Virus record (IMG/VR): IMGVR_UViG_3300035670_013267
Location: 1 to 38,904 of that record
Reading direction: 5' to 3' (one strand)
Length of the DNA stretch: 38,904 nucleotides
DNA from: a virus
The position numbers and the translations under genes were made by a program. Shown here piece after piece: positions 1-38,904 of the stretch (position 1 is its first letter; every line of letters starts with the position of its first letter). Below the pieces are notes generated by a model. That model was not told where the DNA came from. It did not search any database and saw only the letters and a program-made list of their open reading frames with translations.

Positions 1-126
1 GATGAATTTCGAGATAAAATTTTAACTAAAAAATTAAACTTACTCAACTTTGATAATACTGAAAGAGCTTTTTATAATGTGGCATCTAATTATGTAGGCT
101 ATAAAAGCATACCTGTATTAGAATAA
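1..126 (+). CDS. 3' end of an unidentified + strand gene (partial)
   Basis: The first 126 bases read open in frame 1 and stop at TAA; the gene starts outside the window. The 41 visible residues end in ...AFYNVASNYVGYKSIPVLE and look like real coding sequence (mixed charged and hydrophobic residues, normal low-GC codon use). The ending faintly recalls the C-termini of DUF932-type phage or plasmid proteins, but this is too short to name. It converges on the lysis genes, so it is either host flank beyond the attachment site or a cargo gene at the prophage end. Confidence 0.5.
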   Translation, partial: DEFRDKILTKKLNLLNFDNTERAFYNVASNYVGYKSIPVLE

Positions 127-182
127 TGTATTAAAGCAATTATTTCTTGTTAGTGATTGAAAAATTATCAATCATGTTCTTA

Positions 183-256
183 TGGACCATGACGGATTCG
201 AACCATCGACCGAACGGTTATGAGCCGTTTGCTCTAACCAACTGAGCTAATGGTCC
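183..256 (-). tRNA. tRNA-Ile2 (anticodon CAU, probable lysidine type)
   Basis: A full cloverleaf is visible on the - strand: acceptor GGACCAT/ATGGTCC, D stem GCTC/GAGC, anticodon stem AACGG/CCGTT with loop CTCATAA, T stem GATGG/CCGTC with loop TTCGAAT, discriminator A, no encoded CCA. The anticodon is CAU. The body resembles Gram-positive tRNA-Ile2 (GGACCxTTAGCTCAG... start, AACGGCTCATAACCGTT arm) more than elongator or initiator tRNA-Met, so I infer that TilS modifies it to read AUA. It could be host-borne (flank) or phage-borne. Confidence 0.9.
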
Positions 257-257
257 T

Positions 258-470
258 GAAAACAAAATCACCCACAACCTGTCATCAGGATTGTGAGCGG
301 CAATGTTTGGAATTTAAGTTTAATGATAAACTTAAATGGATTTGACTATACCAAAACATATATTTTATGTAAAACAAAACCGCCCTAGCCTGGTAGAGGG
401 CGGTTTATGAAAAATTATGTCTTAGACAAGTTCATTGTACTGCTGCTTTTCCTTTTAGGCAAGAACTTTT
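258..470. other. Non-coding gap between tRNA-Ile2 and the endolysin gene
   Basis: No gene is seen. The gap holds an imperfect hairpin at 274-293 (CACAACCTG / CAGGATTGTG with one bulged A) and the strong terminator at 371-406. No convincing promoter for the tRNA was found. The phage-host junction could lie here, but the second copy of any attachment core is outside the window. Confidence 0.5.
371..406 (-). terminator. Rho-independent terminator of the late/lysis operon
   Basis: A perfect 10-bp inverted repeat AAACCGCCCT (377-386) / AGGGCGGTTT (397-406) with a 10-nt loop is followed, in the - direction, by TTTTGTTTT. It lies 65 bp after the endolysin stop and is the natural end of the late transcript. 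The run of A on the other side means it may also act weakly on + strand transcription. Confidence 0.85.
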
Positions 471-1733
471 TTAATAGTTCAATGTTTGACCTGGATAAAT
501 TAAGTTTGGATTAAATAGTCCGTTCCGTTGGGCTAAAGCTTGGTATGTGGTACCGAGTTTAGTGGCAATACTTGATAAATTATCACCAAACTTGACAGTA
601 TAAACATTATTTGTTGCTGATCCATTGACTTTCAAAACTTGGCCAGGATAAATAAGGTTTGGATTAGCCAATCCATTTAATGCAGACAATGTTTGATAGT
701 CTGTGCCATGTTGGTAAGCAATACTTGATAATGTTTCACCATATTGGACTACGTGTGTTGCTTCTGGTTGTTTATCAGGAACAGTTGCCGCATCTGGCAA
801 TAATTCAATATCACCTTTGCTTATCCATGACAAGATACCTCCAAGCAATACTCTGCTTCCAGTTACTTCTTGCACTTTGTAGCTGTTGCCTTTTACCCAA
901 TCTGGAATAGCTTCGCCAGTTGCCCATGCATCTACGTTAAATTTCACTTTGACCATATCGCCAACTTTAACATCTGAATTTGGTGTTTTTTCAGTTTCTT
1001 CACCGGCTTCTGTTGCTGGTGTGTCCGTTTCTGGTTTGTCAGTAGCCGTATATCCGTTATCCGTAATTCCTGTTAGGTCTACGTTACCATCTAAACCGCC
1101 TGCAATATAAGTTGAGGTAAATTGCCAAATTGCGATACCATCCATACTAGGGAAATAGTTATATAACGGACTTGGTGTTACATCATAGCTAGGATATGCA
1201 GCAATCCATAAGGAATTAGGGAACTCTTTAATAATTCGTTGATAGTCCACGTATTGCAACGTAAAAGGCTTGTATGAATAATACATTGGCGTATACCCTG
1301 CTTGTTTGATACGGCGCATACCATACAAAATCGTTTCTGTATTTGCGTTTACATCAGGACTAGCCCCATGTTCAAAATCTAATGCAACAATGGAATTTTT
1401 AGGCGTTTGGATGCGTGGCAAGAAGTAATCCATTGTTGTTTTAGCAATATCCATGCTACCGAACGTATCGTACCATATATAACTGTGCGCTCGTTTTCCT
1501 TGAGCAATGGCACTTGCTACTTGCGTTTTATACGTATACTGCTCATAAATTCCACTAGCATTGTAACCACCAATTTGAGCGATAGTAAATTTATCATGTG
1601 CATAGCCAAAACGGCCTTGTTCACCTTGGTAAATCGCCCAGTCAACGCCTTGGTCTCCTTTTGCAGCAAATGTACTAACTGGCGCTAAAAAAAACAGGCC
1701 TACCAATAATGTTACTAATAGTTTCTTTTTCAT
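471..1733 (-). CDS. Endolysin: GH25 muramidase with signal peptide, SH3-like domain and two LysM repeats
   Basis: 420 aa. Residues 1-24 form a Sec signal peptide (KKK, hydrophobic core, cleavage around TFAA-KG). Residues ~25-225 are a glycosyl hydrolase 25 lysozyme: GVDWAIYQ with D31, and the catalytic DFE at D119/E121 in IVALDFEHG. Residues ~250-315 look like a bacterial SH3 domain (VGDMVKVKF...). LysM repeats follow at ~325-370 and ~377-420 (HVVQYGETLSSIA..., YTVKFGDNLSSIA...), binding peptidoglycan GlcNAc. It would cut the MurNAc-GlcNAc bond and release progeny. It directly follows the holin (stop codon adjacent to this ATG). The signal peptide suggests Sec export with holin acting as trigger, rather than simple escape through holin holes. 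Confidence 0.93.
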   Translation of the reverse strand: MKKKLLVTLLVGLFFLAPVSTFAAKGDQGVDWAIYQGEQGRFGYAHDKFTIAQIGGYNASGIYEQYTYKTQVASAIAQGKRAHSYIWYDTFGSMDIAKTTMDYFLPRIQTPKNSIVALDFEHGASPDVNANTETILYGMRRIKQAGYTPMYYSYKPFTLQYVDYQRIIKEFPNSLWIAAYPSYDVTPSPLYNYFPSMDGIAIWQFTSTYIAGGLDGNVDLTGITDNGYTATDKPETDTPATEAGEETEKTPNSDVKVGDMVKVKFNVDAWATGEAIPDWVKGNSYKVQEVTGSRVLLGGILSWISKGDIELLPDAATVPDKQPEATHVVQYGETLSSIAYQHGTDYQTLSALNGLANPNLIYPGQVLKVNGSATNNVYTVKFGDNLSSIATKLGTTYQALAQRNGLFNPNLIYPGQTLNY

Positions 1734-1967
1734 CTATTTGTCTCCTTTTCTATCTGATAATCCAGGTGTTGTATGGTCTGTCACAATTCCTAAAATAGTT
1801 AATACAACAAACACTGCATTGATAACATCTAGCAATTGCTGATTAATCACATCAATTTGAAATTTATACCCAAAAGGAACTGCAACTACTTGAATAAGTA
1901 ACAAAACTGCAGGAATAAGAGACAACCAGAATTGTTTATTTTTTATTCTTGACTTCCAATCAATCAT
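1734..1967 (-). CDS. Holin, phi LC3 family (Phage_holin_1)
   Basis: 77 aa from ATG at 1967 (MIDWKSRIKNKQFW...). This start has an ideal GGAGG eight bases upstream; a longer reading frame starting at 2036 would run through the upstream gene and has no such site. The start IDWKxRxKNKxFWLxLIPAxLLL and two hydrophobic segments (about residues 13-33 and 44-62) with a charged tail (TPGLSDRKGDK) match phi LC3-type holins, which permeabilise the membrane at the time of lysis. The start overlaps the preceding gene by 8 bases, and the stop abuts the endolysin start. Confidence 0.88.
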   Translation of the reverse strand: MIDWKSRIKNKQFWLSLIPAVLLLIQVVAVPFGYKFQIDVINQQLLDVINAVFVVLTILGIVTDHTTPGLSDRKGDK

Positions 1968-2181
1968 TTTTATTTCCTCCAATTCCTCGAAAGAGGGTTT
2001 TATTTTGTTCTTCCAATCGACTAATGCGCACCTCATGGTTATTTAATCGGTCAACAGCTTGTTTTAGTTCTTTCATGCTATCTTCTAATTGAGAGAAGAC
2101 ATGATAGAATTTCATTAATGCGAAGATAATTCCGCCTAAAAATGTAATCACCGCTAACCATTGTTCTAGTGTTAAGTTCAT
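1960..2181 (-). CDS. XhlA-like small membrane protein of the lysis cassette
   Basis: 73 aa. One membrane segment at residues ~8-24 (WLAVITFLGGIIFALMKF) is followed by a charged heptad-rich helix (SQLEDSMKELKQAVDRLNNHEVRISRLEEQNKTL), the reverse order of classic XhlA but the same kind of product: a membrane-anchored coiled coil encoded beside the holin. In Bacillus PBSX, XhlA and the holin XhlB act together with the amidase. It is translationally coupled to the holin by an 8-base overlap. It could be a second holin or a lysis regulator. Confidence 0.6.
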   Translation of the reverse strand: MNLTLEQWLAVITFLGGIIFALMKFYHVFSQLEDSMKELKQAVDRLNNHEVRISRLEEQNKTLFRGIGGNKND

Positions 2182-2202
2182 CCTGCACCTACTTTCTACT
2201 TA

Positions 2203-2234
2203 CAATAAAACCGCTTAGCCTTCGCTAAACGGTT
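2203..2234 (-). terminator. Hairpin/terminator overlapping the XkdX stop codon
   Basis: On the - strand AACCGTTTAGC / GCTAAGCGGTT forms an 11-bp stem with a single G-U wobble (2209-2219 and 2224-2234), followed by TTTATTG. On the + strand the wobble would be a C-A mismatch, so the structure favours the - strand. It separates the tail-fibre genes from the lysis cassette and may attenuate lysis-gene transcription. Confidence 0.55.
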
Positions 2235-2352
2235 CACCTGTCATTTTAGTAAATTCCTCTTCTGTAATACAACTAGGTACAAATTCTGCGACCTGTTCAG
2301 GAGTAAACAGCCCCCAGTCAAACATTAACTTAATGTCATCGTATGAATACAT
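2215..2352 (-). CDS. XkdX family small protein
   Basis: 45 aa, read directly from the sequence: starts MYSYDDIKLMFDWGLFTPEQ and ends TGEPFSEG. XkdX proteins (~45-55 aa, from the B. subtilis PBSX xkdX locus) sit between the last tail-fibre gene and the lysis genes, typically with a YxxIKxxYDxGxxTxxxVxxFV pattern and an acidic end, which is what is seen here. Role unknown. ATG overlaps the previous stop as TAATG. Its stop codon lies inside a terminator-like hairpin. Confidence 0.8.
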   Translation of the reverse strand: MYSYDDIKLMFDWGLFTPEQVAEFVPSCITEEEFTKMTGEPFSEG

Positions 2353-2726
2353 TATTTTGCACCTCCGATTTGTTCTTTAATCGCATCAATTTCTTTAGTA
2401 TTTTGAAGCGAAGTAAGCATGGTCTTTGAATTGATTTGAGCTAATGATTCTGCTTTAGCAGCTAGTTTTTCATTTGCTTGTTTTAAAACAGCGTTATCCG
2501 CTTCTAATACTGCTGAAAGGTTTTCTAACAGATTTAATTTCTTCGAATAATCTTGTGTGACTGCTTCTTCCCATTTTTGTTCTGAAAAATTAAAGAATTG
2601 TGATTGTTCATTGTCCAAAGCTTCAAGCGGTTTAATCTCAACAAAAGGTAAAGATGTTGGAAAATTATCCTCTACTTCGTTTTTTTCAAAACCCATTGGG
2701 TACAATACTTTGTATACTACTTTCAT
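2352..2726 (-). CDS. Tail-associated coiled-coil protein, unknown function
   Basis: 124 aa. The N-terminal 60 residues (VVYKVLYPMGFEKNEVEDNFPTS...) resemble the short chaperone or accessory proteins that follow tail fibres in Lactobacillales phages; residues ~60-120 are a long helix with heptads (LLENLSAVLEADNAVLKQANEKLAAKAESLAQI). A strong GGAGG lies before the ATG. I do not recognise a named family. A role as fibre assembly protein or trimerising baseplate part is inferred only from position. Confidence 0.7.
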   Translation of the reverse strand: MKVVYKVLYPMGFEKNEVEDNFPTSLPFVEIKPLEALDNEQSQFFNFSEQKWEEAVTQDYSKKLNLLENLSAVLEADNAVLKQANEKLAAKAESLAQINSKTMLTSLQNTKEIDAIKEQIGGAK

Positions 2727-2740
2727 TTTATTTTCCTCCT

Positions 2741-3253
2741 TTAATATGGATTTTTAGCCATCCAACAACTTGAAATAGTAATCCATGCTCCTTTTGCGAC
2801 ACTATCTTTACATACAATATTTGAGTTATCTGCTGTGTTCATGTATAACAAGCACATTTTGTCATCGCTGGTTTTGCCATACATTCGAACCGCTTCAATC
2901 GGATATGCCCATGTTGGAATGTTGAACCACACCGCCTGGTTATCTTTTAAAGCAGATAATTGGAATGATCCTGTGAGATATACCAGATCTCCCCGTCGGT
3001 ATAATTTTAGAGAACCACCTGACATCACAGAAGCGTTGTTATCCTTATCTACCATTGCATAATCTGCTTTAGCATTTGTAAGGACTGGCTCTTTTCCTTT
3101 TACTTGAATTCCATCTTGAAAATTTTTAGTACCTAGAATAGTTTCATTTCCAACAGCCTTTACTAATTTGCCTTCAATACCATCAATGGCATCTGCGTGT
3201 GTTTTCATGTACTTATTAACACCATTTTCTTTTAACTGAACGATATCTGCCAT
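2741..3253 (-). CDS. Tail fibre / receptor-binding protein, C-terminal piece
   Basis: 170 aa. The N-terminus (MADIVQLKENGVNKYMKTHADAIDG) is the usual short attachment segment of Firmicute phage baseplate fibres; residues ~40-60 contain GTKNFQDGIQVKGKEPV, a shaft-type sequence; the rest (MSGGSLKLYRRGDLVYLTGSFQLS... to WITISSCWMAKNPY) is a beta-rich head of the kind that binds cell-surface polysaccharide. It is the last large fibre gene before XkdX, the usual place for the host-range determinant. Function is inferred from composition and position. Confidence 0.7.
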   Translation of the reverse strand: MADIVQLKENGVNKYMKTHADAIDGIEGKLVKAVGNETILGTKNFQDGIQVKGKEPVLTNAKADYAMVDKDNNASVMSGGSLKLYRRGDLVYLTGSFQLSALKDNQAVWFNIPTWAYPIEAVRMYGKTSDDKMCLLYMNTADNSNIVCKDSVAKGAWITISSCWMAKNPY

Positions 3254-3570
3254 TACGCTTCACCTACCTTTTCAAATGTAAAAAATGGTAATGCATCCAA
3301 TTTTGCTTTATCCGTTTTAGACATTAAACCGTCTTTTTCAGCAGTGGCATTGCCAGGAAGTGTTGGAATGATAGTTGTGTCAGGCAACGCTCTTACGTCA
3401 GTAGCACTTAATGTAACTTCACCTGTGTGACCATTTACAGACGAAACAGTGCCCGCTCCAGCACCACTGATTTTTCCATCAATAAATTCATTTAGACCCG
3501 CAACACCTTCTGTACTAGTTTGTACATCAATGGCTACGCCATCCTTTTTTATTACATATAATTCAGCCAT
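3253..3570 (-). CDS. Short fibre/baseplate module with VNGHTG motif (copy 2)
   Basis: 105 aa. The start MAELYVIKKDGVAIDVQTSTEGV is an attachment segment like that of the next gene; residues ~43-60 carry SSVNGHTGEVTLSATDV, a motif common in phage fibre collars; residues ~70-90 have the GLMSKTDKAKLDAL pattern found in trimeric fibre proteins. The gene ends at TAATG with the next one and overlaps the previous one by 8 bases, so three fibre genes are tightly coupled. Likely a structural spacer of the baseplate or fibre. Confidence 0.65.
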   Translation of the reverse strand: MAELYVIKKDGVAIDVQTSTEGVAGLNEFIDGKISGAGAGTVSSVNGHTGEVTLSATDVRALPDTTIIPTLPGNATAEKDGLMSKTDKAKLDALPFFTFEKVGEA

Positions 3571-3880
3571 TTATTTCTTCATCTCCTTTTACTTTTTCAA
3601 ACTCAACACCAGAACCACCTAGTTTTCCAGCTTCATAATCAGCTATGATTTTTAACATTTTGTCATACTCCTGTTTCGAAATCATAATCCCATCGATAGG
3701 TAAATCTAAGTCTGCACGCGTAATAATTACTGCGCCTGTATGTCCATTTACTGAAGATACTTTTGAATTACCAGCCATTATCTCTGTTAATCCAAGGATT
3801 GCCGATACGTGTGTCATAGGAAAAAACTGACGTTTAATACCATTTTCATCAGTTTCCATCATTCTCTTAGCATCAACCAT
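3563..3880 (-). CDS. Short fibre/baseplate module with VNGHTG motif (copy 1)
   Basis: 105 aa, the same length as the next gene. Residues ~41-58 read KVSSVNGHTGAVIITRADL, homologous to the motif in the following gene, which suggests a duplicated or exchanged module. The C-terminal half (SKQEYDKMLKIIADYEAGKL) is helical. It overlaps both neighbours by 8 bases. A structural part of the fibre or baseplate is the best guess. Confidence 0.6.
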   Translation of the reverse strand: MVDAKRMMETDENGIKRQFFPMTHVSAILGLTEIMAGNSKVSSVNGHTGAVIITRADLDLPIDGIMISKQEYDKMLKIIADYEAGKLGGSGVEFEKVKGDEEING

Positions 3881-4781
3881 TATTTACACCTTCAATCGTA
3901 AAAACATTTTGTTTTGGATCATCAACTGTCGCTATGATTAACGCCCCTTCTTCTATTGGGAAATTGACTGTACCCACCAGTTCAACTTCATGATTCTTAG
4001 AAAATGAATCATCCTCTAAAATTTCTAACGTGTTTACATTGCCGTATTTGATGGTGTATAGCCGTTCATCTAACCGATGATACAAATAATCCATATCAGC
4101 CAGTAAACGCTCTGAAAGTGAATTGTGGCGCACTCCTTGTATGTCTACACGTGCATCCATTAATTCAGCTAGCATTGTTCCGCCTGGATCAACAGTTTTT
4201 AAAATATCCTTAATTGATTCAAACCAAATTAGATAATCTGATTCTTGACCGTTTCGCCAAGCTTCAAATGTATCTTGTTGATTTTTGCGCCACTTTTCAA
4301 ACTCTTCTTTTCTAGCGTTCATCCAAGCTGTAAAATCGCCTTTATTTTCATTGATAAAAGCGGTCATGTCTGCAATTAAATCTTCTATTGATTGCCAATA
4401 AGAACCCATTTCACCTTCTGTTTTAGAAGCGGCATTGACAACAAAGTAAGAAAAGTTCTGCGTTGATCCAATTAGATTGTCGCCTTTATGAATACTGAAA
4501 TATGCTTCCTGTCTGTGCAATGACTGCATAGAATATTCATCAAAGGTATACTGGATAACCCCTTTTTTGGCATTCACAATTTTTGCTGCTCGTTGAATCG
4601 GATACTTTTTATCAATAACTGATTCAAAAAATACTTCGCAACCTGTTAAATCAAGTGGCAAAGCATTTTCAACTAATATAGCTTCTAAAACTTCGGTATT
4701 TCGGTTCCCTTGCCGTACATTTTGAATACCAATGTAATTGTATGGCTCCGTGGTGCTTAGTGTCGCTTGCCATTTAACCAT
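3873..4781 (-). CDS. Baseplate upper protein, BppU N-terminal domain
   Basis: 302 aa. The first ~130 residues (TEPYNYIGIQNVRQGNRNTEVLEAIL... LPLDLTGCEVFFES) form the beta-sandwich BppU_N domain that docks on the Dit hub in lactococcal-type baseplates. Residues ~125-200 form a helical region rich in repeated W/F-E-W units (FTAWMNARKEEFEKWRKNQQDTFEAWRNG), probably a trimeric helical shaft. The C-terminal 80 residues are beta-rich. It directly follows the Tal gene, the normal order Dit-Tal-BppU-RBP. Confidence 0.85.
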   Translation of the reverse strand: MVKWQATLSTTEPYNYIGIQNVRQGNRNTEVLEAILVENALPLDLTGCEVFFESVIDKKYPIQRAAKIVNAKKGVIQYTFDEYSMQSLHRQEAYFSIHKGDNLIGSTQNFSYFVVNAASKTEGEMGSYWQSIEDLIADMTAFINENKGDFTAWMNARKEEFEKWRKNQQDTFEAWRNGQESDYLIWFESIKDILKTVDPGGTMLAELMDARVDIQGVRHNSLSERLLADMDYLYHRLDERLYTIKYGNVNTLEILEDDSFSKNHEVELVGTVNFPIEEGALIIATVDDPKQNVFTIEGVNNG

Positions 4782-4795
4782 TTGTGTGCTCCTTT

Positions 4796-7528
4796 CTAAA
4801 AATTAATAACGTCACGCGGATTGATTCGTTGCCATTGTCCTCCTTTCCACACTTCAAAGTGAAGGTGAACTCCTGTAGCAGTCCCTGTAGCTCCCATAAT
4901 TCCAACTTTATTTGTTGTTGTAACTTTATCACCAACAGCTAAATCTACAGAATCCAAGTGTCCATAATACGTGTAGTAACCATCATCATGTTGGATAACT
5001 ACATAGTTTCCTCCAGTACCATCATAAGTAGCTGTGATTACAGTACCGTTTCTTGCGACGTACACTGGCGGCATCGAACCTGCTGGCATTGACGCAATAT
5101 CTATTCCTCCATGTATTCCAGCTGCCCCTCCACTAGCATAGTCAGGTTCATCCCATTCTTGTGTAATCGTATAACTTGAACGAACAGGATTCATCCAAGT
5201 TGGCTTACTAGGTTTTAAGTCTTTCAGCAAATTGTACCAATATTGAGCTAACGGAATACGTTCAGGATGTGTGACCGCTGGCCGTTCAAAGTTTGCTTCA
5301 AATGCCATCGTAGCTGTGCCAATATCTGTTAATGCTTTGAACTCTGCAACGGAATATGGATAAGCTGCCGATGGAATGTATTGGCCATTATGCATATGCC
5401 AATCAAGCAACTTCAACTGCGTAGTAATGTTTCGATAGTCACCACTGATACCAGCTTGAGCCAATAATCGTTGTACATAAGCACGGCCACTTTCACCAGC
5501 AATTGGCGATGTCCATTGAACTAACCCGTAGCCAGGACCTCCGCCGCCTTCGTCAATGTCTGGCATAATTCCAGATTCTTGGTCCATGTTCCCTAAAATC
5601 CCAGCGGTTGCTTGTTCGCTGTATCCTTTTGATTTTAAGAACTGCCAAACCGCCCAAGCATTTTTCTCTTTTTCGGTTGTTAGCTCTGGTGGTACATCAC
5701 CATCATTGCCGCCTGATCCATCACCAGGTATTACTTCTTTGCCGCCAACAATCAATCTATCAACTGTAATAGTTGCTTTACTTCCTTCTGGACCAAAGAA
5801 GTTAAAGTTATTCCCAACAAATAACTGAGTAAGACCCGTGATTATATGGCCTGCCCCTTTTTGATTGGATAACCCAATAATTTTCTGAGGATTATCGGCG
5901 ACTAATAGCAGTGAGTTGCCATCGGAAATCACAGGATTTCCGTTTTTATCTACTAGACCTGGAAAAGGATTTCCTTTTGTACCAATTGTCCCAATATGAC
6001 TAGAACCATTCCAAAATTCCGTACCTTTTTTTGTTAATTCCATTATTTTAGTTTTACCGTTCCATGCTTGTAAAGCGCCGCTTGCAAGCCTCAAAATATC
6101 TCCATAAGCATTGAATGATGTTTCAAAAATGTCTGCTCTAATTTTCCCAGCCCCTATAAAGTTTGCATTAAATACTCCATCTATTGTCCAAGCGGTCTCA
6201 AATTTTTGAGGATTCCATCCATTTTTGCTAAAACCAATACCTGACTTATTCATTCTTAACACCCTTTTTGCAGTCTTAATATCTGGAGTATCCATAATAA
6301 GAATGTCTGAAGGTCTATTTTTAGGCCAATGGACAACATATCCTCCATCATTACCTGTAATCACCTTTGAAGCGTTCAGTAAATTTTCATAGGCAGTTTC
6401 TTGTACTTCCTCAACTTTTTTTAATGTTGCTTCAACTGCTTGCTGAACGGTGTTAGTGTAAAAACCTAAATCATTTCCAAGAACCATATCTTTATAAGCG
6501 CCAATTCTTGGGTACCAGTTATATTCAATCATTCGCTCTTCAAACGTAATATCTTGTTTTTGAAGTTTTCCATGCACTGAATCTCCTAGTTGCAGTTCAA
6601 AGAGATCTTTGTATTCAGCATATTCGTCAGTAGAAGCTAAATCTATAATTGATACTTGATGACTTACTTTCGGTAAATGAATTTTCTTTTTACCGAACAG
6701 TTCATTTTCCGCCCATTTTTTCAATTCCTCTTTAGATTTACATTCAGAATTTGTATACTTCCCAATAACTCGATTACTATCAGTTACAACAAATCCTTTT
6801 GGCTGAACATACTTTAAAATAATTGGATTTTTTTCTGAATCATAGTCTCCATCAGGTACAGCACCTATTAGATATAAACTATTAGGACATTGCTCTCCAG
6901 AAGTAGTTTCAACAATGCTATCTAAATTTAATCCAAAGTCTATTACAAAACCTCTGTCTTGCCCTAATCGTTTTGTTAATTTGATTTCAAAATTATCAAC
7001 ATCTAATTCTGCATTTGCTACCCCAACTAAGTTCTGTGCTTGGTTATTGCTACCTATTAGCGCATCCATTGGGTAGTTTTCTTTAATAGTGAATTGATGT
7101 ACCTCTTCGAAATCGGCAAAATAATGAAATGGTTGCTTAAATGCTAATGAGTTTTGAATTTTATTCATAATTTCATCAGCGCCTAATCGATCAGCAAACA
7201 TATATTCAATAAAATTACGATTGGTATCAAACGAAATATGATTTGCTGTGAAACTAATTGTGGTTAAGGTTTTTTCGTTTATTTTATTTATTCTGAATAG
7301 TTGCCATGTTTTGTTTGGAGTGTAAGCTTTAAGGATTGAACCTACAGCCAATTTTTCTGAATGTTGCCCACTCAAGCTATAAACCCCGGTTAAAACGAAT
7401 CTGCCATTTATAACTCTGTTTATAATAGGTTCATCTTCAAAATCAGGTAAAAACAATCCGTTATGATCAAAATCAATTTCATCTTTGTCATATAGTTTGA
7501 TGTCATTTATTTTTTCGCTCATATCCAT
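4796..7528 (-). CDS. Tail-associated lysin (Tal): tail endopeptidase-like N-terminus, tail lysozyme and M23 peptidase domains
   Basis: 910 aa. The N-terminal ~380 residues are of the prophage tail endopeptidase / gp27-like type that forms the tail tip. A GSGG linker lies near residue 605. Residues ~620-765 are a phage tail lysozyme domain (KNAWAVWQFLKSKGYS..., ILGNMDQESG with candidate catalytic E651). Residues ~780-905 are an M23 metallo-endopeptidase with zinc ligands H806 and D810 (HGGID) and the HLHFE motif at H888-L-H890. The protein should locally digest glycan and peptide cross-links during DNA injection. It overlaps Dit by 10 bases. Having both activities in one tail-tip protein is known but not universal. 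Confidence 0.9.
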   Translation of the reverse strand: MDMSEKINDIKLYDKDEIDFDHNGLFLPDFEDEPIINRVINGRFVLTGVYSLSGQHSEKLAVGSILKAYTPNKTWQLFRINKINEKTLTTISFTANHISFDTNRNFIEYMFADRLGADEIMNKIQNSLAFKQPFHYFADFEEVHQFTIKENYPMDALIGSNNQAQNLVGVANAELDVDNFEIKLTKRLGQDRGFVIDFGLNLDSIVETTSGEQCPNSLYLIGAVPDGDYDSEKNPIILKYVQPKGFVVTDSNRVIGKYTNSECKSKEELKKWAENELFGKKKIHLPKVSHQVSIIDLASTDEYAEYKDLFELQLGDSVHGKLQKQDITFEERMIEYNWYPRIGAYKDMVLGNDLGFYTNTVQQAVEATLKKVEEVQETAYENLLNASKVITGNDGGYVVHWPKNRPSDILIMDTPDIKTAKRVLRMNKSGIGFSKNGWNPQKFETAWTIDGVFNANFIGAGKIRADIFETSFNAYGDILRLASGALQAWNGKTKIMELTKKGTEFWNGSSHIGTIGTKGNPFPGLVDKNGNPVISDGNSLLLVADNPQKIIGLSNQKGAGHIITGLTQLFVGNNFNFFGPEGSKATITVDRLIVGGKEVIPGDGSGGNDGDVPPELTTEKEKNAWAVWQFLKSKGYSEQATAGILGNMDQESGIMPDIDEGGGGPGYGLVQWTSPIAGESGRAYVQRLLAQAGISGDYRNITTQLKLLDWHMHNGQYIPSAAYPYSVAEFKALTDIGTATMAFEANFERPAVTHPERIPLAQYWYNLLKDLKPSKPTWMNPVRSSYTITQEWDEPDYASGGAAGIHGGIDIASMPAGSMPPVYVARNGTVITATYDGTGGNYVVIQHDDGYYTYYGHLDSVDLAVGDKVTTTNKVGIMGATGTATGVHLHFEVWKGGQWQRINPRDVINF

Positions 7529-8244
7529 ACACTCCTATTCATCATACGAATTGTTTTTACTCCTTGTATTTTCAAAATATTCTTTCCTGGATTAAGAGTT
7601 GGTAATTCTCCATAAGTTTTCAAAAAGCTTCTGTTTTGTATAGCCAATCTTTTTTCACTATCTATCGTGATTACTCCATCTTTTTTTGGATTCTTCACTG
7701 TGAAGAGCGCTCCGTTTGTTTCTATTTTAAGTTCATTTCCATTTGATTCTACTTCAAATAAAGGTCTGGCAATTTCTGTCCCAGGGTCTTCAATAATATT
7801 TACTCCATTTTGCAATGAAACAAAGTATTCTCTTAATGTACGTTTAAACGGTTGACATTCAAAATTAACTGTAAATCGCCAAAAAGCGCCCATTTCATTT
7901 GTGTACGGTCTAGGCTGGCCATTAAAAGTTACAATGGCTTCCCTATACTTATCAGGATCTGTGTGTAGAATTAATTTACCGCTACCGCTTAACCATCGTT
8001 TTACATCTTCTAAACGGTCAAATTCAACTAATTGCATCTCTATTGGATAATCAAATGAATCGTAGTCTCCGAAACTTCTATGCAATTTCCCACTTTTTCC
8101 TAAAACTTTAATCGAGTCAATTACCTTTGGGGCTGTTATTTCTGAAAGTTCTTCATTTATAAAGCAATCCATATCTTTATAAGAATGAATATTTCTGAAA
8201 ACAAACCACGGGCATGAACAGCTGTGCCAATAATTTTCCGCCAT
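7519..8244 (-). CDS. Distal tail protein (Dit)
   Basis: 241 aa. Residues ~20-140 (FINEELSEITAPKVIDSIKV... GDYDSFDYPIEMQLVEFDRLEDVKRWLSGSGKLIL... PFKRTLREYF) form the phage tail family / Dit N-terminal belt that makes the hexameric hub; the remainder is a galectin-like C-terminal part. It lies between the tape measure and Tal genes as expected. ATG overlaps the tape-measure stop (TGATG), so the start is coupled. The N-terminal stretch MAENYWHSCSCPWFVFRN with two Cys is unusual for Dit. Confidence 0.85.
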   Translation of the reverse strand: MAENYWHSCSCPWFVFRNIHSYKDMDCFINEELSEITAPKVIDSIKVLGKSGKLHRSFGDYDSFDYPIEMQLVEFDRLEDVKRWLSGSGKLILHTDPDKYREAIVTFNGQPRPYTNEMGAFWRFTVNFECQPFKRTLREYFVSLQNGVNIIEDPGTEIARPLFEVESNGNELKIETNGALFTVKNPKKDGVITIDSEKRLAIQNRSFLKTYGELPTLNPGKNILKIQGVKTIRMMNRSVWI

Positions 8245-11200
8245 CAGAATACACCTCTCAGTCCTGCATTTGCTAATTCTGCAGCAGTTTTCATTTTTCT
8301 ATTAAAATGATCATATTCAGACATGCTGTTCGTATTTAAAGATCCCACATTAACTGTTTGATGAACTTCTCCTGATCCCGTATTCGAGGCCAACAATTCC
8401 ATAAATTGATTCATCATTTCAGTCATTTGCCGTTGAGAACTATTTACTTGATTCGACTGTGACATCTTTACTCGTGCTGCTTCGACTAAACCTTCTAACA
8501 AGGGCGCTGTAATATCTTTATGACTTAAAGACTGCATAATTTCTTGCCCAATCATTCCTAGTGTATTTTTGTTCAAAGGAAGCGCTGCTTCTCTTCCTGC
8601 TTCACCTATACCTTGTAGTCTCCCACCATGTTCTCCAAATATTGTTGGTGTATTAAAAATTCCACCTTTGGCACGCCAATCAATATTAAATTTTGGTACA
8701 GATACACTTTTTCCAAAAATTTTTTTATCTTCGAAGTTTACTGAAAAGTGTGGTAGTTTTATCCGACTAAAAAACCCTAAAATTTCATCGACCATTTGGC
8801 CAACAAAATCTTTAGCTGTTCGTATTGGACCCATAATAAATTCTTTGACCGCTTCAAATTTTTCAGCAACCGTTGACACTACTCGCCCAAATGTGTCTGA
8901 AACAGAAGACCATATATTTGAAGCTGTTTCAGTGATTCCGTTTTTAGCAGAAGTAAATTTATCAGACATTGTCTCTTTAATTCCTTGCCATTTTTCTCCT
9001 GCAGTATCTTTTGTCCTTCCAAACCAATCAGTCAGTCCAGACCATATTTCACTTGCCTTATTAACTACCCCATCCTTTGCATCAGACATTGGTTGAAATA
9101 TATTGTCTTTTACCCCTTGCCAAAGGTTACTTGCAATTTGTAGTATTTCATTCCACTTCTCTCCTAACCATAATCCTAGCTCGGAAAACTTCATCATAAC
9201 CCAATCGTAGGCAGCTCCTATCGGTGTGAGAATCGCTTGTTTTATACTTTCCCAAAAAGTAGTTGCTAGTGTAGTAAACTCTGTCCATTTATTGCTTAGC
9301 CATAAGCCAAGTTCTGTGAATTTTCCAACTAACCAATCATACGCTTCCTGAATTGGAGAAATTATCTTATCTTTAATGAAATTCCATGAAACTTCTGCTG
9401 CTTTTTTGATCCCTTCCCATGCTAAAATAGCTCCAACTTTAATCCAACCCCATATAAATTCTAAGGTTGCCTGTACTAAAGAGATAGGAACCATAATTAC
9501 TCTACCTAAGAACTCAACAATGGGGCTCACTGCTTCAACTAAGTTATTCCAGCCGTTCACCGCGCCTTCTTTAATAGATTGCCACTTTTCAGAAAACCAT
9601 TTTCCTATGTTTGTAAGAGTATCTGCTATTTTTTTTGTGAAAGATTGCCAAATATTACTAATCCCTTCAGTGATATTCTTCCAGCCTTCTTGTGCACCTT
9701 TTGAAATGTTGTCCCATGTATCAGAGAACCACATCTTGATTCTATTCCATGTAGATTGTATTGAGGATGTCATTTTCTCCCATACTTCTGATGAAGACTT
9801 TGAAATGTTTTCCCATGTTTCTGAAAAGTATTGAGACAGTCCATCCCAGAATTTATGAAACCATTGTCCAAGACCTGCAAAAAATTCTTTTATTTCATCC
9901 CAATATTTATAAATAAGAAATGCGACAGCAGCGATTGCTGCTCCAATGACTAATGGCCATCCTACAACCGCACTCACTATGGTTCCTAGAGCTGGCAATA
10001 GAGTACTTCCTATCCATGTTGCTACGCCTGCCAAAGCCCCTCCTTCAGCAAATAATCCAACTATAGCTCCTATCGCCGTCGCTATCTTTCCAATAATAAT
10101 CAATACTGGACCCAAAACAGCCACTATTGTGATAATCGACATAATGAATCTTTTCATTTCAGGGCTTGCATTTGAAAATGATTTAGCCAAATCACTTAAG
10201 ACATTTAGAACTGGTTGTAAAGCATCTAATGCATCCGTTAGTGCATCCATAAATGGACCACCGAACTCGATTGCTAAATCATTTACTTTATTTTTTAAAA
10301 TTTTCACCTTGGATTCGAAAGTTTCATAACGTTTTGAAGCTTCTTCTGTTAATGCTGTGTTTTCTCCCCACGCATTATTCCCTCGGTCGATAGCACTTTT
10401 AAATACATCACTTGCACCAGCTGCGCGAAGTAAACTATCACGAAGGCGTACTTCTGTTATTCCCATATCATCTAAAACAGCAATTGCTGATTGCCCATTT
10501 TCTTCTGCTTTTCCTAACCCTTCAATAAATTTGATAATGGCTCCTGAAGCATCCTCCTTGAAAGCTTTAGAAAATTGTTCAGCAGACATTCCTGCGACTT
10601 CGGCAAAATCATTTAATTTACCTGATGCATCGGTAGCTTCTTTATGCATTGTTTTTAACTCTTTGCTAGTCAATCCCATTGCTCCAGCAGTATTTTTTAG
10701 CTCTTTCCCACCGTTTCTAACAGCGTTAGAAACCTGTTCCATAGATACTCCAGTCTGTTGGCTTAAGCTTTCTAAACCGGAAAACGCATTAGCTCCATTC
10801 TCGACAGCTAATTGCATTTCAACCATAACTTTTGAAAATGCGGAACCGCCTGCCTCAGCTTCAATACCTACGGAGCTCAAAGCTGCCGCAAAGCTCATAA
10901 TTTGAGCCTCGCTCATTCCAACCTGGTGGCCAGCCCCTGCAAGGCGCAATCCCATTTCTGTAATTTCTGATTCAGTTGTTGCAAAGTTATTACCCAAATC
11001 AACAATTACAGCACCTAACTTATCAAACTCAGTTTGTGGCATTCCTGTAATATTAGCTAAACGTGCTAATGCAGTTGCAGCTTCATCTGCACTCATATTA
11101 GTTGATTCACCTAGATCAATCATCGTGCGAGTAAAGCTTAGTACATTTTCTGTCTTAATACCTAATTGACCTGCATTTTCTGCCACTTCACTTATTTGTG

Positions 11201-12179
11201 CAGCGCTTGCAGGCAATGTTTTAGACATATCACGAATGCCTTTTTCTAAATCATTATAAGAGATTGTCACTTTCCCATTCGCATCAGTTGCTTCGTCTAC
11301 TGTTTTTTTAACACCAGCAAACGCTGATTCAAAATCGGAAGCTGCTTTAACAGAAAATCCAACGCCAGCCACAATAGGTGCTGTAACACCCATTGTCCAC
11401 TTTTTTCCTATGTTTGAAACCGAGCTACCAACATTCTTTGCTTTTTCACTAAACTGACCAACTTTATCTGTGGCTTTCGCGTATTCGTTAGTAAATTCCA
11501 CACTGGCTTTTTTGGCTTCCAACAATTCTTTCTCTAATTTGTCTACTTCGGTAGAATTATCTCCAAACTGAGCTTTAGAAAGTTTTAACTGTTCCTCTAG
11601 GTTTGCTACTTGTTCTTTACTATTTTGCATAGCTTTTGCCAAGTACTCTTGTTTGACTTTTGCTTTGTCTGATTCTTTGGCATTATTTCCTAATTCAGCT
11701 ACCTGTAATTCATACTCTTTACGCAGTTTTTCAGAAGAAGAGACCAGCGTTTCTTGGCTTCCTTTTAATTTATTTAATTGCTGTGCTCGATCTGATTCTT
11801 TGCTTTTTGCTTCTTCTAATTTTTGAGAAGTTAATTGTATTTTATTTGCAATTTGTTGCTCAGATATTTCTGCTGATCGAAGCTGTTTTTCCATTTGTTT
11901 TACAGCATCTGAATTTTCACCAAATAGAGTTTTGCTTTCTGATAAAGCTTTTCTTGTTGCTTCTGTTTTTTGTTTTGCTAAATCATATTGCTTTTCCAGA
12001 TTAGATAATGTTGAGGCATGCTTTTGACTTTCTGAACCTGTCATTTTCAACTGTTCTTGTTCTAGCTTTAATTCTTGCCGTAAACTCTTTGCAGAGTTCT
12101 CCATTTCTTTAATCCCGGACTTGAATTCTTTATTAAATACCTTAAAAGTTACCGTTGTTTCATTCTTATTTCTAGCCAC
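8244..12179 (-). CDS. Tape measure protein
   Basis: 1311 aa from GTG at 12179 (VARNKNETTVTFKV...), which has AAAGGAGG nine bases upstream; an in-frame ATG at 12227 lacks a site and lies inside the GT extension. Residues ~15-250 are coiled coil; ~270-640 form the TP901/10-type tape measure domain (SVKAASDFESAFAGVKKT...); ~690-780 contain hydrophobic segments (FIMSIITIVAVLGPVLIIIGK...). Residues ~790-1150 carry many Trp repeats (SETWENISKSSSEVWEKM..., SDTWDNISKGAQEGWKNI). It sets tail length; at ~1.5 angstrom per residue this predicts a tail near 200 nm. It is the largest gene of the window, followed by Dit. Confidence 0.95.
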   Translation of the reverse strand: MARNKNETTVTFKVFNKEFKSGIKEMENSAKSLRQELKLEQEQLKMTGSESQKHASTLSNLEKQYDLAKQKTEATRKALSESKTLFGENSDAVKQMEKQLRSAEISEQQIANKIQLTSQKLEEAKSKESDRAQQLNKLKGSQETLVSSSEKLRKEYELQVAELGNNAKESDKAKVKQEYLAKAMQNSKEQVANLEEQLKLSKAQFGDNSTEVDKLEKELLEAKKASVEFTNEYAKATDKVGQFSEKAKNVGSSVSNIGKKWTMGVTAPIVAGVGFSVKAASDFESAFAGVKKTVDEATDANGKVTISYNDLEKGIRDMSKTLPASAAQISEVAENAGQLGIKTENVLSFTRTMIDLGESTNMSADEAATALARLANITGMPQTEFDKLGAVIVDLGNNFATTESEITEMGLRLAGAGHQVGMSEAQIMSFAAALSSVGIEAEAGGSAFSKVMVEMQLAVENGANAFSGLESLSQQTGVSMEQVSNAVRNGGKELKNTAGAMGLTSKELKTMHKEATDASGKLNDFAEVAGMSAEQFSKAFKEDASGAIIKFIEGLGKAEENGQSAIAVLDDMGITEVRLRDSLLRAAGASDVFKSAIDRGNNAWGENTALTEEASKRYETFESKVKILKNKVNDLAIEFGGPFMDALTDALDALQPVLNVLSDLAKSFSNASPEMKRFIMSIITIVAVLGPVLIIIGKIATAIGAIVGLFAEGGALAGVATWIGSTLLPALGTIVSAVVGWPLVIGAAIAAVAFLIYKYWDEIKEFFAGLGQWFHKFWDGLSQYFSETWENISKSSSEVWEKMTSSIQSTWNRIKMWFSDTWDNISKGAQEGWKNITEGISNIWQSFTKKIADTLTNIGKWFSEKWQSIKEGAVNGWNNLVEAVSPIVEFLGRVIMVPISLVQATLEFIWGWIKVGAILAWEGIKKAAEVSWNFIKDKIISPIQEAYDWLVGKFTELGLWLSNKWTEFTTLATTFWESIKQAILTPIGAAYDWVMMKFSELGLWLGEKWNEILQIASNLWQGVKDNIFQPMSDAKDGVVNKASEIWSGLTDWFGRTKDTAGEKWQGIKETMSDKFTSAKNGITETASNIWSSVSDTFGRVVSTVAEKFEAVKEFIMGPIRTAKDFVGQMVDEILGFFSRIKLPHFSVNFEDKKIFGKSVSVPKFNIDWRAKGGIFNTPTIFGEHGGRLQGIGEAGREAALPLNKNTLGMIGQEIMQSLSHKDITAPLLEGLVEAARVKMSQSNQVNSSQRQMTEMMNQFMELLASNTGSGEVHQTVNVGSLNTNSMSEYDHFNRKMKTAAELANAGLRGVF

Positions 12180-12713
12180 GCTTGCTCCTCCTTTCCTCTT
12201 CTGAAGTTTTCCATTGCTCATAAGCAACTTTATTCATCGCTATACTATGAACAGAGCCAAGGGGCAAATGAATTACATCATGTTCGTTAATATCGCAAAG
12301 AACTACATAATAACTGTATAAATCTTCAACCGTATGAATATGGATTGTTGGAATTGACTGGCTTACTTTTTTTTCGTTGTTTTATTTTTGAACCCTTTTG
12401 AAAAATTACTTTTTTCTTCTTTTTGGATAACAGAGGTAAACACTTCTGCTAACTCAACAAAATCAAAAATGTACTTTTCTGCTAATTCGTCATAGGTCAT
12501 TCCATCTGGGTTTGCTGTTTTGTACGCAAGATATAAAGCGTTAAACATATCTGTTTCATCTAGTTCTAACTCTTTACCCTGGCTTCCCATCATAGACTTA
12601 ATGACGTTCTTCAACGAATAACCTGTCTCCTTTTCGAATTGGAACATAGTTAGCATATTAACATTGGGATTGATTGTAACTATTTCTCCACCATTTAATG
12701 TAATTTCTTTCAT
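12172..12713 (-). CDS. Tail assembly chaperone GT, made by -1 ribosomal frameshift
   Basis: The G frame (12713-12366) ends ACG AAA AAA AAG TAA. Slipping back one base on A_AAA_AAG (12372-12366) opens a 64-codon frame, VSQSIPTIHIHTVEDLYSYY... to ...EERRSKRG, stopping at TAG 12172-12174. The fusion is 180 aa. In lambda and most siphophages G and GT coat the tape measure and recruit tube protein, with GT made by a -1 slip in this very position, between the tube gene and the tape-measure gene. The extension overlaps the tape-measure GTG and contains its ribosome-binding site. Slip efficiency cannot be judged from sequence. Confidence 0.85.
12363..12713 (-). CDS. Tail assembly chaperone G
   Basis: 116 aa, start ATG with GGAGGAATAGCAAA upstream. 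The sequence (EITLNGGEIVTINPNVNMLTMFQFEKETGYSLKNV... ending NKTTKKK) fits the small acidic-to-basic tail chaperones of Firmicute siphophages. Eight A residues end the gene and form the -1 shift site that produces GT. A terminator-like hairpin lies just upstream, between the collagen-like gene and this one. Confidence 0.85.
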   Translation of the reverse strand: MKEITLNGGEIVTINPNVNMLTMFQFEKETGYSLKNVIKSMMGSQGKELELDETDMFNALYLAYKTANPDGMTYDELAEKYIFDFVELAEVFTSVIQKEEKSNFSKGFKNKTTKKK

Positions 12714-12729
12714 TTTGCTATTCCTCCTA

Positions 12730-12757
12730 AAAAAATAAGGACAGCTTTTGCTGTCCT
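12730..12757 (-). terminator. Internal terminator between the collagen-like and G genes
   Basis: AGGACAGC (12738-12745), loop of four, GCTGTCCT (12750-12757): a perfect 8-bp stem followed on the - strand by TATTTTTTT. It is a strong intrinsic terminator in the middle of the tail operon, 5 bases after the collagen-like stop. It may lower expression of chaperones and tape measure relative to capsid and tube proteins, or may have travelled in with the collagen-like gene. Confidence 0.75.
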
Positions 12758-12762
12758 ATTGT

Positions 12763-13020
12763 TTATTGTGTTTTAGCTTCTTCTAAAGATTTTACCCGTG
12801 CTACTAACGAATCAAATGCTTCTTTAGTAACTTCACTGTCTTTTCCTGCTGGCCCTTGTGGTCCAGTTTCACCTTTTTCACCAGGATCACCTTTAGGACC
12901 TTGTTTCCCTTCTGGAATAGACTTAATTTTTTCTTCTAAAGTAGTAACATCATCAACTAATGTATTATGGTGTTCTGCTTTGATTTCATCTTGTGCTTGT
13001 ACTTTTACCGATACCACCAT
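12763..13020 (-). CDS. Collagen-like phage structural protein
   Basis: 85 aa. Residues ~38-61 contain eight Gly-X-Y triplets (GKQGPKGDPGEKGETGPQGPAGKDS), a collagen-type triple helix, flanked by short heptad-like helices on both sides (DVTTLEEKIKSI and FDSLVARVKSLEEA) that could set the trimer register. It sits between tube protein and tail chaperone genes, next to a private terminator. Phage collagen-like segments usually belong to fibres or decoration proteins; here the gene is small and free-standing. It may decorate the tail tube or capsid. Confidence 0.8.
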   Translation of the reverse strand: MVVSVKVQAQDEIKAEHHNTLVDDVTTLEEKIKSIPEGKQGPKGDPGEKGETGPQGPAGKDSEVTKEAFDSLVARVKSLEEAKTQ

Positions 13021-13036
13021 GCTCTATCATCCTTTT

Positions 13037-13670
13037 TTATTTATAATTTTGTTTTTCATTGTATTTGGCCCCGCTGTCGTATTTAGCGGGTGCATTAGGG
13101 TGTCACTTGTTCTTTCACTACATCTGAATCAAAGTTTTTATGCCATTGTTCAATAAATTCTTTTTTACTATCTTCATCTAACAAAGTTTCATAATAAAAT
13201 TTACCATTTTCATCAGGTAAGGCTGTTGCTTCAATTTCTACATTTGCTACTTCGTCAGAAGAAGTATCAATTGTAAATTTAAATCCTGTTGATACACTTA
13301 CTTTAGGAAAAGCAATCATTTTTGTAATATCATCAAAGTCATCTTTAATATCTGCAGTTAGTGTAAACTCTTCTCCACTACTATCTTCCCCATAAGCGTA
13401 AACACCAGGCTTCAATCCTTTATCACTCATGCCAAATAAACGGCGTAATACATCTAGTTTTACAAACCCAGAAATATTAACCTTCATTTCTGTTGGTTTA
13501 CTCATTTTTTTCTTTGTAACACGACCACATTTTGCAGTGATCTCCGAAATTTCTGTCTCACCGCTTAATACTCCAGTACAACCAAATGCCGTTGATAAAC
13601 TTTCTTTTTTAAATTTAACTCCCACATTGGCAATGCTTACTGGATAAAATTCTTCATAAATTGTTGCCAT
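13037..13670 (-). CDS. Major tail protein, long form by predicted +1 frameshift
   Basis: At the stop the sequence is GTG ACA CCC TAA (CCC at 13100-13098). If tRNA-Pro slips from CCC to CCT, reading continues AAT GCA CCC GCT AAA TAC... for 19 residues, NAPAKYDSGAKYNEKQNYK, to TAA at 13037-13039, giving 210 aa. A stem CCCGCT/AGCGGG (13070-13075 with 13085-13090) follows the shift site by 7 bases. The extension shares the YD(S/T)GxKY core with the extension of the capsid gene, which is hard to explain unless both are translated. Listeria phage PSA is known to do this in its capsid and tail genes. Confidence 0.7.
13095..13670 (-). CDS. Major tail (tube) protein, short form
   Basis: 191 aa (MATIYEEFYPVSIANVGVKF... 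ending VVKEQVTP). Size, position between the tail-completion genes and the G/GT chaperones, and the beta-rich pattern (SKPTEMKVNISGFVKLDVLRRLFG, EFTLTADIKDDFDD) are those of Firmicute siphophage tube proteins. It forms the hexameric rings of the tail tube. The gene ends ACA CCC TAA; a +1 slip on the proline codon gives a longer form (separate entry). Confidence 0.88.
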   Translation of the reverse strand: MATIYEEFYPVSIANVGVKFKKESLSTAFGCTGVLSGETEISEITAKCGRVTKKKMSKPTEMKVNISGFVKLDVLRRLFGMSDKGLKPGVYAYGEDSSGEEFTLTADIKDDFDDITKMIAFPKVSVSTGFKFTIDTSSDEVANVEIEATALPDENGKFYYETLLDEDSKKEFIEQWHKNFDSDVVKEQVTP

Positions 13671-13672
13671 AA

Positions 13673-14113
13673 CTAGTTACCTCCTATGTTTTTATTGATT
13701 TCATTTATTAGCGCTTCGTTTAGATCTTTAGTAATTACAGGAACTTCTTTCTCCATCCCTTTACGCATGAATTCCTGTGGAACTTTTCCAATTGATGTTC
13801 CTATTCCTAAGTCAGGATATTTTAGGTATTCGAATCTCTTCTGCGGCCGTTCTTTAAATCCTAAATTCATATAGTCTATTTTCAGCGAATTACTAAATTT
13901 AGCATGTTTACGTTTCATGATTCGATTCTTTACATCTGAAACAGGCATTCCTGAAATAATTGTTTTTGCAGTCATTTCTGCACTTTTTGTTCGTAATACT
14001 TGATTAATGATTGTTTCAGAAGATCCTGGGATTTTCATCATATTTTCCCGAAGCTTATCCAAATCTACAAACTCAACATCCCACGCGGTACTCGTATTAA
14101 ATGCTGCACTCAT
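13673..14113 (-). CDS. HK97 gp10-like head-tail / tail completion protein
   Basis: 146 aa (SAAFNTSTAWDVEFVDLDKLRENMMKIPGSSETIINQVLR...). The N-terminal helix with MTAKTIISGMPVS followed by basic residues and a C-terminal helix (MRKGMEKEVPVITKDLNEALINEINKNI) is the pattern of HK97 gp10-type proteins, which lie between the connectors and the tube gene. It overlaps the preceding gene by 17 bases. In most relatives this gene precedes the tail terminator; here the order seems reversed. Confidence 0.65.
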   Translation of the reverse strand: MSAAFNTSTAWDVEFVDLDKLRENMMKIPGSSETIINQVLRTKSAEMTAKTIISGMPVSDVKNRIMKRKHAKFSNSLKIDYMNLGFKERPQKRFEYLKYPDLGIGTSIGKVPQEFMRKGMEKEVPVITKDLNEALINEINKNIGGN

Positions 14114-14513
14114 ATTTCAGTCTCCTTAGAAAGAAAAATTCAACTTCATCTACATAATTATCCTCTTTACCAATTTGTATTGAAGATTTATTTGAATATT
14201 GAAACGTATAGAATTTTTTCTGCTCTTTCTCCAACGTTGAAATGACATCCAAACAGAACTCATCTAAATCATCTCTATTTTGAGAGTAAAAACGTAACAA
14301 TACGACTTGGTTTAATTGTGATTGTTCAGGAGTTAAAACAAATCCTCCAGTTTCATAAATGAAATAGTTATATCCGCCCGTTTTTTCTTCAATTTCTGAT
14401 AATGATTCTTCACCTACTTGATCCTCAAAGACGAGAAGTCCGGATAATTCTTCTAAACCATCTACCAAGTACTTATTTAGTTGTTTCAGACGTTTCTTGT
14501 TTCTTTCGTTCAT
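14097..14513 (-). CDS. Probable tail terminator / minor tail protein
   Basis: 138 aa from ATG at 14513 (MNERNKKRLKQLNKYLVDGLEEL...), preferred over a GTG nine bases upstream because GTAGGTGG precedes the ATG. Acidic, with a Cys-poor alpha/beta pattern (QSQLNQVVLLRFYSQNRDDLDEFCLDVISTLEKE... YVDEVEFFFLRRLKYE) like the gpU-type terminator that caps the tail and joins the head. The name is given from position and length; sequence support is moderate. Confidence 0.55.
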   Translation of the reverse strand: MNERNKKRLKQLNKYLVDGLEELSGLLVFEDQVGEESLSEIEEKTGGYNYFIYETGGFVLTPEQSQLNQVVLLRFYSQNRDDLDEFCLDVISTLEKEQKKFYTFQYSNKSSIQIGKEDNYVDEVEFFFLRRLKYECSI

Positions 14514-14850
14514 CGGAACCACCTACCTTCGCAAGATAAAAATATAAGTAATTTGTATCTTTATCTATTTTTATTGCTTCGTATTGCTCATCATCGATAA
14601 TGAAAGCTAATTTTTGATTCATGTTCTTTTTCAACGAGTATGGATAATGTGTTTTGAGTTTGACGTCTACTTGTTTACCAAAACTACTGCACGAAATATA
14701 ATCCTGTTCTCGAATAGAAAGATACCGAAAAAAGAGCTTGCCTTCTTCGACAAACTCTTTTCCGATTCTTTTTTTCTTTTCACTTAAAATATCTTTAAAG
14801 CGTCCAAAATAAAGCACACCATCTGTAAATGTTTCCCTAATCCGATCCAT
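14473..14850 (-). CDS. Head-tail joining (head closure) protein
   Basis: 125 aa (MDRIRETFTDGVLYFGRFKDIL...). The start pattern, a beta-strand core (KLFFRYLSIREQDYISCSSFGKQVDVKLKTHYP) and length fit the gp16/gp8-type stopper that closes the portal channel after packaging. The phrase FRYLSIREQD... is typical of Firmicute head-tail adaptors. It overlaps the connector gene by 14 bases and the next gene by 41 bases. Confidence 0.7.
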   Translation of the reverse strand: MDRIRETFTDGVLYFGRFKDILSEKKKRIGKEFVEEGKLFFRYLSIREQDYISCSSFGKQVDVKLKTHYPYSLKKNMNQKLAFIIDDEQYEAIKIDKDTNYLYFYLAKVGGSDERKKQETSETTK

Positions 14851-15148
14851 AAGATTCCACCTCTTCCAAATGGTTTTGAACTGCCATATCTAAAATAAAT
14901 GCGGCAATTTCAGAGGCAAAGTTTTTTTCGAAATCATCCAAAGCATTATTATAGCGATAGCGAACGCGTTCAACCAAAAGCTCTATTTCTCTACTTCCTC
15001 TCGCAAAAGTTAGCTCCACACCAGATAGATTGAGTAGATACTTTCGTGCACTTTCGATATAGTCTAGCAGCTCTCTATTGGTCTGATCATCTTCCCAACT
15101 GATTTTTAAGTTGTCTTTAACTTTTATCAATATCTCTTGATTATCCAT
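14837..15148 (-). CDS. Head-tail connector (Phage_connect_1 / gp6-like)
   Basis: 103 aa, all-helical (LIKVKDNLKISWEDDQTNRELLDYIESARKYLLNLSGVEL... NALDDFEKNFASEIAAFILDMAVQNHLEEV). This is the classic gp6/gp15-like adaptor that stacks under the portal. Its ATG lies inside the predicted +1 extension of the capsid gene (which stops at 15141-15143), so its translation could be coupled to that frameshift. Confidence 0.85.
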   Translation of the reverse strand: MDNQEILIKVKDNLKISWEDDQTNRELLDYIESARKYLLNLSGVELTFARGSREIELLVERVRYRYNNALDDFEKNFASEIAAFILDMAVQNHLEEVESYGSD

Positions 15149-16392
15149 ATCTCACACCACTATCGTATTTGTCGCCCGTATCATATTGGGCTTTCTCAGG
15201 GTGTAGGCTGTTCATCTTTATTCGTATTTTGCTTCACATTAAATGCCAAATCAGAAGGTACTTTAGAAATATCAAATAGCAAGAAAGATTCATTATTCTT
15301 TGGGCGTCCATTTGCATATTGTTTTGCTAAATAAATACGTTCATCTTCTACGAAATGGTACTCATCAGATACTTCAATTTTTTGTGTTGAACCCACTCCC
15401 ATGAAGTAATCTTTTGCAACTCCAGCAGCCATCTTTCCTTTTGGCATTGAGATTGATTGGATAACTTTAAATGGTAAAGGCAACACATCCCGAACATACG
15501 AGCCATTAGCGTTCAAGAAAGTTGTTGCTGGGAAAAACGTAGTCCAGTAATCATCAGGGTGGACAATTAGCATTACTTCTGCTGGTTGTACTGCACGTTT
15601 TAATACAGTTGTTGTACCATCTGCTTTTTTTATCGTTACATTCGTTAATGGCACCATAATTTTTTCGCCAATCGTTTTAGGTCCTAAATCTTTTAAACTT
15701 TCAGCTTTTTTATCGGCATGAACACCATTTTGAACAGTGTCTAAGTCTTTGATAATCCCAATTGGTTGGTCTTGCCCAGTACCTGCTACAATTGCTTCTT
15801 CCAATGCGATATACATTGATTCTGCTAGCACAGTTCGAATGTAGCGGTCCAACCATTGCGGTCCTAAATCTAACATCGCTTTACATACTGGAATATAAGC
15901 TGATAGCTTGAACAAACCAGTTCGTACTCGTTCGAATCCATTGTCTAACAATTCTTTAATCGGCTCACAAAGTTTACCCCACCAAGCCGGATTTACACCT
16001 TTACTGTAAATCCATTCTGTTGTTGCAGTAGTATTCACAAAATTAATTTCGGCTAACAACGGATGGGCTTGCGTCAAATTCTCAAAAACACGTTCAAAGA
16101 CTGTTGGTGGTACTAATTGTTCAACTCCGCCAAAACCTTTATTGGCAATGACTTCGTTATAATATTTATTCTCAGAAGCACTTAGAACATTAAGTCCTCG
16201 AGCAGCCATAGCCTGATTGTCTAACACTTCATTTTGAGCAACAGATTTTGCTTCCTGAATAATATTTTGTTGAATGCTATCTGCGAAATCTCTCATGGAT
16301 TTCGCAAGAACTTGTTCATCTTCCTGTTTCATTGCGTTTACTAAATTTTTCTCAATTTCAGTTGAATTTTTTTGCTTATCTAATCGTTCCAT
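15141..16392 (-). CDS. Major capsid protein, long form by predicted +1 frameshift
   Basis: The terminal codons are CAG CCT ACA CCC TGA (CCC at 15201-15199). Slipping +1 to CCT opens GAG AAA GCC CAA TAT..., adding EKAQYDTGDKYDSGVRYG (18 residues) up to TAA at 15141-15143, for 416 aa. The added peptide contains two YD(T/S)G units and is related to the extension of the tail tube protein, which has the same ACA-CCC-stop context. Programmed +1 shifting at CCC-stop at the ends of these two genes is established for Listeria phage PSA; here it is inferred. Confidence 0.72.
15196..16392 (-). CDS. Major capsid protein, HK97 fold, short form
   Basis: 398 aa. The first ~75 residues are helical and charged (delta-domain-like scaffold, MERLDKQKNSTEIEKNL...), probably removed by the protease encoded just upstream. 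Residues ~80-390 have HK97 capsid features: LVPPTVFERVFENLTQAHPLLAEINF, a long helix ending in LEEAIVAGTGQDQPIGII, and MGVGSTQKIEVSDEYHFVEDERIYLAKQYANGRP near the end. A good GGAGG precedes the ATG. The gene ends CCT ACA CCC TGA, a predicted +1 slip site. Confidence 0.92.
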   Translation of the reverse strand: MERLDKQKNSTEIEKNLVNAMKQEDEQVLAKSMRDFADSIQQNIIQEAKSVAQNEVLDNQAMAARGLNVLSASENKYYNEVIANKGFGGVEQLVPPTVFERVFENLTQAHPLLAEINFVNTTATTEWIYSKGVNPAWWGKLCEPIKELLDNGFERVRTGLFKLSAYIPVCKAMLDLGPQWLDRYIRTVLAESMYIALEEAIVAGTGQDQPIGIIKDLDTVQNGVHADKKAESLKDLGPKTIGEKIMVPLTNVTIKKADGTTTVLKRAVQPAEVMLIVHPDDYWTTFFPATTFLNANGSYVRDVLPLPFKVIQSISMPKGKMAAGVAKDYFMGVGSTQKIEVSDEYHFVEDERIYLAKQYANGRPKNNESFLLFDISKVPSDLAFNVKQNTNKDEQPTP

Positions 16393-16403
16393 TTTCTTTC
16401 CTC

Positions 16404-17066
16404 CTAAATTTGTGCAGCTACTTTCTGCATAGCTGCTGCAATTTTCATTGTTTTATTTTTTTGTTGCTGAATATGTTTTTCAACAATTTCGTTTGTTTCA
16501 TCTTCTTGTTTTTCTTCTTCAACCAAAGCATCACAGAATCCGTATTGTAGACACTCCTCAGCAGTTAGGAATGTCTCCTCTGCTAACATGTCATCCAATT
16601 GTTCACGTTCCCCATTGAACCGTTGTAAATAACTTTCAGTGACACTTGAATCAATGGTATCCATATCGCTTGCCGCTTTGCGTAATTCTTCTGCGTTTCC
16701 AGCAACAATCGTCCACGCTTTATGGATCATCATCGTGGCATTTTTAGGCATTGAAATTGTATCCCCTGCCATGGCGATAATTGAAGCTCCGCTGGCTGCC
16801 AAACCATCTATGAAAATATTAATTTTCGCTTTATGCTGTTTGAGTAAATTACAAATAGCAATACTTTCAAAAACATCTCCGCCCCCAGAATTGATGTGAA
16901 CGTCTATTTCACTTGATTGAATGTTCTTTAACTGATTTTTAACAGAAATAGAATCAATCTCCGAAAACCATCCTCCAATAGTGCCATATAGGTACATTGT
17001 TGTTTTTTCTGTTGGCGAGGAACTGTTCACCACTTTAATTTGCGGTTGAATCTTCACTTTCTCCAT
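16404..17066 (-). CDS. Head maturation protease, ClpP-like
   Basis: 220 aa from ATG at 17066 (MEKVKIQPQIK...), chosen because GGGAGGTGAGGAGA precedes it; a longer frame from 17114 has no site. The ClpP/crotonase fold shows INSGGGDVFESIAI (58-71), GLAASGASIIA with catalytic Ser92, and MMIHKAW with His115. It digests the scaffold part of the capsid protein inside the prohead. The C-terminal tail is very Gln/Glu/Lys rich. The start overlaps the portal gene by 32 bases. Confidence 0.92.
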   Translation of the reverse strand: MEKVKIQPQIKVVNSSSPTEKTTMYLYGTIGGWFSEIDSISVKNQLKNIQSSEIDVHINSGGGDVFESIAICNLLKQHKAKINIFIDGLAASGASIIAMAGDTISMPKNATMMIHKAWTIVAGNAEELRKAASDMDTIDSSVTESYLQRFNGEREQLDDMLAEETFLTAEECLQYGFCDALVEEEKQEDETNEIVEKHIQQQKNKTMKIAAAMQKVAAQI

Positions 17067-18228
17067 TCTCCTCACCTCCCTTCGATTCTTTTCCCCATGT
17101 TCTTGCATCTGCATAATTTTTCGTAATAAACCTACGTTGTGACCACTCTTCTTCGAACGGCTGACCGCCCATAAATTCTAGAACGTCATCTATAGAAAAA
17201 GCCCCAATAGACAAGAATTTGTCTAAGGAACTTGCTAAATCTTGAATAGTCAAAATTTTTAATCTTGAGGTATCTATTTTTAAATAGGTTCGTTCAAGGT
17301 ATTCATCTTTGGTGTATAGTTTTGCATTAATCTCTGTTTCTATGATATCTAAAATTGGAATTACAGCGAACATCAGTAATTGATTTATTTGTCCTTCTGT
17401 TTCTACTGCATCACCTTTTAGTAGTCCTACTGGAACATGAAAAGTTCTCGCCACCAACTCATAGATACCATCAATTTGTTTTTTTATATCATCAACCGAA
17501 TGGCCCCCTCCGTTAGTTTTGCCTTGTTGCGAAACATCTGTCATATTGTATCCATCTTGTAATTGAAAAATTGCACCCGCGTTATCTGCTTCCAACCAAG
17601 GTTTCATTTGTTGATTTATCATGTCGTCAATAGCTTTTTGCTGTTTATCTGTTTGCGATCTGAAAAAGTTTCCTTGCAAAATGTATCTCTTGGCATTAGA
17701 ACGCTTATAAACGTTCATGGTAGCCATTAGTAACTTACCATAACTTTCATAGACGGAATCAAGTAGAGTTCGTAAATTTACGTCGTAATACTTGAAGTAC
17801 CACACATCTTTTTCCGATAATGTCTCGCGCAAAGTCATCCCGTTTGCTGATATCCCAGAATATATATTTTCTTTAAATAGTCTTTCTTCTCTTGAAAAAG
17901 TATCCGCCACAAAATATTGTCCTTTTAGTTGAAAAACTAAACATTCGTTGTTGTAGAGTAATTCATAAATAATGCGTTTTAAAAATTTCTTTTGACTTTG
18001 ATTTTGATTCGGTTGTACATTTAGAGCGTAAAAATCATCCTTACGTGTTTTTTTGCCTTTTTCAAAAGTATTAAAATCTGCTTTTAAAGCAATATTTGCG
18101 ATTAAATCGATACACGAATGAATCGCTAAGCGTTTGTAAACGATATCTGCACTTAGTTGCTCGCACAACTTCGCATCATTAAGCGAAAAATGCGTATCCC
18201 CTCGTTTAAACCAGTCGAAAATCCCCAA
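17035..18228 (-). CDS. Portal protein, HK97 type
   Basis: 397 aa (MGIFDWFKRGDTHFSLNDAKLCEQLSADI...). The beginning with the small F-W-K basic patch and the portal core (YKRLAIHSCIDLIANIALKADFNTF..., ELLYNNECLVFQLKGQYF, HVPVGLLKGDAVETEGQINQLLMFAVIPILDIIETEINAKL) are characteristic of the HK97/lambda-type Phage_portal family. It forms the dodecameric gate for DNA packaging. It is followed at once by the protease and capsid genes. Confidence 0.93.
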   Translation of the reverse strand: MGIFDWFKRGDTHFSLNDAKLCEQLSADIVYKRLAIHSCIDLIANIALKADFNTFEKGKKTRKDDFYALNVQPNQNQSQKKFLKRIIYELLYNNECLVFQLKGQYFVADTFSREERLFKENIYSGISANGMTLRETLSEKDVWYFKYYDVNLRTLLDSVYESYGKLLMATMNVYKRSNAKRYILQGNFFRSQTDKQQKAIDDMINQQMKPWLEADNAGAIFQLQDGYNMTDVSQQGKTNGGGHSVDDIKKQIDGIYELVARTFHVPVGLLKGDAVETEGQINQLLMFAVIPILDIIETEINAKLYTKDEYLERTYLKIDTSRLKILTIQDLASSLDKFLSIGAFSIDDVLEFMGGQPFEEEWSQRRFITKNYADARTWGKESKGGEENGESEDSTAN

Positions 18229-18243
18229 GATGTCACATCCTTT

Positions 18244-19905
18244 CTAAAATACAATCGGTTTGAATTCAATATTTTCGAAATCTACATTGCTGTAGTCTTC
18301 TAAATCGTCATAAAAATTGAGTGCATGTAAAAAAGCGTAGAACCCATCGGTCTTACGCTTCTCTTTGTCTATTTTTTTATATTCTTTATTTCCGTTTGAT
18401 AAATAATCTACGTATACATTACCAACATACCAACGCATCAGAGCATCATCACCGAAAACTAAATTTTGGTTAATAAACAAGTCATCGACTAACGGTGATA
18501 ACTTGCTATGTGTGAAGTTACCCGTTCGGACTATTTCAACCTCGAACCCAGCTTCTTCAAGTTTCGGTTTTAGAATGGTCGCTCGGTATGTATCCATCGA
18601 GATCTTTTTGATATAGTAATCCTGTGCTTGTTCTAAAAACCATTTCACAATTTTATCTGGATCAATTGATTTCCCATAGACAATTTCCGCCAAATTATTA
18701 TCTAACGCTATTTGCACAATATCTTTATTAATATCTTGCAATTCTAAGGCAGCATAATGAATGAACGTGTGTTGTAGCCAAATAGCCTTACCATCTGCTT
18801 TTCCTAATACCCCTACTGAACAGAAATCTCGAACGTCAGCAAAGTCTACCCCACCAATCACTTCAGAACCTTTCATCGATTCTGGAACTTTTTGATTTGT
18901 GGCTAAACGATCTTCATAGCTTGCCACAGCTAGCCGTGTATCTTCTACCGGACGGTTCATTCGTTTGGTCATGAATTCCATTCGAATCGCAGCACTTACC
19001 TTTGATTGATTGTATTCTTCACGCATTTTTTGCATAAGTGTTTCATTGTAAGGCAAGGAAGGATTAGCTTTCTCCCAGTTTGCTATCTCAGAAACTTCAT
19101 CGTCTGAATCTAATCGACAAATAAACGGAAATAGTGTACTTTCTTCAATACCGATTTCTCCATTTAATATCATACGAGACTGTTCCTTTAAGTCATCTAG
19201 TGGACCGCCTCGAACATTACCATCTGTCGAGATATGAAATTCTCGATAGTCCTTAATTTTCCCGCCACCAGAAGTAAAAACCTTGATAGCATCGTAGTTA
19301 TCATATTCATGTTCTTCATCGAATATGACACAGCCAGGTCGCTTACCATCTTTCGTTCGAGCATTTGAAGTATTGTAGAGTAGGCGGCTCTTTGTTGTAT
19401 TATTTTGTATTTCAACCTTTGATCTATAAAAAGCTTTCTCTAACTTTTTAAAGTTTTTTGGTTCGTCTAGCACGTTAATGACATCAATGAAAGAAGTTTT
19501 AGCTTGTGTTTCACTCGTCGCCACTATATCGATATCATAATGTGAAATGCCATGCTGTTTAGTCATCATAAAAAAACTATTCCATGAGAGATAGCCATTT
19601 TTTCCGCCACCTCGCCCCATATATATAAAGTAACGATTAAATACTAAATTCCGAGAACTTTTCCACCTTAATCCAAAAATAAAGCAATTTAAAAATTTTT
19701 GCCATGGGTATAATTTATAAGGAAAATACTTCTCTGGTAGACGAACACTATTTTCAATCATTTCCTTGTCAAGGTAAACATCTTCCCGCGCCAATACCTT
19801 TTGCACAAAATCTACTAATTGATGTTGTTCTTTGCATACTTTTAGCTCACCAGAACGGATTAAATCAAAATAATATTCAATGTATGGATGGTTATTAGAC
19901 ATCAT
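18244..19905 (-). CDS. terL: Terminase large subunit
   Basis: 553 aa. The ATPase has Walker A GRGGGKNG (97-104) and Walker B VIFDEE (193-198). The nuclease half includes GGVDFADVRDFCSVG and KKISMDTYRA with conserved acidic residues. It pumps DNA into the prohead and cuts at cos or pac. It overlaps terS by 11 bases; ATG ATG at 19905/19902 are both usable with GGAGGAAGGCG upstream. The HNH-TerS-TerL-portal-protease-capsid order is typical of HK97-like cos phages. Confidence 0.95.
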   Translation of the reverse strand: MMSNNHPYIEYYFDLIRSGELKVCKEQHQLVDFVQKVLAREDVYLDKEMIENSVRLPEKYFPYKLYPWQKFLNCFIFGLRWKSSRNLVFNRYFIYMGRGGGKNGYLSWNSFFMMTKQHGISHYDIDIVATSETQAKTSFIDVINVLDEPKNFKKLEKAFYRSKVEIQNNTTKSRLLYNTSNARTKDGKRPGCVIFDEEHEYDNYDAIKVFTSGGGKIKDYREFHISTDGNVRGGPLDDLKEQSRMILNGEIGIEESTLFPFICRLDSDDEVSEIANWEKANPSLPYNETLMQKMREEYNQSKVSAAIRMEFMTKRMNRPVEDTRLAVASYEDRLATNQKVPESMKGSEVIGGVDFADVRDFCSVGVLGKADGKAIWLQHTFIHYAALELQDINKDIVQIALDNNLAEIVYGKSIDPDKIVKWFLEQAQDYYIKKISMDTYRATILKPKLEEAGFEVEIVRTGNFTHSKLSPLVDDLFINQNLVFGDDALMRWYVGNVYVDYLSNGNKEYKKIDKEKRKTDGFYAFLHALNFYDDLEDYSNVDFENIEFKPIVF

Positions 19906-20218
19906 CGCCTTCCTCCTCTACTTTCGGTTCATCTACTTTTAGAGCGTTCAAGATTTCCGTCATACGTTTTGAGATTTTGTTGACCTCAACGACGGCATCA
20001 TTTTTCTTATAGCCGGTCTGTCCGCCTCCATTATTATATTGAACGATTGTTCCATTTTTTCGGATATTTTGCATAAGCGATTCTTTGATATCCCAAAACG
20101 AACAGTAATCTTCTACTAAATCAACCCAAAAGCTCTCTGTTTTACCTGATTCTTCTAATTTAGTGAGCAAATCTGTTTTGATTGCTTTCCTAATTTTTTG
20201 TGCTTTTGTTAGTGCCAA
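19895..20218 (-). CDS. terS: Terminase small subunit, P27 family
   Basis: 107 aa from TTG at 20218 (LALTKAQKIRKAIKTDLLTKL...). The choice rests on the run GAGGGGGTGG eight bases upstream and on family starts of this kind; a longer frame from 20332 would begin with low-complexity sequence through the candidate cos region. Helical P27-type features: GKTESFWVDLVEDYCSFWDIKESLMQNIRKNGTIVQYNNGGG. It recognises the packaging site and hands DNA to TerL. Confidence 0.85.
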   Translation of the reverse strand: MALTKAQKIRKAIKTDLLTKLEESGKTESFWVDLVEDYCSFWDIKESLMQNIRKNGTIVQYNNGGGQTGYKKNDAVVEVNKISKRMTEILNALKVDEPKVEEEGDDV

Positions 20219-20321
20219 ATGACACCACCCCCTCTCACGTGTGCGCGAGAAAATATTTTTTCCGATGACCCCTTCCCGTTTCCCATTCCCCCAGAAAGAG
20301 TTCAAAAGTTTTGAAGGGGGG
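20219..20321. other. Candidate cos (packaging) region upstream of terS
   Basis: 103 bp without a gene, in the place where HNH-TerS phages carry cos. It contains the dyad TCTCACG-TGTG-CGCGAGA (20233-20250; six of seven bases symmetric), an AT run, and several runs of C/G (CCCCTTCCCGTTTCCC, GGGGGG) that could be TerS-binding repeats. The exact nick cannot be seen from sequence. Confidence 0.45.
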
Positions 20322-20618
20322 CTACTGAACAATTTTCAGGTAGTCTGTCGCAAATTGAATATAAAAAAATATTTCTTCTCTTGAATAATCAAAATACTTT
20401 TGTACTTTTTCAACATCTAATCGTTCTTTTACATCGCTTGGTTTCAGCTTATGACAACGATTATCGTTCACTACATCTCTTACCTGTGTATAACGTAGGT
20501 AAGCTAATCGCTTGAACGAAGAATAAATATCTCGCTCTATACTATCTCGGTCTTTCTTACTAGCAATGATCAGCATTTCCTCAGTGTTGTAACTTCTACC
20601 ATTATCTTCAATTAACAT
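20322..20618 (-). CDS. Hypothetical protein beside cos/HNH
   Basis: 98 aa from ATG at 20618 (MLIEDNGRSYNTEEMLII...), with GGAGTG six bases before it; it overlaps the HNH stop as TAATG. Charged and helical (DRDSIERDIYSSFKRLAYLRYTQVRDVVND, KVQKYFDYSREEIFFYIQFATDYLKIV). I do not recognise the family. Position between HNH and terS suggests a packaging or late-regulatory accessory. Confidence 0.7.
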   Translation of the reverse strand: MLIEDNGRSYNTEEMLIIASKKDRDSIERDIYSSFKRLAYLRYTQVRDVVNDNRCHKLKPSDVKERLDVEKVQKYFDYSREEIFFYIQFATDYLKIVQ

Positions 20619-20956
20619 TACCAACACTCCTTACTATCGAAATTAGCGAACTGCTTTATCTTATTTTTATTTCCGTATGTTCCAAATCGATTGTGCTCTT
20701 TGTTATGACAAACAATACAGATGCTCTCTAAATTATTTAGTTCTAATGCTTTCTCAGGATACAGCTTTACTTCTTTAATATGATGCACATTCTGCGCTCT
20801 ACTGTATTTCCCTTTACGTTTGCATTCTTGGCATTCGTAGTTATCACGCTTCAATGCTTCTAGCCTAATCTTTCGCCATTCCTTTGATTTATAGAAAGGA
20901 ATCATACGATTATCGTCAATTAGCTTTCTTAACCATTTAATTGTCTGATTGTCCAT
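20618..20956 (-). CDS. HNH endonuclease (packaging-associated)
   Basis: 112 aa. Zinc-binding HNH: CQECKRKG (Cys pair), then VHHIKEVKLYPE, NNLESICIVCHNKEH (second Cys pair and final His). It belongs to the HNH proteins encoded next to terS in cos phages, which work with TerL in specific end cleavage (shown for HK97 gp74 and phi Sa phages). N-terminal FYKSKEWRKIRLEALKRDNYEC is the typical lead-in. Confidence 0.9.
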   Translation of the reverse strand: MDNQTIKWLRKLIDDNRMIPFYKSKEWRKIRLEALKRDNYECQECKRKGKYSRAQNVHHIKEVKLYPEKALELNNLESICIVCHNKEHNRFGTYGNKNKIKQFANFDSKECW

Positions 20957-21200
20957 GATTAATTATTTCCTTATAATATTCTTCAGCTAGAATTCTTTGA
21001 AACAACGTTACTTGTTCGAAGGTAAGTGACTCTGCATCAACATTAATTTCTTCCAACACTTTTACATTCATCGGTTGAATAAGCATGTTTTGCATAATAA
21101 CTGTAAGCAGCGCACCTATTTCTTTAGTAGTTAGGTGATGGTTAGCAAATAAATTAATAATCTCTGTTTGTAATTTTGTTAACTCCTCTTGTCTATTCAT
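20937..21200 (-). CDS. Hypothetical helical protein
   Basis: 87 aa (MNRQEELTKLQTEIINLFANHHLTTKEIGALLTVIMQNML...). The segment LTTKEIGALLTVIMQ may be a helix-turn-helix, but no family is recognised. Strong AAGGAG eight bases before ATG. Overlaps HNH by 20 bases and the upstream gene by 8 bases. Part of the early-late transition cassette ahead of terS. Confidence 0.7.
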   Translation of the reverse strand: MNRQEELTKLQTEIINLFANHHLTTKEIGALLTVIMQNMLIQPMNVKVLEEINVDAESLTFEQVTLFQRILAEEYYKEIINHGQSDN

Positions 21201-21513
21201 AGTTTTTCTCCTTCAATGTGGCGCCATTTTTAGAATACCAATTCACTGTGTCTTTCAGATTAGGCAACGTATGAGACAACAGTGTAATTGTCAAGATTGA
21301 TTGATTAGAAGATAAGTCGTTTATGATATTCACATGACAATAATTTCCACTCCACACGGGTTTTACTTCTTCTTTGACTACTTTACCTTCACCATTTCGT
21401 AAATTATTCTTTACCCAATAGCGACTATGTTCTCTTTCAATTGCTTTCTTATAAACATCGGCCAATACACTAGGAACTCTAAGTTCCAATATAGCTTCAT
21501 TAAAGTCATTCAT
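21193..21513 (-). CDS. Hypothetical protein
   Basis: 106 aa (MNDFNEAILELRVPSVLADVYKKAIEREHSRYWVKNN... LKEKNYE). Mixed alpha/beta, no motif recognised. It overlaps both neighbours by 8 bases, so the small genes of this cassette are translationally coupled. Confidence 0.65.
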   Translation of the reverse strand: MNDFNEAILELRVPSVLADVYKKAIEREHSRYWVKNNLRNGEGKVVKEEVKPVWSGNYCHVNIINDLSSNQSILTITLLSHTLPNLKDTVNWYSKNGATLKEKNYE

Positions 21514-21742
21514 GATAACTCCCTCTCCTTATATTCTCTTGTACATGCTTGTCATTCCAACATCCATGCCCACAATACACCAACTTACAATAGTCGATTT
21601 CTTGTGGTGTAGCTTCTCGTGTCATTTCAATAATTGAAACATTCTTCCTTATCTGTACAGACATTACAACACGTACTGCATCTACTGAGCGCTTCGGCTG
21701 TGGATATTTATGTGTTAACGATACATACCAATAGTTTTTCAT
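21506..21742 (-). CDS. Hypothetical protein with Cys/His cluster; first gene of the late operon
   Basis: 78 aa (MKNYWYVSLTHKYPQPKRSVDAVRVVM...). The C-terminal EIDYCKLVYCGHGCWNDKHVQENI holds Cys, Cys, His, Cys, His within 20 residues, compatible with metal binding, though not a standard zinc finger. It has AGGAGAG before the ATG. It is the first sizeable gene after the long structured leader. Confidence 0.65.
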   Translation of the reverse strand: MKNYWYVSLTHKYPQPKRSVDAVRVVMSVQIRKNVSIIEMTREATPQEIDYCKLVYCGHGCWNDKHVQENIRRGSYHE

Positions 21743-21753
21743 ATTTTTCTCTC

Positions 21754-21807
21754 CTAGTTATTTTTCTGTTCTTGATTCAGCAAATTATTTTTTGATATAC
21801 TATTCAT
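21754..21807 (-). CDS. Possible 17-aa leader peptide
   Basis: ATG at 21807 is preceded by AAAAAGGAG at nine bases; the frame reads MNSISKNNLLNQEQKNN and stops at TAG, 11 bases before the next gene. Its ribosome-binding site is inside a helix AGGTAGCA/TGCTACCT (21808-21815 with 21858-21865) and is complementary to the loop of the predicted + strand RNA at 21808-21898. It might be a translated leader that controls the downstream gene. Too short for coding evidence. Confidence 0.35.
   Translation of the reverse strand: MNSISKNNLLNQEQKNN
21772..21801 (+). promoter_or_regulatory. Promoter of the antisense RNA
   Basis: TTGATT (21772-21777), 18-bp spacer, TATACT (21796-21801); start expected near 21808, exactly at the first base of the AGGTAGCA helix. 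Confidence 0.6.
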
Positions 21808-21898
21808 AGGTAGCAACTCCTTTTTGTAAATAGCAATCAACAAAAATTGTGCACGAATGCTACCTAGCCACTAGATCCCATAGTCTAGTGGTTTTTTT
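21808..21898 (+). ncRNA. Predicted antisense small RNA opposite the late-operon leader
   Basis: A + strand unit with promoter (21772-21801), about 91 nt of RNA and terminator (21868-21898). The RNA begins AGGTAGCA, which pairs with TGCTACCT at 21858-21865; the 42-nt loop contains ACTCCTTTTTG, complementary to the AAAAAGGAG ribosome-binding site on the opposite strand. It would therefore be a cis-antisense regulator of the leader peptide or of the late transcript. No protein frame is convincing. Confidence 0.6.
21868..21898 (+). terminator. Terminator of the antisense RNA
   Basis: CCACTAGA / TCTAGTGG, a perfect 8-bp stem with 8-nt loop, followed on the + strand by seven T. On the - strand it is preceded, not followed, by the A/T run, so it points to + strand transcription. 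Confidence 0.8.
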
Positions 21899-21996
21899 GT
21901 ATGTAGAAAAGAGACACCCTGTAGCGGATGCCTCTCGTGAAGGGTAGAAACATCTATTGACGTTTCCTAATTTATTTAAGCAGCGAAAGCTACTTA

Positions 21997-22070
21997 TTGA
22001 CGTGACAGGAGTCGAACCTGCATGTACTTGATTAAAAATCAACCGCTCTCACCAATTGAGCTACACGCCA
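21997..22070 (-). tRNA. tRNA-Lys (anticodon UUU), phage-borne
   Basis: Cloverleaf on the - strand: acceptor TGGCGTG/CACGTCA (one G-U), D stem GCTC/GAGC, anticodon loop TTTTTAA with anticodon TTT, T arm GCAGG-TTCGACT-CCTGT, discriminator A, no CCA. The anticodon stem has a G-G mismatch at 27-43, and U1-A72 is unusual, so it is divergent but complete. It lies inside the structured leader RNA and is bracketed by the 11-bp helix 22156-22166/21982-21992. Confidence 0.85.
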
Positions 22071-22190
22071 TACCAGAAGGAGCTACCTTCTAGCAATTGC
22101 TAATAAATCAAATTAACCTTTACACACTCTCGTCAGAATGTTTTCCCATCAGGACGTAGCTTTCGCAGACTTTCACGGCTAAAATGATTA

Positions 22191-22242
22191 TGTCACTGGC
22201 AAGGATTTGCACCTTGTATGGTCTATATTCCACCACAGTGAC
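22191..22242 (-). other. Mini tRNA-like element lacking an anticodon arm
   Basis: Acceptor-like stem GTCACTG/CAGTGAC (7 bp) plus A, a D-arm-like stretch TGTGGTGGAAT..AGACC resembling tRNA-Leu, and a T-arm CAAGG-TGCAAAT-CCTTG. The whole is 52 nt; the anticodon and variable arms are missing and one extra C lies between T arm and acceptor. It may be a tRNA-Leu remnant or a tRNA mimic inside the large RNA. Confidence 0.5.
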
Positions 22243-22612
22243 CAATCAATCAAACACCAGCAAAAACAATTGATTAAGTTTATCCTAAACGTACCTAGCT
22301 GCTACTCTATGAGTTTAGGAATTGCTCTCGTGCGTAAGCAGCTGCCGCAGAGATCTGGTTAATGTTCTTATCGTCATATGCTGGGATAGAGCAATATACC
22401 TAACCTCGACTAGTATGAATCAGGTAGTTACTACTGCATCCCTAGCAACTATTTGTGTCACTTGCAAACCTGTAGAAAAAAGAGGAGGTTATTCACCTCA
22501 CTTCATTTTATTGAGAACGTAAGTCTGCAAGTGACTATCGAAAGGCAAAGCAAACGGTAGACTAAACCAGAAAGTGTGTAATGTGTCCATTTCTTTGACT
22601 TTCGATACTACC

Positions 22613-22667
22613 ATAATACAACGGATTTCGAGTTAAAAACCCTAAATAATCCCTAAAAAAACCCTAA
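22613..22667 (-). promoter_or_regulatory. Late promoter with three phased TTAGGG activator repeats
   Basis: On the - strand TATTAT (22618-22613) serves as -10, with start near 22607. There is no good -35. Instead TTAGGG occurs three times, at 22667-22662, 22656-22651 and 22645-22640, exactly 11 bp apart (same face of the helix), the nearest overlapping the -35 position. The first repeat overlaps the arpU stop region. This is the layout of an activator-dependent promoter; ArpU, encoded just upstream, is the obvious activator. Confidence 0.65.
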
Positions 22668-23155
22668 TTTTTTTGAACTATCAAATTTTCGTAATGATAG
22701 GCTTCCGCAAATTCAATCAATGCATTGTCTTTTAGCTTCTCAATATTTTTAATGCTGTAGCTTATTTCTTCCACTTGGCCAAACTCGTTTTCACGATATA
22801 CTTTTATTGTTCTGCTCAGCTTAGCCATGCTGTATGGATTCGGTACACAATAGGAATAGTATAATATCTCTCTTGAGACGTCAGGCAACAATTTTAACGT
22901 GTGTTCTATCGCTCTGACTTGCTCCCTACGTTGTCTAGCTGCCTCTATCGATAATTTAGATGTGTTTCTAAATAAATGAACCATACTTTCCTCAGCATTA
23001 TTTCTGTTACTATGATGTCGTGGCATATCAGATAATATAGGAGATTGCAAATGTACTTTTACACCACTCATTCGTTGTAGGCTTCGACAGCTTTTTAATA
23101 ATCTACGAACTTTATCTTTTGTTTTTTTGTAATCTATTTCTGGTACCAACGTCAT
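22664..23155 (-). CDS. arpU: ArpU-family late transcriptional regulator
   Basis: 163 aa (MTLVPEIDYKKTKDKVRRLLKSCRSLQRM...). ArpU proteins resemble sigma factors in their C-terminal part: here KLLPDVSREILYYSYCVPNPYSMAKLSRTIKVYRENEFGQ... SIKNIEKLKDNALIEFAEAY, a helix-turn-helix of the sigma region 4 kind. They switch on packaging and lysis genes and lie at the end of the early operon in enterococcal and lactobacillal phages. A GGGGGGAG site precedes the ATG. The late promoter begins inside its last codons. Confidence 0.88.
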   Translation of the reverse strand: MTLVPEIDYKKTKDKVRRLLKSCRSLQRMSGVKVHLQSPILSDMPRHHSNRNNAEESMVHLFRNTSKLSIEAARQRREQVRAIEHTLKLLPDVSREILYYSYCVPNPYSMAKLSRTIKVYRENEFGQVEEISYSIKNIEKLKDNALIEFAEAYHYENLIVQKN

Positions 23156-23175
23156 AGCCTTGACTCCCCCCCATG

Positions 23176-23184
23176 TGGTATAAT
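23176..23184 (+). promoter_or_regulatory. Extended -10 promoter of the RNA upstream of arpU
   Basis: TG-G-TATAAT, perfect extended -10 on the + strand. A TTGACT is present at 23160-23165 but only 13 bp away, so the extended -10 is the main signal. Start near 23191. Confidence 0.5.
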
Positions 23185-23190
23185 TAATTT

Positions 23191-23418
23191 ACTTTCTTGG
23201 GGATTTTATTTCTGGAATAATTCCCTCTTTTTCTATGGTAATTGCGAGCAAACAGTTACCAGTAGTTCCTGTCTCCACCAGAGACGCTTTATTGACCTAT
23301 ACGGTCACACGAACTCTAGCACTTTACTTAGGACAAGTGCTAATGCACACCTAAAGGACGACTGGCGGAAAACAGTTGTCTTCTAACACATTAGCCAGTC
23401 AGTGGTCGGCTGGCTTTT
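23191..23418 (+). ncRNA. Predicted structured small RNA upstream of arpU
   Basis: About 228 nt between the arpU start and the next + strand gene, with promoter at one end and terminator at the other and no protein frame. Hairpins visible: TGGTAA/TTACCA, GTCTC/GAGAC, GACC/GGTC, AGCACTT/AAGTGCT, GACGACTG/CAGTTGTC, then the terminator stem. I do not recognise the family. It is divergent from arpU and could regulate it or a host target. The region could also hold the arpU promoter on the other strand. Confidence 0.5.
23393..23418 (+). terminator. Terminator of the RNA upstream of arpU
   Basis: AGCCAGTC / GGCTGGCT region folds into an 8-bp stem (one T-G pair) with a 7-nt loop, then TTTTAA. The T tail is short, so strength is moderate. 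Confidence 0.55.
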
Positions 23419-23503
23419 AACTAAAATTTCATAGTCCGTAGTCATATACTATTTATGTGTATCTTCCTAAGAAAATTAACGAAAATTTTGAGGAGTCGTG
23501 CAA

Positions 23504-23800
23504 TTGAAAAGAAAATTAACATTTATCTTGCGTAAAAGAATATTATCGAGCATTGTGTGGTTAATAATCTATTTTTATATAGTATTCACTCATAAAGATT
23601 ATTCAATCCTTTTAGGACTTATTTTATTGAGTTATTTATATAACTTGGAAATTGATGTAATTAAAAATGGAAAAATTCAAACATGGCCTGACTTTAAAAA
23701 TTCAGTCGATTGGCCTTTCTTTTTTATTGCCACAGGTTCTGCTTTATTCGTTATATTATTAATACTGTTTATTCTATGGATAATGTATGCAATAAACTGA
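23504..23800 (+). CDS. Small membrane protein, cargo gene (A)
   Basis: 98 aa from TTG at 23504, eight bases after AGGAG; a GTG at 23498 is only two bases from it. Basic N-terminus (LKRKLTFILRKR), then about three to four hydrophobic segments (SSIVWLIIYFYIVF; YSILLGLILLSYLY; FFFIATGSALFVILLILFILWIMY). It is on the + strand in the middle of a - strand operon, paired with the next gene, with TATACT at 23445-23450 as possible -10. No family recognised; membrane cargo proteins of prophages often mediate superinfection exclusion. Confidence 0.65.
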   Translation: MKRKLTFILRKRILSSIVWLIIYFYIVFTHKDYSILLGLILLSYLYNLEIDVIKNGKIQTWPDFKNSVDWPFFFIATGSALFVILLILFILWIMYAIN

Positions 23801-23863
23801 TTAAATCTGGTTTTGATTTCCATCTAAAATTAGTTTTAATAAATTATTTGAGGAGCATTCTAC

Positions 23864-24142
23864 ATGAAAAAGTATTTATTCACAATTCTATTGAGCTTGT
23901 TCAGTCTTATCGTTATAACTACTTGGGTTAGTGGTTATGACAATAAGGGATTCCTATTTGCTATTACAGATTTTATAGGTACGAATCTGCTTATCAAAAC
24001 CCCTAAGTTAGATGAATTTTATATGAATCAACCTTATTCTGTAAGAATGTTTACTTCATCTTTAATTCATTTTATTTCATACTTTTCTCTGGGTTTGATT
24101 ATAGACATTATTAGGAATTGGTTTAAATCTCTTAAAACTTGA
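23864..24142 (+). CDS. Small membrane protein, cargo gene (B)
   Basis: 92 aa (MKKYLFTILLSLFSLIVITTWVSGY...). GAGGAG lies nine bases before the ATG. One N-terminal segment that may be a signal or anchor (KKYLFTILLSLFSLIVITTW), an outer loop (YDNKGFLFAITDFIGTNLLIKTPKLDEFYMNQPYS) and a second segment (LIHFISYFSLGLIIDII) ending in a basic tail. Same strand and probably same transcript as the previous gene, 63 bp apart. Converges on the DUF3850 gene with 13 bp between stops. Function unknown. Confidence 0.65.
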   Translation: MKKYLFTILLSLFSLIVITTWVSGYDNKGFLFAITDFIGTNLLIKTPKLDEFYMNQPYSVRMFTSSLIHFISYFSLGLIIDIIRNWFKSLKT

Positions 24143-24155
24143 TTATCCGTCCTCC

Positions 24156-24587
24156 TCACTTAATTCCTAACACTACATAGCCATCTTGTTGGGCATAATC
24201 TGTAATGTACGTTATTTCTGCGACATGAAAATTGCCTGTATACTTGCAATCTTCATATTCGTTTAGTCGAAGAATATCGCCTACCTTATATCCACGATCA
24301 TTTTTTCGGATTTCAAAACATTTATCACCTGAAACGACTGCTTCAAAATATTTAGGTAAAATTTTCAAATGGTGGATTCTGTCATTATCTTCATTTCCAT
24401 ACCAAAATTCGTCACGATCCCGTTCTAAAATAACATCTGATATTTTTTCTATTTTATTGGCTAATTCATTTGATTCTTTTTCGGTGAACCAGCAATCGCG
24501 GAAACCACCACGAAAATCAAAGGCTTTAATTCCATCTTTGATTAAGAAACTGATAATCTGAACTTCTTTATTGGTTAAGTATGTCAT
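24156..24587 (-). CDS. DUF3850 (ASCH/PUA-like) domain protein
   Basis: 143 aa. The C-terminal ~75 residues (IHHLKILPKYFEAVVSGDKCFEIRKNDRGYKVGDILRLNEY... ITYITDYAQQDGYVVLGIK) are a typical DUF3850 domain, an ASCH-superfamily fold thought to bind RNA or modified bases. The N-terminal 65 residues are an added helical part. Start overlaps the DUF1642 stop as TAATG. Role in phages unknown. Confidence 0.85.
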   Translation of the reverse strand: MTYLTNKEVQIISFLIKDGIKAFDFRGGFRDCWFTEKESNELANKIEKISDVILERDRDEFWYGNEDNDRIHHLKILPKYFEAVVSGDKCFEIRKNDRGYKVGDILRLNEYEDCKYTGNFHVAEITYITDYAQQDGYVVLGIK

Positions 24588-25123
24588 TACTCATTCCCCA
24601 CTTTCACAGCAAACGGCCAATAGCGCTCGTCAATTGCTTTGATTTCTTGTTCTGTGAACATTTCTTGAACCAATCCAATTAAATTATCTGACCAGTCAAC
24701 AATATTGTATTTACCATTCTCATGATCCAGAATTAATCGTTTGTGCACATCTCCATCATTTATAAAATCGACATAATACAACTGCTCTTTCTCGACTTCG
24801 TAGCCAAACAACTTCATTCTTATCAATGTTTCAATTGGATAATTCGTAGTATCGACAAGCCAATCTTGAAAATCACTTCTCTCATTTCTATTTGTATTAA
24901 AAGCATTTATTAAAACACCACCAAGTTCCCAATCTAACTCTTCAAAATTATCTTCGAACCAATCAGCTACAAACTGCGGTACAATGACTTTTTTCGGTTC
25001 GTCTAGTAGTATCACGTGCGACAACGAATCATAAACGCCTTGTTCATAACCGTTGTCATAGCTTAAACTTTCTGTGCTACATTCTAAATTCTCTAATATG
25101 TCTATCAATTCTTGTTTATTCAT
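24587..25123 (-). CDS. DUF1642 family phage protein
   Basis: 178 aa from ATG at 25123 (MNKQELIDILENLEC...), with AAGGGGG ten bases upstream; GTG at 25126 is an alternative. The central part VIVPQFVADWFEDN... FQDWLVDTTNYPIETLIRMKLFGYEVEKEQLYYV is the DUF1642 signature, found in the early region of Lactobacillales phages. The function is unknown. It overlaps the short gene upstream. Confidence 0.85.
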   Translation of the reverse strand: MNKQELIDILENLECSTESLSYDNGYEQGVYDSLSHVILLDEPKKVIVPQFVADWFEDNFEELDWELGGVLINAFNTNRNERSDFQDWLVDTTNYPIETLIRMKLFGYEVEKEQLYYVDFINDGDVHKRLILDHENGKYNIVDWSDNLIGLVQEMFTEQEIKAIDERYWPFAVKVGNE

Positions 25124-25283
25124 CACTAATCCCCCTTGAAACTGTTAAAACAGTAGACAGATGTCCGTTATCACGCAAATATTTCAATAAGTCCTCAATA
25201 TCAGATACATCTTCATCTCCTCCGTAATAGATGCTTTCAATTATTACAGCTAAATCTATATAGCTTATTTTTAATCGTTTCAC
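25116..25283 (-). CDS. Small acidic hypothetical protein
   Basis: 55 aa from GTG at 25283, read directly: VKRLKISYIDLAVIIESIYY... ending TVLTVSRGISDE. GAGGAGG is eight bases upstream. Start overlaps the preceding stop (TAGTG) and its end overlaps DUF1642. Acidic middle (GGDEDVSDIEDLLKYL). Not recognised. Confidence 0.65.
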   Translation of the reverse strand: MKRLKISYIDLAVIIESIYYGGDEDVSDIEDLLKYLRDNGHLSTVLTVSRGISDE

Positions 25284-25501
25284 TATGCTTCCTCCTCAAA
25301 CATTAAATCAAAAAGTTCTCGATTTATTTCTAACCATGACCCATTATCGTTAAACAAGTAGACATCTACAGTGTTGTTTTCGACTGGTTCTTCTGTCGAC
25401 CACACGCTGTCTTTTTCAATGTTGAACTCTTTTCCAGTTTCGTCACCCTCAAAGTCATCTAATTCTGGTACTGAAAAACTTTCTATACATCTGTATTTCA
25501 T
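25283..25501 (-). CDS. Small acidic hypothetical protein
   Basis: 72 aa (MKYRCIESFSVPELDDFEGDETGKEFNIEKDSVW...). Strongly acidic with a beta-rich pattern like small early phage proteins that follow KEFxIExGSxW; such proteins recur in Enterococcus and Streptococcus phages without known role. GGAGGTATCAGA precedes the ATG. Confidence 0.7.
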   Translation of the reverse strand: MKYRCIESFSVPELDDFEGDETGKEFNIEKDSVWSTEEPVENNTVDVYLFNDNGSWLEINRELFDLMFEEEA

Positions 25502-25512
25502 TCTGATACCTC

Positions 25513-25653
25513 CTAATATCCATCGGCTAAAATCACATTGGCAGACTCAATTATTTGTTTTAAATACCAAGCAGTCCCGCGATCATTTTCAGTCAAGTTT
25601 TCAAGTTGTTCTTCTGCAATGCTTTTAATCTGTGAAATCTGGTCTTTATTCAT
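25513..25653 (-). CDS. Small hypothetical protein
   Basis: 46 aa, read directly: MNKDQISQIKSIAEEQLENL... ending IESANVILADGY. AGGAGGAAGCGGA precedes the ATG. ATGA overlap with the preceding gene. Helical, acidic, unknown. Confidence 0.65.
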   Translation of the reverse strand: MNKDQISQIKSIAEEQLENLTENDRGTAWYLKQIIESANVILADGY

Positions 25654-25892
25654 TCCGCTTCCTCCTGTTCCAAGGACCACTGACTAAACGCTTGTAAGAC
25701 TTGTGCTTGCTGTTCATCGCTCAATTCATCAACCGTGTTCATTATTTGTAATTCGTATGGGCTTGGATTTGTAATCGCAAGATTCATAATCGCCTCAAAA
25801 GGTCTATATGTTATAAATTCCCTTGTGTCGCATTTTTTCTGCAAATACTTTAGTAAAAATTGCTGTTGTTCATTAAGTCCATTTTCTTCCAT
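25650..25892 (-). CDS. Small hypothetical protein
   Basis: 80 aa (MEENGLNEQQQFLLKYLQKKCDTREFITYRPFEAIMNLAI...). Gln/Glu-rich helical. GGAGG-type site before ATG; stop overlaps the next start. No family recognised. Confidence 0.65.
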   Translation of the reverse strand: MEENGLNEQQQFLLKYLQKKCDTREFITYRPFEAIMNLAITNPSPYELQIMNTVDELSDEQQAQVLQAFSQWSLEQEEAE

Positions 25893-25935
25893 GTAACCCC
25901 TCCGTTTTTTTCATTTTTTAAACTCCGTCCGATCC

Positions 25936-26112
25936 TTAAAAAATCTCTTTTAAATCGCAAGGGTGCATATCCTGCTTAATCTCCGAAAACAAAAGCTTTC
26001 CTTTCACTTCAAAAACGCCGTCAGGATAAACCCGAACCAATTCTACTAGTTGCCCAATTTCAAAATTATGATCAAAACGGCTATTTCCTATAACTCTAAA
26101 TATCCTGTTCAT
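25936..26112 (-). CDS. Small beta-rich hypothetical protein
   Basis: 58 aa, read directly: MNRIFRVIGNSRFDHNFEIG... ending MHPCDLKEIF. GGAGG eight bases before ATG; the ATG directly follows the HNH stop. The pattern GQLVELVRVYPDGVFEVKGK suggests a small SH3-like barrel. Unknown. Confidence 0.65.
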   Translation of the reverse strand: MNRIFRVIGNSRFDHNFEIGQLVELVRVYPDGVFEVKGKLLFSEIKQDMHPCDLKEIF

Positions 26113-26658
26113 TTATTTGACCTCCAATAATTCTGGATTCTCGTGGATTCTAGCTCTGATTGTCGTCCAATCTACTTGGTAAAGATTAGCAATATAATTT
26201 TTAGAAAACCCGAATTTCAATAAATCTTTCAACTCATTTGCTGGAATATTTCTTCTTTTCTTAAATTTCATTCCTTTTCTTTTTTTATTGGCTGCTGATA
26301 TTTTTGCCTTTGTTGATTGAGAAAGAACTTTTCCTTTATTATGCTTGCTGTTATGTCCGCTGTTTATCATCACGCTGAGATTCGATTTTCTTGCATCTAG
26401 TTTATTTTCATTTAAGTGATGTACACTAGCATGAAAGGGTAATCTTATTTTCAGCCAATACTGCATTAACAACCTATGGACATGAATTTTTTCGTCTCCA
26501 ATAGAAACTGCTGGATATTTCCCGTGTAAATAAATGGTCTTATTTCCTAAAGTTGGTGATTTTTGATACCACAGAATTGCATTCGATAACTCTTCTTCAT
26601 CGACTAGGCAGCTACACTTGTTTTTGAATTTAATTTCTTTTTGTATCTTCACTGTCAT
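26113..26658 (-). CDS. Free-standing HNH homing endonuclease
   Basis: 181 aa. HNH core: IHVHRLLMQYWLKIRLPFHASVHHLNENKLDARKSNLSVM (His at both ends, VHHLNENKLDARKSNL). Then a NUMOD3-like DNA-binding motif (GKVLSQSTKAKISAANKKRKGMKF) and a C-terminal helix-turn-helix (SKNYIANLYQVDWTTIRARI). This domain set is that of mobile homing nucleases. The start lies 29 bases inside the end of the YopX gene, so it may have inserted there and changed that gene's tail. Confidence 0.85.
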   Translation of the reverse strand: MTVKIQKEIKFKNKCSCLVDEEELSNAILWYQKSPTLGNKTIYLHGKYPAVSIGDEKIHVHRLLMQYWLKIRLPFHASVHHLNENKLDARKSNLSVMINSGHNSKHNKGKVLSQSTKAKISAANKKRKGMKFKKRRNIPANELKDLLKFGFSKNYIANLYQVDWTTIRARIHENPELLEVK

Positions 26659-27112
26659 TTAAAAGATCACCATCCTCATAAACATTTCCAATAACTTCGA
26701 TAGTTTCAAAACCATTACACATGATCGCTGATAAAACATTACTGTCATAATGATAAGTTGGAGGATACTCGATATCGAACGCTGGGTAACCTTCATTACT
26801 ATAATTTCTGACTGCACTGATATAACTATCTTCTTCGCTTTCTCCATCGGTTACTTTTACTACATCCCCCTCAAAAATTTCAACGCCGTTCTTATCTTTC
26901 AACCCTGTTGATTGCATGATGACATAAGGAAATTCATCCCAATTAAAAGTTGTATCATAGCTTCCTATCTCTATTTCAGACGTGCCAGGACTGCCTTTAA
27001 TCTGAAAATCCGTAATTATGGCCATCATGCTATTCGAGCCATCAAACAAAGGTGTAACATTTTCTAGCATTTCTTTCTCGTAGGTATCCCACGCTCTGAA
27101 TTTTGGAATCAT
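26630..27112 (-). CDS. YopX family protein
   Basis: 160 aa from ATG at 27112 (MIPKFRAWDTYEKEMLENVTPL...), the usual YopX start; a GTG nine bases earlier is possible. Features: PKFRAWD, VIMQSTGLKDKNGVEIFEGDVVK and IEVIGNVYEDGDLL, all of the YopX family common in Gram-positive phages; function unknown. The C-terminal NDSEDTKRN is encoded in sequence shared with the homing endonuclease start. Confidence 0.9.
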   Translation of the reverse strand: MIPKFRAWDTYEKEMLENVTPLFDGSNSMMAIITDFQIKGSPGTSEIEIGSYDTTFNWDEFPYVIMQSTGLKDKNGVEIFEGDVVKVTDGESEEDSYISAVRNYSNEGYPAFDIEYPPTYHYDSNVLSAIMCNGFETIEVIGNVYEDGDLLNDSEDTKRN

Positions 27113-27129
27113 CTTCTTCACTCACTTTC

Positions 27130-27336
27130 TTACAAATTCACTGGCTCTTTTTTATAACCAGCATCAATCAAAATGCTTTCAATCACATAAAGGTCCGTTT
27201 TCTGCTTTAAACTAGCCTTAAATTTCTTGGCAATATTTCTAGCTGTTTCTAAAGAAACAACTTCATATGTTTTAGCCAATGCATCCGCAATAATAGCGGA
27301 TGTTGGCGTGTAATAAATCTCCAGCAAAATGAACAC
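27130..27336 (-). CDS. Small hypothetical protein
   Basis: 68 aa from GTG (MFILLEIYYTPTSAIIADALAKTYEVV...). Helical, no motif recognised. Ribosome-binding site weak (GAAAGTGA), so the true start is uncertain. Confidence 0.5.
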   Translation of the reverse strand: MFILLEIYYTPTSAIIADALAKTYEVVSLETARNIAKKFKASLKQKTDLYVIESILIDAGYKKEPVNL

Positions 27337-27355
27337 TCACTTTCATTTCATAAAT

Positions 27356-27685
27356 CTAATTTAAATGTTCAGCTTTATATTCCCAGAATTTGTTTCTAGG
27401 CATTCCTAACGCTTCTATGATTGTATTCACTGAATAACCAACCCACTGCAAATACAAATATTCTTGAATGGTGAACTTGTCTTTATCAATTGAGCTGATT
27501 GGTTTAGATTTATCCATTGTTTGCTCACCAATATCCTTACCAAGCATTTTAATTTGTCGATAGACCATGCTTTTTGGATGTCTATACCAATCTGGGTTTT
27601 CATTCATTAACTTAAGCATTTCTTTTCGTTTTTGCTTTTTTTCAGCTTGAATACGTGCTATATCTTCAAAAATTACACTGTTCAT
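27356..27685 (-). CDS. Hypothetical protein with C-terminal HTH-like part
   Basis: 109 aa (MNSVIFEDIARIQAEKKQKRKEMLKLMNENPDWYRHPKSM...). The C-terminal VNTIIEALGMPRNKFWEYKAEHLN could be a helix-turn-helix. AGGAGG before ATG. Lies between SSB and YopX in the replication operon; role unknown. Confidence 0.65.
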   Translation of the reverse strand: MNSVIFEDIARIQAEKKQKRKEMLKLMNENPDWYRHPKSMVYRQIKMLGKDIGEQTMDKSKPISSIDKDKFTIQEYLYLQWVGYSVNTIIEALGMPRNKFWEYKAEHLN

Positions 27686-27696
27686 TTTTTAACCTC

Positions 27697-28224
27697 CTAA
27701 AAAGGCAGATCATCATCGCTAATGTCGATTGAATTACCTGCACCTGCAAACGGATCTACATCTCCACCAAACGACATTTGTTGGCTGTTATTTTGCTGAT
27801 TTAAGCCTTTGTTTTGATTCGTGGCATAATTACTCTCGAAATTATTTTGAACGCATGTAACGCTATTCTGCGAACTCTGAACGCTATTTCTATTCTCGTT
27901 GGTGCTTTTTGACTCTAATAATTGGAAGCTTTCGCAAACAACTTCAGTCACATAGACACGTTGGCCTTGTTGGTTGTCATAATTACGAGTTTGAATTCTT
28001 CCAACAACTCCTAATAATGTTCCTTTGCGAGCATAATTAGCCATTGTTTCAGCAGGCTTACGCCAAATTACACAGTTGATAAAATCCGCTTCTCGTTCGC
28101 CGTTTTGGTTTGTAAAATTACGGTTCACAGCAAGAGTAAAGCTTCCAACTGCAGAACCACTTGCGGTGTAGCGTAAATCTATATCTTTCGTCAGCCTTCC
28201 GATTAATACCACATTATTTATCAT
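27697..28224 (-). CDS. ssb: Single-stranded DNA-binding protein
   Basis: 175 aa. OB-fold of bacterial SSB (MINNVVLIGRLTKDIDLRYTASGSAVGSFTLAVNRNFTNQNGEREADFINCVIWRKPAETMANYARKGTLLGVVGRIQTRNY) at residues 1-105, a Gln/Asn-rich linker, and the acidic tip DISDDDLPF that recruits replication and repair proteins. Coats phage ssDNA in replication and works with the DUF1071 annealing protein. Start overlaps the MazG-like gene by 11 bases. Confidence 0.97.
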   Translation of the reverse strand: MINNVVLIGRLTKDIDLRYTASGSAVGSFTLAVNRNFTNQNGEREADFINCVIWRKPAETMANYARKGTLLGVVGRIQTRNYDNQQGQRVYVTEVVCESFQLLESKSTNENRNSVQSSQNSVTCVQNNFESNYATNQNKGLNQQNNSQQMSFGGDVDPFAGAGNSIDISDDDLPF

Positions 28225-28525
28225 TCAAATCACTCTCCTTAACGAACACACCGTTGACATTTTTTCCCTTACGATCTTTAATCTCGTTATACGCTTGGTT
28301 CAGACATTCATATAAATCCATATCATTTTGCATAGCGAGAATAACTAGTGTCACAACAACATCACCGATACCATCCCTTAAATCATTTTTATTATTTCTT
28401 GCTAATGCTGCTGCGACTTCTCCGACTTCTTCAACCACTTTTAGCATTTGTTTCTCAGGCTCTGCGATATCTAGATTTTTTTCTCTTGCCCATTTCTCAA
28501 TTAATTTAACTAATTCATTCATCAT
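28214..28525 (-). CDS. MazG-like nucleotide pyrophosphohydrolase
   Basis: 103 aa. The all-alpha NTP pyrophosphatase motif is visible: KQMLKVVEEVGEVAAALARNNKNDLRDGIGDVVVTLVILAMQN, with EExxE then ExxD-type acidic metal ligands (EEVGE ... DGIGD). Such phage enzymes hydrolyse (d)NTPs or ppGpp-like alarmones. It is coupled to the replication initiator gene (ATGA overlap). Substrate cannot be judged from sequence. Confidence 0.85.
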   Translation of the reverse strand: MMNELVKLIEKWAREKNLDIAEPEKQMLKVVEEVGEVAAALARNNKNDLRDGIGDVVVTLVILAMQNDMDLYECLNQAYNEIKDRKGKNVNGVFVKESDLNDK

Positions 28526-29388
28526 TTACCCTCCAAGTATTCTTTTATTTGTCTATCAAGCTCAGCTTGTTCCTCTGACGAAAGTTTCTCTTCTTCTTGC
28601 TTCTGATTGTTAGCCCACTCAGGTAACTTTTCTTGTCTCATTGGCACCTTAGAATAGGCTGGCAGTTTATTTGTTTGAGATAAATCATATTCATCGTTAT
28701 AACGATCATCACGTATCCAACGAAACAATTCTTGTGGATGGTACCAATCGTTTAATTTAATATACGCAAGATAGTCTTTATATCCTTTTTTAAACGACTC
28801 TAAATCTTCTTCCGTCTTGAACTTCTTTAAAAATTGTTCTCTAGCTTTTTTCTTGTTGGTTTTCTTTGGATAAGTTTTCCAAACTTTTTCGAATAATTCA
28901 GGCATAGTTGAGCTTGGCTCAACACTATTCTTTTTTTTATCCTTAACTAACCTATCCTTACCTAACCTAACCTGTGTATCCATTTGGTATCCCATACGGT
29001 TGTCATCTGGTATACCAAGATGGTTTTCACTCTCTATAACCTCGGTTTTAAAGGTATATGCCTTACTATTTTTCTCAGCTAATTCAGCCTTTTCTTCTTG
29101 ATATAGAGTTGGTTTGTATCGATCATTTCGAATATAGTTATGAATTTTCCAATGCTTGATAACAATAACTCCGCTATCAAAAACTAAAATGAATCTTTTG
29201 GCCATTAATAGCTTTAGATCATCATCTCCACATCCAACCATTCGTTGGATTTTCTTAGGATTATTAATAAATCCATCATCATCCGCTCGCATTGACAAAT
29301 GAAAGTAAAGAGATTGAGTTGACAGCGGCATGTCTAAAAATGCATCGCTATCAATGATGGTCTTTGCAAACATTCTTCTTTCAGCCAC
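28522..29388 (-). CDS. Replication initiator / replisome organiser
   Basis: 288 aa. The N-terminal ~115 residues (MAERRMFAKTIIDSDAFLDMPLSTQSLYFHLSMRADDDGFINNPKKIQRMVG... HWKIHNYIRNDRYKP) are the winged-helix start of Firmicute phage replisome organisers; the C-terminal half includes a DnaD-like/loader-contact region (FEKVWKTYPKKTNKKKAREQFLKKF... WYHPQELFRWIRDDRY). It opens the phage origin and recruits the host helicase. No separate helicase loader gene follows. The middle contains 15-bp iterons, probably the origin. Confidence 0.85.
   Translation of the reverse strand: MAERRMFAKTIIDSDAFLDMPLSTQSLYFHLSMRADDDGFINNPKKIQRMVGCGDDDLKLLMAKRFILVFDSGVIVIKHWKIHNYIRNDRYKPTLYQEEKAELAEKNSKAYTFKTEVIESENHLGIPDDNRMGYQMDTQVRLGKDRLVKDKKKNSVEPSSTMPELFEKVWKTYPKKTNKKKAREQFLKKFKTEEDLESFKKGYKDYLAYIKLNDWYHPQELFRWIRDDRYNDEYDLSQTNKLPAYSKVPMRQEKLPEWANNQKQEEEKLSSEEQAELDRQIKEYLEGK
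28939..28973 (-). repeat. Tandem 15-bp iterons, candidate replication origin
   Basis: On the - strand AGGTTAGGTAAGGAT (28968-28954) and AGGTTAGTTAAGGAT (28953-28939) are adjacent and differ at one base, preceded by AGGTT. Flanked by an AT-rich run. Located inside the initiator gene, the usual place for phage origins of this type. They encode RLGKD RLVKD. Confidence 0.55.
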
Positions 29389-29392
29389 CGTT

Positions 29393-30034
29393 CTATCCTC
29401 CTATGTTTAACTTCTTACGTTCTTCGATGTTTAATTTCACTGGTTTAATTTGATACTTATTCAAGAAGTTCTTAGTGCCTATTTGGTGCTCCTCTTGATG
29501 GTGCTGACGACATCCTGCATAAAATGTGAATGTTTCATGATTAATCTTTTTACGATTACGCCCCATACCAACAACCTCAATGTGACAAACGTCAGCATGT
29601 TTACCACAAATACAGCACTTACGATATTTCAGACAGTAGTAAAACCATTTGTTATTTTCAAGCAAATATTGGTATCTTTTTTCCAGTGGTATATCGTTTT
29701 TCAAAATGAACTCAATCAAGAAACCAATCCACTCCGTCGCTTCATTCTTGGTAGCTCGACTATGTTCAAAATAAACACCACTCTTAGCCTCGTAGTAGTA
29801 TTTCAAGACACTTTCAATCCATTTAGGTTCGTCATAGCTCCAACGTGCCACATCGGCTATTAGAACGTGAGAAAGTGCATTCTGTTTTTGAGACATCTGT
29901 CGATTATCTAAGAATTCAACTTTCGCTAAATTATCATCTTTATTAGCCAGAAGTTCGAGAAAATTTGAATTTATTTCATCCTCAAATTCGATGGCCAATT
30001 TATTCCCTTTATGATTTATGATTTTTCCAATCAT
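29393..30034 (-). CDS. Putative HNHc nuclease (recombination module)
   Basis: 213 aa. The C-terminal third has CCICGKHADVCHIEVVG... ETFTFYAGCRQHHQEEHQIG, the Cys/His pattern of the HNHc_6-type putative nucleases seen between annealing protein and initiator genes in Lactobacillales phages. The N-terminal part (SNFLELLANKDDNLAKVEFLDNRQMSQKQNALSHVLIADVARW) is helical and conserved in the same family. Probably acts with the DUF1071 protein in phage recombination. Confidence 0.8.
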   Translation of the reverse strand: MIGKIINHKGNKLAIEFEDEINSNFLELLANKDDNLAKVEFLDNRQMSQKQNALSHVLIADVARWSYDEPKWIESVLKYYYEAKSGVYFEHSRATKNEATEWIGFLIEFILKNDIPLEKRYQYLLENNKWFYYCLKYRKCCICGKHADVCHIEVVGMGRNRKKINHETFTFYAGCRQHHQEEHQIGTKNFLNKYQIKPVKLNIEERKKLNIGG

Positions 30035-30038
30035 TCAA

Positions 30039-30725
30039 TCACTTCTTTTCTTTTTTTGCCTTTTCTGCTTGGTTCGTAGCTTGAGCGATTAGACGGCCAA
30101 TCATTCCATAATGTTGTTTGTTCATTTGTTCTAATTTTGTTATTTTATCTAATTGTGGATAGCTCTCTTCAATCCATAAATTTAAACGCTTAATCATTTC
30201 TTCTGTTGCATCAAAACCAACGATTTCGCTCAATGCTGATAATGCTGCTTCTGTTTTTTCCAGGTCTTTCACTTCAATTGTTGGAGGCTCTGGTAAATCT
30301 TCACCTCTATAGATATATAATCCTAACCCATGTTTTGCTAACGCCTTAACAAATGCACGTTTCAATGCTTTATTTACCTGCGTCATTGTCGGCGATGTTA
30401 CATCGTTATTTTTAAAATCTAAAATAGGGTATATTTCTGTCTCTTCGACTTCTTTAAAAAGAACAGATACTTCTACATATGAACCACCATTTGTTGTCTG
30501 GTATGGTAATTCTTTTGATACTAAAAACTCTTTTCGATCTCCCTTAACTACCATCCAATGTTCAAACTCACGAATAGAAATAATGGCCTTTGGATCGTGC
30601 TTCTTCATAAGTTCGTGAGCATCGGACCACGGTAGATAATTGAACTTTCCTTTTTGTTGTATACGTTTTGATACATCTATTTCAGTCATTTTTTGAAAAT
30701 CTGTAATAATCTTTTTCTCAGTCAT
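30039..30725 (-). CDS. DUF1071 single-strand annealing protein (Rad52-like)
   Basis: 228 aa. Residues 1-150 include FNYLPWSDAHELMKKHDPKAIISI... YQTTNGGSYVEVSVLF... NNDVTSPTMTQVNKALKRAFVKALAKHGLGLYIYRGEDL, the DUF1071 signature. The family is classed with phage annealing recombinases, which pair complementary ssDNA. It is followed by the HNHc nuclease gene and, further on, SSB. Start overlaps the upstream gene by 8 bases. Confidence 0.88.
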   Translation of the reverse strand: MTEKKIITDFQKMTEIDVSKRIQQKGKFNYLPWSDAHELMKKHDPKAIISIREFEHWMVVKGDRKEFLVSKELPYQTTNGGSYVEVSVLFKEVEETEIYPILDFKNNDVTSPTMTQVNKALKRAFVKALAKHGLGLYIYRGEDLPEPPTIEVKDLEKTEAALSALSEIVGFDATEEMIKRLNLWIEESYPQLDKITKLEQMNKQHYGMIGRLIAQATNQAEKAKKEKK

Positions 30726-31041
30726 TTAATAGTGCCTCCTTGTATACTTTGCCTAAACCGATGTAATCAATCTTTTCTAAATACCGTTGGTCAAATTCTT
30801 CTATTACATCTACAATGCTATTTTGAGTGACAATAGCTGTTAATTCATGACACTTTAGCTGTGCTTTTTTATCATATTTAAAGATTTTAAACCACATCTG
30901 AAATACTCCATCTTCATCTGCAATTTCATTTCCGAAAAAGTCAGTACTATCAATTTCATCGTTTTCATATTGTTCCTTGTTTTGCTTTTTAGGCGGCTCT
31001 GTTAAAAATCGATCTAATGCATCTGCTTCACTACGATTCAT
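30718..31041 (-). CDS. Hypothetical protein upstream of the annealing gene
   Basis: 107 aa (MNRSEADALDRFLTEPPKKQNKEQYENDEIDSTDFFGNEI...). Acidic N-terminal half, beta-rich C-terminal half (FKIFKYDKKAQLKCHELTAIVTQNSIVDVIEEFDQ). GAGGTC before ATG. Not recognised; position suggests a recombination accessory. Confidence 0.6.
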   Translation of the reverse strand: MNRSEADALDRFLTEPPKKQNKEQYENDEIDSTDFFGNEIADEDGVFQMWFKIFKYDKKAQLKCHELTAIVTQNSIVDVIEEFDQRYLEKIDYIGLGKVYKEALLND

Positions 31042-31069
31042 TCACAAGACCTCATTTCTGTGATATAAT
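31041..31069 (+). promoter_or_regulatory. + strand promoter of a short terminated RNA
   Basis: TTCACA (31041-31046), 17 bp, TGA-TATAAT (31064-31069, with extended -10 TG). Near-consensus. Expected start at about 31076. Confidence 0.65.
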
Positions 31070-31075
31070 TTTTCT

Positions 31076-31127
31076 TGTATAATTTTTGTATGTGCCTTAA
31101 TCGTTGGCAGACGATTGGGCATTTTTT
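31076..31127 (+). ncRNA. Very short + strand RNA (~52 nt)
   Basis: Between promoter and terminator there are only about 17 bases before the terminator stem, so the product would be little more than a hairpin RNA. It lies antisense in the gap before the gene at 31041 and could interfere with transcription of the - strand operon. It may also be a decoy or remnant of a lost cargo gene. Confidence 0.4.
31093..31127 (+). terminator. + strand terminator
   Basis: TGCC-TT-AATCGT (31093-31104) pairs with ACGATT-G-GGCA (31111-31121), loop TGGCAG, then TTTTTT. It reaches the last codon of the neighbouring - strand gene. Confidence 0.75.
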
Positions 31128-31428
31128 ATAACTTCCGACAAAAATTTGCAAATTCATCGCTTGTTACCTCTTTGAAACATTCGAATTTCTTCTCTTTTCC
31201 ATCTGAATAATAAATATTGATAATTGGAGTATCCCAATCACTTCCCGGAATTCCAGCAATAGTCTTTACTTTTCCCAAGTCAATAATATATTTGCCTTTT
31301 TCCCAAACAGCTTCGGCAGTCCAAAAGTAATCTGATAGAGTTCCTAAAAATACTTTATCAACATCTGCATTATCCACTTCGACATCAATTAGCTCTTTAG
31401 CTTTTTTAAAATCATATAATTTTGGCAT
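31126..31428 (-). CDS. Hypothetical protein
   Basis: 100 aa (MPKLYDFKKAKELIDVEVDNADVDKVFLGTLSDYFWTAEA...). Beta-rich with KYIIDLGKVKTIAGIPGSDWDTPIINIYYSDG; no family recognised. GAGG before ATG. Directly follows a 36-aa gene. Confidence 0.65.
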   Translation of the reverse strand: MPKLYDFKKAKELIDVEVDNADVDKVFLGTLSDYFWTAEAVWEKGKYIIDLGKVKTIAGIPGSDWDTPIINIYYSDGKEKKFECFKEVTSDEFANFCRKL

Positions 31429-31539
31429 TCAAATACCTCTTTTCTTTTTTTGTTGAGCAATATATATCCGCCCCTTTTGTTGCTGGTACCATAAATCAGC
31501 AAGTTTTTTTGTTTGCTCTAGTTTTTCTATTCTGGTCAT
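31429..31539 (-). CDS. Very small basic hypothetical protein
   Basis: 36 aa, read directly: MTRIEKLEQTKKLADLWYQQ... ending AQQKKKRGI. AAGGAAT ten bases before ATG; stop adjoins the next ATG. Basic helical peptide, unknown. Confidence 0.45.
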   Translation of the reverse strand: MTRIEKLEQTKKLADLWYQQQKGRIYIAQQKKKRGI

Positions 31540-31557
31540 TCTTTTTATTCCTTTCTC

Positions 31558-31566
31558 TGGTATAAT
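31558..31566 (+). promoter_or_regulatory. Extended -10 promoter of the DUF1508 gene
   Basis: TG-G-TATAAT immediately upstream of the + strand DUF1508 gene; no clear -35. Start about 31573, giving a leader of some 20 nt. Confidence 0.5.
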
Positions 31567-31593
31567 TTATTTACTAAGCTTGGAGGGATGCTC

Positions 31594-31779
31594 ATGTATT
31601 TTGTTATAAAAAAATCTAGTGATGGTAAGTACTACTTTTTAATTAAAACAAGTGAACATGAAGTAGTATCATCCAGTAAAACGTACTACTATAAAGCTTC
31701 TGTAATTGATATCATCGAATCCATTAGATTAGGAGTCGACCCGAAAACAATTGTTGTTGATACTACATATGGTTTCTGA
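31594..31779 (+). CDS. DUF1508 (YegP-like) small protein, + strand cargo gene
   Basis: 61 aa from ATG at 31594 (MYFVIKKSSDGKYYFLIKTSEHEVVSSSKTYYYK...), seven bases after GGAGG; an ATG at 31588 is too close to the site. The sequence follows the DUF1508 pattern: F.I.KSSDGKYYF.LKAxNGEVI..S..Y.xK. Family members are small two-repeat beta-alpha proteins; this one has one repeat plus a tail (SVIDIIESIRLGVDPKTIVVDTT). It is a single-gene + strand insert with its own promoter. Confidence 0.7.
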   Translation: MYFVIKKSSDGKYYFLIKTSEHEVVSSSKTYYYKASVIDIIESIRLGVDPKTIVVDTTYGF

Positions 31780-31854
31780 TATTTGGAATAGTTTTATCTA
31801 TTTACTCTGATAGTTTATTGATGTTTCCATAATGATTAAATTAATATTCTTCTG

Positions 31855-31884
31855 CTCCATGCTACTCGGAATAGTTTGGAGCTA
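31855..31884 (+). terminator. Possible weak terminator after the DUF1508 gene
   Basis: GCTCCA / TGGAGC with a 16-nt loop, followed by TATTTATTTGTTTTC on the + strand. Confidence 0.35.
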
Positions 31885-31942
31885 TTTATTTGTTTTCTTT
31901 TGTTCTTTGAATATTTTGTTTAGCATTTCATATTCCCCTTTT

Positions 31943-32083
31943 CTATCTACCTGCAATAGCCATTGCAAAAATACAAATTAAAAATACGACGTTACCTATC
32001 AGACTTACATACGCAATTGCTTGAACTCGTCTCATTCGAACCCTAGGATGCTTGGCAATTGCCGCTAGCCCTCTTTTATTCAT
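31943..32083 (-). CDS. Small membrane protein
   Basis: 46 aa from ATG at 32083, seven bases after GGAGG; ATG at 32089 is too near. Read directly: MNKRGLAAIAKHPRVRMRRV... with a hydrophobic helix IAYVSLIGNVVFLICIFAMAIAG at the end. Basic N-terminus in, one membrane segment. Unknown. The stretch from 31780 to 31942 holds no other gene. Confidence 0.6.
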   Translation of the reverse strand: MNKRGLAAIAKHPRVRMRRVQAIAYVSLIGNVVFLICIFAMAIAGR

Positions 32084-32094
32084 TTTCATTCCTC

Positions 32095-32286
32095 CTAAAT
32101 CGTACTTAATACTGATCCTCGAAATCCCTGATTCAATTTTGCTTCGTTATCTCCGCCGATAATTGATTTAGATTTCTTGTGGTACAAACGATGTTGCCCC
32201 TTAAAAATTACTACAAGAGTATTTCGATAGTTTCCTGTAGTATCTATAACTTTTAATTCTTTACCTTTATATTTAATTATTTCCAC
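32095..32286 (-). CDS. Small hypothetical protein
   Basis: 63 aa from GTG at 32286 (VEIIKYKGKELKVIDTTGNYRNTL...), because AAGGAG is six bases before this GTG; ATG at 32304 has no site. Beta-rich with GQHRLYHKKSKSIIGG. Unknown early protein. Confidence 0.6.
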   Translation of the reverse strand: MEIIKYKGKELKVIDTTGNYRNTLVVIFKGQHRLYHKKSKSIIGGDNEAKLNQGFRGSVLSTI

Positions 32287-32296
32287 AGGATTCTCC

Positions 32297-32482
32297 TTAT
32301 ACATGGATTCTATTTTGAATTTCTAAATATCTTAAAAATTCAAGTTCTCTTTCAATTTGATAGGCTTTTCCTTCGGTCAGTTGTTCTGATTGTCTAAGCG
32401 CTGCTCTATCATCTTGTAGCTGTTTACGCTCTTTTTTGATTTGGTTGAGTATCCAACTTTCTTGTTCAGTTGTATAAGTCAT
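32297..32482 (-). CDS. Small coiled-coil hypothetical protein
   Basis: 61 aa from ATG at 32482 (MTYTTEQESWILNQIKKERKQLQ...), with GGGAGA before it; ATG at 32500 is less likely. Mostly one charged helix. Unknown. Confidence 0.6.
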   Translation of the reverse strand: MTYTTEQESWILNQIKKERKQLQDDRAALRQSEQLTEGKAYQIERELEFLRYLEIQNRIHV

Positions 32483-32492
32483 AATATTCTCC

Positions 32493-33206
32493 CTATGCAA
32501 TGTCGTTTAAGTCAAAGCTCATTTGTCTTACAACTGTTTTTGTGGCTGTGGACGGCTCCCAGTCATTGATATATTCAATTACGATTGGATAATGTTTCTC
32601 TCTTAATTGTGATCGAGTCCCCACGCCTGTGATTTGTTTAATACCTGAATTAATATCTTTGTATAACTTTCCACGCTGTTCCTTTGTGATTTTCCCAAAT
32701 CCTTTTGCAACTTCTGCTACTCGTTGATGAACTCGGCGTGATAAGTAGCCATAATCATCTGCACCGATTTTTTGATTGTCTTTTAAGTCGGCTACTTCTT
32801 TTTCTATTACATCTACACGCTCATTTGTTTCTTCATTTGCTGATAAAGCAAGTATCGCCAATTCTCTTTGCGAGGTTGGAAGTTTAGGCTGTTGAATTTC
32901 TTTTTCCATTAGATTAAAAGCTTCAATATATTTCAGTTTGAATTCCAACACTTTTTGAGAGTTATTAAAACCTAATACTGCTAGCGTAAATCCATCTCGA
33001 TTCATATAAACAACACGGTAAGCCTGTTTGTTTTGCGGATGAATATAAGTGTCTTCACAAAATAGGTCTGCATATTTTTGTGCAAGCCCCTCTTTCAAAT
33101 CATCAATTGCTTTTAAAACAGCTCTGTGTTCTTTTCCGAAAGCTTCAGCAACTTGTAAACTACTTGTTACTGCCTGTTGATCTTTCATAATTACTAAATT
33201 TGTCAT
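32493..33206 (-). CDS. Rha-family regulator with ORF6C domain
   Basis: 237 aa. Residues 1-105 are Rha (VIMKDQQAVTSSLQVAEAFGKEHRAVLKAIDDL... YRVVYMNRDGFTLAVLGFNNSQKVLEFKLKYIEAFNLMEK); residues ~115-237 are ORF6C (LAILALSANEETNERVDVIEKEVADLKDNQKI... QRVAEVAKGFGKITKEQRGKLYKDINSGIKQITG). Both occur in phage antirepressor-type proteins that interfere with repressor function. It is encoded early in the Cro-side operon with another antirepressor-like gene. Confidence 0.9.
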   Translation of the reverse strand: MTNLVIMKDQQAVTSSLQVAEAFGKEHRAVLKAIDDLKEGLAQKYADLFCEDTYIHPQNKQAYRVVYMNRDGFTLAVLGFNNSQKVLEFKLKYIEAFNLMEKEIQQPKLPTSQRELAILALSANEETNERVDVIEKEVADLKDNQKIGADDYGYLSRRVHQRVAEVAKGFGKITKEQRGKLYKDINSGIKQITGVGTRSQLREKHYPIVIEYINDWEPSTATKTVVRQMSFDLNDIA

Positions 33207-33223
33207 TTGGTTTACTTCCTTTC

Positions 33224-33257
33224 TGATATAATTTAATTATCAGCAAGTGGTCTGCTG
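33224..33257 (+). promoter_or_regulatory. Extended -10 promoter with start-site hairpin before the DUF2321 gene
   Basis: TG-A-TATAAT (33224-33232). The expected start at ~33239 is followed at once by a hairpin, AATTAT-CAGCA / TGCTG-AA-ATAATT, that would stabilise the 5' end. No good -35. Confidence 0.5.
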
Positions 33258-33269
33258 AAATAATTTAAG

Positions 33270-33764
33270 GTGGTGAAAATCATAACTCAAAAATTTCAAA
33301 AAATTTGCTTGAATGGACATCAATTATGCGTTACATCAAATAGTCCTATCGATCCAAATGAGTTCTGTTCCAAATGTGGTGTGAGTGTAATCTCTACTTG
33401 CCAATCATGCAATGCACCTATAGAAGGATGGTATGAGAACGATAACATTGTATATATTGGGTCTAGAAACGCCGAGAAACCTGCTTACTGTAAAAAATGT
33501 GCTACGCCTTATCCTTGGACGGAACAAATTTTAAATAACGCTATTGAGCTAATCGCTTTAGACGACAATCTGAGTGACAATGATAAGCAACTAATCAAAA
33601 CTGCAATTCCTGATTTATTGGTAGATACTCCTAGAACGCAGTTAGCAGAAGCGAAATTTAAAAAAGTTTTTCCTAAGGTTTCTACATTTGTTAAAGATTC
33701 AATGTATAATTTGCTTGTAGATGTTCTTTCCGATGCAGCTAAAAAATCACTTTTTCCTGATTAA
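33270..33764 (+). CDS. DUF2321 zinc-ribbon protein, + strand cargo gene
   Basis: 164 aa from GTG at 33270 (next GTG 33273); AAGG lies just before, so the exact start is uncertain. Three Cys pairs: FCSKCG, STCQSCNAP, YCKKCATPYPW, giving zinc ribbons at residues 30-85; the rest (TEQILNNAIELIALDDNLSDNDKQLIKTAIPDLLVDTPRTQLAEAKFKKVF) is helical. This is the DUF2321 layout; role unknown. It stands alone on the + strand between two - strand regulators, with its own promoter, and converges with a small zinc-ribbon gene with 26 bases of overlap. Confidence 0.75.
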   Translation: MVKIITQKFQKICLNGHQLCVTSNSPIDPNEFCSKCGVSVISTCQSCNAPIEGWYENDNIVYIGSRNAEKPAYCKKCATPYPWTEQILNNAIELIALDDNLSDNDKQLIKTAIPDLLVDTPRTQLAEAKFKKVFPKVSTFVKDSMYNLLVDVLSDAAKKSLFPD

Positions 33765-33903
33765 GGTTACCGCATTTACAACAATAGTTATCTTTTTTCA
33801 TGATTACACGATTACACCAATTGCACTTGGTATAGTCGTGTTTTCTTTTTAGATATTTCAAATAGCCATTTTTGGGAATTTGCTTTTTTATTCTATATCT
33901 CAA
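33739..33903 (-). CDS. Small zinc-ribbon protein
   Basis: 54 aa from TTG at 33903, seven bases after GGAGG. Read directly: LRYRIKKQIPKNGYLKYLKR..., then KCNWCNRV and CCKCGN, two Cys pairs 17 residues apart. It overlaps tail-to-tail with the DUF2321 gene, itself a zinc-ribbon protein. Function unknown; likely nucleic-acid or protein binding. Confidence 0.6.
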   Translation of the reverse strand: MRYRIKKQIPKNGYLKYLKRKHDYTKCNWCNRVIMKKDNYCCKCGNLNQEKVIF

Positions 33904-33961
33904 TTGAGTTCCTCCTTACTTATTCCGTCTGTATTTGTTACATTTACCGTATTTACCAGTT

Positions 33962-34300
33962 TTAGTTGCTCCCTTTCTTTAAAATATCTGCAAAATTTTC
34001 ATCTAAAAATTCAAGCATTTTTCTTCTTTGAAAAAGATAAGTATCGCGACCGTCCCCTGGATAATAAACAAAACCATCTTTATTTTTATCTACGTCCAAT
34101 ATTTTTCTATATCTGGGATTTTTCAATACATTACTGGTAAACCATTCATATCCACGATTTACCCTGTATAATACTTCTTTCAACGTCATCCAGTTTCCTG
34201 TCTCATCAGCTTTTTTTAATTCTTCATATTCAACTTTAGAGATAATAACGTAATCTGAAGGTACTGGAATTTTAGCTTCTAAGTATTGTGTTTGAGACAT
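33962..34300 (-). CDS. DUF771 family protein (excisionase-like)
   Basis: 112 aa (MSQTQYLEAKIPVPSDYVIISKVEYEELKKADETGNWMTLKEVLYRVNRGYEWFTSNVLKNPRYRKIL...). The TGNWMTLKEVLYR..RGYEWFTSNVLKNP segment is the DUF771 hallmark, a winged-helix DNA-binding domain common just after antirepressor genes in Firmicute phages. It may serve as excisionase or early regulator; no other Xis candidate is seen. Confidence 0.8.
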   Translation of the reverse strand: MSQTQYLEAKIPVPSDYVIISKVEYEELKKADETGNWMTLKEVLYRVNRGYEWFTSNVLKNPRYRKILDVDKNKDGFVYYPGDGRDTYLFQRRKMLEFLDENFADILKKGSN

Positions 34301-34315
34301 GAATGTACCTCCTAT

Positions 34316-35056
34316 CTAATTTTGTTCAATTAATGGCAACCATCCATTTTGTTTCATAATTTCATAAATAAATAATCTTCCTTTTTGAGTCCATTTCGTA
34401 CTCATACGACTGTTTTCATCATCAATTACATGTGTGAAACTTTGGGTATAGCCCTTATCTGCATAGTTCTGATACAAAAACCACATGTCACCTTGTTTAA
34501 ACTGAATTCCAAATTCATGCAATAAACTATTTAACTTACGTGCAGATATTCCATAGTCCTTTGCTATCTTAGTTACAGATAACAACGTTTTATTTTGAAT
34601 CACTAAATCATAGTAAGTTGCTTTAGGTTGTAATTCATTTACTCTCTGTTCAGCCATTAAACGTAAAGTTCGTTCTTCTTTATACTTAGTAACCACATCT
34701 AGTAATAAGTCAGGATTATCTAGCAATTCATCTTTTGCATACATTCCATACTTGCGAATTTGTGGTAACACTTCAGTTGCTAACCAATCTTGAAATTTTT
34801 CAGCTAAAGCATTGTTTGCTTTGAATGCTAATTTATAAACCATTGGTTCGCTGATAAAATCGGTTTTCGCAACTTCTTGCGAAAGATATTTTTTTAGGTA
34901 TCCGTTGATAGTTCTCCATCGAACATATTCCTTACCATTCTTCACTTCTGTGAATCCTAAACTTCTTGCTACTGTCTCAACATCAAACAACGATTCACCT
35001 TTTTCAGTTTTGACTTCTAATTGAAATAGATTATTTTCAAATATTTGTGTATCCAT
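34316..35056 (-). CDS. Phage antirepressor (Bro-N + ANT/KilAC domains)
   Basis: 246 aa from ATG at 35056 (MDTQIFENNLFQLEVKTEKGESLFDVETVARSLGFTE...), seven bases after GGAGG; ATG at 35062 too close. Residues 1-110 are Bro-N (YVRWRTINGYLKKY..., ALAEKFQDWLATEVLPQIRKYGMY); residues ~145-246 are the ANT domain (SVTKIAKDYGISARKLNSLLHEFGIQFKQGDMWFLYQNYADKGYTQSFT). Such proteins relieve repression when the prophage is induced. Second gene after cro. Confidence 0.93.
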   Translation of the reverse strand: MDTQIFENNLFQLEVKTEKGESLFDVETVARSLGFTEVKNGKEYVRWRTINGYLKKYLSQEVAKTDFISEPMVYKLAFKANNALAEKFQDWLATEVLPQIRKYGMYAKDELLDNPDLLLDVVTKYKEERTLRLMAEQRVNELQPKATYYDLVIQNKTLLSVTKIAKDYGISARKLNSLLHEFGIQFKQGDMWFLYQNYADKGYTQSFTHVIDDENSRMSTKWTQKGRLFIYEIMKQNGWLPLIEQN

Positions 35057-35067
35057 TTTCATTCCTC

Positions 35068-35259
35068 CTATCTAATTTTGTGATCTCTAATTACTTCTAA
35101 AATAAAAGCATTTACCGCTGGTCCCTTATCTTTTCCACTCAAAACACGCTGAATCCATGTTCTTGACTTACCATAAGCAGTTGCAAGATCTCTTTCTGAA
35201 ATATTGTTCTTTTCCATAAATGATCTAATAGCTTCACGACCACTATTAATATTGCTCAT
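35068..35259 (-). CDS. Cro-like repressor
   Basis: 63 aa (MSNINSGREAIRSFMEKNNISERDLATAYGKSRTWIQRVL...). A short helix-turn-helix protein (ISERDLATAYGKSRTWIQRVLSGK). It is the first gene under the leftward early promoter, the place of Cro. AAAGGAGAT before ATG. Confidence 0.8.
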   Translation of the reverse strand: MSNINSGREAIRSFMEKNNISERDLATAYGKSRTWIQRVLSGKDKGPAVNAFILEVIRDHKIR

Positions 35260-35316
35260 GTTTTATCTCCTTTCCGTTTTTTGAAAGAAAACTGGATAGA
35301 ATTTTTGTAAAAACTA

Positions 35317-35345
35317 TTGACTTATGTATACAAATATTCTACAAT
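35317..35345 (+). promoter_or_regulatory. Rightward (repressor) promoter with operator copy O1
   Basis: TTGACT (35317-35322), exactly 17 bp, TACAAT (35340-35345). The operator-like TGTATACAAATATTCTACA covers the spacer and -10 (35325-35345). Expected start about 35352, nearly 200 nt before the repressor start, with no other good + strand promoter nearer. Confidence 0.7.
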
Positions 35346-35463
35346 CAGGACATAGTTAATAAGCCAATAACAAAGCCTTTATTTTGCACTCGGTCGCCAA
35401 ACTTAATGCTGTAAGGTGTGTTTTTAGTTTGCTTTTTTTCTATCCAATTAACTTACAAGGATA

Positions 35464-35516
35464 ATTATATACATATTTTCTACATTGTCAACACTTTTGT
35501 AGATTTTTTGTATACA
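35464..35516 (-). promoter_or_regulatory. Leftward early promoter with operator copies O2 and O3
   Basis: On the - strand TTGACA (35491-35486), 16 bp, TATAAT (35469-35464), both perfect. Operator-like repeats: O2 at 35466-35486 (TATACATATTTTCTACA) lies between -35 and -10; O3 at 35497-35516 (TATACAAAAAATCTACA read on the - strand) lies just upstream. Start about 35457, with a leader of ~200 nt before cro. Confidence 0.8.
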
Positions 35517-35549
35517 TTTTTCTTTGTATTCCTAGAAAGGTTGATACAA

Positions 35550-35933
35550 GTGGATTTATACGAAAAAATAAAATTACTTGCTAGCGAAAAGAAAATGTCA
35601 ATAAGACAATTAGAAGAAACATTAGGATTTGGGAATGGGGTAATTAACAGATGGCGTAAGAATACCCCTGGTTCTGACAAATTGAAAAAAGTAGCTGATT
35701 ATTTCGATGTATCTATTGATTATTTGTTGGGCCGGACAGAAAATCCCAATTTTTCTGTTTCTGCAGAGAAAGATCAGGTTAAAGACAAAGAGGAAAATGA
35801 ACTTTTAGCTGCGTTTCGAATGGAAAGTGAAGACATGACAGAAGAAGAAAAGAAAAAATTCAATAGTTCTCTTAAAGGCATGATGAAAATCGCTAAGGGA
35901 TTGTTGAATGATGACACTAAGTGGAAAGATTAA
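35550..35933 (+). CDS. CI-like prophage repressor
   Basis: 127 aa from GTG at 35550 (VDLYEKIKLLASEKKMSIRQLEETLGFGNGVINRWRKN...), nine bases after AGAAAGG; a much longer frame to the left would cross the operators and is rejected. HTH_3 domain at residues 1-65 with the SIDYLLGRTE ending; the acidic C-terminal part (KEENELLAAFRMESEDMTEEEKKKFNSSLKGMMKIA) lacks a LexA-type protease. With an ImmA-like peptidase gene next door, induction is probably by cleavage from that peptidase or by antirepressor. Confidence 0.9.
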   Translation: MDLYEKIKLLASEKKMSIRQLEETLGFGNGVINRWRKNTPGSDKLKKVADYFDVSIDYLLGRTENPNFSVSAEKDQVKDKEENELLAAFRMESEDMTEEEKKKFNSSLKGMMKIAKGLLNDDTKWKD

Positions 35934-35946
35934 TTGGGTAACTGCT

Positions 35947-36867
35947 ATGACGAAATATGAATATCAACACGTAACGACAGATGAATATTTAGATTATGTA
36001 AAAAAAGCAAATATATTACTTTCAAATATAGCTCGTTTTCAAAACATTGAAATTAAGGAATTAACTTATAAAAATATAATTTCTTTTTTTCAATCACAAT
36101 TTAATATACACTTTGCTTTTTTTGAAGCTGATCCTACTGAGATCTTTTCATTAGATAATGAATGGCCTTCAACTCAAAGTGACTTATCATGGATAAGATA
36201 CAAAGATTTAGTCTTTAATGCAGATTTTCAATTTTTGCCTATCGGCATTGTCAATAGAATTTCAGGCATCACAATTCCAAGCGGAAAAAGAACATTAATA
36301 ATGATTAATCAAGATCGTGTGCTTCAACGAGTTATATTTACTATCTTACACGAGTTGTGTCATTTCTATTTTCATATCCTTGATGGTAAAAAAAAGCAAG
36401 TTTTTGTTTCATTAGCCAATGAGCAGGTAGAAGGTCATTATTCTCCTGAACTAATACCATTTGAAAACGAAGCGAACAATATTGCATCTATTCTTTTCTG
36501 TCCAACAGAGCGATTAGAATATATGCTTGAGAAAAAATATAGATTTAAAGACATGTGTAGAGCTACTAAAATGAGCGAACCAGCTATGCACAATCGTCTT
36601 TTAAACTATTTTGAACATATATTACATCTGCCACAGCATTTAGCTTTAAACTATGTATTCAAAATACGTAATCAAAATATCAATATTTACCACGCAATAA
36701 ATTATAAGATTAACGCTAAAATTGCAGAAGAACAAAAACGTGCAGAAGAAGCTTCTAAAATTGCATTACAAAAAGCATATATAGATAAATACGGGAGTAA
36801 GCCATTTTGGCAAGATATTTTTGAAGAACTTGGATTATACTCTGATGATGATACTAACAAAAAATAA
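35947..36867 (+). CDS. ImmA/IrrE-type metallopeptidase
   Basis: 306 aa from ATG at 35947; an earlier ATG at 35908 would overlap the repressor gene. HELCH (His135, Glu136, His139) in FTILHELCHFYFHI is the zinc site, with ENEANNIASILFCP as the third-ligand helix. In ICEBs1, ImmA cleaves the repressor ImmR; the repressor-peptidase pair here has the same layout. The C-terminal 60 residues are a charged helix (NAKIAEEQKRAEEASKIALQKAYIDKYG). No strong ribosome-binding site; possibly coupled to the repressor gene. Confidence 0.88.
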   Translation: MTKYEYQHVTTDEYLDYVKKANILLSNIARFQNIEIKELTYKNIISFFQSQFNIHFAFFEADPTEIFSLDNEWPSTQSDLSWIRYKDLVFNADFQFLPIGIVNRISGITIPSGKRTLIMINQDRVLQRVIFTILHELCHFYFHILDGKKKQVFVSLANEQVEGHYSPELIPFENEANNIASILFCPTERLEYMLEKKYRFKDMCRATKMSEPAMHNRLLNYFEHILHLPQHLALNYVFKIRNQNINIYHAINYKINAKIAEEQKRAEEASKIALQKAYIDKYGSKPFWQDIFEELGLYSDDDTNKK

Positions 36868-36893
36868 AAAAGCCCGTGCGACAACACGGACTT
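36861..36893 (-). terminator. Leftward-facing terminator behind the ImmA-like gene
   Basis: AAGCCCGTG (36870-36878) / CACGGACTT (36885-36893), 9 bp with one mismatch, loop CGACAA. On the - strand it is followed by TTTTTATTTTTT; on the + strand there is no T run. It would stop antisense transcription entering the repressor module from the right. Confidence 0.65.
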
Positions 36894-36955
36894 AAAACCT
36901 CATCTCGAGATTTGCTTATAAAAATATTATAACAAAAAATAGGAGTGATTGAGAA

Positions 36956-37693
36956 ATGAAAAAAATTGTTTTACTAGGTTTATCATTATTATTACTATCT
37001 GCTTGTTCGAATAACACAAAAAAAGAAGCAAACGTTAGTAGTTCATCTACTAGTATTTCATCAAGCGCTAAAGAATCATCAAGTGACACGAAAGAAAAGA
37101 GTCAAAGTTCTACGTTAACAACATCTAGTGTTGTAAATTCATCTACTATTGAAGAACAGACACCTCAAGTAGGCCTTAATGATTTTGTCGGAGGCTGGGG
37201 TATCCCTCAAAGTGATAATTTATTCTTTATAAATGCTGACGGAACATTGACTAGCACTACTCAATCAAATGCTCCGCTCCAAAATTTGAGCTTTAGCATT
37301 GATGAAAATGGCAATCAAATAATGTCATATGTTTTAAATAATACTCCAGGAACATTAGTCAAAAATATAGATGGTACTTTGTCAGCTGGTGGACAAGTTT
37401 ATAGTTATCTAGGTAATATTACGATGGAACAATTAATTGAGAGAAACAATCAAGGGCAACAAGCAGATGTTCAACCTTCTGAACCACAACAACAAGCTGA
37501 AACTACGCAAGCACCTAGTGAAGAACCTCAAAATTCCGAACAATCTGGAGAACAGGCAGTTTATGACCAATTAGGAAAAAATGAACTCGGGCGTGACTTT
37601 GCTGCACGACACGGATTAACTGTTGAGCAATTAGAAGAGTTAAATGGTGGAAACTGGGCCTATTATCCTGGCATGTATCTTCGAGTTAAATAG
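36956..37693 (+). CDS. Prophage lipoprotein with LysM-like C-terminus (probable superinfection exclusion)
   Basis: 245 aa. Lipobox LLLLSAC with lipidated Cys17 after a basic signal peptide; a long Ser/Thr-rich linker (residues 25-70); a central beta-rich domain starting VGGWGIPQSDNLFFINADGTLTS; a Gln/Glu/Pro linker; and a C-terminal LysM-like segment LGRDFAARHGLTVEQLEELNGG..YYPGMYLRV. It sits between the repressor and integrase, the known place of surface lipoproteins that block DNA injection by related phages (Ltp of Streptococcus TP-J34). It should act on the outer face of the lysogen. Confidence 0.8.
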   Translation: MKKIVLLGLSLLLLSACSNNTKKEANVSSSSTSISSSAKESSSDTKEKSQSSTLTTSSVVNSSTIEEQTPQVGLNDFVGGWGIPQSDNLFFINADGTLTSTTQSNAPLQNLSFSIDENGNQIMSYVLNNTPGTLVKNIDGTLSAGGQVYSYLGNITMEQLIERNNQGQQADVQPSEPQQQAETTQAPSEEPQNSEQSGEQAVYDQLGKNELGRDFAARHGLTVEQLEELNGGNWAYYPGMYLRVK

Positions 37694-37767
37694 AATCCCT
37701 CTCTTTGACGGGTCTACACGTTTTTGATTCACAACAGGCGTTTTAATCAAATATTGGAGGTGATACA

Positions 37768-38904
37768 ATGGCTAGATTTATAAAGCGGGGAAATTCTTGG
37801 CAATACGAAATATCTTATAAAAAACAAGATGGCACGCATAGCAAATTAAGAAAAAGCGGGTTTAAAACTAAACGAGAAGCCAAAGAAGCAGCTGATGAAA
37901 TTGAATATAATTTAAAAAAGGGGCTTCAAGGTGATAAACAAAATATCTTGTTTTCTGAATACTTTAAAGATTGGATGAATCTATATAAAAAAGATGTCGT
38001 TTCTGAAATAACATATAGAAAATACAAAGATACACTCAACAATATAGAAAGATATATGCCAAATATAATTCTTTCACAGCTTACCCGACCATTGTACCAA
38101 CGATATTTAAACAAGTTTGCCGAAGAGCATATGAAGTCAACTGTCATTAAATTTAATAACCATATCAGAGCATCGCTTAAAAATGCGGTTGAGGAAGGAC
38201 TTATTCTATTTGATCCAACTAGAAAAGCTGTAATTAAAGGTAAAGAATCAGATAAAACCAAAAATGATAAATTTTTAGATTACGGTGATTTTAAGCGGTT
38301 AATGGAATTAGCTGAAAAAGGAATTGACCCACACTACGCATCGCCAATTATGGTTGTGGTAGCTGGTGCTACAGGTATGCGTTTTGCAGAGTTACTAGGA
38401 ACAACTTGGAACGATATAAATTTCGAGGATGAAATAATCGATATTCATAAAACGTGGAATTACAAAATGAATTGCTGGGGAAAAACTAAAAACGAAAGTT
38501 CTGTACGTAAAATAAAAATTGATTTTCATACTGCTCAATTACTAAAAGAATACAAGAAAGCTCAAAAAGAATTGTTTAATAAACTAGAGGTACAAAACCC
38601 TGAACAATTTATCTTTTACAATTCTCAAAACGGGCTTATTTCTAATAACGCAGTAACTAAATACTTGAGAAAAAAACTATCTGAAATAGGTGTAACAAAA
38701 AAATTCACCTTACACGGTTTACGTCATACGCATGCTTCAGTTCTATTATATCAAGGTTGTGATACTATATATGTTTCTAAAAGGCTAGGGCATTCAAGTT
38801 TAGATACAACGATAACTACTTACTTACACATTATAAAAGAGCTAGATAACAAAAATGATGAAATGATTGATTCTGTATTCGATAAAATCTATAAAAGTAA
38901 TTAA
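37768..38904 (+). CDS. int: Tyrosine-recombinase integrase
   Basis: 378 aa, complete; its TAA is the last base of the window. N-terminal arm-binding domain (RFIKRGNSWQYEISYKK), core-binding SAM-like domain (~60-160), catalytic domain with R205 (GATGMRFAEL), H316 and R319 (HGLRHTH), H342 (LGHSS) and nucleophile Tyr352 (TTYLH). GGAGGTGAT precedes the ATG. It inserts the phage at attB; attP should lie directly after it, outside the window. Confidence 0.97.
   Translation: MARFIKRGNSWQYEISYKKQDGTHSKLRKSGFKTKREAKEAADEIEYNLKKGLQGDKQNILFSEYFKDWMNLYKKDVVSEITYRKYKDTLNNIERYMPNIILSQLTRPLYQRYLNKFAEEHMKSTVIKFNNHIRASLKNAVEEGLILFDPTRKAVIKGKESDKTKNDKFLDYGDFKRLMELAEKGIDPHYASPIMVVVAGATGMRFAELLGTTWNDINFEDEIIDIHKTWNYKMNCWGKTKNESSVRKIKIDFHTAQLLKEYKKAQKELFNKLEVQNPEQFIFYNSQNGLISNNAVTKYLRKKLSEIGVTKKFTLHGLRHTHASVLLYQGCDTIYVSKRLGHSSLDTTITTYLHIIKELDNKNDEMIDSVFDKIYKSN

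Follow-up and report, generated by a model that had tools for sequence, protein, structure and literature searches.

In the Listeria phage PSA, +1 frameshifts are known in both the capsid gene cps and the tail tube gene tsh, and they are also known in the tsh genes of phages A118 and A500 (PMC5009743). The PSA shifts are credited to Zimmer et al. 2003 and Dorscht et al. 2009, as cited in PMC5009743, and the PSA record annotates "ribosomal slippage" on both genes. In phage SPP1, the tail tube proteins gp17.1 and gp17.1* result from a +1 shift at CCCUAA and occur in tails at a ratio of 3:1; the ribosome pauses at the rare CCC and re-pairs on the CCU within CCCUAA (PMC6316719). The tube extension of SPP1, which carries an FN3 domain, is dispensable in the laboratory (PMC6316719, PMC8718954). 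Recoded Ig-like extensions of structural proteins are described for the coat of T3 and for Lactobacillus phage A2 (PMC5009743, PMC8718954). A role in weak contacts has been proposed for Ig/FN3 extensions, but what purpose is served by extending the C-terminus of a minority of phage capsid or tube subunits is unsettled in the field.

The locus described here lies in a window of 38,904 nt, which is the whole of the virus record IMGVR_UViG_3300035670_013267; the host is Enterococcus, a gut bacterium. The nearest named relatives of the window over most of its length are temperate phages of E. faecalis, and outside the capsid stretch the genome resembles such phages as VEsP-1 and phiFL1-phiFL3. The capsid module is of the PSA type: the capsid is 51% identical to its PSA counterpart, and a match is detectable in the DNA as well. 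This nucleotide similarity (71%) is confined to the capsid stretch within the region tested and does not place the virus in Psavirus.

The genes run on the minus strand in the order terminase, portal, ClpP-like protease, capsid, four head-tail joining genes, tube, collagen-like protein, gpG and tape measure, the names being assigned by position and by similarity to PSA. The major capsid protein gene (15196-16392, minus strand) encodes 398 residues with the HK97 fold, and the tail tube, or major tail, protein gene (13095-13670, minus strand) encodes 191 residues. The capsid protein is identified by Pfam Phage_capsid (4e-16) and the PHROG major head family (2e-50), the tube protein by the PHROG major tail family (1e-18), and the AlphaFold models match the HK97 fold and tail-tube proteins, respectively.

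The capsid frame ends in ACA CCC TGA and the tube frame in ACA CCC TAA, as had been noted in a sequence-only reading of this DNA and as was verified base by base. Each ending is a candidate shifty stop with CCC_U as the last sense codon before the stop: CCC_UGA at 15196-15201 in the capsid gene (CCC 15201-15199, TGA 15198-15196, minus strand) and CCC_UAA at 13095-13100 in the tube gene (CCC 13100-13098, TAA 13097-13095, minus strand). CCC is rare in this genome (11 of 10,407 codons, or 0.1%, in 46 ORFs, and 3.8% of the proline codons), and two of the eleven are the last codons of the capsid and tube genes. For both of these named genes to have CCC as the last codon the probability is about 1e-6, and for any two or more ORFs to do so it is 1e-3.

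In the +1 frame, direct reading shows that the capsid gene continues for 18 codons (15197-15144), encoding the tail EKAQYDTGDKYDSGVRYG before a TAA at 15143-15141, and the tube gene for 19 codons (13096-13040), encoding NAPAKYDSGAKYNEKQNYK before a TAA at 13039-13037, both on the minus strand. The two tails had been proposed to be related, and they are: their local BLOSUM62 score of 39 was equalled in none of 20,000 residue shuffles and in 4 of 216,111 pairs of 19-mers drawn at random across the window. Among the sense-strand frame combinations tested, +1/+1 scores 39 and all others at most 15. One antisense combination scores 38, which is expected because the antisense frame mirrors the same codons, and it is interrupted by a stop in the tube gene. 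The shared cores, AKYDSGAKY and AQYDTGDKY, are about 70% identical in DNA, and over the nine codons the differences number one, two and five at the first, second and third positions; the third-position excess has the direction expected under peptide selection, the counts being too small for significance.

Searches of Pfam, PHROG and PDB with both tails returned no match, and no SAP/HeH profile was found in them. Being 18-19 residues long, with no Pfam match and low AlphaFold confidence, they do not constitute folded Ig-like or FN3 domains. The low confidence covers the two tails along with the residues that immediately precede them, and these models are consistent with flexible appendages on complete folds.

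The tube tail contains no ATG, GTG or TTG, and a TGA lying two codons 5' of the slip site interrupts its +1 frame. Independent initiation of this tail was rejected for lack of a start codon, and since entry into the frame is possible no more than two codons from the stop, a frameshift is the only plausible way to translate it. The capsid +1 frame has an ATG a few codons 5' of the slip (ATG AAC AGC CTA CAC CCT GAG); separate initiation there is unlikely, as the tube case and the shared design argue against it.

A hairpin, not part of the sequence-only reading, follows each slip site. The capsid hairpin is GCCC-(10 nt loop)-GGGC at 15174-15191 and the tube hairpin CCCGCU-(9 nt loop)-AGCGGG at 13070-13090, both on the minus strand and both starting 7 nt after CCC, so that a shifty stop and a hairpin at 7-nt spacing occur together at both sites. 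Against dinucleotide-shuffled controls, the probability of matching the energy with a spacer of 6-8 nt is 0.0035 for the capsid and 0/2000 for the tube. The fraction of synonymous recodings that fold as strongly as the native hairpin is 0.023 and 0.025 at the window sites, 0.002 in both L009 and L013 and 0/3000 in PSA, and therefore the peptide does not force the hairpins. The mean folding z over the 39 nt after the stop is -3.10 in 14 CCC-ending capsid genes and -0.51 in 62 others. The capsid hairpin of the window, with a stem of only 4 bp, has a z of -1.3, the weakest among the CCC capsids; the stem is 5 bp in L009, where one of the three allelic changes adds a pair.

Relatives carry hairpins of unrelated sequence at 6-8 nt. 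At the equivalent place after CCC, the enterococcal prophages L011-L025 have the stem UCCUCCAC/GUGGAGGA and Listeria rocourtiae (L144) has CCCGUAC/GUACGGG, while PSA cps, where a pseudoknot has been reported at this site, has a 7-bp stem 8 nt after CCC. L020 has AAG rather than a stop following CCC, and a stem still lies 8 nt after CCC; stem sequences differ at the equivalent position among L013, L144, PSA cps and L020. The enterococcal SAP group shows minimal covariation, with one compensatory cell, and an Rfam search with the hairpins gave no match. The PSA tsh site, which is proven, lacks such a hairpin, so hairpins are not required.

The capsid genes of L020 (5625-5670) and L010 (5500-5560) have CCC one codon before the stop (CCC AAG TAA and CCC AAT TAA, respectively), with strong hairpins and an open +1 frame, and may be slip sites that lack a shifty stop. 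CCC at or next to a stop with a stem 6-8 nt later offers a signature for +1 sites missed by gene callers. In several relatives the tails have been annotated as small genes in their own right, or left out of the annotation. In Listeria phage LP-030-2 (L004) the extension stretches at 4972-5091 and 7080-7193 are separate small genes, labelled "SAP domain protein" and "hypothetical protein".

The reading that we favour, at a probability of roughly 0.8, is that a programmed +1 cassette at both genes yields a minority of long subunits bearing a related flexible tail, the likeliest role of which would be that of a common surface tag. Judged from the sequence, ribosomes very probably slip +1 at the ends of both the capsid and tube genes. 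The rare CCC codons, the likeness of the tails in the +1 frame only and the hairpins at a conserved position uphold the twin programmed shifts that had been proposed, and the PSA precedent invoked for them is sound, both in PMC5009743 and in the annotation of the two PSA genes. We infer the +1 slip at CCC-stop by analogy with SPP1 (PMC6316719) and PSA (PMC5009743). The ribosome would pause with peptidyl-tRNA-Pro on the rare CCC, with the stop adjacent and the hairpin 7 nt downstream; this spacing would put the stem at the mRNA entry while CCC is in the P site, probably adding to the pause. In some rounds the tRNA would slip one base forward onto CCU, and translation would continue for 18 (capsid) or 19 (tube) codons. 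The resulting minority of long subunits, with a flexible tail of (K/Q/R)-Y-(D/N)-(S/T)-G-x units, would then be incorporated into the head and the tail tube.

That the locus consists merely of ordinary gene ends followed by short open stretches is very improbable. Each tail alone has just 18-19 codons, as such a view would have it, but the joint probabilities for the CCC ends, the tail likeness and the hairpins speak against it, as do the homologous PSA genes with their established frameshifting.

The mechanism is known; what is new is the shared YD(S/T)G twin tails and the shifty stop with a hairpin at both genes. The window resembles PSA in having homologous genes (capsid 51%, tube 47% identity), a CCC slip in both and the +1 direction. 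However, PSA cps slips at CCC UCC with the reported pseudoknot and tsh slips at a shifty stop without a hairpin, whereas shifty stop and hairpin are combined at both window sites. The PSA tails are also mutually unrelated, the capsid tail being a SAP domain and the tube tail an acidic peptide, while those of the window are alike; the idea of a common tail thus does not carry over to PSA.

The tube site resembles that of SPP1 in its CCC_UAA slip in the tail tube gene, which in SPP1 gives a C-terminally extended minority subunit. The SPP1 extension has 87 residues with an FN3 domain, compared with 19 residues for the window tube tail, and no capsid frameshift is listed for SPP1 in the review, whereas the window has a candidate capsid site. 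The T3 and A2 systems are similar in that a minority of capsid or tube subunits has a recoded C-terminal add-on, but they involve -1 shifts and folded Ig domains, unlike the +1 shift and short unfolded repeat in the window.

The YD(S/T)G tail pair occurs only in this Enterococcus lineage, that is, in the window and four near-identical IMG/VR records. Conservation of the +1 frame in close relatives, which had been set as a check on the proposal, is seen weakly: all five keep the frame open, yet they represent only two alleles. Over the 54 nt of the capsid tail the alleles differ by three changes, all of them nonsynonymous, which does not demonstrate purifying selection on its peptide; the tube tail is unchanged.

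Nonsynonymous changes alone would fit a different explanation, in which the frameshift event itself is selected, through coupling to the next gene or tuning of termination, and the tails are by-products. The capsid +1 stop does overlap the beginning of the following gene, the ATG of which is at 15148 (ATGGATAA at 15148-15141). The tube tail, however, stops before the next start codon (13020) with no overlap, and selection on the event explains neither the related +1 peptides in genes 2 kb apart nor the SAP and FN3 domains in the equivalent slot of relatives. We consider this explanation improbable.

The restriction of two related tails to a single lineage is also what would be expected if a slip-and-tail cassette had been copied between the genes, or acquired twice by recombination, and were now a relic with little or no translation; across the relatives, the C-terminal modules of the capsid have plainly undergone mosaic exchange. 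Yet both genes retain the peptide, the frame, the slip codon, the position of the stop and the spacing of the hairpin although the core DNA has diverged to about 70% identity, and neither +1 frame has gained a stop. A relic is for these reasons slightly less probable still than selection on the event.

Among 50,697 phage records tblastn found no YD(S/T)G tail, and the tail was absent in a 395-genome order search and a genus search, whose samples lacked a positive control. Pattern searches of IMG/VR returned only the same four records and unrelated proteins with YDTGxKYDTG repeats. Such hexapeptide repeats occur in probable distal tail or other structural proteins of unrelated phages (L094, L097 and L098); the (K/Q/R)Y(D/N)(S/T)Gx unit is present in L097 as KYDTGLKYDTGLMYPN, with similar stretches in L094 and L098. 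The closest distinct capsid (68%), that of E. pallens L102, has a gene that lacks a terminal CCC. The L102 tube gene ends in CCC TGA and has an unrelated +1 frame of 14 residues, which is probably meaningless.

Across the relatives the C-terminal slot of these proteins is filled in various ways. In the +1 frame after CCC, a SAP-type domain is found in PSA and LP-030-2 (Pfam SAP, 1e-6 for the PSA tail), a SAP-like tail in enterococcal prophages and L. rocourtiae (the L025 tail matches SAP weakly), and an FN3 domain in Pontibacillus (6e-11). In the -1 frame after A_AAA, E. dispar, E. nangangensis and IMG/VR relatives have 20-21 residues that are alike on capsid and tube. Many Clostridia have long in-frame extensions that by eye appear beta-sandwich-like, and in many relatives the capsid slot is empty. 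The capsid C-terminus is therefore an exchangeable add-on site, and frameshifting is one way of using it. The wider mechanism that had been suggested stands in so far as many PSA-like capsid modules have the CCC slip cassette, which is widespread among them; the YD(S/T)G pair belongs to this lineage only.

The Enterococcus dispar and E. nangangensis prophages (L105 and L106) and the IMG/VR relative L028 are like the window in that capsid and tube end in likely recoding sites with alike tails. They differ in the -1 slip on A_AAA and in the tail, (I)TAPTVGxVTPTADGATVxLS, of about 20 residues. From their sequences, the E. dispar-type tails are apparently an independent solution of the same design. 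This second case of alike short tails, ITAPTVGTVTPTADGATVELS and relatives, resembles by eye the first strands of an FN3 domain, cut short.

The window tails would most reasonably be read as a binding tag. By analogy, the likeliest role would be that of a common low-density tag outside the virion that binds weakly to the surface of the host or to an accessory protein of the virion. The tube tail would be outside the particle from general knowledge of tube proteins (PMC8718954), and the capsid tail is presumably outside as well. When two unrelated proteins share a like peptide of about 18 residues, the purpose of such extensions can be considered apart from domain folding, on a very small, testable tag. 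It may be, although we hold this only tentatively, that several lineages have independently evolved recoding-controlled minority display of one short peptide on head and tube. If so, tagging head and tail alike would be a selected trait, for instance for adhesion of the whole virion to the host envelope, or alternatively so that a single accessory fibre could dock, an example being the collagen-like protein whose gene directly follows that of the tube.

This 85-residue collagen-like protein (12763-13020, minus strand), encoded between the tube gene and gpG, could speculatively be a partner of the tails. Its collagen stretch and C-terminal helix match the capsid decoration proteins of Bacillus phages 000TH010 and 268TH003 (54% over residues 35-82, 48 residues, 2e-7), the genes of which adjoin the capsid gene. 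The annotated gene order of PSA and of 4995_1 has no collagen-like insertion between tube and gpG. Further along, A_AAA_AAG at 12363-12375 (minus strand), just 5' of the gpG stop, is a likely classical -1 site for the tail assembly chaperones gpG/gpGT, with the -1 frame open on into the tape measure gene, and it would make three recoding sites in one operon.

Follow-up and report, generated by a model that had tools for sequence, protein, structure and literature searches.

The window, a stretch of 38,904 nucleotides covering positions 1 to 38,904 of the viral record IMGVR_UViG_3300035670_013267, carries on its − strand a gene for an ArpU-type late transcription activator and, downstream of it, an interval rich in RNA structure with which the late operon opens. 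A sequence-only reading had found no protein gene between arpU and the first late gene and had taken this interval for a structured non-coding leader with an embedded tRNA. Both claims were upheld: the − strand of 21810–22607 is non-coding, contains a tRNA-Lys and has a folding energy of −258 kcal/mol, compared with −205 ± 9 for 20 dinucleotide shuffles (z = −5.84). The features are listed below in the direction of transcription.

22664–23155, − strand: ArpU-type late transcription activator (phrog_248, transcriptional activator, E 1.7e-26)
22640–22668, − strand: probable ArpU operator, three 11-bp-spaced repeats ATTAGGG, TTTAGGG and TTTAGGG, with a putative function suggested by sequence
22613–22618, − strand: −10 element TATTAT of the late promoter, recognised by sequence, its position conserved in relatives
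22455–22607, − strand: module A, a two-domain structured 5′ leader, defined by a motif common to the collected relatives
22243–22454, − strand: module B, a swappable 212-nt module, which relatives either have or lack as a whole
22192–22242, − strand: reduced tRNA-Leu-like element (TLS) with a 7-bp acceptor GUCACUG/CAGUGAC, a T stem and the T loop UGCAAAU
22071–22191, − strand: pre-tRNA leader with the hairpin GAAGG-UAGCU-CCUUC adjoining the tRNA, read from the sequence and its relatives
21997–22070, − strand: tRNA-Lys (UUU), 62.7 bits
21978–21995, − strand: post-tRNA hairpin AAGUAGC-UUUC-GCUGCUU, 7 bp, kept in 35 of 35 relatives scored
21907–21936, − strand: candidate intrinsic terminator of the leader, GAGAGGCAUCC..GGGUGUCUC UUUU, recognised by eye

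The predicted late start site, at which the RNA had been said to begin, agrees with the sequence as read: position 22607 lies about 6–7 nt past the TATTAT −10 element and downstream of the operator repeats. The sigma-70 scan did not flag TATTAT at 22618–22613. In relatives, the operator site is occupied by TTGGCGG repeats or by TATACACTT-type repeats. At least three sequence types of operator repeat (TTTAGGG, TTGGCGG and TATACACTT) occur across 22640–22668 and the equivalent positions in loci L005, L010 and L023, and these types probably match different ArpU types.

Relatives of the leader were collected by a distant search of phage genomes (22 records, mostly E. faecalis phages) and by scanning viral contigs with the motif of module A (45 stretches). 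The aligned leaders have a constant start followed by exchangeable cassettes. The first ~150 nt from the start site, corresponding to module A, are common to the relatives, a constancy that is partly by construction, as the relatives were collected partly via its motif. Module A is followed by module B, a TLS and a tRNA (Lys, Glu or Arg), by a tRNA-Asn directly, or by a small ORF, and then by a tail and a terminator. The size of the leader ranges from module A plus tRNA-Asn up to modules A and B with 200-nt inserts and a tRNA. The earlier view of a single ornate RNA of ~800 nt does not survive this comparison, since the relatives retain module A and exchange the remainder; the 800-nt length is therefore one assembly among many. 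Judging from the compared sequences, 21810–22607 is a modular non-coding leader of the ArpU-controlled late operon, not one giant RNA of the ROOL/GOLLD type. Transcription from ~22607 would first yield the 5′ structure of module A and then the cassettes (module B, TLS and tRNA), together with local processing hairpins and the terminator.

All the helices proposed earlier were recovered by exact search, with the correction that the 3′ strand of an 11-bp stem around the tRNA lies at 21993–21983, one base off the position first given. In module A, P1 pairs 22607–22593 with 22550–22536 (15 bp, one mismatch) and P2 pairs 22535–22526 with 22466–22457 (10 bp), the two domains abutting. Both helices hardly vary within E. 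faecalis. They are also retained in a divergent copy, A′ (L023, L054, L171 and L380), where compensatory double changes number five in P1 and two in P2, and where a third domain, of 12 bp, is added. On this comparison module A is a real RNA structure, with P1 and P2 supported by covariation. Of the other helices, the 11-bp stem and an 8-bp helix of module B (22395–22388/22328–22321) are not upheld. In L023 (12024–12246) and L054 (4082–4305), a second, divergent late promoter with A′ was observed several hundred bases behind the first, with another operator type (TATACACTT/TATACCT). A plasmid search with module A returned one weak match only.

A terminator-like hairpin with a U run is located inside P2 (22499–22485). 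This hairpin and the terminators that trail the cassettes in relatives make a putative attenuator or antiterminator role for module A reasonable. The put RNA of phage HK022 opens its operon transcript directly with two neighbouring stem-loops; module A likewise begins its transcript with two stem-loops, although its domains are larger and the likeness is an analogy only. Transcription control could accordingly be the main function of the whole leader, with module A, its constant first 150 nt of two abutting stem-loop domains, serving as a promoter-proximal attenuator or a put-like antiterminator that gates polymerase past the leader terminators into terS. We consider this account possible but doubtful, as it leaves module B and the TLS family unexplained.

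The reading that we regard as probable is that of a modular leader with exchangeable cassettes, in which a payload-less TLS represents a widespread phage family and host tRNA enzymes would excise an effector-displaying RNA. Among the cassettes of the window, module B contains three helices found by exact search, of 8 bp (22395–22388/22328–22321), 7 bp (22343–22337/22303–22297) and 8 bp (22320–22313/22290–22283), the last two of which cross to form a pseudoknot, as well as a hairpin (22275–22269/22250–22244). In several relatives one strand of the first helix is disrupted, and the other two are uninformative because they are near-invariant. The tRNA slot holds Glu, Arg, Asn, Gln or Trp instead of Lys in relatives; such swaps of tRNA identity at the same place among close relatives are as expected from an arms race with anticodon nucleases. 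The pre-tRNA hairpin GAAGG-UAGCU-CCUUC is compensated in the E. hirae phage EH-TP1. The 11-bp stem that had been drawn around tRNA-Lys (22166–22156/21993–21983) was scored in 35 relatives; its 5′ strand was absent in 15 and 7 of the 11 pairs formed in 12. It is excluded, because the local post-tRNA hairpin forms in all 35. The candidate terminator at 21907–21936 was not flagged by the terminator scan, and other relatives have clear terminators at the equivalent position. On the + strand, a strong terminator-like hairpin (AGCCACTAGATCCCATAGTCTAGTGGTT TTTTT) was observed at 21866–21893, where no + strand gene was seen to end.

The sequence-only reading overlooked that part of the "ornate" sequence is a TLS that probably belongs to a large phage RNA family. 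The window copy reads GTCACTG-TG-GTGGAATATAGACC-ATACAAGG-TGCAAAT-CCTTG-C-CAGTGAC. Its acceptor and T arm are present, with an A-C at the sixth T-stem pair; it has neither an insert nor an anticodon arm, and its D arm is an altered remnant. Full TLS members occupy the same site in other phages, and in phage VEsP-1, L026 and L060 inserts of 157–200 nt are found at the same point, flanked by a proper D arm of the tRNA-Leu type on one side and by the T arm on the other. Against a covariance model whose training set left out the enterococcal 51-nt type, the window copy scored 24.1 bits (E 9.6e-6 in 1.5 kb), the 5′ acceptor being aligned poorly and placed upstream. From its sequence, the element is best called a reduced, payload-less relative of the TLS family. 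Given the altered D arm, the missing insert and the poorly aligned 5′ acceptor, it may be a decaying remnant without function here.

Searches of Enterococcaceae genomes and viral contigs with short patterns yielded 135 distinct TLS elements in phages of Bacillota, ranging from 51 to 248 nt (median 101). They share the frame N7 UG GCGGAAUAGGUAGACGC (insert) GNNNGG UGCAAAU CCNNNC N7′, which comprises a 7-bp acceptor, a tRNA-Leu-type D arm and a 6-bp T stem, and a variable insert of about 23–195 nt takes the place of the anticodon arm. The acceptor and T stem stack as 13 pairs (7 + 6), compared with 12 in tRNA. Because the first detection demanded pairing, the acceptor was re-tested at sites picked by their D-arm and T-loop letters alone. 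The 93 sites included 54 distinct 5′ acceptors, 35 of which paired at 7 of 7 positions, compared with a mean of 1.4 and a maximum of 5 for shuffled 3′ strands; several of the remainder were mis-anchored T arms. In an alignment of 35 members, which had been selected for pairing, all 16 pairs held (560 of 560 cells). Changes on both sides affected 136 cells, compared with 32.6 after shuffling, and 10 pairs, and the covariation score was 0.694 versus 0.177 for shuffled sequences and at most 0.133 with partners slid by one base. Since the aligned members were selected for pairing, the sample of 54 acceptors is the real test. A DNA-level palindrome or insertion site behind the paired acceptors was rejected, as the arms are exactly 7 nt long and outward extension is at chance level. 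The D and T loops also covary, UAGG occurring with U-G loops in a ratio of 65:3 and AGGG with U-U loops in a ratio of 36:0 among members that are not phylogenetically independent. At the level of sequence, this is as expected for a tRNA elbow.

Many TLS sites lie at the heads of late operons or in tRNA arrays. Of 34 sites in Enterococcaceae genomes, 15 follow a same-strand ArpU gene at a distance of 208–1070 nt, and among other loci sampled the nearest upstream gene encodes a late transcription activator (phrog_36, 248 or 2198) in 7 of 18. Other members stand within tRNA arrays, as in the 14-tRNA array of L431, where the spacers on either side are 3 and 2 nt; this tight packing argues for tRNA-type processing. 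Named carriers include SPP1 (in the gap between genes 9 and 11), Listeria phages B054 and PSA, Enterococcus phage EFDG1, the SPbeta relative phi3T, Lactobacillus 8014-B2, Lenus (between two tRNA-Arg genes), Leuconostoc LN34, Weissella WC29P3 and Lacticaseibacillus R29.1. No RNA is annotated at the TLS sites in the named phage records examined. Near the TLS of L076 (617–930) and L094 (1373–1690), a RatA-like antitoxin RNA and an rli28-like RNA (both by Rfam) were observed on opposite strands, a possible type I toxin-antitoxin pair within the late leader.

Grouping the 129 inserts by sequence gave 73 clusters. Of 64 clusters, 26 have a closing helix of at least 6 bp with its 3′ strand stopping exactly 2 nt short of the T stem (2.5 on average in shuffles, maximum 6), and 21 have a pseudoknot of at least 11 pairs (shuffles: 2.7, maximum 6). 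Overall, the inserts have only a moderate folding advantage over shuffles (mean z about −0.95), so that some may be junk carried by the frame. Like inserts are found under different acceptors (L369/L371, L379/L406 and L388/L026), which, together with the position-specific closing helix and the pseudoknots above shuffle level, argues that the inserts are not free to drift. The same insert is also present in the unrelated phages VEsP-1 (siphophage-like) and EFDG1 (a myophage). The inserts of L407 and L412 include a hairpin resembling a T arm (GG.TTCGATTCC), which may be a tRNA-like unit nested within the TLS. L264 has two TLS in tandem (116 and 161 nt, about 90 nt apart) whose inserts are unrelated, and tandem pairs are also suggested in L152, L155, L172 and L175.

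In the proposed mechanism, RNase P and a 3′ nuclease of the host would cut the TLS from long phage transcripts, giving a presumably stable, tRNA-shaped small RNA unable to decode. The frame would protect and display the insert, which would be the effector part, and the insert might evolve and move fast because its targets differ, be they host or rival-phage factors or perhaps tRNA-directed defences. As a tentative generalisation, a little less likely than not, Bacillota phages may carry a large and so far undescribed class of tRNA-like RNAs that lack an anticodon. Their scaffold, matured by host tRNA enzymes, would display hypervariable, often pseudoknotted effectors and would typically be deployed as late transcription begins.

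The strongest rival takes the TLS as processing punctuation only, a cleavage signal that defines the ends of flanking tRNAs or mRNAs via RNase P and tRNA 3′ nucleases, with the inserts as filler. The frame is indeed conserved while inserts are unrelated among clusters, TLS lie between regulator and structural genes and among tRNAs, and insert-less members exist. Punctuation alone does not explain ordered inserts, that is, the closing helix at a fixed position, the pseudoknots and the recurrence of like inserts under different acceptors, and we consider it rather unlikely.

The likeness to tRNA-Leu (class II, RF00005) extends over the 7-bp acceptor, the UG linker, the D arm GCGGAA..GG.AGACGC and the D-loop/T-loop elbow. 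The TLS differ in the 6-bp T stem (35 of 35 aligned members, compared with the canonical 5 bp), the mostly UGCAAAU T loop (G55), the variable insert, the CCA, which is never encoded, and the anticodon arm, which is absent in 81 of 83. A standard anticodon arm (5 bp, 7-nt loop, U33) was found in 2 of 83 inserts versus 10 of 11 true tRNA-Leu controls. Charging is uncertain, given that CCA is unencoded and that 27 of 43 acceptors have A at N73. A TLS could nevertheless act as a decoy or non-ribosomal substrate, mimicking a charged or chargeable tRNA-Leu and occupying tRNA-binding proteins such as synthetases, modification enzymes or defence enzymes. The tRNA-Leu-type D arm and elbow and the frequency of A at N73 agree with such a role, bacterial LeuRS does not read the anticodon, and true tRNAs of changing identity stand alongside, as in anti-nuclease tRNA sets. 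This explanation appears unlikely, in that acceptors and N73 vary freely, CCA is unencoded, and aminoacylated elongator tRNAs differ in both the stack (13 bp here) and the T loop (G55 here).

The clearly tRNA-Leu-like D arm, the cross-match of the covariance model R1 to true tRNA-Leu (40–48 bits) and the reduced window copy might also point to an ordinary tRNA array in decay, with the TLS as tRNA-Leu pseudogenes or intron-bearing tRNAs. This is very improbable: 43 different acceptor sequences among the 135 members are perfectly paired and the T stems have 6 bp, which is not decay, the anticodon arm is absent in nearly all members, and the inserts match no Rfam intron family. A group I intron in tRNA-Leu was likewise rejected for the 157–200-nt inserts, which have no Rfam intron match and no exon anticodon halves. 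As R1 picks up true tRNA-Leu, its phylum-wide count was not used, and the model gives no reading of prevalence in bacterial genomes.

To our knowledge, few RNAs have the shape of a tRNA but no anticodon; these are tmRNA, Y RNAs and the ends of plant viruses. tmRNA (RF00023) shares a tRNA-like domain that lacks an anticodon and is closed by a longer, pseudoknotted RNA; the TLS are much shorter, have a tRNA-Leu-type D arm with a paired D stem, and no shared tag frame was noticed. Identity with tmRNA was rejected, there being no Rfam match and none called in the first 16 loci. YrlA, the bacterial Y RNA (RF02553), is also a bacterial RNA with a tRNA-mimic module but differs in the sequences and order of its arms, and its sole match was an 18.8-bit chance match to the true tRNA of the leader (gathering threshold 69). 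tRNA-Sec (RF01852) has a 13-bp acceptor/T stack of 8 + 5, in contrast to the 7 + 6 stack of the TLS, which have no anticodon arm and reach 25.8 bits at best (gathering threshold 47). Against the Rfam tRNA model, the best TLS among seven loci scored 26 bits, below the gathering threshold of 29. No Rfam family corresponds to the TLS and no account of it was found in the open-access papers searched, studies of E. faecalis RNA included; the family is apparently undescribed.

GOLLD (RF02032) and ROOL (RF03087) are likewise phage-borne structured RNAs near tRNAs, and GOLLD linkers may contain tRNAs (PMC12286853). The suggestion of a single ROOL- or GOLLD-like ornate RNA assembling into cages, to which the size, the module B pseudoknot, the phage location and the internal tRNA had lent colour, is largely refuted and now scarcely tenable, since modules appear and vanish as blocks, the 11-bp long-range stem is not conserved and the Rfam 15 models for these RNAs gave no match at the gathering threshold or at E ≤ 10. 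At the gathering threshold, the tRNA was the sole Rfam 15 match in the leader. At E ≤ 10, 21500–22700 gave chance-level matches only, and none of these concerned ROOL or GOLLD. Neither RNA was matched in sequence or structure at any threshold tried, and Rfam scans of the relatives returned neither.

If the proposed reading is true, the tRNA frame would serve phages as a general vehicle for variable RNA domains, and the TLS family would account for many of the "empty" regions close to late regulators and tRNA arrays. In the laboratory phage SPP1, the TLS occupies the hitherto unexplained gap between genes 9 and 11. It lies at about 3423–3531 of X89721.1, with the acceptor AACACGG..CCGUGUU. The same gap (X89721.1; L453 1391–1775) contains, besides the TLS, a second tRNA-like hairpin, ACGGAC..CGGGTTCAATTCCCG..GTCCGT TTTTT, and further structure, and as a whole it looks like a non-coding RNA.
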